Shown in pieces: positions 1 to 64,000 of a DNA stretch of 64,000 bases; position 1 is the stretch's first letter; each line of letters opens with the position of its first letter. The stretch comes from Cytophaga hutchinsonii ATCC 33406 (GTDB lineage Bacteria > Bacteroidota > Bacteroidia > Cytophagales > Cytophagaceae). The stretch spans positions 2,186,001-2,250,000 of the forward strand of contig NC_008255.1 of NCBI RefSeq assembly GCF_000014145.1, read 5' to 3'. The position numbers and the translations under genes are program-made. The notes under the pieces were generated by a model. That model made no database searches. It was not told the DNA's origin and saw nothing but the letters and a program-made list of their open reading frames with translations.

Positions 1-53
1 CTGCACCTAAGATCTATCCGGGAGAATCCTTCTCTCTATTCGACTAATCCATC

Positions 54-1460
54 ATGGCGGATATACAATTACCTCAGGCCTTCATTACTCAGATGGAGAC
101 ACTTCTGGGTAATGACTATACAGCATTTGAATCAGCATTACTGCGTCCTTCCAGACGCAGTATACGTCTGCATCCGCATAAATGGCCGCAGCCGATGGGC
201 TTAACCCAGGTTCCCTGGTATAAAAATGGTTATTGGTTAGACGAAGAGGCTACCGTAACCTACGATCCCCTGTTTCATGCCGGCACCTATTATGTACAGG
301 AAGCAAGTTCGATGTTTCTTGCACAACTGCTTGAAGCCTGTATCAAAGACAAGGAAGAACTAACCGTGCTGGATCTGTGCGCTGCGCCGGGCGGCAAGTC
401 TACGTTGATCTGCGATGTACTGGATGAAAAACATTTGCTGATAAGCAACGAAGTAATTAAAACACGGGTAAATATTCTGGATGAAAATTTACTGAAGTGG
501 GGGTACAATAATGTGATCGTTACACATAACGACCCGGCAGACTTTGACCGTTTAGGTACCTTCTTTGATATTATTGTTGTAGATGCGCCGTGTTCGGGCG
601 AAGGGATGTTCCGGAAAGATCCTGCCGCTATCAACGAATGGGATACAGCTCATGTAGACCTGTGCTGCAGCAGACAAAGGCGCATTTTAAGTGATATCTG
701 GCAGGTGTTAAAACCGGGAGGTATTATTATTTATTCTACCTGCACATTTAATCGCAAAGAGAATGAAGAGAACATGCGCTGGATGCAGGAACAGTATCAG
801 GCGGAAGGTATTGAGTTAAATATTCCTGCTTTTGAAGGTGTTGAAACCGGAAACGAAAACGGCATACATTTTTATCGCTTCTATCCGCATAAGGTTACAG
901 GTGAAGGCTTCTTTGCCAGTGTGATCCGCAAGCCGGAAAGCGCTGCATGGACAAACCATACCGGTAAGCGCGAAAAGTGGAGCAAAGACCGTAAAGTCCA
1001 GCAAAAACAAACCATACCGGAGATAACAAAAACTATTTTAACAAAAGAAGACGCGTATGTCTTTTTGCATAAAGAAGAATTCCGTTGTTTCGCTCAAACA
1101 TTTAAAGATGCACTGGAACAGATCAGTATGTGCCTTAAAATTTATCGTGCGGGTACTCCGCTTGGTACATTAAAGGGAAAAGATTTTTTACCGGATATTG
1201 CTGTAGCAATGTCTATTCATCTGAATAAAGAACTATTTACGTGTATTGAGCTGAGCTACGAAGAAGCGATTAAGTATCTGAGTAAAGAAGACTTTGTGTT
1301 AGCGCAGGAATCAAGCGGCTGGAACATTATGTGTTACAAGGGTGTGCCGCTGGGCTGGATCAAAGCCATGCCAAACCGGTTCAACAACTACTTTCCGTCT
1401 GAATGGCGCATCCGCAATCAGTGGGACGGCGTGAGTAAGCGGTTTATGATTGGGGAATAA
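54..1460 (+). CDS. RsmF/NOL1-NOP2-Sun family rRNA (cytosine-5) methyltransferase
   Basis: A 468-residue protein of the m5C RNA methyltransferase family, which uses S-adenosylmethionine to methylate a cytosine in ribosomal RNA. The SAM-binding motif I reads LDLCAAPGGKS (about residues 106-116). Motif IV is DAPCSGEGMFRKD with Cys180, and motif VI is YSTCTF with catalytic Cys230, so both family cysteines are present. The region after residue 300 matches the RsmF type, where a C-terminal PUA-like part follows the catalytic core. The start is the first ATG after an in-frame stop at 45-47. It stands alone and is followed by a hairpin with a T run. The family is certain; the exact target base (16S C1407 in E. 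coli RsmF) is inferred. Confidence 0.9.
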   Translation: MADIQLPQAFITQMETLLGNDYTAFESALLRPSRRSIRLHPHKWPQPMGLTQVPWYKNGYWLDEEATVTYDPLFHAGTYYVQEASSMFLAQLLEACIKDKEELTVLDLCAAPGGKSTLICDVLDEKHLLISNEVIKTRVNILDENLLKWGYNNVIVTHNDPADFDRLGTFFDIIVVDAPCSGEGMFRKDPAAINEWDTAHVDLCCSRQRRILSDIWQVLKPGGIIIYSTCTFNRKENEENMRWMQEQYQAEGIELNIPAFEGVETGNENGIHFYRFYPHKVTGEGFFASVIRKPESAAWTNHTGKREKWSKDRKVQQKQTIPEITKTILTKEDAYVFLHKEEFRCFAQTFKDALEQISMCLKIYRAGTPLGTLKGKDFLPDIAVAMSIHLNKELFTCIELSYEEAIKYLSKEDFVLAQESSGWNIMCYKGVPLGWIKAMPNRFNNYFPSEWRIRNQWDGVSKRFMIGE

Positions 1461-1511
1461 GTGTTACGTTTTAGGTAATACGTTTTAAGATATCGTTTGT
1501 CATAATCAAGA

Positions 1512-1534
1512 GCAGTCGTCAGACCGCTTTTTTT
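1512..1534 (+). terminator. Rho-independent terminator after the RsmF-like gene
   Basis: A six-base stem (gcagtc / gaccgc, one wobble-type mismatch) with loop gtca is followed by seven T. A close relative of this element, with similar upstream sequence, recurs at 2549-2569. Confidence 0.65.
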
Positions 1535-1553
1535 CGGTCCAACGACTTACTAG

Positions 1554-2168
1554 TTATAAACCATTAAAACGATTTTTCTTATTTATCAAATCATTTTTCA
1601 TATTGGTAAGGAAAACGACAAATTTATCTTCTAATTCATTGTTGAATTCACCTGTTTCTTCATTTATTCCTTGAACTTTTATTCTTATGTCTGCAATTAT
1701 TTCTTCTCTCTTTTGAACGATTAGAAGCTTTTTGTGATCAGGAATGTTTTCACTACAATGATTAGAGTTTACATGGAACTCAATATGATTTTCAGTGATT
1801 TCTGAATCACGTTTATCAATTATATTCTTGTGAAAATTCTTCGGATACAATTCTAACAAAGTCAAATTTTGGACTGAGTGAGCTATCTGATATCGAATGA
1901 ATACATAATAAGTCCCTCCGCCATCAAATTCCACTTTTGAAACACATTTTGATACCGGTGGATCAATTCTTTTATATTCTTTTAAAATACTTAAGGGAAT
2001 TTCTTCAATTTTGTGTTTACCAGCCAATGCTTTAGCAAGCATTTTAATCTCATCTTCAGAAAGATGTAAAACATCTTGATCAAATACTTGAGAAAAGCAT
2101 TTTTTGAGGTACTCTGAGAGATAATCTACTGTAGATATCTCATTAAATAATTGTAGATGATTTTTCAT
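1554..2168 (-). CDS. Hypothetical protein, 204 aa
   Basis: I do not recognise a family. The product is soluble, with no signal peptide or membrane helix. It has a helical N-terminal third, a middle rich in beta-like segments (around 85-110), and a charged C-terminal tail. The reading frame is long and clean for so AT-rich a stretch, and the AT bias is stronger than in the neighbours. It lies between two similar terminator copies (1512-1534 and 2549-2569) and beside a palindromic element, which suggests recent insertion as accessory DNA. The ATG at 2168 is the natural start. Confidence 0.6.
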   Translation of the reverse strand: MKNHLQLFNEISTVDYLSEYLKKCFSQVFDQDVLHLSEDEIKMLAKALAGKHKIEEIPLSILKEYKRIDPPVSKCVSKVEFDGGGTYYVFIRYQIAHSVQNLTLLELYPKNFHKNIIDKRDSEITENHIEFHVNSNHCSENIPDHKKLLIVQKREEIIADIRIKVQGINEETGEFNNELEDKFVVFLTNMKNDLINKKNRFNGL

Positions 2169-2300
2169 TTTTTAGATAATTTTAAATTTTATGGAACAAA
2201 CAAACTTACTCTCGATATTTATCTATTATTTATACATTCCCCATTTATGGGGAAAAATGTTCTTTAAAAATTTCTGTTTATATAACCAACACCAAACGGC

Positions 2301-2416
2301 CTCATTTCAAATTGCGTTAAGAAATTTTGGTTCTTCGCCGCGGCGAAGATTCAAAATTTTAGCTTATTTGAAATCAGCCTGGATTTTTTGGTTCTTTTGC
2401 ATCAAGGCAAAAGAAC
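2301..2416. repeat. Palindromic repeat element (two nested inverted repeats)
   Basis: The core is a perfect 18-base palindrome, tcttcgccgcggcgaaga (2332-2349). Imperfect arms extend from about 2303 to 2378 (tcatttcaaa pairs with tttgaaatca, and aaattttg with caaaattt). A second perfect ten-base inverted repeat follows at 2391-2400/2407-2416 (gttcttttgc / gcaaaagaac). A 76-codon open frame across it is a by-product. From general familiarity, hairpins of the gcaaaagaac type recur in Bacteroidetes intergenic DNA; that should be checked by a genome-wide count. Confidence 0.65.
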
Positions 2417-2548
2417 AATGAATAAAAAATAAGATGAATGAGATTTAGGAAAAAGAACTTTACTTGAAATATGTGTCAAAAAAAAACCATTTATCCATCA
2501 CATAAATGTTACGGTAAGTTTTAACAGATCGTTAGATTAAATTAGAGC

Positions 2549-2569
2549 AGTCATTAGACTGCTTTTTAG
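2549..2569 (+). terminator. Terminator-like hairpin, second copy
   Basis: A perfect stem gcagtc-atta-gactgc is followed by five T. No plus-strand gene ends just upstream. The element and about 45 bases before it resemble 1482-1534, so it is probably a duplicated relic of the RsmF-gene terminator. Confidence 0.55.
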
Positions 2570-2651
2570 CTTTCATGGTCATTATTGAAGGTCAATTACA
2601 AACCGTTGAAACTTTTTTTCGTATTATTTTTCATACATATTGCAGTATCAA

Positions 2652-3044
2652 ATGACAATATCTTTTATACATAAAATCCTTACGACCCTGATCACACTGG
2701 TGTGGCTGGCAAACGGCTTGCTTTGTAAAGTACTCAATCTTGTACCCAGGCATCAGCAGATCGTTGCACGCATATTAGGTAATGAACACGCACGGGTATT
2801 AACCACAGCTATAGGCGTATCAGAAATTATTATGGCCGTGTGGATTATCAGCGGCTTTAAAGCACGGTTCAACGCATTTACACAAATAGCTGTTATTATA
2901 ACCATGAATACAATGGAATTTATATTGGTACCGGATCTATTGCTTTGGGGTAAATGGAATGCATTTTTTGCCTTGTTATTTATTGGTGTTATTTATCTCA
3001 ATGAATGTTATCTGAATAAAAAACAACTAGATCACCAATCCTAA
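2652..3044 (+). CDS. DoxX-like small membrane protein
   Basis: About 130 residues with four predicted membrane helices. The first helix carries the LVWLANGLLCKVLNLVPRHQ stretch, with a conserved-looking HQ(I)V pattern as in DoxX_3-type proteins. I chose the ATG at 2652; an in-frame TTG four codons earlier (2640) is possible. It is the first of four tightly packed genes (1-base gap to the next, then two overlaps), which suggests one operon. DoxX-like proteins are inner-membrane proteins of mostly unknown role, so nothing more specific can be said. Confidence 0.7.
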   Translation: MTISFIHKILTTLITLVWLANGLLCKVLNLVPRHQQIVARILGNEHARVLTTAIGVSEIIMAVWIISGFKARFNAFTQIAVIITMNTMEFILVPDLLLWGKWNAFFALLFIGVIYLNECYLNKKQLDHQS

Positions 3045-3045
3045 T

Positions 3046-3783
3046 ATGTTGTCCTTCCTGAAAGATCATCCCTTTGCCGTTGAAGCTTTTTTTGAATCAT
3101 CCCTGGTATTAACATTTGCTATACCTAAAGAAGAGCTGCAGGCCTTGATTCCAGCGTGTCTTGAACTCGATACCCATAACGATCAGTATGGGTTTGTTGC
3201 CGCTGCCATGGTGCAGACGAAACATCTCCGTCCAAAAGGTTTTCCCGCATTTATGGGCAATGATTTTTTTCTGATCGGCTACCGCGTATTTGTGCGGTAT
3301 ACGAATTCCGCGGGCAAACGCTTACGCGGTTTGTACATTTTAAAATCTGAAACAGATAAAAAGAAAATGGAAATAATGGGAAACATCTTTACCCATTACA
3401 ATTATACTACTACCGATATTCTGCAAACCCAGTTTGAAGACAGGAAAAAAATCGCTTCCATAAAATCCGGCTTTACTGTTACAATTGATACAACAGACGC
3501 TCCTGCAGCGTTACCTGAAGATTCGCCGTTTTCCGGCTGGAAAGAAGCCAGAAGGTTTGCCGGTCCGCTCCCGTTTACGTTCACCTATAATACAGTTACC
3601 AAAGAAGTGCTGATCATTGAAGGCGTACGTGAAAACTGGACACCCAACCCTATCCGTGTGCACGATTATCATTTTTCTTTTTTAGATACACTCGATCTTA
3701 AAAACGCTGTTCTGGCAAATGCGTTTATGATCAAAAATATTCCGTATTACTGGAAGAAAGGTAAAAAAGAAATATGGAAATAA
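3046..3783 (+). CDS. DUF2071/acetoacetate-decarboxylase-like protein
   Basis: A 245-residue soluble protein. Its opening (HPFAVEAFFESSLVLTFAIP) and its pattern of lipocalin-like beta strands resemble the DUF2071/acetoacetate decarboxylase-like fold. The start ATG lies one base after the stop of the DoxX-like gene, and the end overlaps the methyltransferase gene by 10 bases, which indicates translational coupling. The catalytic role is unknown; I did not identify the Schiff-base lysine of true acetoacetate decarboxylases. The family call rests on overall pattern, so confidence is moderate. Confidence 0.55.
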   Translation: MLSFLKDHPFAVEAFFESSLVLTFAIPKEELQALIPACLELDTHNDQYGFVAAAMVQTKHLRPKGFPAFMGNDFFLIGYRVFVRYTNSAGKRLRGLYILKSETDKKKMEIMGNIFTHYNYTTTDILQTQFEDRKKIASIKSGFTVTIDTTDAPAALPEDSPFSGWKEARRFAGPLPFTFTYNTVTKEVLIIEGVRENWTPNPIRVHDYHFSFLDTLDLKNAVLANAFMIKNIPYYWKKGKKEIWK

Positions 3784-4532
3784 ACCGAAAATCCTTTCAG
3801 GGTGTAGGCAATATTATCCGGTTCAACTGGCATTTTTATGTACTTGCTGTTGGTACGGTTATGTTATTATTGTTGCTGGCCCAACAGATTGGAACGGTAT
3901 TTCAGCCATTCGTATATATTCTGTGTTTCCTTATAGTGAGTTGCATAGCTGTTTCACTGCTTGCGTCCTTTTATGTATACGATCTTTCCGATCTGTACAA
4001 CTTAAACTGGATGGATAAAAAAGATTCAGACCAGGTAATTATAAATATACATTCCGGTTTTGATGAAACCAGTACGTTATTGATACAGGCCTTTCCAGAG
4101 GCTTCTCTCAGCGTATTTGATTTTTATGACCCGATAAAACATACGGAAGTATCCATTAAACGAGCCCGAGAAGCGTACCCTCCTTTTCCGGGTACACAAA
4201 GTATCTCCACTGATTACATTCCTCTTACGGATGCTTCGGTAGATACAATTGTTGTTGCCTTATCTGCACATGAAATACGTGATGCGGCAGAACGCATTCG
4301 TTTTTTCAAAGAATTATTCCGGATACTGAAACCAGGCGGCAACATATATATCACCGAACACCTGCGTGATGTACCAAATTTTCTGGCATATAATATCGGC
4401 TTCTTTCATTTTCATTCTAAAAATACCTGGCTGCAAACCTTTAAGCAATCGGGGTTACAGGTAATACAGGAAATAAAAACAACGCCTTTTATTTCAACGT
4501 TTATTCTTACTCGGTATGGAAATTCAATTTAA
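3774..4532 (+). CDS. Membrane-anchored class I SAM-dependent methyltransferase
   Basis: 252 residues. Two hydrophobic helices near residues 23-45 and 47-68 are followed by a methyltransferase domain. The post-motif region includes DYIPLTDASVDTIVVALSAHEIRD (positions about 143-166) and FRILKPGGNIYITEHLRD (about 181-198), the typical motif II/III pattern of class I enzymes. Motif I is degenerate (NIHSGFDET) compared with the usual E/DxGxGxG. It overlaps the upstream gene by 10 bases and the downstream gene by 17. Its helices and its neighbours suggest a substrate at or in the inner membrane, perhaps a lipid or quinone-like compound; that is inference. Confidence 0.7.
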   Translation: MEINRKSFQGVGNIIRFNWHFYVLAVGTVMLLLLLAQQIGTVFQPFVYILCFLIVSCIAVSLLASFYVYDLSDLYNLNWMDKKDSDQVIINIHSGFDETSTLLIQAFPEASLSVFDFYDPIKHTEVSIKRAREAYPPFPGTQSISTDYIPLTDASVDTIVVALSAHEIRDAAERIRFFKELFRILKPGGNIYITEHLRDVPNFLAYNIGFFHFHSKNTWLQTFKQSGLQVIQEIKTTPFISTFILTRYGNSI

Positions 4533-4920
4533 ACTTATCGGCCTGCTCTTTATTCTATTGGCCTTGGTACACATCATTTTCCCCAAACGGTTTAACTGGG
4601 ATACAGAATTAAGTACCTTGAGTCTGATCAACCGTCAGATCATGCTTGTTCACACCTTCTTTATTGCGCTGATTGTTTTTCTCATGGGCATCTTATGCCT
4701 CAGCTCTGCACACGATCTGGTATATACCGCATTCGGAAAAAAGATATCGCTTGGATTGGGTGTATTCTGGGCGATACGTTTATATGTGCAATTCTTCGGT
4801 TATTCTTCTGAACTCTGGAAAGGCAAACGGTTTGAAACATCTGTTCACATTTTATTTTCATTCATGTGGACGTATCTTAGTATGGTATTTATTTCAAACT
4901 ATTTTATTGAGAATGCATAG
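4516..4920 (+). CDS. Four-helix membrane protein, unknown function
   Basis: 134 residues, almost all hydrophobic, with four predicted membrane helices. Short polar loops carry FPKRFNWDTELSTLSLINRQ and GYSSELWKGKRFE. It overlaps the methyltransferase gene by 17 bases and closes the four-gene cluster. I do not recognise a named family. The arrangement suggests a partner of the membrane methyltransferase. Confidence 0.7.
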   Translation: MEIQFKLIGLLFILLALVHIIFPKRFNWDTELSTLSLINRQIMLVHTFFIALIVFLMGILCLSSAHDLVYTAFGKKISLGLGVFWAIRLYVQFFGYSSELWKGKRFETSVHILFSFMWTYLSMVFISNYFIENA

Positions 4921-4923
4921 CCT

Positions 4924-5580
4924 CTATACATTCTGATGCACCTTCTTTAAAAACTCAAGCATTTCATTTCCTGTCAGAATATCCATGGTACCGTGTATGA
5001 TAAACTGAATACCAACGCACAAAATAAGAAAACCCATAATCTTTGTCATTGCGTGCAGACCATTCACGCCAAGTACTTTTACAAGTCCAACAGACGAACG
5101 TAATACAAGCAGCACCACGCAGGCAACAAATATAATACCCAGCGCGATATAACAATAATCGGAAATATTTTTAGCCAGTGAACTCATACCGATAACAACC
5201 GAGATAGAACCCGGTCCGCTTAAACTGGGCATGGCCAAAGGGGTAAACGAAATATCTTTTTTATTTTCAGCTTCTTTTGTTTCTGCCTCTGTTGTTTCAA
5301 TTTCATCATTTGGTTTGAGCATTTTCATACCAACACCTGCTACCAGTATGCCGCCGGCAATACGCATGCCCGGCATAGACAAACCAAAGAAATTCATAAT
5401 AAACGAGCCACCCACCAGCGAGACCAGCAAAATTGCCAGCATGTAGATTACACCCTGCGTAGCCTGTGCGTTTCGATACGATTTGGTGTCACCCTGTGTG
5501 AGCGATAAAAACATAGGTGCCGTGCTGAAAGGATTGATAATGGGTAAAAGTGCTGCAACCGTTGCAAAAATTAAGTCCAT
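4924..5580 (-). CDS. MarC/UPF0056 family membrane protein
   Basis: 218 residues with six predicted membrane helices. The opening FATVAALLPIINPFSTAPMF and the later GAGxxxLxxG-type helices (AGGILVAGVGMKML) and PSLSGPGSISVVIGM are hallmarks of the MarC family of integral inner-membrane proteins. A charged loop of repeated Glu/Thr/Ala (about residues 95-110) sits in the middle. Despite the name, E. coli MarC is not shown to give drug resistance, and the function is unknown. It converges on the methyltransferase cluster, with 3 bases between stops. Confidence 0.85.
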   Translation of the reverse strand: MDLIFATVAALLPIINPFSTAPMFLSLTQGDTKSYRNAQATQGVIYMLAILLVSLVGGSFIMNFFGLSMPGMRIAGGILVAGVGMKMLKPNDEIETTEAETKEAENKKDISFTPLAMPSLSGPGSISVVIGMSSLAKNISDYCYIALGIIFVACVVLLVLRSSVGLVKVLGVNGLHAMTKIMGFLILCVGIQFIIHGTMDILTGNEMLEFLKKVHQNV

Positions 5581-5725
5581 GCGTTTTTAATGTATAAGTA
5601 TTGTATGAATTGGTTATGATATAAGTTACCAAACATTTCGTAGAGACGCAATTTATTACGTGGGTTTAATAACCAATTTATTGCTTCACTGCAGAATGAT
5701 ATATTTTTTTTGATTATATTCAGGT

Positions 5726-6127
5726 ATGCACATCTTTGTTTACGGCACACTTAAGAAGACGTATAAAAACCTCAATGCATTCACGGCTGTCTTTCATGCG
5801 AATACAGAATGGCTGTGCCATGCGGTTGTAAAAGGCGACATGTATATGAAAGACTGGTACCCGGCGTTGAAGCTGGGCGGAGAAAATCTGGTCTTCGGTG
5901 AGATCTACCGGATCAATTCACCTGTACTGCTGGAAACGATTGATCAGTATGAAGATGCTATTACACAGGAGGAATATGCGATCAAATTAAAGCATCTTGA
6001 CCCGATCACATCGGATTATGTACGCAGGCACATCCGTATCGATGATATGGAGTGCTGGATCTATGAATACCTGGGCGAAGTGAGTGAACGCATGCGTATT
6101 GAAAACGGTGTATTTGAGATGCGGTGA
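5726..6127 (+). CDS. Gamma-glutamylcyclotransferase-like (AIG2/GGCT) protein
   Basis: 133 residues. The start MHIFVYGTLKK is the signature YGTL motif of the GGCT fold, which binds the gamma-glutamyl substrate. Later features are GDMYMKDWYPALKLGG and ETIDQYEDA, with the expected acidic residue (Glu in the YE pair, near residue 77) in the usual catalytic position. Such proteins release 5-oxoproline from gamma-glutamyl amines, but the substrate here is not evident. It is a single gene, converging on the next with one base between stops. Confidence 0.8.
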   Translation: MHIFVYGTLKKTYKNLNAFTAVFHANTEWLCHAVVKGDMYMKDWYPALKLGGENLVFGEIYRINSPVLLETIDQYEDAITQEEYAIKLKHLDPITSDYVRRHIRIDDMECWIYEYLGEVSERMRIENGVFEMR

Positions 6128-6128
6128 G

Positions 6129-6926
6129 TTATTTTTTTTCTTTCAGCAACAGATCAATCTGCAGTTTGGTTAGCCTGTTAAGATACTCAATTACACTTGT
6201 TGGCTCTTTATTAATAATAGCATACAAGCTATCGCTATTTAATTTTTGAACTATAAATCGGTTTTCATTTTCATCGATTTTTTTTAAAGCTCCTATTACT
6301 TCGTTCTTGTCATTGACTCCGCCCCAGTTTACTTCTGTGCGTTCTTTCATTTCCTGTAAAATATTTACCTGAGTTAAATCAATTGAGGTATCTCTTTGCG
6401 CCTGTTGATATAACGTTTTTTCAATCTTACATAAATCTATGTATTCTTTATTTAACACATTAGCATATTCAACATTTGAATAATTTTTAGGCATAAAAAT
6501 CCCTATGAACATTAATACAGGCATTGATATTAGAACAAATTCAATTACAAAAATAGATTGTATCCGTTTTCTATTCAGTACTACATAGAATAAACCAAGC
6601 ACAAGTGTAATACATGAAAGAGCACACGCACACACTTTTATTGGTCCAGCAAATGGCCATTGCATAATGCTAAACAAACGTTGTATGACTAAACCGATAA
6701 ACGTGGCTTGAATAGAAAAAAGCAACGGATATCTAAAAATAAGTTTATCAATATTGGCATTGGTTTCTTCTTTTTGAAAAACTGACAAATAATATAATCC
6801 AATTAAAGGCTGTAATACACATGTAAGCAATAACCCAAATGCTCTGGTAACGTTAAACATCATTAAGCACAAACCAATTAGTAGGACCAATGCAAAAATC
6901 AGTTGCAGGATTTTCTTATTCTTCAT
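6129..6926 (-). CDS. Hypothetical membrane protein, 265 aa
   Basis: The N-terminal half has about five predicted membrane helices (residues 7-27, 28-48, 65-85, 90-115 and 125-145). The C-terminal 120 residues are a soluble, charged, helical domain with a pattern like EYIDLCKIEKTLYQQAQRD. No family is recognised. AT content is higher than in the core genes. It lies downstream of the esterase gene but is separated from it by a terminator, so it is probably transcribed alone. Confidence 0.65.
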   Translation of the reverse strand: MKNKKILQLIFALVLLIGLCLMMFNVTRAFGLLLTCVLQPLIGLYYLSVFQKEETNANIDKLIFRYPLLFSIQATFIGLVIQRLFSIMQWPFAGPIKVCACALSCITLVLGLFYVVLNRKRIQSIFVIEFVLISMPVLMFIGIFMPKNYSNVEYANVLNKEYIDLCKIEKTLYQQAQRDTSIDLTQVNILQEMKERTEVNWGGVNDKNEVIGALKKIDENENRFIVQKLNSDSLYAIINKEPTSVIEYLNRLTKLQIDLLLKEKK

Positions 6927-6960
6927 TCTGTAAGTTATATCAGATACTGTTTTTATTCAA

Positions 6961-6991
6961 AAAAAAAACAGCCCGTATAAACAGGCTGCTT
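6961..6991 (-). terminator. Terminator after the esterase lipoprotein gene
   Basis: Read on the minus strand, gcagcctgtttatacgggctg forms a five to six base stem (cagcc / ggctg) followed by a run of about ten T. Confidence 0.7.
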
Positions 6992-7010
6992 ACTAATAAT
7001 GTTTTTGCTA

Positions 7011-8027
7011 TTACTGGCATTTACGCACACAAAAATGTATGACTGTTTCCGGACTTGGATTCCAATAAGTGCTATAGTATGGAGGATTTCCATCTATGAA
7101 ATTTATCTTAGCTGAATGTCCTCGATTTTGGGACTTTTGTTTTAAAGCCAGGATATGATAGGGCGCATGAACGGCATCCTTACGTGGAGCACCGCAAGCC
7201 ATATACAATTCCGGATCTGAACTATCAATTAGATCCAGCAAATGCAATTTGTTCTCAAGAGAATACGCATTAATCTGTGCATTGTCTTTAGTACCATACA
7301 TTCTTAGAAGACGTTTATCTACCTTAGTCTGCCCCCATTCAATATACTGATTCAATAACACATCTGAAGCATTGTACGGAGCAAATACTTCATCATTCCA
7401 TTTTAAAATATTCATGGAGGCTTGTGGATTAAGCGCTACAATGCCTTTAACAGCACCGCCATTCTTTTCGGATTGCAATCCAATCCAGAGCGAGATTTCG
7501 GCCCCGCCTGAATCACCCAGTAAAATAATTTTATTCTTGTCTATATTATATTCATCAGCATGTGTTCTTATATAATCAAAAAAAGTTTTGCCATCCTGTA
7601 AGCATTGTTTTACAGTAACATTTTTCCCATCTGCTAACAGGGTATAATTTATAGATGCATAGGCAAATCCATTATTATCCAGATCTGCTGCGGTTAATAC
7701 GTTTACAGATTGATTACTGTTAATCAACTGAGCCGTTGCAGGTAAATTATAATCTGTTTTATCGCGTTGTGTAAAACCGCCGCCATGAATAGCTATTATT
7801 AAAGGGCGTTTCGTTTGAGCATCCGGATAATACCGAATAAAAAATGTATTATCCAAACTGTCATTATTTTTATAATTACCTTCATATATAACAGCATTTG
7901 AAACGCGTAAATTTGCTTTCGATTCAGTTGGCTTAGGTGTTTCTTCTTGTTTTGAATAGTTCTTTGTACAGGATAAAATAATCAGCAGCAAAAAACTTAA
8001 AAGTAAACATTCGATCTTATTTTTCAT
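7011..8027 (-). CDS. Lipoprotein alpha/beta-hydrolase (esterase/lipase type)
   Basis: 338 residues. A signal peptide ends in a lipobox (LLLIILSC, Cys20), so it is likely a membrane lipoprotein. The oxyanion-hole motif HGGGF (about residues 82-86) and the nucleophile elbow GDSGG (about 172-176) match hormone-sensitive-lipase-like esterases; the family usually has GDSAG. Acidic and histidine partners probably lie in the C-terminal third, where several His occur (for example DAVHAPYHILAL). The substrate is unknown; similar proteins act on esters or deacetylate sugars. It has its own terminator downstream. Confidence 0.8.
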   Translation of the reverse strand: MKNKIECLLLSFLLLIILSCTKNYSKQEETPKPTESKANLRVSNAVIYEGNYKNNDSLDNTFFIRYYPDAQTKRPLIIAIHGGGFTQRDKTDYNLPATAQLINSNQSVNVLTAADLDNNGFAYASINYTLLADGKNVTVKQCLQDGKTFFDYIRTHADEYNIDKNKIILLGDSGGAEISLWIGLQSEKNGGAVKGIVALNPQASMNILKWNDEVFAPYNASDVLLNQYIEWGQTKVDKRLLRMYGTKDNAQINAYSLENKLHLLDLIDSSDPELYMACGAPRKDAVHAPYHILALKQKSQNRGHSAKINFIDGNPPYYSTYWNPSPETVIHFCVRKCQ

Positions 8028-8081
8028 TTTATAAATAGTTGAAATGTTATTTATGATATTAATTATGATTTACAAACAAAA

Positions 8082-8104
8082 ATACCCCGCCAAAAGCGGG
8101 GCAT
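8082..8104 (-). terminator. Terminator after the ROK kinase gene
   Basis: On the minus strand, gccccgcttttggcggggta has a perfect stem (ccccgc / gcggggt) and a short T tract. Confidence 0.8.
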
Positions 8105-8125
8105 TCAAATAAAAAATTTTTTTAA

Positions 8126-9034
8126 TTATATCGCTTCCATGATCAGTCCGGCAGCACCCAGCAGGCCTGCATCGTTCTCTAGCGTAGCTTTACCGATGTA
8201 CATATCATCTGTATAGTATGTTGGCAAATGTTCCAGCATTGCTTTCTTCAGATTCGGAACGAAATAATCAAAGGCTCCTGAAATACCGCCGCCTAATAAA
8301 ATATTATTCAGATCCATTACTCGTACAATATTCACAAGACTTTCACCGATAATTGTACCGATATCTGCCCATACAGCCAATGCCAAAGCATCGCCCTGAG
8401 CAGCATGATCTGCAATTACTTTCGGAGATAATTCAGCTATTGTATGTAAGCTGCTTTTCTTTGCTACATCTAATGCCAGCTGTTCATGTGTGTAGGCGAT
8501 CAGATGATTGATCCCAACCTGATTTTCCAATGACTTGCCTCTTGTTGTAAGCATGTGCCCCACTTCTGTACCATTACCACGGCCGCCGATAAACAGCTTG
8601 CCGTTCATCATAACACCGGAACCAACTCCTGTACCCAACGCAAGTAGAATAAAGGTCTGCATGCGTTTGTTTTCTCCAAAATAATATTCACCCAATGCAG
8701 CGCATTTCGCATCGTTTTCAATTTTAAAATGGATATGCGGAAATTCTGAACGCAGGATCTCAACAATAGGCACATTTACCACAGAAGGGATATTCGGTAG
8801 CAGGATAACTTTAGTGCGGTCCAGAGAAACTAAACCCGGCCAGCCGATTCCAACACCTTTTACTATTGGGTATTGTTTCAAAAAATTTCCTATTTCCAGC
8901 TTCATCGATTCAACAAAACCAATACCGTTTACCCAGTCGGCCGTCATAAAACGTGTAGCGTTTTGTATTTCTCCTTCAGGAGTAACCAAACCAAATTTTA
9001 CCGAAGTTCCACCTACGTCAATTCCTAAAATCAT
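8126..9034 (-). CDS. ROK-family sugar kinase (glucokinase-like), zinc motif absent
   Basis: 302 residues. The N-terminal phosphate-binding motif is DVGGTSVKFG (6-15). The catalytic aspartate is Asp108 in ENDAKCAALGE. The second phosphate loop is GTGVGSG (134-140). The E-x-G-H sugar-site motif is present as TEVGH (His160). The CxCGxxGCxE zinc motif, which normally follows within about ten residues, is missing: residues 161-175 contain no cysteine. The fold and the kinase residues still support phosphorylation of glucose or a similar hexose. Single gene with its own terminator. Confidence 0.85.
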   Translation of the reverse strand: MILGIDVGGTSVKFGLVTPEGEIQNATRFMTADWVNGIGFVESMKLEIGNFLKQYPIVKGVGIGWPGLVSLDRTKVILLPNIPSVVNVPIVEILRSEFPHIHFKIENDAKCAALGEYYFGENKRMQTFILLALGTGVGSGVMMNGKLFIGGRGNGTEVGHMLTTRGKSLENQVGINHLIAYTHEQLALDVAKKSSLHTIAELSPKVIADHAAQGDALALAVWADIGTIIGESLVNIVRVMDLNNILLGGGISGAFDYFVPNLKKAMLEHLPTYYTDDMYIGKATLENDAGLLGAAGLIMEAI

Positions 9035-9171
9035 TTCTTTATTAATTTGTTTTTAAAGCGATCAACTTTCTATAATCATTTCCACCCGATTAATCTGGTT
9101 TAACGATCTTTTCAGCGTTCTAAAATAGGAAATTCTATTGTAAATAGAAAAGGCTGTTAGTAACAAGCCCC

Positions 9172-10335
9172 TTAGATCTCTTCTGTCAATTCGTTGGAAA
9201 GAGGTTCTTTAAGGGTCATTTTTAGCCACAGTAGTCCGATAAGGGCTGCTGTTACCGATGACAGCATAATGGCAATCTTTGAACCGGAAATAACCGCATG
9301 ATCATCAAACGCCAGCAGGGTTATAAAGATGGACATGGTAAAACCTATGCCGCCCAGACATGCAACACCTATAACCTGCATCCATTTAAGATCATTCGGA
9401 ATGGAACAGATTCCCAGCCACACAGCTATAGCACAGAACAGTGTAATACCAAGCGGCTTACCAACAACAAGACCCAGGAAAATACCGATGCTGTTTGTAC
9501 TCATCAGCGATGCTGACCAATCACTGTCAATAATAATACATGTATTGGCTAAAGCAAAGATGGGCAGAATAATAAATGCCACCGGTTTATGTAACCAATG
9601 CTGCAGCTTTATAGAGATGGAATCCGGATCGCCTTTACCAAACGGAATTACAAAGGCTAAGATCACACCTGTGATTGTTGCATGTACGCCTGAGTGCAAC
9701 ATGAAATACCACATGACTATGCCGCCCAGTAAATAAGGCCATAGAATATTTACATTACGGCGGTTTAAAATAAATAGAACGGCCCAAATACCTGCAGCGC
9801 CGGCTAAATACATAACGTCAATACCTCTAGAGTAAAAAATAGCAATTGTAAATATTGCACCCAGGTCATCAATAACTGCCAGCGCCGTAAGAAATACCTT
9901 TAATGAAAGCGGCACCTTGTTACCCAGTAAGGAAAGAATGCCTACGGCAAATGCGATGTCCGTTGCCATCGGAATTCCTGAACCCGATTGAAACGGTGTG
10001 CCTGTATTAAAAAACATGTGAATACAGGCAGGTACAATCATTCCTCCTAATGCAGCGATAATCGGAAGTAATGCTTTTTTAAAATTGGATAGTTCACCTG
10101 CGTACACTTCCCGTTCTAATTCCAGGCCAATAAGTAAGAAGAAGATCGTCATTAAACCATCGTTCACATAATGTTCTATGGTATGTCCGCCAACGAACAT
10201 CTCCCAGAAACCAATATAACTGTGGCCTATCGAAGAATTTGCTACAAGTAATGATACGATGGTTGCAATGATCAGTACAACTCCTCCTGCTTTTTCATTT
10301 TCGAGGAAGTTCTTATACATTTGAGTAACTTTCAT
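9172..10335 (-). CDS. nhaA: Na+/H+ antiporter NhaA
   Basis: 387 residues, the normal length for NhaA, with about twelve membrane helices. The ion-binding pair of aspartates is in FLTALAVIDDLGAIFTIAIF (about residues 145-164). Other family blocks are FFLLIGLELEREVYAGEL (helix II-III), GIPMATDIAFAVGIL and GIGFTMSIFITLLAF. The protein exchanges cytoplasmic sodium for external protons and is typically activated at alkaline pH. It is monocistronic. Confidence 0.93.
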   Translation of the reverse strand: MKVTQMYKNFLENEKAGGVVLIIATIVSLLVANSSIGHSYIGFWEMFVGGHTIEHYVNDGLMTIFFLLIGLELEREVYAGELSNFKKALLPIIAALGGMIVPACIHMFFNTGTPFQSGSGIPMATDIAFAVGILSLLGNKVPLSLKVFLTALAVIDDLGAIFTIAIFYSRGIDVMYLAGAAGIWAVLFILNRRNVNILWPYLLGGIVMWYFMLHSGVHATITGVILAFVIPFGKGDPDSISIKLQHWLHKPVAFIILPIFALANTCIIIDSDWSASLMSTNSIGIFLGLVVGKPLGITLFCAIAVWLGICSIPNDLKWMQVIGVACLGGIGFTMSIFITLLAFDDHAVISGSKIAIMLSSVTAALIGLLWLKMTLKEPLSNELTEEI

Positions 10336-10595
10336 GGGCGGTAAAAGTATGTGTTTGAGAGGTAATGGACGATGCTCCTGATTAACAAAAATAGAAAGTT
10401 CTGTATAGGTATCGTAGTATGTGCTTAAGTTTTACAGAAAAAATACATAACTATACTATCATTCAATAAATTACTGTTAACTCTACTAAATCAGCAAATT
10501 TCTGCAGACTGACTATAGTATCTTTTTAAAGAAAGAATTAGCTTTATCTGTTGCAGGTTTTCACCCATGCGTCAGTTTATATTGTATATTATTCT

Positions 10596-11678
10596 ATGCC
10601 TTGTTTTCGCTTACATACTGCTTCAGCAACGTACACCGCTTCTGATATCCAAAACCAAACGGATCAGCAGCACGATGCACTTACTGCTACGGCACTTGGT
10701 TTATGTAAAGACTGGTTCGACGGGAAAGAATGGTTTGAATTAAAAACATCGGGCTCAACAGGTGCGCCTAAAATTATTTCCATTCATCGCAGCCAGATTG
10801 AAGCAAGTGTAAACGCATCGATGGATTTTTTTGAATTACAACCATGCGACACAGTTGTCTGTCCATTGAGCATGCAGGTAATCGGCGGGCAAATGATGTT
10901 GTACCGCAGTATGATCGGCGGTTTAGATTTGTATATTCTGCCGGCAGATAAAAGTATCAGCCAGCTCGACACTTCTGTTGGGTATGTATTCATGCCTGTC
11001 TCAGCGATTCAACTGTATGAACTGCTCCAACATCACCCCGATAAAGTTGCTGCATTAAATCGTATGAAAAACATATTGATTGGAGGCAGTTCCATTTCTG
11101 ATGCATTGCTTGCATCCATCCGCAAGCAGCTGCAAACAACCGTATGGCAATCCTATGGTATGACCGAAACCGTGTCGCATGTTGCCATGCGCTGCGTACA
11201 TCCGGATACGGAAGCATATTATACGGCATTGCCGGATATTGAAATTGCCGTTGATCCGCGCGGCTGTTTAAAAATAAAAGGTGCTGTAACCAGGCATCAG
11301 TGGCTTCAGACAAACGATATAGTATCCTTGCGGAATGAAAAACAATTCCTGTTCATTGGCCGTGCTGATTTTACGGTCAATTCAGGCGGTATTAAAATTC
11401 AGGTTGAACCGGTTGAAAAAATCATCGATACATTGTTTCAGGAATGGCAGATTAACACCGCATTTTTTGTAGCAGGGAAAGCAGATGATGCGTTTGGAGA
11501 AAAATTAATTCTGGTAGTGGAAGATCCGGATCTCTCCCCTGAACTTCAAACAAACATATTGCATGAACTTGGAAAACGGCTTCCCAAATACCACACGCCT
11601 AAAGCGATTCAAACGATTCGGTTCTGTTATACCGCTTCCGGAAAAATCAACCGAAGCGAAACATTAAGGCAAAAATAA
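10596..11678 (+). CDS. menE: O-succinylbenzoate--CoA ligase (MenE-like), menaquinone synthesis
   Basis: A short member of the acyl-adenylate enzyme family. The P-loop-like motif is LKTSGSTGAPKII, then YGMTETVSH and the hinge motif GRADFTVNSGGIKIQ, and the C-terminal lysine lies in SGKINR. About 360 residues, the length of compact MenE enzymes, much shorter than general acyl-CoA synthetases. I prefer the ATG at 10596; an in-frame TTG at 10551 would add 15 residues that do not look like the family. It activates o-succinylbenzoate for the step before MenB, which is in this window at 30724. It ends at a bidirectional terminator. Confidence 0.85.
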   Translation: MPCFRLHTASATYTASDIQNQTDQQHDALTATALGLCKDWFDGKEWFELKTSGSTGAPKIISIHRSQIEASVNASMDFFELQPCDTVVCPLSMQVIGGQMMLYRSMIGGLDLYILPADKSISQLDTSVGYVFMPVSAIQLYELLQHHPDKVAALNRMKNILIGGSSISDALLASIRKQLQTTVWQSYGMTETVSHVAMRCVHPDTEAYYTALPDIEIAVDPRGCLKIKGAVTRHQWLQTNDIVSLRNEKQFLFIGRADFTVNSGGIKIQVEPVEKIIDTLFQEWQINTAFFVAGKADDAFGEKLILVVEDPDLSPELQTNILHELGKRLPKYHTPKAIQTIRFCYTASGKINRSETLRQK

Positions 11679-11680
11679 AA

Positions 11681-11713
11681 ACGGTCAGCAGAATATGCTG
11701 ACCGTTTTTATTT
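11681..11713. terminator. Bidirectional terminator between menE and the outer-membrane protein gene
   Basis: A perfect stem (cggtcagca / tgctgaccg) is flanked by A runs on one side and T runs on the other, so it can stop both converging genes. Confidence 0.85.
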
Positions 11714-11728
11714 TTGCCTTTTTACATC

Positions 11729-12544
11729 TTAATCTTTAGATAACGGAATATTGATCCCGGCTGAGATAATGAATTGCTGTGAGAAGAAATGCTGCTTTGC
11801 AACACCTTCGCTATAGATCTTATCGTGTGTGTAACGCACATAACCGCTTTTCATAGATGCTTCAAGGAAGAAGTAGCGATAAATATCATAACGTACGGCT
11901 CCCGCTACTGTAAATACATATCCTGCAACTCTGAACGGCCCGTCTCTTTCATTTCCTAAAATAACAGATTGTGTTTTAGGAACCAGCAAACCACCGCCGC
12001 CTTTTAACAGCAAGCTTACTTTATGGTGCTTATTGATTGATGTATAAATAGTGTTTCGTTTCACCAAACTTAACGTAAGGTAATTGTTGCCGTTGGTATG
12101 TTCGTAATGCCAGAAATTATAATTAACGGTTGTATCCTGATCATACTGTACGCCTCTGATCTGGCCGGTCATATGAACCGTCTGGTCCTCTGTTACAATA
12201 TATTTCAGGTGATCCCAGCCGCCTTCTATTCCCCAGTCGCCTTTGTTGTTAAAAAAATAACCGCCATATAACACATATTGCGGAACCGTTAAAGGCTGGC
12301 TTAACAGATTATTCATGTCTTTACGATCATGTGCTTTTGCACTATGCAGGGTAAAGTCATAATCATCATCTCGGTCATTTTTGAAATGTACATCACTGCG
12401 GGTATAGAAATCTTTTTGGTAGCCCCAGGTAATATAAAACGTGCCATGCATTTTTTTCTTTTTTACTGCGGCACTCGAATCCTGAGCAAAACTGCTTTGA
12501 ATGCTTATAACAAAAACAATCAAAGAGATATTGAAATACTTCAT
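11729..12544 (-). CDS. Secreted outer-membrane beta-barrel-like protein
   Basis: With the start at 12544 the protein has 271 residues and a clear signal peptide (MKYFNISLIVFVISIQSSFAQ). The mature part is a series of short amphipathic, aromatic-rich strands (for example VLYGGYFFNNKGDWGIEGGW and FSQQFIISAGINIPLS), ending in a family-like strand typical of small outer-membrane barrels. An upstream start at 12649 is possible but would run through the terminator at 12650-12687, so I reject it. The specific function is unknown. Confidence 0.75.
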   Translation of the reverse strand: MKYFNISLIVFVISIQSSFAQDSSAAVKKKKMHGTFYITWGYQKDFYTRSDVHFKNDRDDDYDFTLHSAKAHDRKDMNNLLSQPLTVPQYVLYGGYFFNNKGDWGIEGGWDHLKYIVTEDQTVHMTGQIRGVQYDQDTTVNYNFWHYEHTNGNNYLTLSLVKRNTIYTSINKHHKVSLLLKGGGGLLVPKTQSVILGNERDGPFRVAGYVFTVAGAVRYDIYRYFFLEASMKSGYVRYTHDKIYSEGVAKQHFFSQQFIISAGINIPLSKD

Positions 12545-12649
12545 AATTGGGGTTAATATAAGAAACAAAAGTACATATTTTGATTCAGATAGCTGATGAT
12601 TCAAATCATAAATTGCATCCACTTTTTGTAGGAATTCTGTAGAATGCAA

Positions 12650-12687
12650 TAAAAAAAGCGCTTACGGATAGTAAGCGCTTTAAGCAT
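12650..12687 (-). terminator. Terminator after the 173-aa acidic protein gene
   Basis: On the minus strand, aaagcgcttac-tatcc-gtaagcgctttttttatt forms a perfect eleven-base stem and a T run. Confidence 0.85.
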
Positions 12688-12715
12688 TCAAATAATTGTA
12701 TGGATTTGTATAATC

Positions 12716-13237
12716 TTATCTATATTTTTTCAAAAATTCATCCGCGATTTTCTTTTCATCGAAAACCGGATTCAATTTAGAAATATCAACGGCACAATTG
12801 CATTCAACTTTTTCAAAATCTGTAATACGTAACGCTACGTTTGGCAGACCAAGGTCTTTGTCTTTTGAACTCACATCAATAAACTCAAAATCCAGAATAG
12901 CCAATAGATTAGCATCTACTTTAGCTTTGGTCAACAGATCAATTACTTTTTCTTTCAGAAAATCTGAATAATTTAAATTTAAAGAAGCCAGTTTCATTTC
13001 AATCAGACGTTCTCTGAAATCGTAATACTCTTCTTTAATAGCATCTACCAGTTCATTAGCAAAATCTGCATCTTCGTAATCGCCTTCATCAATAAATTCG
13101 GTAGCAATCAGTTCTTCACCCCAAATTTTAATAACTAAATCTGAATCTTCAACCAAGAGTTCAACCTCTTTTTCCTGAAGCTTAATACCTGCTTCATCTT
13201 CAGCTAATTCTACTAATTTTTCAGTAAGGATATTCAT
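12716..13237 (-). CDS. Hypothetical acidic protein, 173 aa
   Basis: Soluble, with many Asp and Glu residues, predicted mostly helical in the first 100 residues and mixed later. One stretch has two cysteines (KVECNCAVD, about 141-149). No family is recognised. The reading frame is clean, the start is a normal ATG, and a strong terminator follows, so I treat it as a real single gene. It diverges from the hypothetical gene at 13421. Confidence 0.65.
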   Translation of the reverse strand: MNILTEKLVELAEDEAGIKLQEKEVELLVEDSDLVIKIWGEELIATEFIDEGDYEDADFANELVDAIKEEYYDFRERLIEMKLASLNLNYSDFLKEKVIDLLTKAKVDANLLAILDFEFIDVSSKDKDLGLPNVALRITDFEKVECNCAVDISKLNPVFDEKKIADEFLKKYR

Positions 13238-13349
13238 TGTTGTTTGATTGTGCTATACTTTATTTCTTATTCCAAAATACTCAATCTATAAATACTTTGT
13301 AACTTTGGCGAATAAAAGTATAAAAATTAAAATAGTCGGTTTGAAAATG

Positions 13350-13357
13350 TAACTTTG
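13350..13357 (+). promoter_or_regulatory. Possible -7 promoter box (TAACTTTG)
   Basis: Matches TAnnTTTG, the -7 consensus of Bacteroidetes primary-sigma promoters, 64 bases before the ATG at 13421. No clear -33 TTG box at the right spacing. Confidence 0.35.
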
Positions 13358-13420
13358 TTTAAAATACTTGTTTCTGCAAGGAATTAATTCAATTCCTGCC
13401 TATAAAAATAATAAGTTGCT

Positions 13421-14146
13421 ATGAATTTTAAAAACATTACGATAGAATATAACTATTTAGACTTACCTGCTCCTTTCTGTTATACAAAAAAGCTTAAAAT
13501 CACTCCAACAGCAACGGGTTTACATACGGAATATGCATTAGAATATATTGACCGGGAAGATTTCAGCCAGGAAGAATTAGAAGACGAAGGTTTTAGCGGG
13601 GATGATAATGAGTCATGGAAAGGCGATTTACATACGAATTGGCTGGAGACACTGGACCACTTAACAACTATTAAACGTGGTGAAAAGGCAAGTTCGGCAA
13701 ACGAATGTATTGTACATATAGACGGTGAGGTATTTGATACCTATGGAAATGAAAGCCGGTGGGATTATTTTATCCAGGAAATTACGCAGGCTATCTACGA
13801 AACAGCAACATGGGAAGAAGCGCTAACAATCCGTTACTGTAAAAAAGAATCAGACAAAGCTCCGATTCAGAAATTACAGATATTCTTCCGTACACGCACT
13901 GCTACACTAAACCAGACCGATAAAACAGCCAAATCCGTTGAATGGAATCATATTCAGCAATTGCTAAAACTTTATTATCTACAGGAGTTTAAAGAAGGCG
14001 AACACAGTAACAAAATACCTAATCAGGCAGGTATATACAGCGACCCAAGCGATGGTTTCTGGTATGGAATCAAAAATTCTTCCGCAAACCTTAATAAAGG
14101 ACAGCAGGAAAAACTGATTCAGGTATTAGAAGAAATATTCGGATAA
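13421..14146 (+). CDS. Hypothetical protein, 241 aa
   Basis: Soluble, no signal peptide, acidic region near residues 50-65 (EELEDEGFSGDDNES). Mixed alpha/beta with several tryptophans. No family is recognised. Two TAACTTTG sequences (13300-13307 and 13350-13357) upstream match the Bacteroidetes -7 promoter box; the second, 64 bases before the ATG, is the better placed for this gene. A long hairpin follows the stop. Confidence 0.65.
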   Translation: MNFKNITIEYNYLDLPAPFCYTKKLKITPTATGLHTEYALEYIDREDFSQEELEDEGFSGDDNESWKGDLHTNWLETLDHLTTIKRGEKASSANECIVHIDGEVFDTYGNESRWDYFIQEITQAIYETATWEEALTIRYCKKESDKAPIQKLQIFFRTRTATLNQTDKTAKSVEWNHIQQLLKLYYLQEFKEGEHSNKIPNQAGIYSDPSDGFWYGIKNSSANLNKGQQEKLIQVLEEIFG

Positions 14147-14150
14147 AATC

Positions 14151-14202
14151 GTGCTTTCGAGTGTCAGATGAAGAGAAAACATCTGACCTCGGAAATAAGC
14201 AC
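14151..14202 (+). other. Long imperfect hairpin after the 241-aa gene
   Basis: The inner stem is perfect (gtcagatg / catctgac) and the outer stem is imperfect (gtgctt..cgag / ctcg..aagcac). There is no T run, so it is not a standard terminator. It may be an mRNA 3' structure or a small RNA element. Confidence 0.4.
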
Positions 14203-14289
14203 TTTAGTCGAGTTTAAAAAATTGGATTTGGAAAAAGAGTAATATGGTCTGTTGTGCCTTTGCACTACGAACCTTTTTTATTGTATGTC

Positions 14290-15069
14290 TTAATCGTTTG
14301 ATAGTTTATTCATTTGTTTTTGCAGACCGCTGACAATAGCTGTAAGCTTTTCAACAGACATATCCGGCTTAGGGAAATCAGTACTTATGTATGCTTTTGA
14401 TTCCCATATTTCAATCACATTTTCAACATGAATGTCATATGGTTCGTACGCAGGGTTATCAGAAACCAGTTTCAGCGTTTCATTTTTCTTTATATTGTTG
14501 TATATACGCTTATATACAATACCTTCTGTAGCTGTTACCAATATGTATGTCTGCTGATCTTTAACCGAACTCCAGTTATCGACATACTGTCCGATAATTA
14601 AACTTCCGCTTGCTAAAGGAAGCATAGAATCGCCTTTTATTTCAAAGGCTCTATACGTGCCGCTGCCGCTGAAAATCGGCAGATAAAATTGAGGCAGTTC
14701 CGCTACATACTCCGGATCTGCATAGCCATTTAAATAACCGGCTGCAGCTTTTTCAGGTACCAGCTGAATATTTTCTTTATCATCTTTGTCAACCGTTATT
14801 GCAAGTACACGAAGCTTTTTGCCTTCGATATCTTTGCTCATGGCTTCTTTTCGTTTACCAGGATCACTCAATGTTTCAGAAATTAACGCATCAACGGTTG
14901 TCTCGAATAACCGCGCCAGAATCGTCAATGTTTCCAGGCCAGGTTCTGCCCTGCCTTCTTCATAGGCCCCCAGCAATGAACGCTTTATGCCGATACGCTG
15001 AGCCAGCTGCTCCTGCGTAAAACCTAACTGCTTTCTGAAATATTTTACATTCTCACTGATTACACTCAT
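14290..15069 (-). CDS. XRE-family regulator with S24/LexA-like peptidase domain
   Basis: 259 residues. An N-terminal helix-turn-helix (about residues 6-60, with GFTQEQLAQRIGIKRSLLGA) binds DNA. The C-terminal half is a LexA/S24 fold with Ser148 in KGDSM and Lys187 in IVYKRI, the usual Ser-Lys dyad. A candidate self-cleavage site is Ala110-Gly111 (AAAGY). All parts needed for SOS-like self-cleavage are thus visible, as in phage CI-type repressors. It lies 15 bases downstream of a small gene on the same strand, probably as an operon. Repeated boxes upstream of that operon are candidate operators. It may control stress or mobile-element genes; targets are unknown. Confidence 0.85.
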   Translation of the reverse strand: MSVISENVKYFRKQLGFTQEQLAQRIGIKRSLLGAYEEGRAEPGLETLTILARLFETTVDALISETLSDPGKRKEAMSKDIEGKKLRVLAITVDKDDKENIQLVPEKAAAGYLNGYADPEYVAELPQFYLPIFSGSGTYRAFEIKGDSMLPLASGSLIIGQYVDNWSSVKDQQTYILVTATEGIVYKRIYNNIKKNETLKLVSDNPAYEPYDIHVENVIEIWESKAYISTDFPKPDMSVEKLTAIVSGLQKQMNKLSND

Positions 15070-15084
15070 GATCTGTACGAATTG

Positions 15085-15273
15085 TTAAACGACTGTTTTT
15101 AATGTGAGCTGATGATTCAATGCATTCAATACATCACTCATCTTCATACCTGTTGTATCCATCTCAACGGAACGTGTGTAATTAGACTCTTCTGTCTGAC
15201 AAGAGAAACCTACTTTAACACTTGTTTGATTCGAATTACGAAGACGAATCAAATATACTAGTTTTGTTGTCAT
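15085..15273 (-). CDS. Small hypothetical protein, 62 aa, upstream of the S24 regulator
   Basis: I use the ATG at 15273. A further in-frame start at 15321 would add 16 residues and run across the candidate operator boxes. The product is soluble, with MTTKLVYLIRLRNSNQ at the start. No family is recognised. The tight spacing to the regulator gene (15 bases) suggests joint transcription, perhaps as an anti-repressor or accessory factor; this is only inference. Confidence 0.5.
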   Translation of the reverse strand: MTTKLVYLIRLRNSNQTSVKVGFSCQTEESNYTRSVEMDTTGMKMSDVLNALNHQLTLKTVV

Positions 15274-15283
15274 ATTGTTAATA

Positions 15284-15335
15284 TTTTTAGTAAAACTAAT
15301 ACAAAAAATCCTATTTGCCAAATTTTTTAGTAAAA
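15284..15335. promoter_or_regulatory. Paired candidate operator boxes (TTTTTAGTAAAA)
   Basis: Two identical copies of tttttagtaaaa lie at 15284-15295 and 15324-15335, 40 bases apart (about four helical turns). The first extends to a perfect palindrome, ttagt-aaa-actaa (15287-15299). A related ttactaaaaa (the same box inverted) lies at 15439-15448, just before the divergent lipoprotein gene. This is a plausible binding site for the S24 regulator. Confidence 0.45.
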
Positions 15336-15449
15336 TTTTTAAAATACCTGATTTAATGTTGTTTAAAGAAGCTGTTTATAAGTTATTCACATAAAATTCA
15401 CTCCTTTCCTTTCGTATAGGTATATTCAGGTTCTGTTATTACTAAAAAT

Positions 15450-16436
15450 ATGAGTAAATATTTAACCGTTCTGGCCATTCTTTTTGTATTGGCTTCCTGC
15501 AGTTCCAACGAAACAAAAGATAAAAATAAATCAGGAGAAGATTCCACTTCCATCACCTACATCGATGGGAATGTTGCATTAACATCGTTATCCGAAAAAC
15601 ACGTCAAGGGAATCAAGGTGCATTCTTTTGTAGCAGACACGGCTATTAATCCCACAGAAGATGTTATCCGTACCAGCTTTACGATTACAATTACAGAAGC
15701 ATTGCTGCACCAGATAAAAAAGCAGGGCTTTGACGCCATCCTGTTAGATATAAAGGCCAACGGACAATCCGGCAAGTCCTACTCCTATATTGGAACCTAT
15801 CTTCCTGAATTATCCGGCATGGTTATTTATCCGGACAAACATATTGTTTTTTCACATCAGGCGATACGTAATCTTCAAATCGATATACCGTTTCGTAAAC
15901 TTGAACTCCCAGCAGGTGCACAATACGTAAATCTATCCTTGATTGCCTTTCCGGTTTCTTTTGTGCAGGATACAAACAGAATTGAAACCAGGTACATTGA
16001 ACGCATTGGCAGCAATCCGTTATTTGAACAGCAATACACGGCACAGCTTATCGCTCCTGCCTTAACACTCAACCAGATTACGATTGCCGATTATAAAATA
16101 AATACCCAGAATAAAGCCGCGTCCAGTTATGATTTTGCATTGGGCGGAAGCGGATATCCAGATCCTTACTGGCAGGTCTGGTGCGGCAAAGAATTGCTGT
16201 ATTATTCCCCTACAACAAAAAATTCGTTAACTGTTAAAATACCTTATAGCAGCACAGCATTTTATACGTCTGCTAAAGATGTTTTAACGATACACTTTTT
16301 AGATTATGATAAAGGACCATTTAATACGGACGACAAGATTGAAAACATTACCGGAACCTGCGCTGAGATCAAGGCATTGAAAAAATTTAAAGGAACGGTT
16401 ATTACGACAGGGAATATCACCATTAAACAGCCATAG
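15450..16436 (+). CDS. Hypothetical lipoprotein, 328 aa
   Basis: A signal peptide ends in a lipobox (FVLASC, Cys17) followed by a charged linker (SSNETKDKNKSGED), so it is probably anchored in a membrane by lipid. The mature part is beta-rich with no recognised family. The gene is divergent from the small gene/S24-regulator pair, and an inverted candidate operator box overlaps its start region. A terminator follows. Confidence 0.7.
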   Translation: MSKYLTVLAILFVLASCSSNETKDKNKSGEDSTSITYIDGNVALTSLSEKHVKGIKVHSFVADTAINPTEDVIRTSFTITITEALLHQIKKQGFDAILLDIKANGQSGKSYSYIGTYLPELSGMVIYPDKHIVFSHQAIRNLQIDIPFRKLELPAGAQYVNLSLIAFPVSFVQDTNRIETRYIERIGSNPLFEQQYTAQLIAPALTLNQITIADYKINTQNKAASSYDFALGGSGYPDPYWQVWCGKELLYYSPTTKNSLTVKIPYSSTAFYTSAKDVLTIHFLDYDKGPFNTDDKIENITGTCAEIKALKKFKGTVITTGNITIKQP

Positions 16437-16451
16437 GCTGTATAAAAAATA

Positions 16452-16505
16452 AAAAAGATAAATACCTAATTTGAATTAAATCATACCAAGTATTTATCTT
16501 TTTTT
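16452..16505 (+). terminator. Terminator after the lipoprotein gene
   Basis: Perfect 14-base arms (aaaaagataaatac / gtatttatcttttt) around a 26-base loop, then further T. The rest of 16437-16773 is very AT-rich, about 80% by eye, with no convincing gene. Confidence 0.6.
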
Positions 16506-16773
16506 ATATCTAAAAAATTAAAAAAAATCTCAAAAAAAATATTTTATAGCTGATTGAAAAATTAAGAATGTCTTTTCAGATATCGTTCCTGATAATACTA
16601 ACGGAAGCTATAAAAAAAGGTTTAAATATCATACAAAAATTACACGGATATTCAGTACTAAAAAATCATAAAAACACTATTAAAATTTACAATTATCTAT
16701 TTATCAGTAATTTAAATTAAAAAGGTCAATTAAAAAAAAATTAAAAAGTTTAAAAAATTACATGTTTAAACGA

Positions 16774-17916
16774 TTAAAAACCATGTAAATCCATGCCTGA
16801 AGAATCTGTCAGATGTACTTTTTTACCCATTTTTTTCTGAATGACGCTAAAATGATGTGTTTCTTCTTCACTGATTAAATTGATTGCGACTCCGGATGCT
16901 TCTGCTCTACCCGTCCTCCCGATTCTATGGATGTAGTCTTTAGGAGATCGCGGCAATTCATAATTAATTACAAAAGGCAAAAAAGGAATATCAATGCCAC
17001 GAGACATCAGATCGGTTGCAACCAGCACATGAATATTGCCTGCCTTAAACTGTTTTAATGCTTCGGTGCGTGCCCCCTGGCTTTTCTTGCTATGTAAAGC
17101 TGCCGCCAATATATTATTCGCTTTTAATTTTTCAACTACCGCATCGGCACGGTGTACGGAAGATGTAAAAATCAAAACCTGATTCATTTTTTGTTCCTTT
17201 ATCAGATACCGCAGCAAAGGACCTTTGCGTGCATCTTCTACCGCGTAGGCTATCTGCTGAATCAGATCAATGTTTTGTTCTTCGGCAATAATTTCAATTT
17301 TAACCGGATCATGCAATAAAAATTCAGTAATGGTATCTACATCTTTACCGAGAGTTGCAGAGAACAACAAATTCTGTCTCTTTTGGGGAAGCAGCTTAAA
17401 GATATTTGCCATCTCTTCTTTAAAACCCAGGTTCAACATCTTATCTGCTTCATCCAGCACGAGCACTTCCACATCACTTAAATACACGGCCTTTGAATCA
17501 ACCAGATCCAGCAAACGGCCGGGGGTAGCAATCAATATTTCCACTCCTTGTAATTGAATCATTTGCGGATTGATCGAAACACCGCCATACACAGCTAATG
17601 ATTTTATTTTATTTGGAAGTGCATTGCTGAAAGCCTGAAATACCTGTCCTACCTGAACGGCAAGTTCTCTTGTCGGCACAAGCACCAGTGCATTGATGTG
17701 TCTGTTTTTTCCCAGAGGTTTTGTTTGCAGCATCTGTAAGATGGGCAACACAAAACTCGCGGTTTTTCCCGACCCTGTCTGCGCAATGCCTAAGATATCC
17801 TTACCTTTTAAAATAGCGGGGATCGCTTGCTCCTGAATGGGATACGGCGCATTATAAAATTGTTTTTCTAATGCTTTTAAAATTGCGGGAGATAAACCTA
17901 ATGTTGCGAAAGACAT
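16774..17916 (-). CDS. DEAD-box RNA helicase, RhlE type
   Basis: 380 residues from the ATG at 17916 (MSFATLGLSP, the typical RhlE opening with Q motif F..LGLS and YPIQEQAIP). Motif I is AQTGSGKT, motif II VLDEADKM, motif III SAT, and motif VI HRIGRTGR. It unwinds short RNA duplexes using ATP. There is almost no C-terminal extension (ends DSSGMDLHGF), so it lacks the long basic tail of many RhlE proteins. An upstream in-frame start at 17940 adds eight non-family residues and is less likely. Confidence 0.88.
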   Translation of the reverse strand: MSFATLGLSPAILKALEKQFYNAPYPIQEQAIPAILKGKDILGIAQTGSGKTASFVLPILQMLQTKPLGKNRHINALVLVPTRELAVQVGQVFQAFSNALPNKIKSLAVYGGVSINPQMIQLQGVEILIATPGRLLDLVDSKAVYLSDVEVLVLDEADKMLNLGFKEEMANIFKLLPQKRQNLLFSATLGKDVDTITEFLLHDPVKIEIIAEEQNIDLIQQIAYAVEDARKGPLLRYLIKEQKMNQVLIFTSSVHRADAVVEKLKANNILAAALHSKKSQGARTEALKQFKAGNIHVLVATDLMSRGIDIPFLPFVINYELPRSPKDYIHRIGRTGRAEASGVAINLISEEETHHFSVIQKKMGKKVHLTDSSGMDLHGF

Positions 17917-18029
17917 ATGCAAAGAAAGATGTGTGCACAAATATAGATTGTTTTATCCAGATACACAGTGCAAAATTACTTTCCATTGATTATCATGTAC
18001 CTGTTTTCCTGAAAATAATACATGTACAA

Positions 18030-19562
18030 TTATAAAATTCCTTTCGGCACCACTCTGCGTGTCCACGCTTTAGCTTGCTTCTTTGCTCCGGCTTCACCAT
18101 CCGGATTGAATACAGTTGTCGTATGCCAGGCATTTTCCGGTTTGATTTCAGTTTCCATTCCTGCAAGCACTCCTGCTGCAACCTCTTTTGAGTAGATAAT
18201 GGTTACACATTCTGTATTCAGATTGGCACTGCGCGGATCCAGGTTAAATGTACCTATAACAGCAATGGTACCATCAATCACCATCGACTTTGCATGCAAA
18301 CCGAAAATGGGTGTATACTGCATTTTTTCCTGCAATGCTCCGGTCATGATCTGGTAACGCACCGCAGCATCAGGTCTGAATTCATAGATCTCAACCCCTG
18401 TTGCAAGTAATTTTTTTCTGTCGCGCTGATAACCGTTAAACGCTTCGAGGTTATCGGTAGAAGCAAGACTGTTTGTTAAAATACGAATGCGTACGCCCCG
18501 GTCAACCGCAGCTTTAAATAACGTTCGGCCAACTTCCGTTGTGATTAAATAAGGTGATTGAATATCAATGGATGTTGTTGCACGTTTTATAAGACTAATC
18601 AGACTGTCGGTGCATACACCGCCGCCGCCAAGTCCCTGTTTGCCATCATTTTTGCCCGGTGCATCGGAAACAAACTGCACATGCTCTACCCATTTTAACC
18701 TGCCCGAATCTCTCATTACCTGAAATGTTTCGGTAAGATTTGAAATGCGCTTCCGTACCTGCGGCCAGAAATTATCCGGGTTACAGGCATATTGATGCAG
18801 GCGTTCAAAACGACTTGTATCGGTATAGGTTACATCATCCTCCTTCACCAGTCCTGTGATCGGAATACTCAGCGCGTCAACCCAGAATGACTCAAACGAT
18901 TGTTGTACATCCGTTGCTGTTTTACCTATCAGTAATACATCCCTGTCCCTGAAATTATATTCGTGGTCGTAATCAAAATATTCATCGGCAATATTTCTGC
19001 CACCTGTAATCACGACTTTGTGATCAACAATAAACGTTTTGTTGTGCATGCGCTGATTTGCGCCTCGAAAATCGGTCGTGAATTTCCCGATCTTATTAAA
19101 TATATTTTTACCCAGATTGATACCGGGATTATAAATTTTAATTTCAATATTTTCATGCGAGTCAAGCGTGAGTATTTCATGTACGCCGGCTTCAACCAAT
19201 ATATCATCGATCAGGATGCGTACTTTTACACCACGGTCTGCCGCACGTACCAGATAATCACAGGCAATAAGCCCCACATTATCTGCTGAAAAAATAAAAT
19301 ACTGAATGTCGATTGTTTCTTCTGCATACTCACTCAGCCAGGCGCGTGTGATCAGCGAGCCGCCGCCATCTTCAAGTACATAAACACCTGTTTTATTTTT
19401 CATGGAATCTATGAAAGGTTCCAGCTCATGTGTAAGACTTAGCGAATCATTGCGGTGAATAGATGCGCAAAAATCTTTTTCCTGCACCGGAATTTCTTTG
19501 GAAGATTCCGAACAGGAGCATAAAAATAACATACTAAAAAAAAGTGTACTATATTTTATCAT
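18030..19562 (-). CDS. Phospholipase D-family lipoprotein (cardiolipin-synthase-like)
   Basis: 510 residues. A signal peptide ends in a lipobox (FLCSC, Cys17). Two HKD motifs are complete: His173-Lys175-Asp180 in MHNKTFIVD and His423-Lys425-Asp430 in LHAKSMVID, each followed by the family's asparagine (GGRN and GTFN). The layout matches the phospholipase D superfamily with two active-site halves. It may act on phospholipids in the envelope or periplasm. The start overlaps the stop of the class D beta-lactamase gene by 4 bases (ATGA), so the two are translationally coupled. Confidence 0.85.
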   Translation of the reverse strand: MIKYSTLFFSMLFLCSCSESSKEIPVQEKDFCASIHRNDSLSLTHELEPFIDSMKNKTGVYVLEDGGGSLITRAWLSEYAEETIDIQYFIFSADNVGLIACDYLVRAADRGVKVRILIDDILVEAGVHEILTLDSHENIEIKIYNPGINLGKNIFNKIGKFTTDFRGANQRMHNKTFIVDHKVVITGGRNIADEYFDYDHEYNFRDRDVLLIGKTATDVQQSFESFWVDALSIPITGLVKEDDVTYTDTSRFERLHQYACNPDNFWPQVRKRISNLTETFQVMRDSGRLKWVEHVQFVSDAPGKNDGKQGLGGGGVCTDSLISLIKRATTSIDIQSPYLITTEVGRTLFKAAVDRGVRIRILTNSLASTDNLEAFNGYQRDRKKLLATGVEIYEFRPDAAVRYQIMTGALQEKMQYTPIFGLHAKSMVIDGTIAVIGTFNLDPRSANLNTECVTIIYSKEVAAGVLAGMETEIKPENAWHTTTVFNPDGEAGAKKQAKAWTRRVVPKGIL

Positions 19563-20377
19563 GGATTTGAAGATATAATATTCAGCTTGTTTAATATTGA
19601 ATAGGTAATTTCTTTGCGTGCGTTTCGTATATATGTATCATCAAGGCCACGTGTTAACATACAGGTACTGAAATAATATACGTTCCCTCCTTTTTCTACA
19701 TAACCTACATACCAGCCTATGTAATTAGCAGATGTAACACTCCACCCTGTTTTGGCACGAACAACATAACCAAGTGTATCTTTAGCAATCATAATATCTT
19801 TTACAATATCCATGCTGCACTGTGAAAAAGGTAAGGTATTATTCCGGAGTGCTTTCAAAAAATCAATTTGCTGCTCAGGAGAAATACGTAAACCTCCTGT
19901 AAGCCAAAATTGATCTATACCACCCGTAGTGTCAGCATTCCCGTACTGTGACTTTTTAAGCCAGTAATTCATTCTCTCCCCACCAACACGACGGGCTAAC
20001 TCCTGATAATACCATACGGTGGAATTTTTAAACGCAGTCTTTAAGTCTGTATCCTGATTCCATAAATAATAACTACGGGAAATACTATCCCATGGAATAA
20101 CAAAATCAGCATCTTTAATAACACCCGTTTCTAAACCAATCAACGAATTACAAATTTTAAATGTTGAAGCAGGTGAATACATTTCAGTTGTCAATGGCTT
20201 ATTATAATAAATATATGAATCGGCATTTTGATCATATAACATAAAAGAACCGTCTGCATGATTCGCTTCAAAAAATTCCTTAAAATCATTTCTGATTTTT
20301 TCTTTCTGTTTGTGTTTATGTCCGGTAGACAAAAAGAGTATAATCCCGGCTATAATTAATATATATGTTGATTTCAT
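19559..20377 (-). CDS. Class D (OXA-type) beta-lactamase-like protein
   Basis: 272 residues with an N-terminal hydrophobic segment (residues 4-18) that exports or anchors it. All class D motifs are present in order: Ser71-Thr-Phe-Lys74, Ser119-Thr-Val121, Tyr145-Gly-Asn147, Trp158 in FWLTGGL, and Lys209-Thr-Gly211. These include the lysine that is carbamylated and the tryptophan that protects it in OXA enzymes. It should acylate penicillin-type substrates; whether it hydrolyses them or is a BlaR-like or PBP-like homologue cannot be told from sequence. The downstream gene is a phospholipase D lipoprotein sharing a 4-base overlap. Confidence 0.85.
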   Translation of the reverse strand: MKSTYILIIAGIILFLSTGHKHKQKEKIRNDFKEFFEANHADGSFMLYDQNADSYIYYNKPLTTEMYSPASTFKICNSLIGLETGVIKDADFVIPWDSISRSYYLWNQDTDLKTAFKNSTVWYYQELARRVGGERMNYWLKKSQYGNADTTGGIDQFWLTGGLRISPEQQIDFLKALRNNTLPFSQCSMDIVKDIMIAKDTLGYVVRAKTGWSVTSANYIGWYVGYVEKGGNVYYFSTCMLTRGLDDTYIRNARKEITYSILNKLNIISSNP

Positions 20378-20429
20378 ACTAGTACGTTATTAAGTTGGCC
20401 AATACGCTATATGTGCAATGCTATACCTG

Positions 20430-20795
20430 TAAAGTACTGGAGAGTTCTCCACGGCGGATGTATTCTGTTAGCACCCAGCCAATATAAAATGAGTTGATTG
20501 TTATCAGGATCTTTCAATCGGACTCGCGCCGCAGCCAGGGTTTGTCTGTAGGCACATCTTCAAAGAGAATGTTCTAAGCCTGCAGCTATTCAACCTTTTT
20601 ATTTAACTGCTCTTCTTCAAAATAGATCCACGAACCTTCGCCAACGGTATTGAGAAATCAGGTATACAAAGAATGCAGCCTTCCCACCCTCGCACAAAAA
20701 CGTGTATATTGCGGAGCATCAATAACAATTAATTCAAAACACAACGTTTGATAGAATGCTACTCCCCCCGTTCAGGATTGATTGTAGGAAGCGTG
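20430..20795 (-). pseudogene. Decayed VOC-family (glyoxalase/dioxygenase-like) gene
   Basis: No open frame survives, but translating the minus strand in shifting frames gives ordered VOC-family pieces: an INPE-like start, AFYQTLCFELIVIDAPQYTRF, then GEGSWIYFEEEQLNKKVE, VPTDKPWLRRE, and finally RLKDPDNNQLILYWLGANR with HPPWR. They follow the family order over about 120 residues. Several in-frame stops and at least two frameshifts separate them (for example near 20560-20600 and 20760). The gene is therefore dead unless the sequence has errors. It fills the gap between the beta-lactamase gene and the PBP1A gene. Confidence 0.75.
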
Positions 20796-20828
20796 TATAA
20801 TTATTGATTCACGATGATTGTGAATGAA

Positions 20829-23060
20829 TCAATAATCATACACTTCATCTTCTGCTGCGTCCTGCGGCAACATACCGTCATCCAGAATATTTACTTTATC
20901 AGACGTGACGTTTACATTCCCATCCGGTTTTGTAAACAGCGACGCAGGATAACCGGCATCACTGTGCTTCTGAACACCCTGCATATAATACGCCCACACC
21001 GGTAAAGCCATGCGCGCACCTTGTCCGTAGGTCATGGTACTGAAACGGATCACACGTTTCTCTCCTCCCACCCAAACACCCGTAACCAGATTCGGCGTAA
21101 TACCCATAAACCAGCCATCGGCAGATTCCTGCGTGGTACCTGTTTTACCGCCAAGATCTCCATGTATATTGAATTTACTTCTTAAGTCTACCGATGTACC
21201 GCCGGCCTCTTCCACCGAACCTTTTAACAATTCAATCATGTTATAGGCAGTCTCTTCATTGATCACCTGCCTGCTGTTTGTATTAAATTCTTCGAGCACA
21301 TTGCCATACTTATCTTCAATACGCAGCAGAAACTGCGGCTGCATCCAGATACCTTCATTTACAAACACACTATAGGCATTCACCATTTCAAAGAGCGTAA
21401 CATCTCCTGTACCCAGACAAAGAGCCGGTGTTGGTTCCAACGGACTTTTAATACCCATACGTTTAGCAAATGCTACAACCGAATCCGGGCCAACCAGATT
21501 CATAAGCTGTGCACTGATTGAGTTTACAGAACGTGCCAATGCCTGGCGCAACGTAATTTCTTCGTTAGAGAATTTACCATTACTGTTGTTTGGTGTCCAC
21601 GGTGAACCGCCGGGAACAGGAATACTTATAGGTGCATCCGGAAATTTAGAATCCGGAGTCAATCCTTTTTCTTCCATTGTATAGGCATACAAAATAGGTT
21701 TGAAGGTTGAACCTGCCTGACGTTTCCCCTGTAGTACATGATCAAACGGATAGTTTGCATAATCAATATTGCCTACCCATGCACGTACATAACCTGTTTT
21801 CGGATCCATTGAAAACAATCCTGTACGTAACATTCTTAAGGAATGTCTGATCGAATCCAACGGAGACATGATTGTATCCACACGTCCTTTCCAGGTAAAG
21901 ATCTGCATCGGAATCTTCTTTTTCATTTCAAGCATGATCAGTGATTCATTGCCATCCAGTTCAGCCGTAAGCTCTTTATAATGTGATGTAGTCTTTGCTA
22001 ATTTTTTAACCAGATCCGGATCAGACTTTGTCCACGGATCAGACTTCGACCAGTTTTTATCAAATTCTTTTTGCAGAAAACTCATATGTTTTTTAACAGC
22101 ATCTTCAGCAACTTCCTGTAAGCGCGTATCAATGGTTGTATAAATCTTCAAACCATCTTCATATAAATGCATGTCATGTTCTTTACACCAGTTGAACATC
22201 ACCTTCTTCAAGTAATTTCTGAAATGCGGTGCAAGACCCGCTGCTTCTCCATCATCCTGAAAATTGAGATTCAACGGTTTTGCCTGGGCAATAACTGCTT
22301 CCGCAGAAGACAGGTATTCATATTTCACCATTTGGTCTAACACCGTGTTACGGCGGTTCTTAGCACGTTCAGGCTTTTTACGTGGATTATAGTAAGAAGG
22401 TCCTTTAAGTAGTCCTACAAGTAAAGCGGCTTCATTCAGCTGCAATTCATGTACATTTTTACCAAAATATTTTTTAGCTGCCGAACGAATACCAAAGCTG
22501 TTATTTCCAAATTCAACCGTGTTCAGATACATCAGCAGAATTTCATTTTTGGAATAAGATTTCTCCAGCTGAATGGCAATGAACCATTCTTTAATTTTGT
22601 GTACAATGGTATTATCAAGTATGCCTGTATATTCCTCCGAACGTCTTAAACTGAATAAGTTTTTAGCCAGCTGCTGGGTTAATGTACTGGACCCTCTTCT
22701 TCTGCCGATCATCAATGAAGGAGCAATCGCAACAATACCTTTTACATCTACACCCGAGTGATCATAAAAACGGGAATCCTCCGTAGCGATCAGCGCGTTG
22801 ATCAAAACAGGAGGTAAATCTTTGTATTCAACATCGGTTCGGTTTATCTGATTATAAAATTTACCCAATACTTTCCCGTCGCTGGAGTAGATAACAGATG
22901 CCTGATCACTTTCCGGATTTTCCAGCACATCAATACTGGGAAGCGACCCAAATAAATTAAACGGGTTAATGTATACAAGCAGCAGTAAAAAAATAATTCC
23001 AGCAAACATTGCGGCTGCACCTTTCCACAACCAACTTACCAGTTTATTATAATCTTTCAT
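20829..23060 (-). CDS. Penicillin-binding protein 1A, bifunctional peptidoglycan synthase
   Basis: 743 residues with one N-terminal membrane helix (about residues 16-33). The glycosyltransferase domain has the catalytic Glu94 in ATEDSRFYDHSGVD and the GSTLTQQLAKNL motif. The transpeptidase domain has Ser451-Thr-Phe-Lys454, Ser511-Val-Asn513 and Lys639-Thr-Gly. Both activities thus look intact: glycan chain polymerisation and peptide cross-linking at the outer face of the inner membrane. Single gene; a hairpin without a T run overlaps the stop at about 20803-20837. Neighbouring envelope genes fit a wall-related region. Confidence 0.93.
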   Translation of the reverse strand: MKDYNKLVSWLWKGAAAMFAGIIFLLLLVYINPFNLFGSLPSIDVLENPESDQASVIYSSDGKVLGKFYNQINRTDVEYKDLPPVLINALIATEDSRFYDHSGVDVKGIVAIAPSLMIGRRRGSSTLTQQLAKNLFSLRRSEEYTGILDNTIVHKIKEWFIAIQLEKSYSKNEILLMYLNTVEFGNNSFGIRSAAKKYFGKNVHELQLNEAALLVGLLKGPSYYNPRKKPERAKNRRNTVLDQMVKYEYLSSAEAVIAQAKPLNLNFQDDGEAAGLAPHFRNYLKKVMFNWCKEHDMHLYEDGLKIYTTIDTRLQEVAEDAVKKHMSFLQKEFDKNWSKSDPWTKSDPDLVKKLAKTTSHYKELTAELDGNESLIMLEMKKKIPMQIFTWKGRVDTIMSPLDSIRHSLRMLRTGLFSMDPKTGYVRAWVGNIDYANYPFDHVLQGKRQAGSTFKPILYAYTMEEKGLTPDSKFPDAPISIPVPGGSPWTPNNSNGKFSNEEITLRQALARSVNSISAQLMNLVGPDSVVAFAKRMGIKSPLEPTPALCLGTGDVTLFEMVNAYSVFVNEGIWMQPQFLLRIEDKYGNVLEEFNTNSRQVINEETAYNMIELLKGSVEEAGGTSVDLRSKFNIHGDLGGKTGTTQESADGWFMGITPNLVTGVWVGGEKRVIRFSTMTYGQGARMALPVWAYYMQGVQKHSDAGYPASLFTKPDGNVNVTSDKVNILDDGMLPQDAAEDEVYDY

Positions 23061-23112
23061 ATTCTAACTAAAGCAATTGTTTTTTATTCCTTTTCCGGGA
23101 AACATTTTATGC

Positions 23113-23138
23113 AAAAAAAATGCTTCCCGAAGGAAGCA
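23113..23138 (-). terminator. Terminator after the TlpA-like gene
   Basis: On the minus strand, tgcttccttcgggaagca has a seven-base stem followed by eight T. Confidence 0.8.
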
Positions 23139-23153
23139 CAAGTTACACATTTT

Positions 23154-23678
23154 TTATTCTGCTAACAGCTGTTTTATCAATTGTTCAGAACTTGCATCGG
23201 AAGGTGCAGGTGCCTGTCCGTAAGCAACCTTTCCACTTTTATCAACCAATACAAAGCGTGGAATATATTGCAAGCCATAACGCTCTCCCACACGGTCTTC
23301 CTTGCCTCCGTCTCTGGAAATCAATTGAACACCCGTCAGGCCTTTTTTCCTGATAAACGATTTCCACCCATCCACATTATCTTCATTATCAACAGATACA
23401 TACATAAATACGATGCTGTCGTTACCGGCAAATTTTTCTTTTAGTTTTTTAGAATGCGGGATTTCAGCAACACAAGGTCCACACCACGTTGCCCAGAAAT
23501 CGATATACACGACTTTACCTTTAAAATCGCTTAAGCTTACTTTTTTACCTTCGTTACTTTCTAAGGTAAAATCGGGAGCAAGCGGACGTTCGGCCGACTC
23601 GTCTGTTTTAAATGCACAGAAAACAATTGTTGCCAGAGCACATGCAAACAGTACATTTAATCTTAGTATATGTTTCAT
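23154..23678 (-). CDS. TlpA/ResA-like exported thioredoxin-fold protein
   Basis: 174 residues. An N-terminal hydrophobic segment (residues 6-22) exports it; a cysteine at the end (VFCAF) could be a lipobox, but the match is weak. The redoxin domain begins with APDFTL and has the active-site motif WATWCGPC (about 68-75), with the cis-proline loop YIPRFVLVD. Such proteins are periplasmic thiol-disulfide reductases, for example in cytochrome c maturation. It is followed by its own terminator. Confidence 0.85.
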   Translation of the reverse strand: MKHILRLNVLFACALATIVFCAFKTDESAERPLAPDFTLESNEGKKVSLSDFKGKVVYIDFWATWCGPCVAEIPHSKKLKEKFAGNDSIVFMYVSVDNEDNVDGWKSFIRKKGLTGVQLISRDGGKEDRVGERYGLQYIPRFVLVDKSGKVAYGQAPAPSDASSEQLIKQLLAE

Positions 23679-23789
23679 AGATTTTATGCGTTAATGTAAA
23701 ACTGAATAACTAAAACAATGCCACAAATGATGGCTGGCTGGCATTTTAAAAGAAAGATAACCAGCATCACAGTGAATACGTTTAAAATT

Positions 23790-23832
23790 AAAAGTCAGCA
23801 GTGTGGTTTATTTTCCAATACTACTGACTTTT
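23790..23832 (-). terminator. Terminator after the M48 peptidase gene
   Basis: Inverted repeat aaaagtcagcagt / actactgactttt (one mismatch) with a T-rich tail on the minus strand. Confidence 0.6.
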
Positions 23833-23854
23833 AACACCTTTTAAATCTTCTGAT

Positions 23855-24676
23855 TTATTTCGGATGATAATACTTTAATGCTTCCGGTAAATATGCTTCA
23901 AGGTCGGCTACACGTCTTGAATCTGCAGGGTGTGTAGACATAAACTCAGGTGGCGCCTGTCCGCCGGATATTGCACTCATGCGTTTCCAGAAATCAACTG
24001 CAACATGCGGATCATAACCAGCCATTGCCATAAATACCAAACCCATTTTATCCGCTTCAGATTCATGCTTTCTGCTGAAAGGTAAGATTACACCATATTG
24101 TGCACCTGCTCCGTAAGCAGTTCCAAATAGTTGTCTTGTAAGAGCTGACTTTGTTGAAAGTGCATAGTCTACAACTTGTCCGCCTGTCTGAGCTATTATT
24201 TCCTGGCTCATACGCTCATTACCATGATGTGCAATGGCATGCGCTACTTCATGTCCCATGACAACAGCAATGCCTGACTCATCAACACATACGGGGATAA
24301 TACCTGTATAAAAAGCAACTTTACCGCCAGGCATACACCAGGCATTTACAGTAGAATCATTTTTGATCAGGTTAAACTCCCAGTTATAGCCTTCCAATTC
24401 TTTGCTGCGGCCCTGTTCAGCCATATATTTTTCAACCGCTGCTTTGATGGTATTTCCAACACGCTTCACCATATCCACCTGAGCCTGATTGGTACTGAGC
24501 GGCCCCTGTTGAATGACTTGTGCATATTGTTCATTACTCATTTTTATCATTTCCGATTCAGAAACAAGACTGAGCTGCTTACGGTTTGTAACGGCTACAC
24601 TTTTACATGCTGTATAAACTGCACCCGTCACTAAAAATGCTGACGTCAAATAAATTATTTTCTTACTTATCCACAT
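23855..24676 (-). CDS. M48-family metallopeptidase lipoprotein (Oma1/LoiP-like)
   Basis: 273 residues. A signal peptide ends in a lipobox (VYTAC, Cys24). The zinc motif is HEVAH (His142-His146), with the third ligand Glu205 in the SRKHESEADKMG motif. The length and layout resemble bacterial Oma1/LoiP-type lipoprotein proteases (M48C), which degrade or process envelope proteins. No other membrane helix is needed for anchoring. The gene diverges from the FAH-family gene; caaatata at 24694-24701, read in reverse as TATATTTG, is a possible -7 box for it. Confidence 0.85.
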   Translation of the reverse strand: MWISKKIIYLTSAFLVTGAVYTACKSVAVTNRKQLSLVSESEMIKMSNEQYAQVIQQGPLSTNQAQVDMVKRVGNTIKAAVEKYMAEQGRSKELEGYNWEFNLIKNDSTVNAWCMPGGKVAFYTGIIPVCVDESGIAVVMGHEVAHAIAHHGNERMSQEIIAQTGGQVVDYALSTKSALTRQLFGTAYGAGAQYGVILPFSRKHESEADKMGLVFMAMAGYDPHVAVDFWKRMSAISGGQAPPEFMSTHPADSRRVADLEAYLPEALKYYHPK

Positions 24677-24693
24677 AGTAATGTTATTTTAAT

Positions 24694-24701
24694 CAAATAT
24701 A
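24694..24701 (-). promoter_or_regulatory. Possible -7 promoter box for the M48 gene
   Basis: Minus-strand TATATTTG matches TAnnTTTG and lies 18 bases before the ATG. No clear -33 TTG partner is seen. Confidence 0.4.
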
Positions 24702-24737
24702 AGAATTTTGTACCTATATGAAATATACTAAATATTT

Positions 24738-25349
24738 ATGAAAATTATCGGCATAGGAAGAAATTATAGCGAGCACGCAAAAGAGTTAAATAATCCGCAA
24801 CCGAAAGCTCCGATTATTTTTTTAAAGCCCGACACAGCTTTATTAAAAAATAATGAAAATTTCTATTTCCCATCTTTTTCAAAAGATATTCATCATGAAA
24901 TTGAATTGGTTGTAAAAATATCAAAAGAAGGAAAAAATATCCAGGAAAAATTTGCGCATAGATATTACGAAGAAATTGGCTTAGGCATAGATTTCACGGC
25001 GCGTGACCTGCAGCAGGAAGCAAAAGAACAAGGTCTTCCATGGACGTTAGCCAAAGGCTTTAACGGCTCTGCTCCCGTTTCAGAATTTGTTTCCAAATCA
25101 GAATTTTCCGATATTAATAATATATCCTTTTCGTTAACAATTAATGGAGAACTGCGTCAGTCAGGAACAACAGCAGACATGGTGTTTTCCATTGATTTCC
25201 TTATTGCTTATATCTCGCAATTTATCACGTTGAAAAAAGGTGATCTTATTTATACAGGTACACCCAAAGGGGTTGGTTCTATTGTTATTGGCGACAAACT
25301 CGAAGGATTTCTTGAAAACAAACCCATGCTTACCTGTGAAATCTGTTAA
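24738..25349 (+). CDS. Fumarylacetoacetate hydrolase-family protein
   Basis: 203 residues, the size of single-domain FAH proteins such as YcgM/FAHD1. The metal-site residues are in HHEIELVVKI (Glu-Glu pattern), and the family blocks FLKPDTALL, GIDFTARDLQ and YTGTPKGVG are present. These enzymes act on acylpyruvates or oxaloacetate-like compounds. The last 14 bases overlap the M23 peptidase gene. Confidence 0.85.
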   Translation: MKIIGIGRNYSEHAKELNNPQPKAPIIFLKPDTALLKNNENFYFPSFSKDIHHEIELVVKISKEGKNIQEKFAHRYYEEIGLGIDFTARDLQQEAKEQGLPWTLAKGFNGSAPVSEFVSKSEFSDINNISFSLTINGELRQSGTTADMVFSIDFLIAYISQFITLKKGDLIYTGTPKGVGSIVIGDKLEGFLENKPMLTCEIC

Positions 25350-27237
25350 ATATATTCTATCTGTTCTGTATAGTACTTGCTTATCGCTTTCGATTCTGGC
25401 ACAAGGCTTAGGGGATTATCCAAAAGGTTATTTTATGTTTCCGATCAAACCCGGACAACGTAATTATCTTTCTGCAAACATGGGCGAACTGCGCCCGAAC
25501 CATTTTCATGGTGGTATGGACATCAAAACTGACGGCCAGATCGGGCTGGCGGTATATGCTGCCGCACAGGGCTATGTATCACGCATACGTGTGTCAACCT
25601 ATGGGTATGGCAATACCATTTACATTACTCATCCAAACGGATACGTTACTGTTTACGCACACTTAGACCGTTTCAGTGCATTCATCAATACATATACACT
25701 GGAACAGTTATATGCGCTGGAACAAACAGATATCGATATACTTGTTCCGCCAACCGCACTGCCTGTTACGAAAGGACAGATCATAGCAAAGTCTGGAAAT
25801 ACAGGGGGCAGCGGCGGACCGCATTTACATTTTGAGATCCGCGATCTGCAGGAACGTGTGCTCAACCCTGCATTGTTCGGTTTTTCTGAGATTGTTGACA
25901 ACATCAAACCAACCTTCGATAAAATTGCTATCCGTACAATGGATATGGATTCCAGAGTGAATGATGAAGTTGGCCGCGCTGAATTCACGGCTCAGTATGC
26001 AAGTCCGGGAAAATATACCATAGCCACTCCCATTACAGCCAAAGGACTTATCGGCGTAGAAATTAAAGTACACGATAAAATGAACGATACCCATAACTCG
26101 TATGGTATCAATTGCATTGAATTAAAAGTAGATGGTAAAGAAGTTTTTTACCACAATCTGGAAACGTATGCGTTTCATGAAAGCCGCTACATTAATGTAC
26201 ACATCGATTACGAAACGTATATTTTACGCAAGCAGTATTTCGAAAAATGTTATGTAGCCGATGGAAACAATTTAAGTTTTTACCTGATGAATCCGCTGCA
26301 TGGGAAGATATCAATCAGAGACAGTGCCGCACACAAAGTAGAACTGCGCATCTATGATTCAAATGGCAATCAATCCATGTTGAACTTTGTTATTAAAGGC
26401 AAGCAGAACCAATCGCCTAAAATTGTAAAAACAACTCCACCCGCTCCTGATTTCAAAATTTTTGAAAACACCTTACGCATAATAGGTTCTGCAAACTACA
26501 CAGGTAATGCAACCTTGTATATTAAAAATAAAACAAAAGCACTGGCGCCTGCTTATTTCATCAATCAGTCACCGGTATACATCCATGACCTGAGAAAAGA
26601 ACTGCCGGATTCTTCCATGGCAGGGACGTATAAAGCTGTGTATGATTTTGTGGACATGATTGCCCCGGGCAGACGTAAAGTAGTGATGGACAATCTGACC
26701 CTGCAGTTTTCAGATTCAACCTTATTTGATACACTGTACTTACAAGTAAAAAAGCATCTGATTATTAACGGCATTGAAACCTTTGAAATTAATAATCCCA
26801 CACAACCTGTTTACGGGCCTATAGGTGTAGTGTTTTGTCCGGAAATAGCTGCCAACAAAAACGAACGTTGTTATTTCTATAATATAAACAACTCTGTATC
26901 AAAAAAATACGAAGGCGGCGTATGGAGCGAAGACAGCCTTGTGCATAACTTAAAATACTTAGGTAAGTTCACTGTAATAAAAGATTCCATTCCTCCCGTA
27001 ATTACCTACAAATCAAATACAACAAAACGCATAAATTTTAGTATTTTTGACCAGGGTTCTGGAATCGACAGTATCCGGGCAACATTAAACGGCAAGTGGG
27101 TCATGATGTATTATGAACATAAGTCGCGGTTGATCTGGTCTGAATTTAAAGATCCGACAGAAGTATTAAAAGGAGAATTTATATTGGAAGTAATTGATAA
27201 AGCCGGTAATAAATCTCTTTACAAAAAAACATTATGA
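25336..27237 (+). CDS. M23-family (LytM-type) peptidase, exported
   Basis: I prefer the GTG at 25336, which gives a good signal peptide (M)KSVKYILSVLYSTCLSLSILAQ; the ATG at 25240 lies deep inside the FAH gene and adds a non-signal-like leader. About 633 residues result. The peptidase domain comes first: zinc ligands are His and Asp in HFHGGMD, with His in YAHLD and HLHFEI, so the site is complete. The remaining 450 residues are beta-rich domains of unknown role. The protein should act on peptidoglycan cross-bridges or regulate wall hydrolysis from the periplasm. The gene's end overlaps bcp by 4 bases. Confidence 0.85.
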   Translation: MKSVKYILSVLYSTCLSLSILAQGLGDYPKGYFMFPIKPGQRNYLSANMGELRPNHFHGGMDIKTDGQIGLAVYAAAQGYVSRIRVSTYGYGNTIYITHPNGYVTVYAHLDRFSAFINTYTLEQLYALEQTDIDILVPPTALPVTKGQIIAKSGNTGGSGGPHLHFEIRDLQERVLNPALFGFSEIVDNIKPTFDKIAIRTMDMDSRVNDEVGRAEFTAQYASPGKYTIATPITAKGLIGVEIKVHDKMNDTHNSYGINCIELKVDGKEVFYHNLETYAFHESRYINVHIDYETYILRKQYFEKCYVADGNNLSFYLMNPLHGKISIRDSAAHKVELRIYDSNGNQSMLNFVIKGKQNQSPKIVKTTPPAPDFKIFENTLRIIGSANYTGNATLYIKNKTKALAPAYFINQSPVYIHDLRKELPDSSMAGTYKAVYDFVDMIAPGRRKVVMDNLTLQFSDSTLFDTLYLQVKKHLIINGIETFEINNPTQPVYGPIGVVFCPEIAANKNERCYFYNINNSVSKKYEGGVWSEDSLVHNLKYLGKFTVIKDSIPPVITYKSNTTKRINFSIFDQGSGIDSIRATLNGKWVMMYYEHKSRLIWSEFKDPTEVLKGEFILEVIDKAGNKSLYKKTL

Positions 27238-27683
27238 CACTAACGGCTGGCGACAAAGCCCCTGTATTTAAAGGAACTGATCAAGACGGCAATACCATCA
27301 GCTTAAAAGATTTTGCTGGTAAAAAAGTAGTTTTATACTTTTATCCGAAAGACAATACACCCGGTTGCACCAAACAGGCGTGCGACTTAAGAGATAACTA
27401 CAATGCGTTGCTGAAAGCAGGTTATGTAGTTATCGGCGTTAGTACCGATAGTGAGAAATCGCACCAGAAATTCATTAAAAAATTCGAACTTCCTTTCCCG
27501 CTTATTGCAGACGAAGACAAAACCATTCACGAACAGTACGGTGTATGGGGCGAAAAATCCATGTATGGAAAAACCTACATGGGCACACTACGCACAACGT
27601 TTGTTATTGATGAAAAAGGAAAAATTGAAGAAGTTATTTCAAAAGTAAAAACAGACGATCATACTGCACAAATTTTAAAATAG
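27234..27683 (+). CDS. bcp: Thioredoxin-dependent thiol peroxidase (Bcp/PrxQ)
   Basis: 149 residues. The peroxidatic Cys45 is in NTPGCTKQACDL and the resolving Cys50 is five residues on, the classic Bcp pair. It reduces hydrogen peroxide and organic peroxides using thioredoxin. The start overlaps the M23 gene's stop by four bases (ATGA). Confidence 0.92.
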   Translation: MTLTAGDKAPVFKGTDQDGNTISLKDFAGKKVVLYFYPKDNTPGCTKQACDLRDNYNALLKAGYVVIGVSTDSEKSHQKFIKKFELPFPLIADEDKTIHEQYGVWGEKSMYGKTYMGTLRTTFVIDEKGKIEEVISKVKTDDHTAQILK

Positions 27684-27696
27684 AAAATCAACAATC

Positions 27697-28539
27697 ATGT
27701 CAGAATACACAGAACTGCAAAAAGTTTCATCTCAGGTAAGAAGAGATATTGTACGTATGGTACACGGCGCTAAAGGCGGCCACCCGGGTGGTGCATTAGG
27801 CTGTACCGATTTATTAGTGCTTCTATATTTTAAATTGATGAAGCACGACAAAAACTTCAATATGGATGGTATTGGAGAAGATATCTTTTATCTTTCAAAC
27901 GGACACATCTCTGCAGTGTTATATAGTGTATTGGCACGTTCCGGTTATTTTCCGGTAGACGAATTGGTTTCGCACCGTAAGATCAATTCCCGTTTACAAG
28001 GACACCCTACTCCGCACTCCCATTTACCAGGCGTGCGTATGGCATCGGGTTCATTGGGACAAGGTTTATCCGTAGGCTGCGGAACTGCGCAAGCAAAAAA
28101 ATTAAACAAAGACGAGCGGTTTGTATATGTTTTGATGGGCGATGGTGAACAGCAGGAAGGCCAGGTTTGGGAAGCTGCTATGTACGCACCGCACAATAAA
28201 TTAGATAATCTGATCGGTTTCGTGGATTACAACGGTCAGCAGATCGACGGTCCGTGCGATAAGGTATTATCTCTTGGTGATCTTGAAGGTAAATACAAAG
28301 CATTCGGCTGGAACGTGATCACATGCGACGGACATGATTTTGCGTGCCTGGAAGAAACAATCTTAAAAGCACAGGCTAATAAAGGCACAGGTATCCCGAC
28401 AATGATCTTAATGAAAACAGAAATGGGTTACGGTGTAGATTATATGATGGGTTCACACAAGTGGCATGGTACTGCACCGAACGATGCTGAACTGGCATCT
28501 GCATTAGGCCAGCTGGAAGCAACACTTGGCGATTATTAA
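27697..28539 (+). CDS. Transketolase N-terminal subunit
   Basis: 280 residues covering the thiamine-diphosphate domain of transketolase. Diagnostic blocks are HGAKGGHPGG (ThDP-binding side), LSNGHISAVLY, GSLGQGLSVGCG and the metal motif GDGEQQEGQVWEAAMYA. It functions with the C-terminal subunit encoded next door. The split form is common in Bacteroidetes and archaea. Start at the first ATG after the bcp stop, 13 bases downstream. Confidence 0.93.
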   Translation: MSEYTELQKVSSQVRRDIVRMVHGAKGGHPGGALGCTDLLVLLYFKLMKHDKNFNMDGIGEDIFYLSNGHISAVLYSVLARSGYFPVDELVSHRKINSRLQGHPTPHSHLPGVRMASGSLGQGLSVGCGTAQAKKLNKDERFVYVLMGDGEQQEGQVWEAAMYAPHNKLDNLIGFVDYNGQQIDGPCDKVLSLGDLEGKYKAFGWNVITCDGHDFACLEETILKAQANKGTGIPTMILMKTEMGYGVDYMMGSHKWHGTAPNDAELASALGQLEATLGDY

Positions 28540-28567
28540 TCCATTATTAAAGAAAGACATTACAACA

Positions 28568-29524
28568 ATGAAAAAATATCCATTTACTGAAAAGAAAGAT
28601 ACACGTTCCGGCTTTGGTGACGGTATGACTGAATTGGGAAAAACAAATCCAAACGTAGTTGCACTATGTGCCGATTTAACTCCGTCATTAAAATTAAACG
28701 ATTTCGAAAAACAAAATCCGGAACGTTTTTTCCAGATCGGTATTGCCGAAGCAAACATGATCAGCATGGCTGCTGGTATGACGATCGGCGGTAAAATTCC
28801 ATTCACAGCAACGTTTGCAAACTTCTCTACCGGCCGTGTGTATGACCAGATCAGACAATCGGTTGCATATTCAGATAAGAACGTAAAAATCTGTGCATCA
28901 CACGCAGGTTTAACGTTAGGCGAAGATGGTGCAACACACCAGATTCTTGAAGATATCGGTTTGATGAAAATGCTTCCGGGCATGACCGTAATCAACCCAT
29001 GCGATTACAACCAGACAAAAGCTGCTACCATTGCAATTGCAGATCATAAAGGTCCTGTGTACTTACGTTTCGGTCGCCCGGCCTTACCAGTATTTACAGA
29101 TCCAAACCAAAAGTTTGAGATTGGTAAAGCATGGATGGTAAACGAAGGAACAGACGTAACAATTATTGCTACAGGTCACATGGTGTGGGAAGCAATCCTT
29201 GCAGGACAGCAGTTAGAAGAACTTGGCATCAGTGCTGAGATCATCAACATTCATACAATCAAACCAATTGATGAAGAAGCTATTTTGAAATCAGTTGGCA
29301 AAACCGGTTGTGTTGTAACAGCTGAAGAACACAACATCTTAGGTGGTTTAGGCGAAAGCGTTGCACGGGTATTAGCAAGCAACCTTCCTACTCCGATTGA
29401 GTTTGTGGCGGTTAAAGATACCTTCGGCGAAAGCGGTACACCAGATGAATTGATGGAGAAATATGGTTTGAAAGACCGCCATATTGTTGAAGCGGTTCAA
29501 CGTGTGATCAAGAAGAAGAAATAA
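28568..29524 (+). CDS. Transketolase C-terminal subunit
   Basis: 318 residues from the ATG at 28568; a TTG at 28526 overlapping the upstream gene is less likely. The pyrimidine-binding domain is seen as the block FFQIGIAEANMIS, and the C-terminal domain has TAEEHNILGGLG. Together with the N-terminal half it moves two-carbon units between sugar phosphates in the pentose phosphate pathway. The gene is followed by hairpins and a terminator. Confidence 0.92.
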   Translation: MKKYPFTEKKDTRSGFGDGMTELGKTNPNVVALCADLTPSLKLNDFEKQNPERFFQIGIAEANMISMAAGMTIGGKIPFTATFANFSTGRVYDQIRQSVAYSDKNVKICASHAGLTLGEDGATHQILEDIGLMKMLPGMTVINPCDYNQTKAATIAIADHKGPVYLRFGRPALPVFTDPNQKFEIGKAWMVNEGTDVTIIATGHMVWEAILAGQQLEELGISAEIINIHTIKPIDEEAILKSVGKTGCVVTAEEHNILGGLGESVARVLASNLPTPIEFVAVKDTFGESGTPDELMEKYGLKDRHIVEAVQRVIKKKK

Positions 29525-29533
29525 ATCACCAGT

Positions 29534-29589
29534 CCATAGCTAGCTATGGGTTATATAATTATTTACCCATGACTGAAGTCATGGGTAAA
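29534..29589. repeat. REP-like pair of perfect hairpins
   Basis: A 16-base perfect palindrome ccatagctagctatgg (29534-29549) is followed by tttacccatgact-ga-agtcatgggtaaa (29562-29589), a 13-base perfect stem. The second resembles cccacgatt-ga-aatcgtggg at 30656-30675. The shared cccayga.tga...tcrtggg core suggests a dispersed palindromic repeat. Confidence 0.6.
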
Positions 29590-29599
29590 TAAAAAATAA

Positions 29600-29628
29600 A
29601 AACCGATAAGTTCGCTTATCGGTTTTTT
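29600..29628 (+). terminator. Terminator after the transketolase pair
   Basis: Stem aaccgataag / cttatcggtt with loop ttcg, then seven T: a strong rho-independent terminator. Confidence 0.85.
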
Positions 29629-29649
29629 TATGAAATCATTAATAACAAC

Positions 29650-30648
29650 ATGCAACTACATTCACAACTTTTAGGAACGGGACATTACGTACCCGAACAG
29701 ATCGTAACGAACAACGACCTTACTGCTTTCATGGAAACCTCCGATGCCTGGATCCAGGAACGCACAGGAATTAAGGAACGCCGCTTCTTTAAAGAAGGTG
29801 TTGATACGGTTTCCAACATGGGCGCAAAAGCTGCGCAGATGGCGTTAGCAAACGCAAAGATTGAAGCGAAAGAAATTGACCTGATTGTGTTCGCAACCTT
29901 AAGTCCGGATTATGCATTCCCCGGTGCAGGTGTTTTATTGCAGTGCGAATTAGGTGTGCCGAACATTCCGGCGCTGGATATCCGTCAGCAGTGCGCCGGC
30001 TTTATCTATGCCCTCTCTGTGGCCGACCAGTTCATTAAAACAGGCATGTATAAAACGGTGCTGGTTGTAGGAAGTGAAATTCAATCCAACATCATGGAAC
30101 TGTCTGATCGTGGCCGCAATATGGCGGTGATCTTTGGTGACGGTGCGGGCGCGGTTGTATTAAAAGCAACAACGGAAAACAAGGGCGTCCTTTCAACGCA
30201 TTTACATGCCGATGGTACGCATGCAGAAGAACTCATGCTGGAACACCCGGGCAGCAGAAGCAAAACGCGTGTAACCACTGAAATGATTGAGAATGGAGCG
30301 CTGCTACCTGTGATGAACGGACAAGGTGTATTCAAACAGGCGGTTCAGAAATTCCCCGAAGTAATTAAAGAAGCGTTGGATGCAAATAATTTACAAACAA
30401 CCGATATCAGTTTATTGATCCCGCACCAGGCCAATCTGCGCATCGCAGAGTATGTGCAGAAGCAATTGAAGCTGGAAGACCATCAGGTATTCAATAACAT
30501 TCAGAAATACGGCAATACGACGGCAGCATCTATCCCGATTGCATTGAGCGAAGCGGTACAGGAAGGCAGATTGAAATCCGGTGACCTGCTTTGTTTGGCA
30601 GCATTCGGGAGCGGCTTTGTTTGGGCGAGTGCATTGGTGCGGTATTAA
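29650..30648 (+). CDS. fabH: 3-oxoacyl-ACP synthase III (FabH)
   Basis: 332 residues. The catalytic triad Cys115-His259-Asn289 is intact (IRQQCAGFIYAL, LIPHQANLRI, KYGNTTAASIP). It condenses acetyl- or branched acyl-CoA with malonyl-ACP to start fatty acid synthesis. The sequence belongs to the general KAS III group. Flanked on both sides by REP-like hairpins. Other KAS III-type enzymes with different starters cannot be excluded, as Bacteroidetes often carry several copies. Confidence 0.9.
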   Translation: MQLHSQLLGTGHYVPEQIVTNNDLTAFMETSDAWIQERTGIKERRFFKEGVDTVSNMGAKAAQMALANAKIEAKEIDLIVFATLSPDYAFPGAGVLLQCELGVPNIPALDIRQQCAGFIYALSVADQFIKTGMYKTVLVVGSEIQSNIMELSDRGRNMAVIFGDGAGAVVLKATTENKGVLSTHLHADGTHAEELMLEHPGSRSKTRVTTEMIENGALLPVMNGQGVFKQAVQKFPEVIKEALDANNLQTTDISLLIPHQANLRIAEYVQKQLKLEDHQVFNNIQKYGNTTAASIPIALSEAVQEGRLKSGDLLCLAAFGSGFVWASALVRY

Positions 30649-30655
30649 CCTTTTA

Positions 30656-30675
30656 CCCACGATTGAAATCGTGGG
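30656..30675. repeat. REP-like hairpin downstream of fabH
   Basis: Perfect nine-base arms cccacgatt / aatcgtggg with a two-base centre. It resembles the hairpin at 29562-29589. A short run of four T follows, so it may also end transcription of fabH. Confidence 0.6.
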
Positions 30676-30723
30676 CTTTTATTCAAAAACACTATATTTA
30701 CACATACATAACACTACTTCATT

Positions 30724-31566
30724 ATGGCAATTGAATGGAAAACCGTTAAAGAATTCGACGATATCACCTATAAAAAATCAAACGGTGTAGCACGTATTGC
30801 TTTTAACCGTCCGGATGTGCGCAATGCCTTCAGACCGAAGACAACATCAGAATTATACGATGCCATGTACGATGCGTATGAAGACGCTTCTATCGGTGTG
30901 GTTTTATTATCTGCCGAAGGTCCGTCATCAAAAGATGGCATCTACTCTTTCTGCAGCGGCGGCGATCAGAAAGCGCGTGGAGAAAAGGGTTATGTTGGCG
31001 AAGATGGCAGACATCGTCTGAATATTTTAGAAGTACAACGTCTGATCCGTTTTATGCCAAAGGTGGTTATCGCAGTGGTACCCGGCTGGGCGGTTGGCGG
31101 CGGCCATAGCTTACATGTTGTATGTGATTTAACACTTGCGAGTAAAGAACATGCGATCTTTAAACAGACAGATGCGGATGTAACCAGCTTTGACGGCGGT
31201 TACGGTTCGGCCTATTTAGCGAAAATGGTTGGACAGAAAAAAGCGCGTGAGATCTTTTTCTTAGGCAGAAATTATTCCGCTCAGGAAGCCTTTGACATGG
31301 GCATGGTAAACGCCGTGATCCCGCACGACGAACTTGAAAGTACTGCCTACGATTGGGCACAGGAAATATTAGCCAAATCCCCTACTTCGATTAAGATGTT
31401 AAAGTTTGCCATGAACTTAACAGACGATGGTATGGTTGGGCAGCAGATCTTTGCCGGGGAAGCAACACGCCTGGCGTACGGAACAGATGAAGCCAAAGAA
31501 GGACGTAATGCATTTCTTGAAAAAAGAAAACCGGATTTCGGTGATATTGGCTGGGCACCTTGTTAA
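30724..31566 (+). CDS. menB: 1,4-dihydroxy-2-naphthoyl-CoA synthase (MenB)
   Basis: 280 residues of the crotonase fold, full length for MenB. The active-site block is FKQTDADVTSFDGGYGS, and the enolate-stabilising glycines are in GGGHSLH. The QTDADV motif has an aspartate where E. coli has Gly156, which is the pattern of bicarbonate-independent (type II) MenB such as the mycobacterial enzyme; that link is from literature knowledge. It closes the naphthoquinone ring in menaquinone synthesis. MenE is 19 kb away in this window. Single gene. Confidence 0.93.
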   Translation: MAIEWKTVKEFDDITYKKSNGVARIAFNRPDVRNAFRPKTTSELYDAMYDAYEDASIGVVLLSAEGPSSKDGIYSFCSGGDQKARGEKGYVGEDGRHRLNILEVQRLIRFMPKVVIAVVPGWAVGGGHSLHVVCDLTLASKEHAIFKQTDADVTSFDGGYGSAYLAKMVGQKKAREIFFLGRNYSAQEAFDMGMVNAVIPHDELESTAYDWAQEILAKSPTSIKMLKFAMNLTDDGMVGQQIFAGEATRLAYGTDEAKEGRNAFLEKRKPDFGDIGWAPC

Positions 31567-31607
31567 TTTGTTCATCACAAAAAAATCTATATTGAAACTA
31601 TTTCGTT

Positions 31608-32156
31608 ATGAAAAAAATTTTTTATTTATTTATCCTGATACTTTCGTTTTACGCATGTAATGTTAAAGAACAATCCGAAATACAAAAAGAAGTTCTTGCT
31701 TCTGAAGAAGTGATTGAAATAGATGCAGATGATCTGTTAAAAAGTTTCGCCAAAGACAGCAGTGCATCAGCAGATAAATACATTGGCAAGGTTCTCTCAG
31801 TGCATGGGAAAGTACGTTTTTTTGAACAGCTGGATACAATCGTATTTACTAAAAACGATTCACTTCCCGACATTATAAAATGGGTTGTGGAACGCTTGGA
31901 AAGTGATATAAATACCAGTAATATTATTTTTAAAGAAGTTGTTAGTACTAAAAACATGCCTTCGTATTCCCTTAATGCTACGTTTCCCAGGGAGTATAGA
32001 AAAGACCTAATCGGTATTAAAGAAAAATCAAACATTAACGTGAAAGGTAAATTAGAACATATCAGTACTATATACCAGGAGATGCCGGATAGTTCAAAAA
32101 AGACGTTGACTTATATGCTTTCGCTTCAGGGCTGTGTACTCGAAAAGAAAAAGTAG
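31608..32156 (+). CDS. Small lipoprotein with OB-fold (tRNA_anti-like) domain
   Basis: 182 residues. The signal peptide ends in a lipobox (LSFYAC, Cys17). The mature protein contains DADDLLKSFAKDSSASADKY followed by IGKVLSVHGKV, the typical opening of the tRNA_anti-like OB-fold family in Bacteroidetes. No nucleic-acid binding can be assumed for the extracytoplasmic version. It ends before a very strong inverted repeat. Confidence 0.7.
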   Translation: MKKIFYLFILILSFYACNVKEQSEIQKEVLASEEVIEIDADDLLKSFAKDSSASADKYIGKVLSVHGKVRFFEQLDTIVFTKNDSLPDIIKWVVERLESDINTSNIIFKEVVSTKNMPSYSLNATFPREYRKDLIGIKEKSNINVKGKLEHISTIYQEMPDSSKKTLTYMLSLQGCVLEKKK

Positions 32157-32177
32157 CTGCATTTAATTTCGATCTTA

Positions 32178-32225
32178 AATACAAACGAACGTCTGACTGA
32201 TACAGTCAGGCGTTCGTTTGTATTT
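32178..32225. terminator. Strong bidirectional terminator
   Basis: Arms of about 22 bases (aaatacaaacgaacg... / ...cgttcgtttgtattt) with one mismatch and a short loop. It separates the lipoprotein gene (+) and the histidine-kinase gene (-). Confidence 0.85.
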
Positions 32226-32252
32226 CAAAAAAGCATATTAAGTACAAGCCAT

Positions 32253-33476
32253 TTATCCTTCTGCTTTTACCGGCAGCGTAAATGTAAAGTCACTGCCTTT
32301 ACCTTCGATACTGTTAACGCCAATAGTACCGCCAAGCTTGTCAACAAACTCTTTACATAGGACCAGCCCAAAACCCGAACCTTTTTCATTTGCAGTACCT
32401 GGAGATGAAATGTTGGAAGAGATTCCAAAAATTTTCTTACGTGTCTGTTCATTAATTCCGATACCGTTATCTGAAACAGTAATTTCAATCTGATTCTGAT
32501 TTGATTTTACCGATACACAGACCCGCCCACCTTTCCTGGTAAACTTAATAGCATTCGAAATAAGGTTTCGTAAAATTGTTTTTAGCATTTTTTCATCCGA
32601 ACAGATCTCTATCTCTGCAGATGCAGTATGTTCCAACGAAATATTTTTTGTTTGTGCACTGGTTTGTGAGAGATCCACAATCTCTTGAATAATTGCAGAC
32701 ACACATATTTTTTCTGACTTATATTCAATCTGTCCGGTTTGAGATTTCGCCCAGTTTAATAAATTATCAAGCAACACTAATGTATGCTGAGCAGTAGAAT
32801 GTATCATGCCTACGTACTGCTGAGAGCTTTCAACATCAGGTACTTTTACTGCATCCAGTAATAAACCTGCCAATGAAACAATATTATTAAACGGCCCCCG
32901 GAGATCATGGGCTATAATTGAAAACAACTTATCCTTTGTTGCATTAAGTTCTCTATACCTTTTTTCACTTTCCCGTAACGCCTGCTCTGCCCTTTTACGT
33001 TTTGTAATATCCCGGATTACACCGACAAGAAATCTTTTGCCACTCGTATCAATAAAGCGTGATTTCCGTGTAGAAATTGTTAATGTTTCTCCATCACGCA
33101 CAGTCAGCGTTTCTTCATTGATATTTTCCAGCCCATCAAATAATACCTCCTTATCTATTTTCAAAAAACTTTCGCGTTCGTTTGCGGGCACATCTTCAGC
33201 AAGTGTCTTCCCAATGATCTCTTCTCTTGGCAGATTAAACATCTGGCAAAAAGCATCATTCACAAAAAGCAACCGGCTTTGCTCATCCTTTACAAATACT
33301 GAATCTCCCATATTGTTCAATATAGTAGGTGCATATGCACTACCGGCAACTAAAAATTCAATGGCATTGATTTGTTCTTTAAGATTAACCGCAGGCAGCA
33401 GCCGGAGGAGCTCATTCTGATGCCTGAGCTCAGTTATCTGATGTTCTAATTCTTCACGAGTGGGTTTATGATTCAT
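32253..33476 (-). CDS. PAS-domain sensor histidine kinase
   Basis: 407 residues. A short coiled-coil start (REELEHQITELRHQNELL) is followed by one PAS domain (about 50-165) and a histidine-kinase core. The phospho-accepting His190 is in SIIAHDLRGPFNN. The ATPase domain has the N box LRNLISNAIKF, G1 VSDNGIGIN and G2 GSGFGLVL. There is no membrane segment, so it likely senses an intracellular signal. It ends at the bidirectional terminator and diverges from the receiver gene at 33795. Confidence 0.88.
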   Translation of the reverse strand: MNHKPTREELEHQITELRHQNELLRLLPAVNLKEQINAIEFLVAGSAYAPTILNNMGDSVFVKDEQSRLLFVNDAFCQMFNLPREEIIGKTLAEDVPANERESFLKIDKEVLFDGLENINEETLTVRDGETLTISTRKSRFIDTSGKRFLVGVIRDITKRKRAEQALRESEKRYRELNATKDKLFSIIAHDLRGPFNNIVSLAGLLLDAVKVPDVESSQQYVGMIHSTAQHTLVLLDNLLNWAKSQTGQIEYKSEKICVSAIIQEIVDLSQTSAQTKNISLEHTASAEIEICSDEKMLKTILRNLISNAIKFTRKGGRVCVSVKSNQNQIEITVSDNGIGINEQTRKKIFGISSNISSPGTANEKGSGFGLVLCKEFVDKLGGTIGVNSIEGKGSDFTFTLPVKAEG

Positions 33477-33794
33477 TTTTCATATTACAAGTATAATTCA
33501 TATCCATTAAAAATCAGCTAGTTTCCTAAATATCCTTCGATTTAATTTAAAAAACAATAGCTCCTGTTAAAACCTCCGTACTTCTTTTATACTGCTGTAT
33601 ACAGCATAGAGTTCAAACCATACAACATTATAAAGATTATTATTCTTGAATAAATGCAAAAGGTAATCTATTGATTAACACAAGTAAATTCATAGGTGTT
33701 TAAACATCAAGAAAGTTTGTATCATAACAGCTCATTTCCGTTTCAATACCTACAGGTATACACGTTTATTCATAAATTATGGTATCTTTGAGTT
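33477..33794. other. Intergenic region between divergent signalling genes
   Basis: About 318 bases, AT-rich, with no open frame of note. It must hold the promoters of both the PAS kinase and the receiver gene. TATCTTTG at 33783-33790, ending 4 bases before the ATG at 33795, is the only clear element. Confidence 0.5.
33783..33790 (+). promoter_or_regulatory. -7 promoter box (TATCTTTG) for the receiver gene
   Basis: Full match to TAnnTTTG four bases before the ATG at 33795. If used, the transcript would be leaderless or nearly so. Confidence 0.5.
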
Positions 33795-34241
33795 ATGTGT
33801 CTATCCAAAAACATTTATCTCGCTGACGACGATGAAGACGATCGTTTATTTTTTCGGGATGCCTTATCAGAAGTATGTAAAGAAATGCGGTTAACGATTG
33901 CTAAAGATGGTGTCGAGCTTATGGATATCCTGTATCTTCCGCCCTCTCCGCTTCCTGATGTTATTTTTTTAGATCTGAATATGCCCGTAAAAAACGGCTT
34001 TGAATGCCTGGAAGAAATAAAAAAAAGCGAATTGTTAAAACACTTGCCGATTATTATTTTTTCTACAACTGTGCAGGAAGAAGCTGTAAACAAGGTATAT
34101 AAAGAAGGAGCCAATTTTTATATCTGTAAACCGGATAATTTTAATCATTTAAAGAAAGCCTTAAAAAAAGTACTTTCAATTGATTGGCTAAAAGAAGTAA
34201 AACAGATTTCCAAAGAACAATTCATTGTTTCTGTAGCTTAA
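33795..34241 (+). CDS. Single-domain response regulator (Rcp1-like receiver)
   Basis: 148 residues, a receiver domain only, with no output domain. Acidic pocket Asp11-13, phosphorylation site Asp60 in VIFLDLNMP, Ser90/Thr91 in FSTT, and Lys112 in YICKPDN. It probably relays phosphate from the adjacent kinase, as Rcp1-type receivers do. It lies 39 bases upstream of the CZB-PAS kinase gene on the same strand. Confidence 0.9.
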   Translation: MCLSKNIYLADDDEDDRLFFRDALSEVCKEMRLTIAKDGVELMDILYLPPSPLPDVIFLDLNMPVKNGFECLEEIKKSELLKHLPIIIFSTTVQEEAVNKVYKEGANFYICKPDNFNHLKKALKKVLSIDWLKEVKQISKEQFIVSVA

Positions 34242-34280
34242 TATCTATAGCTTTATATAAAGCTTACTCTTCTTATTGTC

Positions 34281-37076
34281 ATGTATAACTTACAACTTGA
34301 CTTTGAACAAGCCAGGACACGGCATCTATTATTTAAAACAAAGCTAAGGTCTGTTTTATATGGATCCGAAATTGACACAAAGTCTGTTATCTCCTATGCT
34401 GACTGTGCAGTAAGTAAATGGATCTATGAGCATGCCTTAAAAGCTTACGGACATATACCTGAGATGCATCAGCTGAAACTTGTGCATATAAACCTTCATG
34501 AATCTGCGCAAGAGCTTGTACGTCTTTATAAAGATGGTAAAATTGATAAAGCACGCAGAGGCTTGTCAAACCTGGAATTGATCGCAGATCATTTTGCTGC
34601 TTTGCTCACAGTTGTTGAATTAAAATTACAACTCAGCAATTATCCGGCTGCTGCTATCCGCGACAACGAAGCTGTATTAAACAATACACATAAAGAACTT
34701 TTAGAACTTCACACCAGCCTGCATGAGCTGGATGCCCGCATCCGTAAACAAACAGATGAACTGGTCAGTACACAACGCGGCGTTGAGAACAAACTACGCA
34801 ACCATTTCAGTCACGCTCCTGTAGCAATCTGTATCCTGCGGGGGGCTGAGTTTGTATTAGAACTTGCTAATGATATGTATTTGCAGCACATAGATAAAAC
34901 AGCGGATATTGTTGGTAAACGTTTATTTGAAGAATTACCTGAACTGGAAAAACAGGGAGTGCGTGAAATGCTGAATAGTGTGCTGGATACGGGAAATCCC
35001 TTTGTAGGCACAGATGTAGAAATACGTATGAAACGCAATGGCATCAATGAAACATTGTATTTTAATTTTGTATATAAACCGCTGGACGATCATGAAACCA
35101 TACCTGGTATTATGATTGTATGCTCTGAAGTTACGGATCAGGTAATTGCTAAAAAGGCAATGATTGAAAATCAGCAACGCCTGAATATTGCTATTGAAGC
35201 TACAGCTTTAGGCACATATGAAGTAAATCTGAAGACAGCCGAGCTTGTCTATTCAGACAGATACCTGGAAATTTTTGGATACGCACCACACGAAAAACCT
35301 GGTCATAAAGAATTAGTTAAATGTATACATGAGGATGATGTACACATACGTGAGCAGGCCTTTGCAATAGCATTTGAAACTTCTAAGCTGTTTTATGAAG
35401 TACGTATCATACTCAGAGACCAGTCTGTCCGATGGTTAAGGGCTTTCGGGAAAGTTTTTTTTGATGATAAGGGAACTCCTGAAAAAATGCTTGGAACTGT
35501 AATGGACATTACGAAAGAAAAAGCAGCAGAAGAAAAAATACGCAAGGCTAATGAAGTGCTTGAAATTGCACTGCAATCTGCCAAACTAGGAACATATGAA
35601 TTAAACATCAAAAGCGGGAAAGCAAATTTCAGTTTACTTTGTAAAGAAATTTTTGGTTTTGAGCCGGATAAAGATGTTACCCTGGAAGATGTGCGTAGTT
35701 CAACGCATCCTGACGATAAAGAAATCACCCGCTCCTACATGTTAGAAGCACTTGCCAATAAACAGAATTACGATGCTGAATATCGCATTATAACAGCCGA
35801 CAAGTCTATACGCTGGATCTCTATTTCAGGAAAAGGCGTCTATGATGCAGAAGGCAATGTCAAAAAACTGATTGGAGTAATCGAAAATATTACCGACCGC
35901 AAACATGCGGAAGATGAATTAAATATAAGCGTGCAGAAATTCAGATTACTTGCTGACTCCATGCCGCAATTTGTATGGACCGGTGATACAGCGGGTAATC
36001 TGAATTACTTTAACCAATCTGTTTTTGATTATACGGGGCTCACACCCGCGCAGATATATTTAGAGGGCTGGCTCCAGATCGTTCATCCCGATGACCGTGA
36101 AGAGAATATCGAAAAATGGATGCAGGCTATACAAACCGGTAACGATTTTATATTCGAACACCGCTTTAAAAAAAATACAGGTGAATACCGCTGGCAATTA
36201 AGCCGTGCTATTGCACAACGCAATAAAACCGGTGAAATACAGATGTGGGTCGGAACCAGCACAGATATACAGGATCAAAAAACATCGGCACAGAAATTAG
36301 AAGAGTTGATCAAGGAACGTACAAAAGAGTTAAAGAATGCAAATATTGAACTGGAAAGTATGAATCAGGAACTACGCTCCTTTACATACATTTCAAGCCA
36401 TGATTTGCAGGAACCTTTACGAAAGATTCAAACATTCATCAGCAGAATCCAGAATAGCGATAGTGGAACGCTATCGAAAGAAGGCGCAAATTATTTTGCC
36501 CGCATTCAGCAATCAGCAAATAAAATGAAAACACTGATCAACGATCTGTTAACATACTCAAGAACCAGCGCAACTGAAAAAGTATTTGAAAAGACCAATC
36601 TTAATCTGTTGCTGCATGAAATTAAAACGGAATTTACAGAAGTATTGAAAGAGAAAAACGGCTCCCTGGAAATTTCAAACCTTCCCGAAATTAATGCAAT
36701 TCCATTTCAGTTAAGACAATTATTTATAAACTTAATTTCAAACGCCATTAAATTTTCCAGGCCATCTGTCCCTCCGGTTATAAAAATCAGTTCTGCTATA
36801 CTGCTGGGCAGGGACACAGATAATGCCAATGCGCACGAAAATGAATTGTATCATCAGATCATAGTAAGCGATAACGGTATCGGTTTTGACCCTTCCTATA
36901 AGGATAAAATTTTCGAGGTATTTCAACGCCTGCATCCCAAAACCGAATACGAAGGTACAGGTATCGGGCTTTCTATTTGCACTAAAATTGCCCAAAACCA
37001 CAATGGCTTTATCAGCGCTTCGGGAGAATTAAATAAAGGTGCTGCGTTTACAATCTACTTACCGTTATTGAAGTAA
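34281..37076 (+). CDS. CZB-PAS multidomain sensor histidine kinase
   Basis: 931 residues, no membrane segment. Residues 10-85 fit a CZB (chemoreceptor zinc-binding) domain, with His15, Cys42 (in DCAVSKW), His69 and His73 as candidate zinc ligands in the expected order. Four PAS-type regions follow (about 170-290, 300-420, 425-545 and 550-665), then a coiled coil and a kinase core with His707 in ISSHDLQEPLRK, an N box (FINLISNAIKF), and G1/G2 loops (DNGIGFD, GTGIGLSI). PAS domains two and three are similar to each other. It pairs with the adjacent lone receiver. Possible zinc or redox sensing is inferred. Confidence 0.85.
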   Translation: MYNLQLDFEQARTRHLLFKTKLRSVLYGSEIDTKSVISYADCAVSKWIYEHALKAYGHIPEMHQLKLVHINLHESAQELVRLYKDGKIDKARRGLSNLELIADHFAALLTVVELKLQLSNYPAAAIRDNEAVLNNTHKELLELHTSLHELDARIRKQTDELVSTQRGVENKLRNHFSHAPVAICILRGAEFVLELANDMYLQHIDKTADIVGKRLFEELPELEKQGVREMLNSVLDTGNPFVGTDVEIRMKRNGINETLYFNFVYKPLDDHETIPGIMIVCSEVTDQVIAKKAMIENQQRLNIAIEATALGTYEVNLKTAELVYSDRYLEIFGYAPHEKPGHKELVKCIHEDDVHIREQAFAIAFETSKLFYEVRIILRDQSVRWLRAFGKVFFDDKGTPEKMLGTVMDITKEKAAEEKIRKANEVLEIALQSAKLGTYELNIKSGKANFSLLCKEIFGFEPDKDVTLEDVRSSTHPDDKEITRSYMLEALANKQNYDAEYRIITADKSIRWISISGKGVYDAEGNVKKLIGVIENITDRKHAEDELNISVQKFRLLADSMPQFVWTGDTAGNLNYFNQSVFDYTGLTPAQIYLEGWLQIVHPDDREENIEKWMQAIQTGNDFIFEHRFKKNTGEYRWQLSRAIAQRNKTGEIQMWVGTSTDIQDQKTSAQKLEELIKERTKELKNANIELESMNQELRSFTYISSHDLQEPLRKIQTFISRIQNSDSGTLSKEGANYFARIQQSANKMKTLINDLLTYSRTSATEKVFEKTNLNLLLHEIKTEFTEVLKEKNGSLEISNLPEINAIPFQLRQLFINLISNAIKFSRPSVPPVIKISSAILLGRDTDNANAHENELYHQIIVSDNGIGFDPSYKDKIFEVFQRLHPKTEYEGTGIGLSICTKIAQNHNGFISASGELNKGAAFTIYLPLLK

Positions 37077-37105
37077 TTGAATCATATACGAGTTTATTTC
37101 TTAAT

Positions 37106-37140
37106 AAAAAAGCTTCAGCGAAAATCGCTGAAGCTTTTTT
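37106..37140. terminator. Bidirectional terminator after the CZB-PAS kinase gene
   Basis: Arms aaaaaagcttcagcga / tcgctgaagctttttt with a three-base loop. Confidence 0.85.
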
Positions 37141-37160
37141 ATGATATAAAATAACGTTGA

Positions 37161-37961
37161 TTACTTACAGTTATAATAAAAATTAAGATCTGTTTCTTCT
37201 TCTTTACCGTCATGTTTATAAGTTGATACAGAACGGCTAACATAGCCCTGCGGATTTATTTCATATATATAACTATAAGTATCTGAATCATCATTATTGC
37301 TTGTCGATTTAAGTAGATTTTTATTCTCCTTACCCCCTATGCCAGGGATTAATAAATTACTATCAAAAATTCCTTTTGACAAGATAGAGGTATAGGTATT
37401 TGTAGTGATAATTATTTTACCGCCATCACGTTTCTCTTTTTCTGTAATCAGATTTCCATCCACATAGGTATTCCATGTTGTATCTTTGCCGGAATAAGTC
37501 ATACCTCCTGAAACAGATTCGTATTTTTGCACTTTTTGAATATTATATCCTTCGGCATTATAGGTATAAAATATTGTATCAGATTGTTTAACCGTCCCTC
37601 CGTTAAATTCGTTGTACATAGCCAAATAATCTATCGTACCGGCAGCATTTAAATGCAAGTAAGTTGCATGCTCTCCCTCATCATCATGAATAACATATGT
37701 GATCTTATTGGTTCCATACGTATAGGTTATATAATTTCCCTCAGCGCCGGTTTCATCATAATATTGAACCTTTGAAATTCTATTTTGCTCATCGTATACC
37801 AATGCAGTGGAATCACCTATTTCACTATCTACAACATATTTCAATGTACACGTTTCTGATGCTGGTGCAGGTGTTTCATCCTCTTTATTTTTTTTACATG
37901 CAGTTGCAATAAAGAGAATCGATAATAAACAGATAGCTGATTTTAGAATATGTGTTTTCAT
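37161..37961 (-). CDS. Hypothetical lipoprotein with Tyr-rich repeats
   Basis: 266 residues. The signal peptide ends in a lipobox (LFIATAC, Cys22) followed by a lysine-rich and acidic linker. The mature part has repeated YxY- and IxxV-type short strands resembling YD/RHS-like beta repeats (for example NRISKVQYYDETGAEGN). A family such as DUF4595 is possible but not confirmed. It converges on the kinase gene at a shared terminator. Confidence 0.65.
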   Translation of the reverse strand: MKTHILKSAICLLSILFIATACKKNKEDETPAPASETCTLKYVVDSEIGDSTALVYDEQNRISKVQYYDETGAEGNYITYTYGTNKITYVIHDDEGEHATYLHLNAAGTIDYLAMYNEFNGGTVKQSDTIFYTYNAEGYNIQKVQKYESVSGGMTYSGKDTTWNTYVDGNLITEKEKRDGGKIIITTNTYTSILSKGIFDSNLLIPGIGGKENKNLLKSTSNNDDSDTYSYIYEINPQGYVSRSVSTYKHDGKEEETDLNFYYNCK

Positions 37962-38182
37962 AGTTTTTTGATTTATTGGATATTATTTTTTTACAGATAG
38001 ATGAGAATAGTATTTATAAATATAAAAAAGTAGTGCCTGGCTAACATATGAAGTATAAATAAAAATCTATTCAATATTCTAAAATAATAAAAAATAAAGT
38101 ACATGCAAATTTGAAAAATCGATGCTTCCTTTTACAAACACTTATAAGTTTGTATTTTAAGTTGATACATTATTTTGTTTTT

Positions 38183-38305
38183 TTAAATAATATCATTTGC
38201 TGAAATATACACCGCACGTTCACGCAGTTTCTGTTGCTCTTCTTTAGAAACATGTTTAAAAGCGGCAACTACATAGGCAGGAATTTGCTCTTTGAGTTTA
38301 TCCAT
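38183..38305 (-). CDS. Possible 40-aa small protein overlapping the GNAT gene end
   Basis: Reads MDKLKEQIPAYVVAAFKHVS and ends ISANDII; it overlaps the last 37 bases of the GNAT gene in another frame. It is amphipathic and plausible, but so short that it may be chance or the tail of a frame-shifted gene. The rest of 37962-38182 is AT-rich with no gene seen. Confidence 0.35.
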   Translation of the reverse strand: MDKLKEQIPAYVVAAFKHVSKEEQQKLRERAVYISANDII

Positions 38306-39240
38306 AATTCCCCAACCATCGCTGTCTTTAATCTGTTATATAAAGATGACTGAGTATCCATCCAGGTGAGGCCTGTGCTTACCTTATGGATTGCACAAAC
38401 ACTTTCCATCAGCTGAAAAAATTCTTTCTCATAGCCTGCTTTGCAGTATATACCATCAAAGGCCGCAAAACGAAAATCCTTGGGATTAAATAGTCTGGAT
38501 AGAACCGGAATGTATGGAAGACATGTCATAATCATTTTCCCGGAAAAGCCCGCTAAATGTCTTACGATCCAATGTGCTTTGTTTACACGTATACCTGCTA
38601 CTATTTCATGTTCAATTTTAAATATAAAATAATTTCCGTCGAAAAAACGCAGGTCGAAATGAGCAAGTTCGTAGTTTTTATATGCTTCCTGTAAAAGATC
38701 AAGCATTATCTGCTTATCAGGTTGTAAAAGCATCTGTGCTGCTTTATGTTTTTTAGGATAAAGCCGACTGAACGTTAGTGTTTCAAAGCTCCGTATCTTT
38801 TCAAAGCCAATATGATTAAGCAGTTTATGAGACCTCGTATTTGATGCATCTACATGGGCATAAAAAACCGAAGGCGTATGTATTTCTTTTTCAAAATATG
38901 TACGGATATTTTTTAAGATCATATTGCCGAAAATCCCACCTTGGTTTTTCGGATCAATAGAAAAATATCTGCTATACCAAAAATCAATCGTATGGTTATT
39001 TTTATGTATACTGCGTTTTGAAAAACAACAGGTACCGATAAGCTTGTCTTCTTTCTCCAGACTGAAAAATAACGGATCCGGTACCTTCATTATGTTTTGT
39101 TCGGTATCTTGATGCTGGTATGTTGTTTCTTTGGTTCCCCAACATGTGCGCTTCAGCAGATCAATAATTTTCAAATCGGGTTTATGCCGAATATATAGTT
39201 TATACAAATTCTTTTCAAAAATAATTTTCATACAATGCAT
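38269..39240 (-). CDS. GNAT-family acetyltransferase-like protein
   Basis: 323 residues. A GNAT-like core lies near residues 50-150: FFSLEKEDKLIGTCCFS, then RYFSIDPKNQGGIFGNMILK, which has the Q-x-x-G-x-G-type acetyl-CoA loop, then DASNTRSHKLLNHIGFEKIR. The C-terminal half is not recognised. The ATG at 39240 is listed; the one at 39231 (MKIIFEKN) is also good. Substrate unknown. Confidence 0.7.
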   Translation of the reverse strand: MHCMKIIFEKNLYKLYIRHKPDLKIIDLLKRTCWGTKETTYQHQDTEQNIMKVPDPLFFSLEKEDKLIGTCCFSKRSIHKNNHTIDFWYSRYFSIDPKNQGGIFGNMILKNIRTYFEKEIHTPSVFYAHVDASNTRSHKLLNHIGFEKIRSFETLTFSRLYPKKHKAAQMLLQPDKQIMLDLLQEAYKNYELAHFDLRFFDGNYFIFKIEHEIVAGIRVNKAHWIVRHLAGFSGKMIMTCLPYIPVLSRLFNPKDFRFAAFDGIYCKAGYEKEFFQLMESVCAIHKVSTGLTWMDTQSSLYNRLKTAMVGELWINSKSKFLPM

Positions 39241-39464
39241 GGGCTCGTAGTTTAAATATCCCTGTATTTAATCTGAAAACCAATCATCCTTAAAAGTATT
39301 ATACATTACTCAATGCATTTATCTTTTGCGATCGACACAATCACAGACCGTCCATCGATACTAGTTATATTGGAAGTTGATTTCCGATTAAATCCAGACA
39401 TATGTAAGAACTGGTTTTATATGCAATGGAAGATCCTGCCTGGCGACGTAGAAGCTGATAAAAC

Positions 39465-39499
39465 AAATAGCTTCGCAGATATTGTCTGCGAAGCTATTT
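39465..39499 (-). terminator. Terminator after the PorP/SprF gene
   Basis: Perfect 15-base arms aaatagcttcgcaga / tctgcgaagctattt with a five-base loop; the T-rich end lies downstream on the minus strand. It also runs through a chance 65-codon plus-strand frame, which argues against that frame. Confidence 0.75.
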
Positions 39500-39530
39500 C
39501 AAATCTATAGTGGAATTTATAATCCGGTTA

Positions 39531-40580
39531 TCAATGTTTATAAAAACTTGGGCAAGGCATTCTTTTCATTGGCTTACGTTTCTTTGTAGGCTTATGAATA
39601 TAGGTGATGCTAAGTTCATGCGCGCCGCCCGGACCGGCAGCTGTTAATTTAGACACGGTTAAATCATAACTATATCCGAAGTTCCATGTCTTATACATCC
39701 ACCCAATTAAAAACACAACAGATTCTCTGTTCGGAACTGTTTTTTCATAATGTTTGATTGGAATACCTCTATACCATATTCCAGCCATCAGATGCTGGTA
39801 CATACCATACACACCTACATCCAATTGATCTGCTTTGCCCTGAGATTTGTAATGAAATGTGGGTGTAATGCTGATTTCAGTTACATCGTCTGTATATGCT
39901 AAGTATTTACGTTTAGCAAGAATGATTTTATACCCCCCCGTCAATTGGAAGTTCATTGCAAGTTTATCCGGTGCAGCACCAGCAAACGATTGCGTTGGTG
40001 TATTCAAATGCTGTACAGAAAATCCACCCCAAAGTTTATCGGAATAAACGACCGTTCCAGCTGAAAAATCAGCATACAGCTGACTGCTTATACCTGTCTG
40101 ATAATTTCCTCCTCCTATGTAACTGGTAGTTGAATCTCTGAACTGACTTGGATACCGTAAACCGTTATAATCAAGGGTACGCTGTACACCAGTTGCCTGC
40201 AAACCTAAACGTGCTGTAAACTTTTCTGAAAGAGGAATTTCGTAGGAATATAAAAAAGAGAATTGCGTGGATGCATAAATACTCGCTCCCTGTATATCAC
40301 GTACAATCTGAAACCCTAAACCGCTTTTGTATTTCTCTAAATACGTATCGCCGGCAGCATAATACGTTTTATAATTGGCATCAAGGCCCAGCCATTGTAA
40401 ACGCGTTAATACAGTAGCTCTTGTTGCATGCACACTACCCGCAAATGCCGGATTATGAAACATTGGTACGGAATAAAATTGTGAAAATTGTATATCCTGA
40501 CCTTTTGAGACATTATATGTGGTAAAACATACAACAATAAGAGTAACCAGAAATATGCGTAAGCAAATTTTACTAAACAT
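39531..40580 (-). CDS. PorP/SprF-family type IX secretion outer-membrane protein
   Basis: 349 residues from the ATG at 40580; a start at 40661 would add a non-signal leader. A signal peptide (FLVTLIVVCFTTYNVSKGQ) is followed by DIQFSQFYSVPMFHNPAFAG, the classic N-terminal block of the PorP/SprF family. The rest is a beta barrel of alternating strands. Family members help the type IX secretion system place large gliding adhesins on the surface. It diverges from the giant adhesin gene, which is a strong contextual link. Confidence 0.9.
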   Translation of the reverse strand: MFSKICLRIFLVTLIVVCFTTYNVSKGQDIQFSQFYSVPMFHNPAFAGSVHATRATVLTRLQWLGLDANYKTYYAAGDTYLEKYKSGLGFQIVRDIQGASIYASTQFSFLYSYEIPLSEKFTARLGLQATGVQRTLDYNGLRYPSQFRDSTTSYIGGGNYQTGISSQLYADFSAGTVVYSDKLWGGFSVQHLNTPTQSFAGAAPDKLAMNFQLTGGYKIILAKRKYLAYTDDVTEISITPTFHYKSQGKADQLDVGVYGMYQHLMAGIWYRGIPIKHYEKTVPNRESVVFLIGWMYKTWNFGYSYDLTVSKLTAAGPGGAHELSITYIHKPTKKRKPMKRMPCPSFYKH

Positions 40581-41395
40581 TAATACTATATTTAGATGTA
40601 ATACCTTCAAATATACGTAAATAATGTTTTTATTTCCCAATTGGAAATTTATTGATGCCATTTACCAGATAGAGTTTCTCATGAGCATTATACGTCAAGC
40701 GTTTATTTTACATAAAGAATTATGCGTTTACTTTTTATAGCTTCGTTCGTTTATTCTGAATCCGCAGATTGAAAACGTATAAATTATTAAAATTGTTGAT
40801 AGTTTATATCTAAAAATTCAATTAAATAGATAAATAACTGTTACCAATTGGGTGCAAACTGTATATAATATATTAGATGGTCTATTTATTTTTATTGCTG
40901 TTTTATTTTATACTGCATACGCATATGTTGATAGAACTTTTTATTGAAAGCACGTTAGAAAAATCATATACACATAAATGTAGTGTCTTTAGTAAGAATA
41001 ATTCAAGATTCTATTTTAAAAAAGCCAGTTCTTTTAAAAATACAGGTAATAAATTGAGAAGATACTCTTATACTTGTTATAAAGCTCCATAAAACTGCCT
41101 ATAAACAGATAACTAACATACAATCCGGCAATTATAAAATTTTTAATGATTTTATAAGGAATAAAATTGAATAGTTACACGTACATTACGGTATAGGATT
41201 ATTTCACCGAGTAATGTAGCTTTGTTTTCTATCTTTGGCTCAGATTGGCAAGAAGTTATGCAGGCATTGAATTATTTCTGGATACAACAACCAACGCGGG
41301 TTAATAATACTATTGTTGGTGATACCGGCGGATAAACCCTTTACTAAGCCATTAAATCATTCAATAAAATATTGTCAAATATTACATATAACAAA
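40581..41395. other. 815-base intergenic region between the SprF-like and adhesin genes
   Basis: No convincing gene. A 71-codon frame (40877-41092) is hydrophobic then basic and looks spurious. TATCTTTG at 41230-41237 and TAGCTTTG at 41217-41224 fit the -7 box and would give a 5' leader of about 150 bases for the adhesin gene. Confidence 0.5.
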
Positions 41396-44300
41396 ATGAA
41401 AAAAATCCTCTGCTTATTTATCCTCTCATTTATTTTTATTGTTTATGTAAATACAGAAATACAAGCGCAGTGTCCGGCTGTTCCAACCTGTACCAAAACA
41501 GCGGTTGCAGGTACGAGCTATACACTTACAGCATCCGATGTGCTTTGTATCAGTTCAAATTACAATTCAGGAAACATTACCATTAATGGCGGTACTGTTA
41601 TTGTTCAATCCGGAGGTACGCTTGGTATAAGCCCTTCCATTACTACGGGAACTATAAACATAGCTACCGGAGGTACGTTGACAAGTGATATCTCAGCAAG
41701 TTCTTCTGCTACCCTTAATAATTGCGGTAAGATATCAGGCACACGTTCCATCAATCCAAACATTGCCCTTAATAACTACGGAAATAACGATGGCGCTTTG
41801 TTAAGTTTAAAACAGGATAATGGATTTACGCTTAATAACTATGGTAAAAATTTATCTGTAAGCATTGATGGAAACCCGAACGGTAACTTTACAATTAACA
41901 ATGCAGTTGGTGCAACAATAACATCACTTGCTACTACCCACCCTACTTCCGGATTAAAAGCAGGTAGTGTGATAACAAATCTAGGTGCAATTAATCTTAC
42001 TTCTGATATTTTGTGGGAAGGTACTATTAACAATGGTAATGCAAGTGGTTCGCAACAAGGGACAATAACAACTGCAACAGGTGTTCAGGTTGAATTCAGA
42101 GGCCCCTGGACAATAAATAATAATCCAAGTTCAACGATACAAATAGACAAAATCTATTTAAATAACCTGTCCAGTCCGGGGCAAGGTGCATTACTAAGCG
42201 ATCAAAGTGTGTTGTCCGTGAATACAATCGTTGGTAACAATATTGTAAATCCTATTAAAGGAATCGGGGGATGTTCTTATTTCAAAAGTTACAATGTATT
42301 CAGTAGCACATCCAATCAAAATTTATTTTTGCAGGTTCCTCCGGGTTCAATCAGTTATTGCGGTCCTGTCCCTGTTAACAGTGCTGCTCAAACATTCGGA
42401 ATTGTCAGTGTGGTTTCAAACGGAGCTACTCCGGCATTATATAGAGTTACGGTTAATTCATCAAACAATTCAGGAAGCATCAACGGTACATTAATATCTA
42501 TCCGGTTTGTTACAGGAAATCAATCGAATGGTTACTGGAAGGCAAAGTTAATTTCAACAACTTCAGGAACGGCTACTTATGATTTATTAAGCCCTGATGG
42601 AGGCACCTACACATTTGACAATGCAGCTACTGCAGGAACGGGTACGTTTTACTGGACGGCATCTACATTTGGTAATGCCTATTATGCCGGTTATGATTGT
42701 AATAACCCTGCATTAACAACTAAGATTGTTACAGCCGGTCCATCACAGTCTGCCTGTGCCAATAATCCTACTGTAACCTTAGCGGGTAATTTCAGTGTAG
42801 CTCCCGGTATCGTATGGTCTGGCGGTGCAGGAACTTTTGTTCCAAACAACACTACAAAAAATGCAACCTATACGCCTACTGCAGCAGAAATAGCTGCCGG
42901 CTCTGTTACCTTAACCATAACAACTACAGGAACCACTCCCTGTAACCAGCAATCAGATAAAGTTACCATCTCATATACAACTGCACCAACCGTTAATGCA
43001 GGTCCTCCGGTAGCAGGCTGTGTTAACAATGCTTCAATAACGTTATCAGGTACAGCTGCCAATCAAACAGGTGTAACCTGGTCTGGCGGAACGGGTACCT
43101 TTTCTCCGGCCAGTTCACTAAATACAACATATACTCCTTCGGCTGCTGAAAAAACAGGAAATCCTAAAACAATCACCTTAACGTTAACGGCAAATAAAAC
43201 CGGCTGTAATGCTGTTACCTCAAATGTTGATGTAACTATTAACCCAAGTCCGGTTGTTAATGCGGGACGTGATACCGTAATCTGTAAAAATGATTCATTT
43301 AATCTACAGGGTATTGTTTTGAATGCCACTGGCGGCACATGGTCTGGCGGTACAGGTACATTTACTCCGAATGCCAATTCATTAACGGCTAATTATAAAC
43401 CAAGTGCCTCTGAATTAACTGGTACAAGTGTTACATTAACATTAACATCAACCGGTAATGGCGCATGTCTGGCGGTAGCAGATCAAATGATCATTAAATT
43501 TACTCCTGCACCAACCATTAAAATAACCGGTCCTTCCGATGTTTGTGAAAATAATCCGGTAATAACGTTATCCTCTGCAATAACCGATGCTACCGGACAA
43601 AGCTGGCTGGGCAGCGGTGGATCTTTTACGCCGAATACCACAACCAGCCCGATCGTTTATACACCTTCTGCCGCAGAAATATCTTTTGGATTCACGGGTA
43701 TTATAGCCAAAACAACAGGCGGCAAATGTCCTCCGGTAACGGATACAATTATCGTTACATTCGGACCTGCTCCTAAAGTAGACGCCGGTCCTCCGGTTTC
43801 TATTTGTGAAAACAACCCTACCGGAAGCCTTACAGGTTCTGTAACAGGTGTATCAACCGTTACCTGGACTTCACCAACCGGCGGTTTATTTACTTCACCT
43901 ACAAATCCGGTTACAAATTACATCGCGACAAGCACAGATATTACAAATGGCAGTGTTATTTTAACTGTTACTGCAACCAAGCCAACATGTAATCCGGTTA
44001 CAGATCAGGTAGTGGTTACAATAACTCCTAAGCCTACTGTAAGTGCCGGTCCGGCAAGAACAGTCTGTGCAAACAATGCAACAGCAACATTTAACGGTTC
44101 TTTCACAGGTGCAACCGGAGTTGTATGGACAACATCCGGTGATGGTACGTTTGGCTCAGCTACTTCCGCAACTACAACCTATACAGCCGGACCAAATGAC
44201 ATTACTGCCGGAACGGTTACCTTATCCCTTACAACTACCGGTAATGGAAATTGTTTGGCTGTTGTTTCTACATCCACACTTTCAATTACACCAAGACCTA

Positions 44301-47300
44301 CTGTAACTCCAGGCACGTATTCTGTGTGTGCGAACAATGCAACCGTTCAGCTTAATGGTGCTGTTACTATTGCTACAGGCGGAACCTGGGTTGGAGGTGC
44401 AGGTACTTTTTCTCCCGGAAGAAATGTCTTAAACCCAACCTATACACCAACTGCTGCTGAAACAGCTGCAGGCTCGTTAAGTCTTACGTTACAATCTACC
44501 GGTAATGGAAATTGTAATGCTGTTACAGGAAGTGCAGCAATAACATTCACTCCTGCTCCAACAATTACGCCAACTACGCCTGCCAATGTTTGTGCGGATG
44601 TTCCTGCAGCAACTATTACGACAACAAAAACAGTAGCTACAGGTGTACTATGGTCTGGCGGAGCCGGTACAATTGCAGTACCAACAAATTTATCTACTAC
44701 CTATACACCTACTACAACTGAAATCAATGCCGGTTCTGTAACATTAACGGTTACAACAACAGGAAATGGATTATGTTCGCCGGTATCAGCTAATGTGCTT
44801 GTTAAAATAGCTCCTGCTCCAACGGTAAATGCCGGACCAAACCAGGTTGTCTGCGGAACAGTTTCCACCGTATCAAATCTTTCCGGAACTGTTACCGGTG
44901 CTACCGGCGGAACATGGACAAAAGTATCCGGTACAGGTACTTTTGGAAATGCAAACAATACATCTACCACATACACACCTTCAAATCAGGATGTGCTTAA
45001 TGGTTCAGTAACATTAAAACTAACAACTACTGGAAATGGTTTATGCCAGGCGGTATCAAACACCATGACAATTACCTATACGCCTGTACCATCAATCAAC
45101 GCAGGTGTTGATCAAATTGTCTGTTCAACTGAATTGCCGGTAAAACTTTCTGCTTCAGGTTCTCCTGCCAATTGGAATCCAAGTGCAGGTACATATGCAA
45201 ATGCTGCTTCTTTAATTACAACCTATTCACCATCTGCAGGTGAAATTGCAGCCGGAACAGTAACCTTATCCATCAGCACAATAGCCAGCGGAGCATGCCC
45301 TGTTAAAACATCTCAACTTACCATAACAATTCCTCCGGGACCTGTTGTAAATACAGGTCCTGCATCACAAACCATGTGCGGAAGTTTGTCAGGTTATCAA
45401 TTAAATGGCTCCGTTACAAATGCAACAGGAGGTTTCTGGTCAACAAGCGGAACAGGAGCATTTACACCAAATGCAAACGCACTGAACGCTATCTATACGC
45501 CTTCTGCACTTGACAGAACAAATGGTTCTGTAGTATTGACACTTACTTCAACAGGTAATGGTTCATGCCAGCAAGTCTCCAAAACAGTTACATTAACAAT
45601 TACGCCTGCAATAATTGTAAGTGCAGGACCGAATCAAACACTTTGTGCGGATGTTAGCGGAATCACCTTAAATGGTTCTTTAACAACAGCTACAGGCGGT
45701 ATCTGGTCTATCACTTCAGGAAGCGGATCAATTGCATCTCCGACAAGTTTGATCACGACATATAATCCAAGTGCTGCAGACATAGCTGCGGGAACAGTTT
45801 CGTTTTTATTAACATCTACCGGAAATGGCGGCTGCCCGGCTGTTACAAGCACTGTTACACATACATTAACTCCTGCTCCTACCTTAACCCAGGGTCCGGA
45901 TCAATCTATTTGCGGTGACAGTGCCTATGTACAATTAAATGCAACCTTTACCGTTGCCACGGGTATTAAATGGACAAGCAATGGAACGGGAACATTTTCA
46001 CCAAATAACGTAACCGCTAATGCGCGTTATACTCCATCTGCTGCAGACGTTTCAAACGGAACCGTAACTTTAACGGCAACAACAACGGGCAACGGCACAT
46101 GTAATCCTGTTGTAAAAAATCTTACCATAACAATTACACCTGTTGTGTTATTGACAATTCCTTCCACCCAATCTGTTTGTCAAAACAACGCTACGGTTAC
46201 ATTAACAGCATCTACTAGTGCAACCGCTGTAAGCTGGACAACATCAGGCACAGGTACTTTTGCCAGCCCGACATCACCATCAACTACCTACGCACCTTCT
46301 GCTGCAGATATTGCAGCAGGTGTTGTAACATTAACAAATAAAACAACAGGTATTACCAACTGTAAAACACAAACAGGTATTGTACAGGTAATTATTGCAC
46401 CTTCTCCAGTTGTTGATGCGGGCATGCCTCAAACTGTTTGCTCTACAACGCCAAGCATTTCATTAAATGGCAGCGTTCTGCATGCAGGCGGCGGTACCTG
46501 GACATCTAACGGGACAGGTACATTTGCAAATGCAAACGCACCTGTTACTACATATGCGCCATCAAAAGCAGATACTACAGCAGGTTCTGTAATATTCACA
46601 TTAACGTCTACAGGCAACGGCACATGTACGCCAGTATCTAAAAATGTTACCGTTACCTTCAAAAAAGTTGCTATCGTAAATGCGGGCCCGAATCAGACAA
46701 TCTGCGGCGACAGTGCTTATGTACAGCTTGCAGGCAGTATTGTTAATGCCGGCGGCGGTGTATGGACAAAATCCGGTACAGGTACGTTCATGCCAAGTAC
46801 AATAGATTTAAATGCAGTCTATTCCCCAACTCCTGCAGATAAAGCAAGCGGCTCTGTAACTATTACCTTAACGTCTACATCAAATGGAGAATGCCCGGCT
46901 GTTTCAAAAAGCATGGTAATTACAATAACTCCCGCACCTGTTATCACTGTAAGTGCAGATAAAACAGTTTGTGCAAATAATGCAGTTACTAACGTAAGCG
47001 GTACATTTACCGTATCGTCAACAATTAAATGGACAACATCCGGTAGCGGTACATTTACTCCCGACAATACATCTTCTTCTGTTACCTATACCCCTTCTGC
47101 TATTGACAAAGCGGCAGGATCAGTTGTGCTTGCCATGTCAACTACAGCAAATGGAACCTGTAAACCGGCACAAGGATATTTAACCTTAACCATTACGCCT
47201 ACACCCGTGTTAAATGCTGGTTTTGATAAAACAATTTGCGGTGATAGTACAGAGATTAAATTAGATCAGGCGACTGTAACAAGCGCTACAGGTGTTCAAT

Positions 47301-50300
47301 GGTCTACAAATGGTTCAGGTGTATTCGGACCAAATAATACCGTAACACAACCAATATACTATCCTACCGCTGCAGATAAGCTGGCCGGCAAAGTCAAACT
47401 TGCTGCTGTAACAACCGGAAACGGTTCATGTCTGCCTGTTCGTGATACAATAGAAATAACAATAACACCTATACCAACGGTAAATGCAGGTTCAGATATT
47501 TCAATCTGTGCCGATACAAATAATGTAAAATTAGCCGGATCTTCTACAATAGCAGGTGGTGTGAAATGGACATCTACCGGAACCGGTACGTTTACACCAA
47601 GTGCATTTGTAGCAAATGCCAGTTATATTCCATCAAATGACCAAACAGTTACATTAACGTTAACAACTACAAATAACGGAACGTGTAAGCCGGTAAGCGA
47701 TGACCTTTTGGTTTTAGTTGCACCAAAACCTGTTGTAGATGCCGGCACGGACAAAACAGTTTGTGCAAATGTAACTCAGGTACTTTTAACCGGAACTGTA
47801 ACAAATGCAACCGGAGGTCTTTGGACAACAAACGGCAGTGGTTCATTTTTACCAAGCAGTTCAACCCTAACGCCAAACTACGTTCCTTCAGCTTCTGATT
47901 TATCTCTTGGAACAGTAACATTAACATTAGCTTCAACCGGAAACGGATTATGTAAAACAGTTAGCGACAATGTAACAGTAACATTTAATCCTGTGGCAAC
48001 TGTTTCGGCAGGAAATGATTTACAAGCCTGTATTTCTTCAACAACTGTAAATGTGAATGGTTCGTCAACAAATGTTTCATCTGTTAACTGGCAAATTGTA
48101 TCGGGTAATGGATCATTATCTACCACATCAAGCCTTGCTACAACATATAATGTATCGCCTGCAGATATTACAGCGGGCAGCGTTACACTTAGAATTACAG
48201 GCACAGCATTAAGCAGCTGTTCAAATGTTTCGGATGATGTTGTAATAACGTTTGTGACTTCTCCTCCTATTAATGCAGGCCCTGACAAAACAGTCTGCAG
48301 TACCGATTTCCCAATCGCATTAGAAGGTTCCGGATCATCTGCACAATGGTCTGGCGGTACGGGAACATTCAGCCCGAATAACCAGACATTAAATGCACTA
48401 TATACACCAAGTGCGGCAGAAGTTGCAGCACATACGGTAACATTAACGTTACAGGCAATAACAAGCGGTTCTTGCCCTGCTCCATCGGACCAGGTAACAT
48501 TTACAATATTAGATGGACCGCAGGTAGATGTAGATGCAGGAACCGTATCAAAAATCTGTGCCAATACACCTTCTGTAAATTTATCGGGCAGTACAACAGG
48601 TGTTAATTCTACAGGTGTTACCTGGACCACATCCGGCTCAGGAACCTTTGCAAATGTTAATACACTCAATCCTGTTTATACGCCATCCTTATCAGATAAA
48701 AATGGCGGAGAAGTTGTCATTACAATTTCATCAACGGGTAACAATGCTGCATGTAAACCTGCAACAGATACCATGCATTTAATTATTACACCGGCTCCTC
48801 AAATAAGTACAGGAGGAAATCAAACAATATGTGGAGATGCTGCTACAGTTGATATCAGTTCATCGTTCTCAAATGCAACCGGTGTCGTATGGTCAAATGT
48901 TTCAGCCAATGGATCCTATGCAAGTTCAACTTCTGCCAACACGAAATATCTTGTGGCAACTCCTGCTGATACTACTGCAGGTTCAATAACCATACAGGTT
49001 ACAACAACAGGTCAGCTTCCAAGTTGTCCGGCTGCTACCGACCAGATGACCATAACCTTTACAAAAAAACCTGCTGTTTCAGCCGGTTCTCCAATCACTG
49101 TATGTACAGATACCACTTCAATTCCGTTAAATGGCAGTGTGTCTATTGCCACAGGAGGTGTATGGTCATCAGCATCCGGCGGCAGTTTTATTCCGAATGC
49201 ACATCAATTAAATGCTAAATACATACCTTCTGCTGCAGACAAAGCGAGCGGAACTGTAAATTTAGTATTAACCTCTACAGGCAATGGAAGTTGTAATGCC
49301 TATTCCGGAAATGTTGCGATAACCTTAAATCCGCAGCCAACCATTTCCGGTTCTGTTCCAAACGATTCTATCTGTACGGGCAATACGGTTTCAGCTACAG
49401 CCAATGTTACTAACACAAGTTCATTGATCTGGAAAACTACCGGAACAGGTACATTCAGTACAACAACAGGTACAAGTACAATATATACACCATCTACAAG
49501 TGATGAGTTAAATGGCGGTGTTATTATATATGCATCAACAGTTGGTTCGAATCCTTGTAAAGAAATTGAAAAGTATTTTTCTATTACCATATTGAAATCT
49601 CCGGGAGCATTGGTGAATGCCGGATTTGATCAGATTGCATGTGCGGATGCCGGTTTTTTCCCATTAAACGGTATCATTGACGGATTGAGCGGTACAGGTA
49701 TCTGGACGAGCTCTACCGGAAAAGGTGATTTTTACCCGGATGCAACAGATCTAAATCCGATCTTCGTTCCGGCACAGGAAGATATTGATGCGGGAGGATT
49801 AACCATTACACTTTCGACAACAAACAACAGCATCTGCCCCCCATATTCAGATGATATGATATTGACAATCAATCCGGCACCTGAGGTATCCGCAAGTGCT
49901 TCTGCAGGTGGCTTCCCACCACTGTGTGCCGACACTGCTTACATACAATTAAACCCTACGATCACAAATTCCACCGGCGGTGAATGGTCAACAACAGGAA
50001 CAGGTATTTTCTCTCCAAGCATTACAGCATTAAATGCTGTATATGTCCCTTCCGCTGAAGACAGACAAAAAGGCTTAATTGGACTTACCTTAACAACAAC
50101 AGGCAATGGTACATGTAATGCGTACTTTGATTTTATGACAATCCACCTAACTCCGAAACCAACCATTAATGCTGGCCCGGATAAAATTGTCTGTGCAGAT
50201 CAGGTGCTTGATTTAAATGCTACTACCACAGTCGCTTCAGGGGTTGACTGGACATCATCAGGTACAGGTTTTTTCACTTCCGCTGCAAACTCATTAAATA

Positions 50301-52420
50301 CGCAGTATATCATGTCAGACATAGATACGACCAACAGAATATTTAATGTGTTTGCAAAAACGGTTAATCAGGGGTTATGTAAACCTGTTTATGATACGGT
50401 TAGAATAACCGTACAACCTGTACCGGTAGTACTTGCTTCAGCAGACCAGATAATTTGTGCGGATGCAACCAGCATTCAGGTACGCGCTGGTATCAGGAAC
50501 GCTACCGGTGTTGTATGGACAACGGATGGATTTGGCTCGTTTACACCAAATGCTTCCGGAAATCCGGTAACGTATAATCTGGCTCAGGCAGATGCAGCAA
50601 AAGGTACAATTGAATTGTATGCAACATCAGGCAATTCAGGAATCTGCAGTTCAGGAACAGATACAATTAAAGTAACCATATCGCCCACTCCAACCATTTC
50701 TGCGGGTGCACCTATTATATGTAAAACAGCACTTGGCGCTAAATTAAATGGTGTTGTAAACAGCGGAACAACAACCGGAACAACAACCTGGTCAAGCAGC
50801 GGCTCGGGTATATTTGCGGTAAATCAGTCTGTGCTGGATGCTTCGTATTATCCAACGGCAGCTGATATTGCAGCCGGCCAAGTTACACTTACACTTACTG
50901 CCTCAAATTACGGTACTTGTAACGCTGTAGCCAGTAATGCAATATTATATATAGAACCAATGCCTGTTGCAGATGCAGGCCAGGATCAATACTCTTGTGT
51001 CGGTGGTTCGGTTACGGTTTCAGCAAACAATACGCAAACAGGTGTCACGTATTCATGGACAGATAATGCGAGTGTGATTGTACAACCTGCCAATGCAAAA
51101 TCACATACCTTTGTTGTTTCAGCTACAACACAACGTATCTTGTTAGCAGAAGATGCAAAAGGCTGTGTAGCCAGTGATACGGTAAATATTACAACCTTTG
51201 AGCTGCCTCAATTTACACTGCCGGCAATAGCTTGTTACAGTGAAAATTTAATGGTACAGTCCAACCCTTCTCCACAACCAACTGTACCTGGCATTTATCA
51301 ATGGTTTGACGGCGGTACCATAATGACCGGCGAAAACAAATCGTTCTTAATTGTTCCGGACACAGGTACATATAAAATCGAATTCTCATTTGCTAATTGT
51401 GCGGCAGATGATCAGGTAGTTGTTAAGCCGGCACCAACTATTACAGCAGCAGATATTATAGCGTGTGGAAACGGAACATTAACGGCCAGTACTACTACTC
51501 CGGGTGCTACAATTGCCTGGAGCTTAAATGGAACAGCTGTAGGTTCCGGATCTCCGATAACAATTACATCTTCTGCTAACGATACCATAAAATATGATAT
51601 TCGCGTAACCAACCCGGCTACTACTTGTTTCAATACAGATAGTGTATATGTAATTGGCTTACCTATTCCGCAAATGGTTGAACTGGATTCTACTTCGTGT
51701 ATTGGTTTGACTGTTGAGTTAACGGCTATACCAACCAATATTCCTAATCTGGATCAATTCCTGGATATTAAATACGACTGGAGAAAAAATAGTGGCGCTA
51801 TATTCTCTCAGTCTCCAACAGTAATCGTTAATTCAGCGGGTACATTTAAAGGAGCGATGACTATAGGACAATGTAAAGATACTTCTACCAACAATATTTC
51901 ATTCTCCGAATATCCTACGTCTACCTTGCCGGATAGCTATACGTATTGTCCGGAGACGGATAAAAAAGTTGTGCTGAATCCAGGTACACTACCTAATACA
52001 ACCTATACCTGGAACAATGGATTTATCGGTAATATGAATACGGTTTCTCCTAAAGATGATTCAACATATGTTGTTACCGTCACCAATCAATTTTTCTGTT
52101 CGATCACAGATCAGACAATTGTGTATACCATCTGTGCTCCTGTTATAGATGTACCTACTGCATTTACACCTGACATTACAGGCAGTGGTGATCAGACATT
52201 CAGAGGTTTTGGTAAATATGAGACGAATTATAAAATGATGGTATTTAACCGTTGGGGTGAAGTAATCTTTATTTCAAATGATAAGTTAGTTGGCTGGGAC
52301 GGTACGTATCTTGGAGCACCAGCACAATCGGGTGTATATCCTTGGATCGTTACATATGAAGGCCGTGCCCAATATAAAGGTCCGTACAAAAAAACAGGCC
52401 AGGTAACCTTGATCAGATAG
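41396..52420 (+). CDS. Giant secreted adhesin with Ig-like repeats and gliding-motility C-terminal domain
   Basis: 3,674 residues from the ATG at 41396; a TTG eight codons earlier (41372) is less likely. A signal peptide (ILCLFILSFIFIVYVNTEIQAQ) is followed by a beta-helix-like region rich in Asn and Thr repeats (about 30-440). Then come about 31 tandem modules of about 88 residues (443-3188), each with a Gly-Trp-Ser-Gly-like motif, a YTPSAAD/E-type strand and two conserved cysteines. After further divergent modules, the C-terminus (about residues 3580-3674, from VPTAFTP to QVTLIR) is the CHU_C/TIGR04131-type sorting domain used by type IX secretion. It is probably a surface adhesin for gliding or substrate binding. 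The divergent SprF-like gene is its likely partner. Confidence 0.9.
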   Translation: MKKILCLFILSFIFIVYVNTEIQAQCPAVPTCTKTAVAGTSYTLTASDVLCISSNYNSGNITINGGTVIVQSGGTLGISPSITTGTINIATGGTLTSDISASSSATLNNCGKISGTRSINPNIALNNYGNNDGALLSLKQDNGFTLNNYGKNLSVSIDGNPNGNFTINNAVGATITSLATTHPTSGLKAGSVITNLGAINLTSDILWEGTINNGNASGSQQGTITTATGVQVEFRGPWTINNNPSSTIQIDKIYLNNLSSPGQGALLSDQSVLSVNTIVGNNIVNPIKGIGGCSYFKSYNVFSSTSNQNLFLQVPPGSISYCGPVPVNSAAQTFGIVSVVSNGATPALYRVTVNSSNNSGSINGTLISIRFVTGNQSNGYWKAKLISTTSGTATYDLLSPDGGTYTFDNAATAGTGTFYWTASTFGNAYYAGYDCNNPALTTKIVTAGPSQSACANNPTVTLAGNFSVAPGIVWSGGAGTFVPNNTTKNATYTPTAAEIAAGSVTLTITTTGTTPCNQQSDKVTISYTTAPTVNAGPPVAGCVNNASITLSGTAANQTGVTWSGGTGTFSPASSLNTTYTPSAAEKTGNPKTITLTLTANKTGCNAVTSNVDVTINPSPVVNAGRDTVICKNDSFNLQGIVLNATGGTWSGGTGTFTPNANSLTANYKPSASELTGTSVTLTLTSTGNGACLAVADQMIIKFTPAPTIKITGPSDVCENNPVITLSSAITDATGQSWLGSGGSFTPNTTTSPIVYTPSAAEISFGFTGIIAKTTGGKCPPVTDTIIVTFGPAPKVDAGPPVSICENNPTGSLTGSVTGVSTVTWTSPTGGLFTSPTNPVTNYIATSTDITNGSVILTVTATKPTCNPVTDQVVVTITPKPTVSAGPARTVCANNATATFNGSFTGATGVVWTTSGDGTFGSATSATTTYTAGPNDITAGTVTLSLTTTGNGNCLAVVSTSTLSITPRPTVTPGTYSVCANNATVQLNGAVTIATGGTWVGGAGTFSPGRNVLNPTYTPTAAETAAGSLSLTLQSTGNGNCNAVTGSAAITFTPAPTITPTTPANVCADVPAATITTTKTVATGVLWSGGAGTIAVPTNLSTTYTPTTTEINAGSVTLTVTTTGNGLCSPVSANVLVKIAPAPTVNAGPNQVVCGTVSTVSNLSGTVTGATGGTWTKVSGTGTFGNANNTSTTYTPSNQDVLNGSVTLKLTTTGNGLCQAVSNTMTITYTPVPSINAGVDQIVCSTELPVKLSASGSPANWNPSAGTYANAASLITTYSPSAGEIAAGTVTLSISTIASGACPVKTSQLTITIPPGPVVNTGPASQTMCGSLSGYQLNGSVTNATGGFWSTSGTGAFTPNANALNAIYTPSALDRTNGSVVLTLTSTGNGSCQQVSKTVTLTITPAIIVSAGPNQTLCADVSGITLNGSLTTATGGIWSITSGSGSIASPTSLITTYNPSAADIAAGTVSFLLTSTGNGGCPAVTSTVTHTLTPAPTLTQGPDQSICGDSAYVQLNATFTVATGIKWTSNGTGTFSPNNVTANARYTPSAADVSNGTVTLTATTTGNGTCNPVVKNLTITITPVVLLTIPSTQSVCQNNATVTLTASTSATAVSWTTSGTGTFASPTSPSTTYAPSAADIAAGVVTLTNKTTGITNCKTQTGIVQVIIAPSPVVDAGMPQTVCSTTPSISLNGSVLHAGGGTWTSNGTGTFANANAPVTTYAPSKADTTAGSVIFTLTSTGNGTCTPVSKNVTVTFKKVAIVNAGPNQTICGDSAYVQLAGSIVNAGGGVWTKSGTGTFMPSTIDLNAVYSPTPADKASGSVTITLTSTSNGECPAVSKSMVITITPAPVITVSADKTVCANNAVTNVSGTFTVSSTIKWTTSGSGTFTPDNTSSSVTYTPSAIDKAAGSVVLAMSTTANGTCKPAQGYLTLTITPTPVLNAGFDKTICGDSTEIKLDQATVTSATGVQWSTNGSGVFGPNNTVTQPIYYPTAADKLAGKVKLAAVTTGNGSCLPVRDTIEITITPIPTVNAGSDISICADTNNVKLAGSSTIAGGVKWTSTGTGTFTPSAFVANASYIPSNDQTVTLTLTTTNNGTCKPVSDDLLVLVAPKPVVDAGTDKTVCANVTQVLLTGTVTNATGGLWTTNGSGSFLPSSSTLTPNYVPSASDLSLGTVTLTLASTGNGLCKTVSDNVTVTFNPVATVSAGNDLQACISSTTVNVNGSSTNVSSVNWQIVSGNGSLSTTSSLATTYNVSPADITAGSVTLRITGTALSSCSNVSDDVVITFVTSPPINAGPDKTVCSTDFPIALEGSGSSAQWSGGTGTFSPNNQTLNALYTPSAAEVAAHTVTLTLQAITSGSCPAPSDQVTFTILDGPQVDVDAGTVSKICANTPSVNLSGSTTGVNSTGVTWTTSGSGTFANVNTLNPVYTPSLSDKNGGEVVITISSTGNNAACKPATDTMHLIITPAPQISTGGNQTICGDAATVDISSSFSNATGVVWSNVSANGSYASSTSANTKYLVATPADTTAGSITIQVTTTGQLPSCPAATDQMTITFTKKPAVSAGSPITVCTDTTSIPLNGSVSIATGGVWSSASGGSFIPNAHQLNAKYIPSAADKASGTVNLVLTSTGNGSCNAYSGNVAITLNPQPTISGSVPNDSICTGNTVSATANVTNTSSLIWKTTGTGTFSTTTGTSTIYTPSTSDELNGGVIIYASTVGSNPCKEIEKYFSITILKSPGALVNAGFDQIACADAGFFPLNGIIDGLSGTGIWTSSTGKGDFYPDATDLNPIFVPAQEDIDAGGLTITLSTTNNSICPPYSDDMILTINPAPEVSASASAGGFPPLCADTAYIQLNPTITNSTGGEWSTTGTGIFSPSITALNAVYVPSAEDRQKGLIGLTLTTTGNGTCNAYFDFMTIHLTPKPTINAGPDKIVCADQVLDLNATTTVASGVDWTSSGTGFFTSAANSLNTQYIMSDIDTTNRIFNVFAKTVNQGLCKPVYDTVRITVQPVPVVLASADQIICADATSIQVRAGIRNATGVVWTTDGFGSFTPNASGNPVTYNLAQADAAKGTIELYATSGNSGICSSGTDTIKVTISPTPTISAGAPIICKTALGAKLNGVVNSGTTTGTTTWSSSGSGIFAVNQSVLDASYYPTAADIAAGQVTLTLTASNYGTCNAVASNAILYIEPMPVADAGQDQYSCVGGSVTVSANNTQTGVTYSWTDNASVIVQPANAKSHTFVVSATTQRILLAEDAKGCVASDTVNITTFELPQFTLPAIACYSENLMVQSNPSPQPTVPGIYQWFDGGTIMTGENKSFLIVPDTGTYKIEFSFANCAADDQVVVKPAPTITAADIIACGNGTLTASTTTPGATIAWSLNGTAVGSGSPITITSSANDTIKYDIRVTNPATTCFNTDSVYVIGLPIPQMVELDSTSCIGLTVELTAIPTNIPNLDQFLDIKYDWRKNSGAIFSQSPTVIVNSAGTFKGAMTIGQCKDTSTNNISFSEYPTSTLPDSYTYCPETDKKVVLNPGTLPNTTYTWNNGFIGNMNTVSPKDDSTYVVTVTNQFFCSITDQTIVYTICAPVIDVPTAFTPDITGSGDQTFRGFGKYETNYKMMVFNRWGEVIFISNDKLVGWDGTYLGAPAQSGVYPWIVTYEGRAQYKGPYKKTGQVTLIR
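42722..50959 (+). repeat. About 31 tandem protein-coding repeats in the adhesin gene
   Basis: Units of about 266 bases (88 codons) run back to back. Each starts with a pattern like APTVNAGPNQTVC, contains WSGGTGTF and YTPSAADIAAG, and ends near TTGNGxC. Identity between units is moderate, highest in the WSGG..TF and YTPSA blocks. The count is by eye and may be off by one or two. Confidence 0.85.
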
Positions 52421-52424
52421 TGAA

Positions 52425-52485
52425 ATTTCATTCACATAAAAAAAAGGGACTCAAATTGAGTCCCTTTTTTTTATGTGAATGAAAT
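52425..52485. terminator. 61-base perfect palindrome ending the adhesin gene
   Basis: Two perfect 30-base arms around a single base, containing gggactca and eight A/T runs on each side. It works as a terminator in either direction. Confidence 0.85.
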
Positions 52486-52574
52486 AAGTGAGAGTTTAGA
52501 CTAATTATAATAAAAACAAATAATTTTATACATTCATTGCCATGAGATAATATCCTTTATTAAAACTGGGATTC

Positions 52575-52772
52575 TTATTGATGATAAAACAGTTGATTAT
52601 TTTCATTTTTCGCTTTATTAAATTTTTTTATTTCAAAACGATCAATTATGAAATGTTGGGATATAGAATTTGGATAGTTTTGGTCAATAATACCATGATA
52701 TCCTTTACCATTTGCTAATTTGAAAGTATATATTCTTTCATTACCTATTTCAAATAATTCATTTTGATTCAT
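52575..52772 (-). CDS. Small hypothetical protein, 65 aa
   Basis: Charged and soluble, with FEIGNERIYTFKLANGKGY near the start. No family is recognised. The AT-rich surroundings and short length make a chance frame possible. Confidence 0.4.
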   Translation of the reverse strand: MNQNELFEIGNERIYTFKLANGKGYHGIIDQNYPNSISQHFIIDRFEIKKFNKAKNENNQLFYHQ

Positions 52773-52952
52773 AATACTTTAAATTAAAATTTAATATAAT
52801 CCAAGTAACGATATAACTATCAATAAAAAAAAATGAGTTTTTAACGTTTTTTGAATAGAAGATTATGCTGAATACAAATAGAAAAATGATAGCAGAATAT
52901 TATGCCAAGTAGTATATAATTTAACTGTTTCTGATCTATCTGATTTATCTTC

Positions 52953-53099
52953 TTAATAAATTAAAATCCAGGGAATTCCTTTTGAAGTATAGTTAGATTG
53001 ACCTGAATTATGATCGTTAATTCTTCTCTCATAATTATTGGTCTGACCAACATAATACTTTTTAAGAGAAACACTATATAGAATATATACTGTAAACAT
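52953..53099 (-). pseudogene. Truncated GIY-YIG endonuclease-domain gene
   Basis: 48 codons: MFTVYILYSVSLKKYYVGQT, then NNYERRINDHNSGQSNYTSK and GIPWILIY before a stop. The VYIL...YYVGQTN pair is the GIY-YIG motif, followed by the conserved ERR.N.HN block. A full protein of this family has about 80-95 residues and continues with a glutamate-containing helix; here it stops short. It lies just downstream of a tRNA-Pro gene and its terminator. An unrelated 66-codon frame in another phase overlaps it and is rejected. Confidence 0.65.
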
Positions 53100-53116
53100 A
53101 AGATAAAAATAAAAGC

Positions 53117-53144
53117 AAAAAGACTCAAGTTTCCTTGAGCCTTT
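53117..53144 (-). terminator. Terminator after tRNA-Pro copy 1
   Basis: Minus-strand ggctcaag-gaaa-cttgagtc followed by five T. Confidence 0.7.
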
Positions 53145-53149
53145 AAATG

Positions 53150-53224
53150 TCGGGGTGGCAAGATTCGAACTTGCGACCTCCTGGTCCCAAACCAGGCGCG
53201 ATGACCGGACTACGCTACACCCCG
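53150..53224 (-). tRNA. tRNA-Pro (UGG), copy 1
   Basis: 75 bases. Acceptor stem CGGGGTG / CACCCCG, D arm, anticodon loop TTTGGGA with UGG, T loop TTCGAAT and discriminator A. The cloverleaf is complete; CCA is not encoded. Identical to the copy at 53458-53532. Confidence 0.95.
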
Positions 53225-53262
53225 AACTACAAAAACAACAACACTAAACGAACAAGACATTA

Positions 53263-53290
53263 AAAAAAGGAGCGAATCTATCGTTCCTTT
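53263..53290 (-). terminator. Terminator after tRNA-Arg
   Basis: Minus-strand aaaggaacga-tagat-tcgctccttttttt: ten-base stem with one wobble, then T run. Confidence 0.7.
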
Positions 53291-53298
53291 ACAATCTG

Positions 53299-53372
53299 TG
53301 ATCCCGAAGCGATTCGAACGCTTGACCTACTGCTTAGAAGGCAGTTGCTCTATCCAGCTGAGCTACGGGATC
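53299..53372 (-). tRNA. tRNA-Arg (UCU)
   Basis: 74 bases. Acceptor GATCCCG / CGGGATC, D arm TAGCTCAGCTGG, anticodon loop CTTCTAA with UCU, T loop TTCGAAT and discriminator A. CCA is not encoded. Confidence 0.95.
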
Positions 53373-53414
53373 AATACTAGTATTCAAACCTTACAACAAG
53401 GCCCTCAATTAAAT

Positions 53415-53442
53415 GAAAAAAGTTTCAAGTAAACCTGAAACT
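53415..53442 (-). terminator. Terminator after tRNA-Pro copy 2
   Basis: Minus-strand agtttca-ggtttact-tgaaact followed by a T run. Confidence 0.65.
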
Positions 53443-53457
53443 TTGGTAAAAGAAATG

Positions 53458-53532
53458 TCGGGGTGGCAAGATTCGAACTTGCGACCTCCTGGTCCCAAAC
53501 CAGGCGCGATGACCGGACTACGCTACACCCCG
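53458..53532 (-). tRNA. tRNA-Pro (UGG), copy 2
   Basis: Identical in all 75 bases to the tRNA-Pro at 53150-53224, with the same four bases (aatg) directly beyond its 3' end. Probably a tandem duplication with tRNA-Arg now between the copies. Confidence 0.95.
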
Positions 53533-53628
53533 AACTAAGGATTACTCCTTTAACTTTTAAAGAACTTCAAGCTTTCGCTTTTTACTTTTGAGGAGATGCC
53601 GCTGTAAGGCTGAAATCTCTTCTAACTG

Positions 53629-53717
53629 TGGAGAGGGAGGGATTCGAACCCTCGGTACGCTTTAACACGTACGGCAGTTTAGCAAACGGCTACTTTCGGC
53701 CTCTCAGTCACCTCTCC
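53629..53717 (-). tRNA. tRNA-Ser (GCU)
   Basis: 89 bases with a long variable arm. Acceptor GGAGAGG / CCTCTCC, anticodon loop TTGCTAA with GCU, T loop TTCGAAT. The anticodon stem (GCCGT / ACTGC) has a C-U mismatch at its third pair, and the discriminator base reads A where bacterial tRNA-Ser usually has G. It looks functional otherwise. Confidence 0.9.
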
Positions 53718-53842
53718 TTAAAAGTTTCACAAAGGTAGTATTTTGTTTGTAATAAACCATAGTATAGTCCAAAAGATTTCCACAAATATTTAATTTTTGA
53801 ATTGTAAAAGGCAATTCGTAGCTTGGAAATTAATCTGTTACC

Positions 53843-54802
53843 ATGCATTTCCACTCTCCCATTTCCTGGTTCATTTATGCATCCGCAGGTATTTTTCTGC
53901 TGATTAATATTATCTATTTTTTCCGCATCAACCGTATCGCCAAAAAAACCCGCGCAACATTACGTTACCGCATATACATCAAATTTGCCCTTCGCAGCAT
54001 TGCAATTTCCTGTCTCTTAATTGCTTTACTTGGCCCATCATTCGGAAAAAGTAAAAGTGAAATTACCATACGGTCTAAAAACATACTGTTCATTCTGGAT
54101 GTTTCCCTTTCAATGGATGCCCGTGATGTTTCTCCCAGCAGGCTGGAAAAAGCACATACCATTATTCATAACATTGTAAATCAAAACCCTACCGATCAAT
54201 ATGGTTTAATCAGCTATGCCTCCGGAGCAACGATTCAATGTCCGTTAACATTTGATACACAAACGTTTTTAGCCTTTTCGCAGACTGCTACTACTTCCTT
54301 GTTTGACTATACCGGAACAAATACGTACGATGCCTTACGTATGGCCAACAACTATCTGACTACTTATAAAAAAGAAGGCAATTTAAAACCCTGTGTAGTG
54401 ATCATGCTTTCTGATGGTGAAGGTATTACACAGGATGTACAACAGATTAAAACCGATGCATTTTCAGATTTCAATATTGTTGGCATCGGTACCGAAGTTG
54501 GTAGCCGGATTCCCTATCATAAATCGTATAAGAAAAATAAAAACGGCGATGATGTAATTTCCATGCTGCAAAAGGAATCGTTGAATGCCTTGTCTGTATC
54601 CACCAAAGCAACCTATTACGAAGTGAGTAACAGTCAAAATAACGAACCGGCTCTGTATACTGCTATACGAAATTATAAAGGTAAAAATGAAGGTATTTCT
54701 AAAATTGAAGTAGCGGGAAATAAGTTTTACTATTTCTTATATGTTGCCATCGCTTTAATTATATTAGACATATTAATTACTGTAAAAACAGTTGAAATAT
54801 AA
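53843..54802 (+). CDS. VWA-domain membrane protein (BatB/BatA-like)
   Basis: 319 residues. Two N-terminal membrane helices (about 8-26 and 48-65), a von Willebrand A domain with MIDAS site DVSLS (Asp86, Ser88, Ser90), and a C-terminal helix (about 296-314). This is the layout of BatA/BatB proteins, linked to aerotolerance and stress in Bacteroides. The stop overlaps the next gene's ATG by one base, so the two are coupled. No BatA, BatD or MoxR gene is seen in this window. Confidence 0.85.
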   Translation: MHFHSPISWFIYASAGIFLLINIIYFFRINRIAKKTRATLRYRIYIKFALRSIAISCLLIALLGPSFGKSKSEITIRSKNILFILDVSLSMDARDVSPSRLEKAHTIIHNIVNQNPTDQYGLISYASGATIQCPLTFDTQTFLAFSQTATTSLFDYTGTNTYDALRMANNYLTTYKKEGNLKPCVVIMLSDGEGITQDVQQIKTDAFSDFNIVGIGTEVGSRIPYHKSYKKNKNGDDVISMLQKESLNALSVSTKATYYEVSNSQNNEPALYTAIRNYKGKNEGISKIEVAGNKFYYFLYVAIALIILDILITVKTVEI

Positions 54803-55515
54803 TGATCAAGCTGCTCTTATTTCTTTCTGTATTTTCTTCCCCGTGGTTTTATTTCAATAAAATTCAACGTGCAAACACGTTAAAGAAACAAGCTGCGGAG
54901 GCCTATTCTACGCATTTTTATTCGGATGCAATCATGTATTATGATGAATTGCTTGCTAAATATGAACCCAATTCTGATCACGTTAAAATTAATTTAGCAC
55001 ATGCATATTACAGATCTCAGGATTATAATAATGCAAGTAAATTGTATACAGAATTAACTATCGGCTCAGAGCCTGGCATACGTTCAACTGCACTTTGTCA
55101 ATTAGGTATTATTCAGCACCGCACCAAACATTATAAACTTGCCTTGTTTTATTTCAAAGAAGCCCTGCGTGTAAATCCGGGAAATAAAACGGCCGCATTT
55201 AATTATGAGTTTTTAAAAATCACCCTGCGGAAAGAAACAAATACAGACGGCCAATCCGGTTCAAAAAAAGGCGATAATGAATCTTCCAAAAAGAAAGAAG
55301 ATACTACTCCAAACAATACCCTGTCTACACAAAATACTTTTGACGCAAACGGAACGAGTGAGTCTACCATGTATTACCGCATGCTGTATGAACAACAGCG
55401 TCTGAGTAAGCAACGTGCAGAAAAAATTCTTCAGTATATTCAGGAACAGGAAATGCAATATTACAATCAATTGCAAAAACATGTTCCGCATGATGCAAAC
55501 AAACCGGATTGGTAG
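54802..55515 (+). CDS. TPR-repeat protein (BatC-like)
   Basis: 237 residues. An N-terminal hydrophobic segment (2-17) and three TPR-like units (about 30-135, for example YRSQDYNNASKLYTELTIG and KHYKLALFYFKEALRVNPGN), then a low-complexity Ser/Lys/Asn linker and a helical, Gln-rich tail. It fits BatC, the usual partner of BatB, and shares the start/stop overlap with it. It may be exported or membrane-anchored. Confidence 0.8.
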   Translation: MIKLLLFLSVFSSPWFYFNKIQRANTLKKQAAEAYSTHFYSDAIMYYDELLAKYEPNSDHVKINLAHAYYRSQDYNNASKLYTELTIGSEPGIRSTALCQLGIIQHRTKHYKLALFYFKEALRVNPGNKTAAFNYEFLKITLRKETNTDGQSGSKKGDNESSKKKEDTTPNNTLSTQNTFDANGTSESTMYYRMLYEQQRLSKQRAEKILQYIQEQEMQYYNQLQKHVPHDANKPDW

Positions 55516-55572
55516 TTAATTATGAGTTATGAATTATAAATGATGAATTGAAAAAGATTACATCAAAAAATT

Positions 55573-55691
55573 AATTCATAATTCATAATTCATAATTCAT
55601 AATTCATAATTCATAATTCATAATTCATAATTCATAATTCATAATTCATAATTCATAATTCATAATTCATAATTCATAATTCATAATTCAT
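55573..55691. repeat. Tandem repeat, 17 copies of aattcat
   Basis: 119 bases of an uninterrupted heptamer. It ends 6 bases before the thiolase ATG. Degenerate inverted copies (atgaatt) lie just upstream at about 55519-55556, so a long hairpin can form. Confidence 0.95.
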
Positions 55692-55697
55692 CTTTTT

Positions 55698-56879
55698 ATG
55701 AAACCTGTGTATATTGTTGCGGCAAGCCGTACACCTATTGGCAGTTTAGCCGGTTCTCTATCTTCTTTAAACGCCTCGCAGCTTGGCGCAGCTGCTATTA
55801 AAGGCTGTCTGAATAATCTTGAACTTCCACTTGACGCCATACAGAATGCATACATGGGAAATGTATTAAGCGCTGGTCTTGGCCAATCTCCGGCACGCCA
55901 GGCATCGAAGTTTGCGGGATTACCGGATTCAACAGAGGCAACTACGATTAATAAAGTGTGTGCATCCGGCATGAAAGCTATACAGCTTGGCACTCAGCAG
56001 ATCTTATGCGGCGATGCGGAGATTGTTGTTGCCGGTGGAATGGAAAGCATGTCAAATGTGCCTTACTACCTAGACAAAGCACGCCAGGGGTATAAACTTG
56101 GTAATGCCCAGGTGATTGACGGCATTATAAAAGATGGCTTGTGGGATGTATATTATAACTGCCACATGGGCAACGCAGCAGAAAACACGGCAAAGGAATT
56201 ACATATTACCCGTGAAATGCAGGATGCATATGCAATTGAATCCTATAAACGTTCAGCGTCTGCATGGCAAAACGGTTCATTTAAAAACGAAATTGTACCG
56301 GTAAATATATCAGGTAAGCCCGGACAGGAAACAGTTGTTGACACGGATGAAGAATTTTCAAAAGTAAATTTTGATAAAATCCCCCAGTTAAAACCCGTCT
56401 TTGATAAAGAAGGAACGGTGACCGCTGCCAATGCATCATCCATTAACGATGGCGCTGCCGCATTAATTCTCGTAAGCGAAGATGCCTTAAAAAAATATAA
56501 CCTCACTCCCATTGCCCGCATCTTATCGTATGCAGATGCTGCGCAGGACCCGCTGTGGTTTACAACAGCTCCGGTATTGTCTGTTAATAAAGCGCTGGAG
56601 AAAGCAGGACTGAACATACAGGATATTGATTACTTTGAATTGAATGAAGCTTTTGCTGTTGTATGCCTGGCTATTAACAACAAACTTGGTATTGACAGCC
56701 GCAAAGCTAATGTCTGGGGTGGAGCGGTTTCATTGGGCCATCCGATTGGTGCCTCCGGAGCACGTATTGTTGTTACATTAGTAAACATACTAAAAACCAA
56801 CAACGCTCGTTTGGGTGTTGCAGGTATTTGCAATGGCGGCGGTGGCTCCAGCGCACTTGTTATTGAAAACTTAGCTTAA
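55698..56879 (+). CDS. Acetyl-CoA C-acetyltransferase (thiolase)
   Basis: 393 residues, full length. The nucleophilic cysteine is in NKVCASGMKAIQL (about residue 89), the catalytic His in GHPIGASGAR and the second Cys in GICNGGGGSSA. It joins or splits acetyl-CoA units in fatty acid or ketone metabolism. The start region abuts the heptamer repeat, with almost no ordinary leader. The next gene starts 3 bases after the stop. Confidence 0.92.
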   Translation: MKPVYIVAASRTPIGSLAGSLSSLNASQLGAAAIKGCLNNLELPLDAIQNAYMGNVLSAGLGQSPARQASKFAGLPDSTEATTINKVCASGMKAIQLGTQQILCGDAEIVVAGGMESMSNVPYYLDKARQGYKLGNAQVIDGIIKDGLWDVYYNCHMGNAAENTAKELHITREMQDAYAIESYKRSASAWQNGSFKNEIVPVNISGKPGQETVVDTDEEFSKVNFDKIPQLKPVFDKEGTVTAANASSINDGAAALILVSEDALKKYNLTPIARILSYADAAQDPLWFTTAPVLSVNKALEKAGLNIQDIDYFELNEAFAVVCLAINNKLGIDSRKANVWGGAVSLGHPIGASGARIVVTLVNILKTNNARLGVAGICNGGGGSSALVIENLA

Positions 56880-56882
56880 AAT

Positions 56883-58475
56883 ATGCGTATCGGTATCTTC
56901 GTTTTTATTTTTCTGTTATCTCTGACAGCTTCGGCGCAAAAGGTTATTCGTACCTACTTTGCTGCATATGATTCCATCGGAATGGCAACAGCTGTACGCG
57001 AAGAATACCAGGTATTACCTGACGATTCAACCATTAAAAACGGATACTATTATTCTTTCTCACAAAACAGTGATACGCTTATTTACTGTACCTATTTGAA
57101 CAATAAAAAAGAAGGCACCTACATACAATATTATGAACATGGTTTAGTGAAATACCGTGCGCGGTATCACAAAAATTCGAAAACTGATACCGCCTGTTAT
57201 TACGCAGAAACAGGTAAGATCATTGCTACGGAAACCTTTGTACCCGTAAGAGCAAAAAGCACTGACAGCATTCAGTATGTATTTTATACGTATTACAATG
57301 CGAACGGAAATAAAACAAAGACCTGCTATTTATACAACGATGTAGCTGACAGCACCTACACGGAATACTACCCAAGCGGAAAAATAAAAATACAGTCTGA
57401 ATTTTCAAAGGGCGTGCGTACCGGGCCTTTCATCAGTTATTTTGAAAATGGCATCCCCGCACAAAAAGGTGCGTACAACAACGATGAATTGCATGGTGTC
57501 ATTACGAGTTATTTTCCTGAAGGAGAGAAACGTGTAGAAGCACAATACGACCGCGGTATACTTGATGGTGTTGTAAAGCAGTACTTTAGAAATGGCAAAC
57601 TTTTTTCTGAATCCTCTTATCTCCAGAATACACAACATGGTTTCACTAAAACATATTATCCTTCCGGCAGTATTCAAACAGAAGAACAATACAGCTATGG
57701 CATATTAAATGGTTCCTTCAAAACATATTACGAAAACGGTCAGCTGGAAACAGCTTCTACGCTACAGAAAGGAAAAAAACAAGGCCGGTTTGAAAGCTAC
57801 AGTAAAAACGGACAGCTGACACTGGAAGGATCTTTTGTGAACGGTGAACTGAACGGATCAAACAAAGGCTGGTATGATACAGGTACACCGAAACACGAAT
57901 TTCATTACAAAAACGGAATAAAGGTTGGTGAAAATACCAGCTATTTTGAGAATGGAAAAGTAAGTAAACTTGAAAAGTATAATGGTGATGGTACTGAAGT
58001 TTCTGTAAAATATTTTTATGAAACCGGAAAACTAAAAACTGAAGGCGATTACCTGGTAAAACAGCAGGCTACAGGAAACACATTTGTTCCCAGCGGAATT
58101 ATTAAAGAGTATTATGAAACGGGTCAACTACGTAAGCAAACGCTCTATACAGAAGGAAAAGCCAATGGTGAAGTGCTTAGCTATTATGAATCGGGTGCTG
58201 TTTCTGCAAAAGAATATTATGCATTCAACATTAAGACCGGCACCTTCAGTTATTACCACAGTAATGGCACGCTCGCTCAAACTATTATTTATAAAAGCAA
58301 CAGAAAATACGGCTTGTACAAGGAATATTATGAGACAGGTACGATAAAAATAACGGGCAATTACATCAATGATAAAAAGCACGGTGAATGGAAATATTTT
58401 TCTGATACAGGTAAACTTAAAAAAAGAGAACAATACAAGAATGACTTTGTTGTTTCTGAAAAAGTGTATGAATAG
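56883..58475 (+). CDS. Exported YwqK/MORN-repeat protein
   Basis: 530 residues. A signal peptide (GIFVFIFLLSLTASAQ) is followed by about 18 repeats of about 23 residues with the pattern YYxNGxLxxxxxYxxGxxxG, as in MORN_2/YwqK proteins. There is no C-terminal secretion domain. YwqK-like proteins are often listed as antitoxins, but no toxin is nearby. It probably forms an elongated beta structure in the periplasm or at the surface. It follows the thiolase gene by 3 bases and may share its transcript. Confidence 0.8.
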   Translation: MRIGIFVFIFLLSLTASAQKVIRTYFAAYDSIGMATAVREEYQVLPDDSTIKNGYYYSFSQNSDTLIYCTYLNNKKEGTYIQYYEHGLVKYRARYHKNSKTDTACYYAETGKIIATETFVPVRAKSTDSIQYVFYTYYNANGNKTKTCYLYNDVADSTYTEYYPSGKIKIQSEFSKGVRTGPFISYFENGIPAQKGAYNNDELHGVITSYFPEGEKRVEAQYDRGILDGVVKQYFRNGKLFSESSYLQNTQHGFTKTYYPSGSIQTEEQYSYGILNGSFKTYYENGQLETASTLQKGKKQGRFESYSKNGQLTLEGSFVNGELNGSNKGWYDTGTPKHEFHYKNGIKVGENTSYFENGKVSKLEKYNGDGTEVSVKYFYETGKLKTEGDYLVKQQATGNTFVPSGIIKEYYETGQLRKQTLYTEGKANGEVLSYYESGAVSAKEYYAFNIKTGTFSYYHSNGTLAQTIIYKSNRKYGLYKEYYETGTIKITGNYINDKKHGEWKYFSDTGKLKKREQYKNDFVVSEKVYE

Positions 58476-58571
58476 TATGCAATAATGTTGATAACTCCCC
58501 TATTTCAGATATATACGCTATAAATTAACACTTTCCGATTTCAATCCCTTTTAAAGCTCATTTTTTGAACC

Positions 58572-58579
58572 TATCTTTG
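58572..58579 (+). promoter_or_regulatory. -7 promoter box (TATCTTTG) for purC
   Basis: Full match to TAnnTTTG, 20 bases before the ATG at 58600. The -33 box is not clear. Confidence 0.5.
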
Positions 58580-58599
58580 AAGCATTATAGTACTTCTGT

Positions 58600-59532
58600 A
58601 TGAATGCAATAAAAGAGACTCGTTTTGAATTACCAGGTCAGACTGGATTTTATAAAGGCAAAGTTCGTGATGTTTACTACGTTGCCGATAAATTAGTTGT
58701 AGTAGCAAGCGATCGTATTTCGGCTTTTGACGTGGTTTTACCCCGTGCAATCCCTTTCAAAGGTCAGGTTTTAAATCAAATTGCCGCAAAAATGCTGGCA
58801 CAAACGGCAGACGTTGTTCCCAACTGGATATTGTCTGTTCCGGACCCATCTGTTAGTATCGGTATTAAATGCGAGCCATTCAAAGTTGAAATGGTAATAC
58901 GCGGTTACTTAGCCGGCCATGCAGCCCGTGAATACAAAGCAGGCAAGCGTACCTTATGCGGTGTCGCTTTACCGGAAGAATTAAAAGAAAATGATAAACT
59001 CCCTGCTCCCATCATTACGCCTACAACAAAGGCAGATGAAGGTCATGATGAGGATATTTCAAGAGAAGACCTGCTGGCACGCGGTATTGTTAGTGAAGCA
59101 GATTACATTCAATTAGAAAAATATACACAGGCATTGTTTCAGCGCGGTACTGAATTAGCTGAGAAACAAGGGTTGATCTTAGTAGATACAAAATACGAGT
59201 TTGGTAAAGTTGGTGATAAAATTTATCTGATCGATGAAATCCATACGCCCGACTCTTCCCGTTATTTCTATATCGATGGTTATGCGGAACGCCAGGCAAA
59301 AGGCGAAGCACAGAAACAATTATCAAAAGAGTTTGTACGCCAATGGCTGATCGAAAACGGTTTCCAGGGTAAAGAGGGACAAAACGTACCTGTTATGACA
59401 GACGAAATTGTATCCAGTATTTCTGAAAGATACATTGAGTTATACGAAAAAGTAATCGGGGAATCATTCAAAAAGCCGGAAGAGTCCAATCCGGAAGAGC
59501 GTATTCTTAAAAATATTTTAAAAGCTTTATAA
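58600..59532 (+). CDS. purC: SAICAR synthetase (PurC)
   Basis: 310 residues, in the longer PurC class found in Bacteroidetes and yeast. Diagnostic blocks are [45 protein letters not shown], and LVDTKYEFG with [12 protein letters not shown]. It joins aspartate to CAIR in purine synthesis using ATP. The STAS gene follows by 31 bases. Confidence 0.93.
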
Positions 59533-59563
59533 TTTATTTCAATCGCATTTATTACACAACAAT

Positions 59564-59947
59564 ATGAAATACACAGTTGAAAAAACAGAGAAGTACGTTC
59601 TGTTTCAATTACACGAAGAGAAACTTACTTCTATTACAGCACCTGATTTGAAAACAGAATTAGTTACGCTTAATGCTGAGGGTTTCAATAACATCATCTT
59701 AAACATGACAGATGTTAAGTATGCGGATTCATCGGGATTAAGTTCTATCCTGATCGGTAACCGTGTATGTAATAATAGTGGTGGTTTGTTTGTGATGTGC
59801 AATGTAAACGATCACGTAATGAAATTATTGAAGATCTCTCAGTTGGATACGATCTTAACACTGCTTCCAACAGTTGAAGAAGGTATTGATGCTGTTTTTC
59901 TTCATGAAATTCAAGGAGATTTAGAAGACGAAGAATCTGCTGAGTAA
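59564..59947 (+). CDS. STAS-domain protein (anti-anti-sigma type)
   Basis: 127 residues forming a single STAS domain. The phosphorylation-site region is MTDVKYADSSGLSSILIGN, with serines at the SpoIIAA position. Such proteins bind anti-sigma kinases and are controlled by serine phosphorylation. No partner kinase or phosphatase is adjacent; RNase Z follows by 5 bases. The C-terminal tail is acidic (DLEDEESAE). Confidence 0.85.
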   Translation: MKYTVEKTEKYVLFQLHEEKLTSITAPDLKTELVTLNAEGFNNIILNMTDVKYADSSGLSSILIGNRVCNNSGGLFVMCNVNDHVMKLLKISQLDTILTLLPTVEEGIDAVFLHEIQGDLEDEESAE

Positions 59948-59952
59948 ATATA

Positions 59953-60894
59953 ATGGATTTTGAACTATTCATTTTAGGTTCAAGTTCGGCAACGCCGTCA
60001 AAGGGCCGATATCAGTCGGCCCAACTATTAAAAATACACAACGATTATTTTATGATTGATTGTGGTGAAGCGGCACAATATCAATTAAGCCGGTATAAAC
60101 TGAACCACACAAAAATCAGTCATATCTTTATAAGCCATTTGCATGGCGATCATTTTTTTGGCTTGGTTGGCCTGTTAAGTACCATGAATCTGTATGGAAG
60201 AAAAAATCCCATACACGTATTCGGCCCTCCGGGTTTGGATGAGATCATTCAGATACAGCTGAAATATTCTGAAACGCTTCTGCAATTTCCCCTGCATTAT
60301 ACAACACTGGAAAATGAAGGAAGTGAACACATTCTGGATCATCCCCTGGTAGACGTATATACCATTCCGCTTGAACACCGGATTCGCTGTAATGGTTTTT
60401 TATTTAAAGAAAAACCAAAATCATACAAACTCAATAAAAGCAAATTACCTGAAGATCTCAGCCTGCTTGAAATTGCACAGCTAAAGCAGGGCATAGATGT
60501 ATACGATGAAAATGGGAATGTAAAAGCATTGGTACGTGAAATATGCATGCCTGCATTAAAATCGCGCAGCTATGCCTACTGTTCAGATACGAAAGTGAAC
60601 GAACAGTATTTTCCATACATCAAAGGCGTTGATCTGCTGTATCATGAAAGTACCTTTCTGGATGAACTTGCAGACCGGGCTGCCAAAACATATCATACAA
60701 CTGCTAAACAGGCCGCACAGGTAGCTAAAGAAGCCGAAGCAGGAAAATTAATTATTGGTCATTTCTCTTCCCGGTATTACGATACAGAACCATTTCTGCT
60801 GGAAGCCAGTTCTATTTTTAAACACACCTATCTGGGTACAGAAGGAAGCAGTTTCTATGTAAGCGATCGTATAAGCCATGAAGACAACTCTTGA
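59953..60894 (+). CDS. rnz: Ribonuclease Z (tRNA 3'-processing)
   Basis: 313 residues of the metallo-beta-lactamase fold. The zinc motif is His62-Leu-His64-Gly-Asp66-His67 in SHLHGDHFFG; others are YCSDT and the later GHFSSRYY. It cuts the 3' trailer from tRNA precursors that lack encoded CCA, which matches the four tRNA genes here. Its last 17 bases overlap the next gene. Confidence 0.93.
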   Translation: MDFELFILGSSSATPSKGRYQSAQLLKIHNDYFMIDCGEAAQYQLSRYKLNHTKISHIFISHLHGDHFFGLVGLLSTMNLYGRKNPIHVFGPPGLDEIIQIQLKYSETLLQFPLHYTTLENEGSEHILDHPLVDVYTIPLEHRIRCNGFLFKEKPKSYKLNKSKLPEDLSLLEIAQLKQGIDVYDENGNVKALVREICMPALKSRSYAYCSDTKVNEQYFPYIKGVDLLYHESTFLDELADRAAKTYHTTAKQAAQVAKEAEAGKLIIGHFSSRYYDTEPFLLEASSIFKHTYLGTEGSSFYVSDRISHEDNS

Positions 60895-61678
60895 ACAGAA
60901 GCGGACAAATTTATTTATTGTTCTCGCAGGAATTTTTATTACCAATGCTATTCTGGCTGAGATGATCGGTGTGAAAATATTTTCCCTGGAAAAAACATTT
61001 CATCTTGATCCGGCACAACTTTCTTTATTTACAGATTTTAAACTTGATTTCAATCTTACTGCCGGAGCGCTGATCTGGCCGATCGTTTTTATTTCCACAG
61101 ATATCATTAATGAATATTTTGGCAAAAAAGGCGTGAAAAAAGCCACCTACCTGGCCATTGGATTAATTATTTACAGCTTTTTTGTCTTATTCATTTCCAC
61201 ACATACAACTCCTGCCGATTTTTGGCTTGATGTCAATAACCACGATGCAAACGGCCAGCCCTTTAATATTGACTATGCCTTTCAGCGGATCTTTTCTCAA
61301 GGACAGTCCATTATCATAGCATCGCTTACAGCATTCCTGATCGGACAATTGCTGGATGTATATGTGTTTCATGCGATCCGTGCATCAACAGGTGAAAAAT
61401 GGTTGTGGCTCCGCGCTACAGGTTCAACACTGGTGTCGCAGCTGATTGATAGTTTTGTTGTTTTATTTATTGCTTTTTATGTGCTTGCCGGTCCCAATAA
61501 ATGGACACTGCAGCAAGTACTTTCCATTGGTATCATCAATTATATCTACAAGTTCAGTGTAGCCGTACTGCTTACGCCGCTGCTGTACGTAGCGCATCAT
61601 TTTATCGATAAGTATCTTGGAGCAAAAGCATCCGAAGACGTAATTGACCAGGCCAATACGTCCGGCTATACCGACTGA
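60878..61678 (+). CDS. Queuosine precursor transporter (YhhQ/VUT family)
   Basis: 266 residues with about six membrane helices. Family blocks are NAILAEMIGVKIF, WPIVFISTDIINEYFG and the later SLTAFLIGQLLDVYVFHAIR and TLVSQLIDSFVVLFIAF. E. coli YhhQ imports queuosine precursors for tRNA modification; other VUT proteins carry vitamins. The start overlaps RNase Z by 17 bases. Confidence 0.88.
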   Translation: MKTTLEQKRTNLFIVLAGIFITNAILAEMIGVKIFSLEKTFHLDPAQLSLFTDFKLDFNLTAGALIWPIVFISTDIINEYFGKKGVKKATYLAIGLIIYSFFVLFISTHTTPADFWLDVNNHDANGQPFNIDYAFQRIFSQGQSIIIASLTAFLIGQLLDVYVFHAIRASTGEKWLWLRATGSTLVSQLIDSFVVLFIAFYVLAGPNKWTLQQVLSIGIINYIYKFSVAVLLTPLLYVAHHFIDKYLGAKASEDVIDQANTSGYTD

Positions 61679-62415
61679 GCAGATTTGATGCGGTCGCAGC
61701 ATATCGCTGTAGCAATCCCAACATTTAACGACTCAGCCTGTCCGAACCTTGGAATAGTCAGCATCTGCGTAATGCATGCTTTAACGCCTTCACTGATGCC
61801 ATGCGCTTCATTGCCCATAACCAATATACCTACCTCTTTAAATGAAGCGGTGTGTATATTTTCCCCATGAAGATCTGCACCATACACCGATACACGTTGT
61901 TGCTTTAAAAAAGCTGACAGATCCGTATAATGAACTTTTACACGCAAAAATGAACCTTTGGAAGCATTGATAACTTTAGGGTTATAGAAATCTGCTGTAT
62001 CTTCAGAGCAGATGATTTTACTGATTCCATACCAATCCGCAATACGTATAATGGTTCCCAGATTACCGGGGTCATTGATATTATCCAGGGCTATCACCCA
62101 CTCACCTTTAATGGTTTCCGGCAATAACACTTCATTTACGGCACATACAGCGATAGCAGCATCGTTGCTTTGCAAAGAGCCTATTGAATCCAGCTCTGTA
62201 TCACCCGCAAGCTCAATAATGCCTGAAAACGGTGCGAGTAGCTCTTTGTACTTGGCATGAAAATAAGAAGTCACTAATAGCTTTTGAATTTTAAAATCAG
62301 ATGAAAGTACTTCTAATACAGACTTCTCGCCTTCAATAATAAATTGATTATAAAGTCTTCGAAATTTCTTATTTTGAAGAGATTTAGTGAATTTTACAGT
62401 CTGTTTCGTTAACAT
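61666..62415 (-). CDS. TrmH/SpoU-family rRNA (ribose-2'-O) methyltransferase
   Basis: 249 residues. A substrate-binding N-terminal part is followed by a SPOUT domain with the three motifs: NINDPGNLGTIIRIADW, VMGNEAHGIS and IPRFGQAESLNVGIATAI. It probably methylates a ribose in 23S rRNA, like RlmB; the exact site is not certain. The 3' end overlaps the transporter gene by 13 bases, and its start is 12 bases from the divergent BamA-like gene. Confidence 0.88.
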   Translation of the reverse strand: MLTKQTVKFTKSLQNKKFRRLYNQFIIEGEKSVLEVLSSDFKIQKLLVTSYFHAKYKELLAPFSGIIELAGDTELDSIGSLQSNDAAIAVCAVNEVLLPETIKGEWVIALDNINDPGNLGTIIRIADWYGISKIICSEDTADFYNPKVINASKGSFLRVKVHYTDLSAFLKQQRVSVYGADLHGENIHTASFKEVGILVMGNEAHGISEGVKACITQMLTIPRFGQAESLNVGIATAICCDRIKSAQSV

Positions 62416-62426
62416 CTAAATACGCA

Positions 62427-64000
62427 TTGAAGCTACTATATTACATTTTTACAGGCATACTCGCAATCCTTCTGCTTCAGGGTTGTAAACCTTCCATTAG
62501 TTATTTTGCTACCGATCCCGATTACAAAGGTAAGTACATGTTGTACGTACAGCAAACCAAAGGTACCAAACATATAAATAATTCTGACATCAATGCACTT
62601 TACAGACAAAAAGCGCAATACAAACTTTTTGGTATTACTCCTTACCTTACGATTCACTACATAGGGAAATCATTTTATGATACCACTTTCATCAAACAGG
62701 AAATTCAGGCTACAAAAGTACGGTACGATAGAAAAATAACGAAGAAACCCCACAGTGAAAAACGTTATTTAGCCTTGGTTGCAAAACGTAAGAAAAAAAT
62801 TGCGAAGCTGGAAAACAAACTGATTCATGGTAACTGGGTGATGGGGTCATTCGGCGAATATCCATCTATCCTTGATACCTCTGTTATTAAATATACCAAC
62901 GCACAGATCTCAAATTATTTATCAAGTAATGGATATTTTAATAATCAGGTAAAATATAATATTGATACGCTTGGAAGAAAAGCATTTGTAACCTATAAAG
63001 TCAATCAGGGCAATCAATACAAATACAGCATTCTTGATTATGATATTGAAGATTCAGTAATATTGGATATTGTAAAAAATACGAAAGGCACTAAAATATA
63101 TTTAGGAGATGCATACAATCAAAGTAAAATTGATTTAGAACGCGATCGTTTATACAAGCTGTTAAAAAACAGAGGCTACTATGAATTTTCTAAAGCATAC
63201 ATAAATTTTGTTGTTGATTCAACCGTCGGAAATAATGGAATCAAACTGACGCTGGAAATTGACCAGCCTATAGACAATACGGTACATACGCGTTATAAAT
63301 TAAACAACATCATCTACATTCCTGTAACAGGAAATACAGACAGCGTTAGTACATACACAGATACACTGGAATATCATTCGTTAAAATTCTGCCGAAATAA
63401 AACACCTTACAACTATAAGATTTTAGACGGAAAAATTTTCACACGTCACAACAGTTACTTCAAACAGGATTCGTTGATCAAAACACAGCAGCAGCTCGGC
63501 TCCATGGATATGTACCGTTTTGTGAATGTAAATATTATCAAAAGGGATTCCTCTACGTTAGACATGCTGATCTACACCAACCGGCTTCAAAAATTTTCTA
63601 TCTCGCAGGAATATGGATTAAATGTTGTGCAAGGCGTAATACCGGGTCCGTTCTTTAATGTAAATTTCAGAAATAGAAATATATTCGGGAACTATGAAAT
63701 ACTGGATTTCAATGTGCGCTACGCCATTGAAGGACAAGCTTCGGTACTCGACAATCAAAACAAATTACAAACCATTGAATGGGGCATCAGTACCAGTTTA
63801 ACATTCCCGCAATTATTATCCCCTACCCGCATACGGTTTAAGGCCGCAAAGTTCAATGCAAAAACCCGTGTTACGTTTGGTTACAATTCTACACAGCGAC
63901 CCGAATACAACCGCTATGGCTTCAGGTCCCAGTTCATTTATTTATGGGAAACAAGTCCGTATTCACAATTCTCCTTTACACCTGTTGATATTAACATCAT
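62427..64000 (+). CDS. BamA/TamA-like outer-membrane lipoprotein (partial, 5' 524 codons)
   Basis: An open frame from 62427 to the window end. A TTG start at 62427 gives MKLLYYIFTGILAILLLQGC, a textbook lipoprotein signal with Cys20; an in-frame stop at 62388-62390 limits the upstream range and no ATG fits. The mature part has POTRA-like segments (for example DRLYKLLKNRGYYEFSKAYI and ISNYLSSNGYFNNQVKYNID), then barrel strands from about residue 395, with VNFRNRNIFGNYEILDFNVR. This matches the Bacteroidetes BamA/TamA-like lipoproteins that help insert outer-membrane proteins. The end lies outside the window. Confidence 0.8.
   Translation, partial: MKLLYYIFTGILAILLLQGCKPSISYFATDPDYKGKYMLYVQQTKGTKHINNSDINALYRQKAQYKLFGITPYLTIHYIGKSFYDTTFIKQEIQATKVRYDRKITKKPHSEKRYLALVAKRKKKIAKLENKLIHGNWVMGSFGEYPSILDTSVIKYTNAQISNYLSSNGYFNNQVKYNIDTLGRKAFVTYKVNQGNQYKYSILDYDIEDSVILDIVKNTKGTKIYLGDAYNQSKIDLERDRLYKLLKNRGYYEFSKAYINFVVDSTVGNNGIKLTLEIDQPIDNTVHTRYKLNNIIYIPVTGNTDSVSTYTDTLEYHSLKFCRNKTPYNYKILDGKIFTRHNSYFKQDSLIKTQQQLGSMDMYRFVNVNIIKRDSSTLDMLIYTNRLQKFSISQEYGLNVVQGVIPGPFFNVNFRNRNIFGNYEILDFNVRYAIEGQASVLDNQNKLQTIEWGISTSLTFPQLLSPTRIRFKAAKFNAKTRVTFGYNSTQRPEYNRYGFRSQFIYLWETSPYSQFSFTPVDINI

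Follow-up and report, generated by a model that had tools for sequence, protein, structure and literature searches.

A soluble CZB-PAS histidine kinase paired with a lone receiver in Cytophaga hutchinsonii, and a CZB lineage found on several kinases

In the window studied here, which is the whole stretch of 64,000 nucleotides at G000:C1:2186001-2250000 of the Cytophaga hutchinsonii genome (searched as a single contig of 4,433,218 bases), a single-domain receiver gene is followed by the gene of a soluble histidine kinase that begins with a CZB domain. The observation, made in an original prediction from the letters of the DNA, is real, correctly described and conserved, and its surprise is modest. 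What is new here is a set of 18 CZB-histidine kinases, 15 of them in the same order, and the chief addition is that one CZB lineage has been mobile among kinases. Because the CZBs form one clade and the kinase cores do not, a single CZB lineage appears, judging from the sequences, to have passed between kinases of five lineages or more. The features are as follows, in the coordinates of the window.

33795..34241, plus strand: single-domain receiver (REC), 148 aa (PF00072, 65.2 bits; residue positions; nearest solved structures)
34281..37076, plus strand: CZB-PAS4-HisKA-HATPase_c histidine kinase, 931 aa (open frame and Pfam scans)
34302..34634, plus strand: CZB four-helix-bundle region, residues 8-118, with predicted ligands His15, Cys42, His69 and His73 (Pfam, AF2, 3t9o alignment, invariance)
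34647..34787, plus strand: long helix from the CZB to the first PAS, residues 123-169 (AF2, mean pLDDT 81.8)
34806..35141, plus strand: PAS 1 (PAS_4), residues ~176-287 (33.7 bits)
35178..35516, plus strand: PAS 2, residues ~300-412 (PAS_3 stretch; limits read off the strands in a model of low confidence)
35640..35882, plus strand: PAS 3 (PAS_3), residues 454-534 (Pfam)
35937..36269, plus strand: PAS 4, residues 553-663 (Pfam)
36375..36566, plus strand: HisKA, residues 699-762, with the phospho-acceptor His707 in HDLQEP (40.6 bits; motif position)
36708..37067, plus strand: HATPase_c, residues 810-929, with NLISNA at 817, DNGIGF at 864 and GTGIGL at 892 (72.2 bits; motifs)

Both genes are on the plus strand within the span given in the original prediction (33795-37076), which is right; the receiver occupies 33795-34241 and the kinase 34281-37076, with the receiver upstream and 39 bases between its stop and the kinase start. 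A second Cytophaga species (G002) keeps the pair with matching neighbour genes, at 88.5% identity for the receiver and 71.3% for the kinase. A divergent PAS-HisKA kinase of 407 aa (window 32253-33476, minus strand) adjoins the pair. Its membership of the system is unsupported, as it has no counterpart at the G002 locus and its core lies far off in the tree. The sequence TATCTTTG was found at window 33782-33789 and at the matching place in locus L058, 4-5 bases 5' of the receiver ATG, and it has the same position in both genomes of the genus Cytophaga. It resembles what we take to be the Bacteroidota -7 element, TAnnTTTG. As a -7 element it would give the receiver a very short or absent leader, a reading that is only suggestive because the window contains 34 copies of the pattern on one strand and 36 on the other. 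Elsewhere in the window an open frame is of unusual length, at 3682 aa (41372-52420, plus strand), and a plasmid search returned just two weak records.

The solubility claimed for the kinase was borne out by hydropathy; no membrane helix is evident in the protein, since its highest 19-residue Kyte-Doolittle mean is 1.35. It is a HisKA-type kinase with the phospho-acceptor His and the N, G1 and G2 boxes of HATPase_c, and its core is nearest to PDB 8f71 (1e-39), followed by bacteriophytochromes at about the same level as T. maritima HK853 (about 1e-21). The four predicted PAS domains correspond to three PAS_3 stretches and one PAS_4 match at residues ~176-287, and the helix that leads into them is likely a signalling helix.

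The CZB domain predicted at the N-terminus was checked with the Pfam model PF13682, whose match spans residues 15-80 and covers all 64 model positions. A scan of the whole protein gave 27.1 bits, which is under the Pfam cut-off of 29.4 and counts against the assignment, but N-terminal fragments scanned alone reached 31.3 bits (first 100 residues) and 33.2 bits (first 170), and the genome search, in which nothing else matched CZB, gave 31.6 bits. The predicted zinc ligands His15, Cys42, His69 and His73 stand at the positions first named for them, and the three His and one Cys are present in 19/19 CZBs of this type, namely 18 kinase-fused domains and the one of L012 (a kinase-free CZB-PAS protein, 326 aa long). 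Of the 101 columns of this set no more than nine are invariant (H15, L22, L26, C42, W47, H69, H73, L79 and R92), and because all four ligands are among them the match is more than chance. Position 45, which is Ser in the window CZB and mostly Gly in the related rows shown, counts against it. A chance match or a wrong domain at the N-terminus was ruled out by the fragment scans together with the invariance of the ligands.

An AF2 model of residues 1-170, made from seven sequences (pLDDT 81.8, pTM 0.69), is a helix bundle that runs into a long helix, with helices at 8-26, 43-56, 60-84, 88-118 and 123-169; the full-length kinase model was poor (pLDDT 54.8). In VIA-align the DgcZ CZB (3t9o_B) was aligned over 112 residues at 2.8 A with a Z of 10.9, which is below the value of about 13 that the program advises for such folds, and it ranked 28 among generic helix bundles. 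Foldseek with the same model gave generic bundles, with 3t9o absent among the best 50 rows, and nothing in the PDB reached E 0.001; a search of PDB sequences with a profile built on these CZBs did not bring up any CZB chain. The modelled fold would be compatible with CZB and is not proof of it. These comparisons, in which many generic helix bundles fit the model no worse than 3t9o does, and the sub-threshold score of the whole protein are what one would expect if the N-terminus were an unrelated bundle that merely resembles CZB. We consider this very improbable, because the N-terminal scans exceed the cut-off with the full length of the model covered, the four ligands are in place and invariant, and the N-terminus sits among bona fide CZBs in the tree. 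Taken together, the domain scans, the ligand conservation and the conserved gene pairing support the identification of the N-terminus as CZB, the solubility of the kinase and its partnership with the receiver.

The lone receiver expected beside the kinase was also found as such, with PF00072 as its sole match above the cut-off in 148 aa. It has the acidic pair Asp11/Asp12, Asp60, Thr91 and Lys112 and no output domain, as befits a single-domain receiver; the roles of these residues, with Asp60 as the phospho-acceptor, are presumably those of their CheY counterparts, from which we assigned them. The best PDB matches of the receiver are RcpA (3e-16), a DrRR-type receiver and Rcp1 (1e-14). A single-domain receiver is adjacent on the same strand to 29 of the 57 kinases compared, that is, to 12/18 with CZB and 17/39 without (Fisher p = 0.15). 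Because adjacency is not enriched in the CZB-kinases, the receiver goes with the kinase chassis and not with CZB. A tie between CZB and the receiver was rejected on this count, and the CZB-free kinases of the same clade have the same kind of receiver. The original prediction thus stands as to the CZB domain, the soluble kinase and the receiver partnership, but the receiver follows the chassis, and with 18 CZB-kinases the arrangement is not peculiar to this genome.

Receiver first and CZB-kinase second is also the arrangement at six loci of f11, a different family of the order. At these loci (L154, L155, L156, L157, L163 and L164) the gene immediately upstream of the pair encodes an outer-membrane beta-barrel protein; the barrel in L154 is OMP_b-brl_3 by Pfam, and those of the other five are homologous to it. 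The receivers of the window, of G012 and G015 (same family as the window genome) and of the six f11 loci cluster near each other, as their kinases do. In G012 and G015 the receiver is paired with a kinase that has a PAS-like N-terminus, 15% identical to the window CZB and with no CZB match. Two tandem receiver-kinase pairs were observed in L103 (31-6604, minus strand), one kinase with CZB and the other without, and these two kinases are sisters in the kinase tree (99/94), which makes them a natural domain-swap pair. The adjacent receiver of the window might be a phosphate sink or a step in a wider relay, with the kinase mainly phosphorylating another regulator. Its lack of an output domain fits such a role, and the similar receivers near many kinases of the clade (29/57) make cross-talk possible, but the pair stays together in the second species, in the same gene context, and in the six f11 loci, and we regard this reading as possible though rather doubtful.

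On balance we lean towards a cytosolic two-component pair, in which a zinc CZB would be the input to the kinase and the adjacent receiver its target. The kinase would act as a dimer, and the N-terminal CZB bundle would hold one zinc through His15, Cys42, His69 and His73. It was documented for DgcZ and TlpD that three His and a Cys bind zinc and that HOCl oxidises the Cys so that zinc is released (PMC12871147; PMC8262984). Zinc loss from CZB comes with local unfolding, and other zinc-disturbing effectors were considered possible (PMC12871147, PMC8262984, PMC8846402). By analogy, zinc binding and oxidant sensing may be expected at this site, and the pair may form a zinc- or oxidant-responsive phosphorelay. 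Zinc occupancy would shift through zinc supply or through oxidation of Cys42 and would change the bundle; this change would pass along helix 123-169 and the PAS array to HisKA and alter the phosphorylation of His707, and the phosphate would go to Asp60 of the adjacent receiver. As it has no output domain, the receiver would work either through binding to a second protein or as one link in a relay. We infer the zinc binding, the signal, the sign of the response, the phosphotransfer and the output of this scheme; an output in motility or in the envelope is only a guess.

The true signal could be sensed by the four PAS domains that separate CZB from the kinase, in which case CZB would be a structural, dimer-forming cap with zinc for stability. 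The G012 and G015 kinases of the same clade, in which the receiver pairing persists with a different N-terminus, agree with this. A mere cap is harder to reconcile with ligands that are kept in every related CZB while most other columns vary, and the CZB domains of known function are sensors; we think this explanation unlikely. In the two-component reading, receiver and kinase chassis would be a long-standing pair, and CZB an interchangeable input module, drawn from one CZB clade and attached to several kinases.

The two best-known outputs of CZB are the chemoreceptor and the diguanylate cyclase. Both are missing from this genome, because it has no match to MCPsignal or GGDEF at E up to 0.001, while 7/14 and 8/14 control genomes were matched. 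Pfam CZB matched 44 of 395 genomes of the phylum. Twenty frames, mostly long ones, were scanned among the 58 CZB matches listed, and none has a kinase: 16 have MCPsignal, two CheW, one hemerythrin and one HAMP only (it runs to the contig end). With a profile made from the CZBs that are linked to kinases (A2), 13/395 genomes of the class and 103/390 of the order gave matches. Among the matches listed for the order, at least 15 lie in open frames of 650 aa or more, and all 15 proteins have a kinase core (the Pfam check covered part of these cores); most of the other matches listed are short frames, chiefly of family f13. At least 18 CZB-kinases are therefore counted, as 15 from the order, two from Mucilaginibacter (L010, L011) and L103 from another family of the class. 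Several other architectures were observed. In L010:4962-7466 and L011:5001-7466 (both plus strand), about 130-140 residues after HATPase_c have no Pfam match at E 0.01. CZB is fused to a hemerythrin domain in L025:901-1740 (minus strand), possibly a zinc plus oxygen/iron sensor, and to a SpoIIE-type phosphatase in L068:5461-6585 (plus strand). A C-terminal CZB stands behind HD/HD-GYP-like domains, judged by eye, in the Rhodocyclaceae loci L014:3651-5417 and L015:3744-5450 (both plus strand).

The trees of the two parts are incongruent. In the kinase-core tree of 57 rows, the 18 CZB-kinases need seven changes, six of them forced by well-supported branches, and a single kinase clade of all 18 was rejected (p-AU 0.00025); a first tree with seven CZB-kinases had five forced changes, with p-AU 2e-117 for one clade. 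The CZB tree of 85 rows, built on few columns and with L103 as a long branch, puts the 18 kinase-fused CZBs and L012 in one clade (95/89), nested in a clade with 13 standalone f13 CZBs (98/95) that excludes the CZBs of MCP and CheW proteins; a constraint that unites the 18 was not rejected (p-AU 0.41). The identities point the same way. Between the window protein and its G002 orthologue CZB is 60.9% and the kinase core 74.8% identical, whereas with L059 CZB is 52.0% and the core 31.2% identical, and vertical descent is hard to square with a CZB that is less conserved than the core in the first comparison and more conserved in the second. In the 18-row kinase clade of the window protein, nine rows have CZB and nine do not, and gains and losses are indistinguishable there. 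The compared kinases are those nearest to the window kinase, mostly of its own family, so that the sampling behind the trees is uneven. The CZB label was fixed before the first kinase tree, and the one-clade tests were run after it had been viewed. Five long-branch rows (L122_11206, L111_2839, L123_5796, L123_15823 and L107_2) and matches of fewer than 180 residues are absent from the second kinase tree and from the count of adjacent receivers; the second CZB tree leaves out L165 (the same match as L012), L043, L104, L030 and matches of fewer than 75 residues.

Among the 13 nearest standalone f13 CZBs, three have lost all four ligands together (Q, N, M/T/I and M/L in their place), as is expected of one site. 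These are L062:5542-5985 (minus strand, QNTM), L105:5872-6237 (plus strand, QNMM) and L061:5499-5858 (minus strand, QNIL), all with the Trp kept. Neighbours were counted at 10 of the 13 loci (L061, L166 and L169 lie outside the count). A kinase is directly beside the CZB in three of them, which is CHASE3-HAMP-HisKA by Pfam in L060 and L069 and a kinase by the local profile in L172; a PAS-PAS protein is beside it in two (L062 and L105, both with the ligands lost), and five have neither (L167, L168, L170, L171 and L173). Action of these standalone domains in trans on a neighbouring kinase is a lead, not a result. We tentatively suggest, as one possibility, that the CZB lineage of the order serves as a portable zinc/redox input to kinases of at least five lineages, with the standalone f13 form acting in trans on a CHASE3-HAMP kinase.

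To our knowledge, CZB has been studied almost only as an input of chemoreceptors and diguanylate cyclases. If the suggestion of a portable input is true, two-component signalling would be a third main output of CZB, in bacteria without the MCP and GGDEF outputs, and the lone receiver would perhaps act on surface motility or envelope transport. As the system consists of two soluble proteins with measurable autophosphorylation and transfer, how zinc occupancy becomes an enzymatic signal could be addressed directly. The mismatch of the CZB and kinase trees also offers natural chimaeras, in the form of different kinases that carry one input and of sister kinases that differ in the presence of CZB. 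No fusion of CZB to a histidine kinase was found in the portions of the literature available (including PMC8262984, PMC12871147, PMC8846402 and PMC10653840), although family databases may list it, and none of the papers listed for two-component signalling in Cytophaga hutchinsonii was seen to deal with this pair. The 2021 census of 10,140 CZB sequences distinguished seven classes, none of which, in the part of the report available, is a histidine kinase (PMC8262984).

Compared with known systems, the window kinase shares with E. coli DgcZ (CZB-GGDEF) an N-terminal CZB in a soluble signalling enzyme and the His3Cys site, which is predicted to bind zinc here. It is reported that DgcZ is inhibited by zinc and that HOCl acts through its CZB Cys (PMC8262984). 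Unlike DgcZ, the window kinase has HisKA/HATPase_c as its output, reached through four PAS domains, and neither the protein nor the genome has GGDEF. The TlpD-like soluble chemoreceptors (MCP-CZB) are similar in having a cytosolic CZB sensor that acts from a distance on histidine phosphorylation, in TlpD through CheA, but in the window protein CZB stands at the N-terminus and shares a chain with a kinase of its own, and MCPsignal is found neither in the protein nor in the genome. The CheW-CZB, EAL-CZB, membrane MCP-CZB and CZB-only proteins, which are further classes of the 2021 census, have the CZB domain in common with it. The kinase differs from Cph1 in being without bilin-binding photosensory domains (no GAF or PHY match at E up to 1). 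The SHDLQEPL motif of the window kinase is, we presume, common to Cph1. As in the Rcp1/RcpA systems and the Cph1-Rcp1 pair, a single-domain receiver stands beside a soluble kinase, and RcpA and Rcp1 are among the solved structures closest to the receiver of the window.
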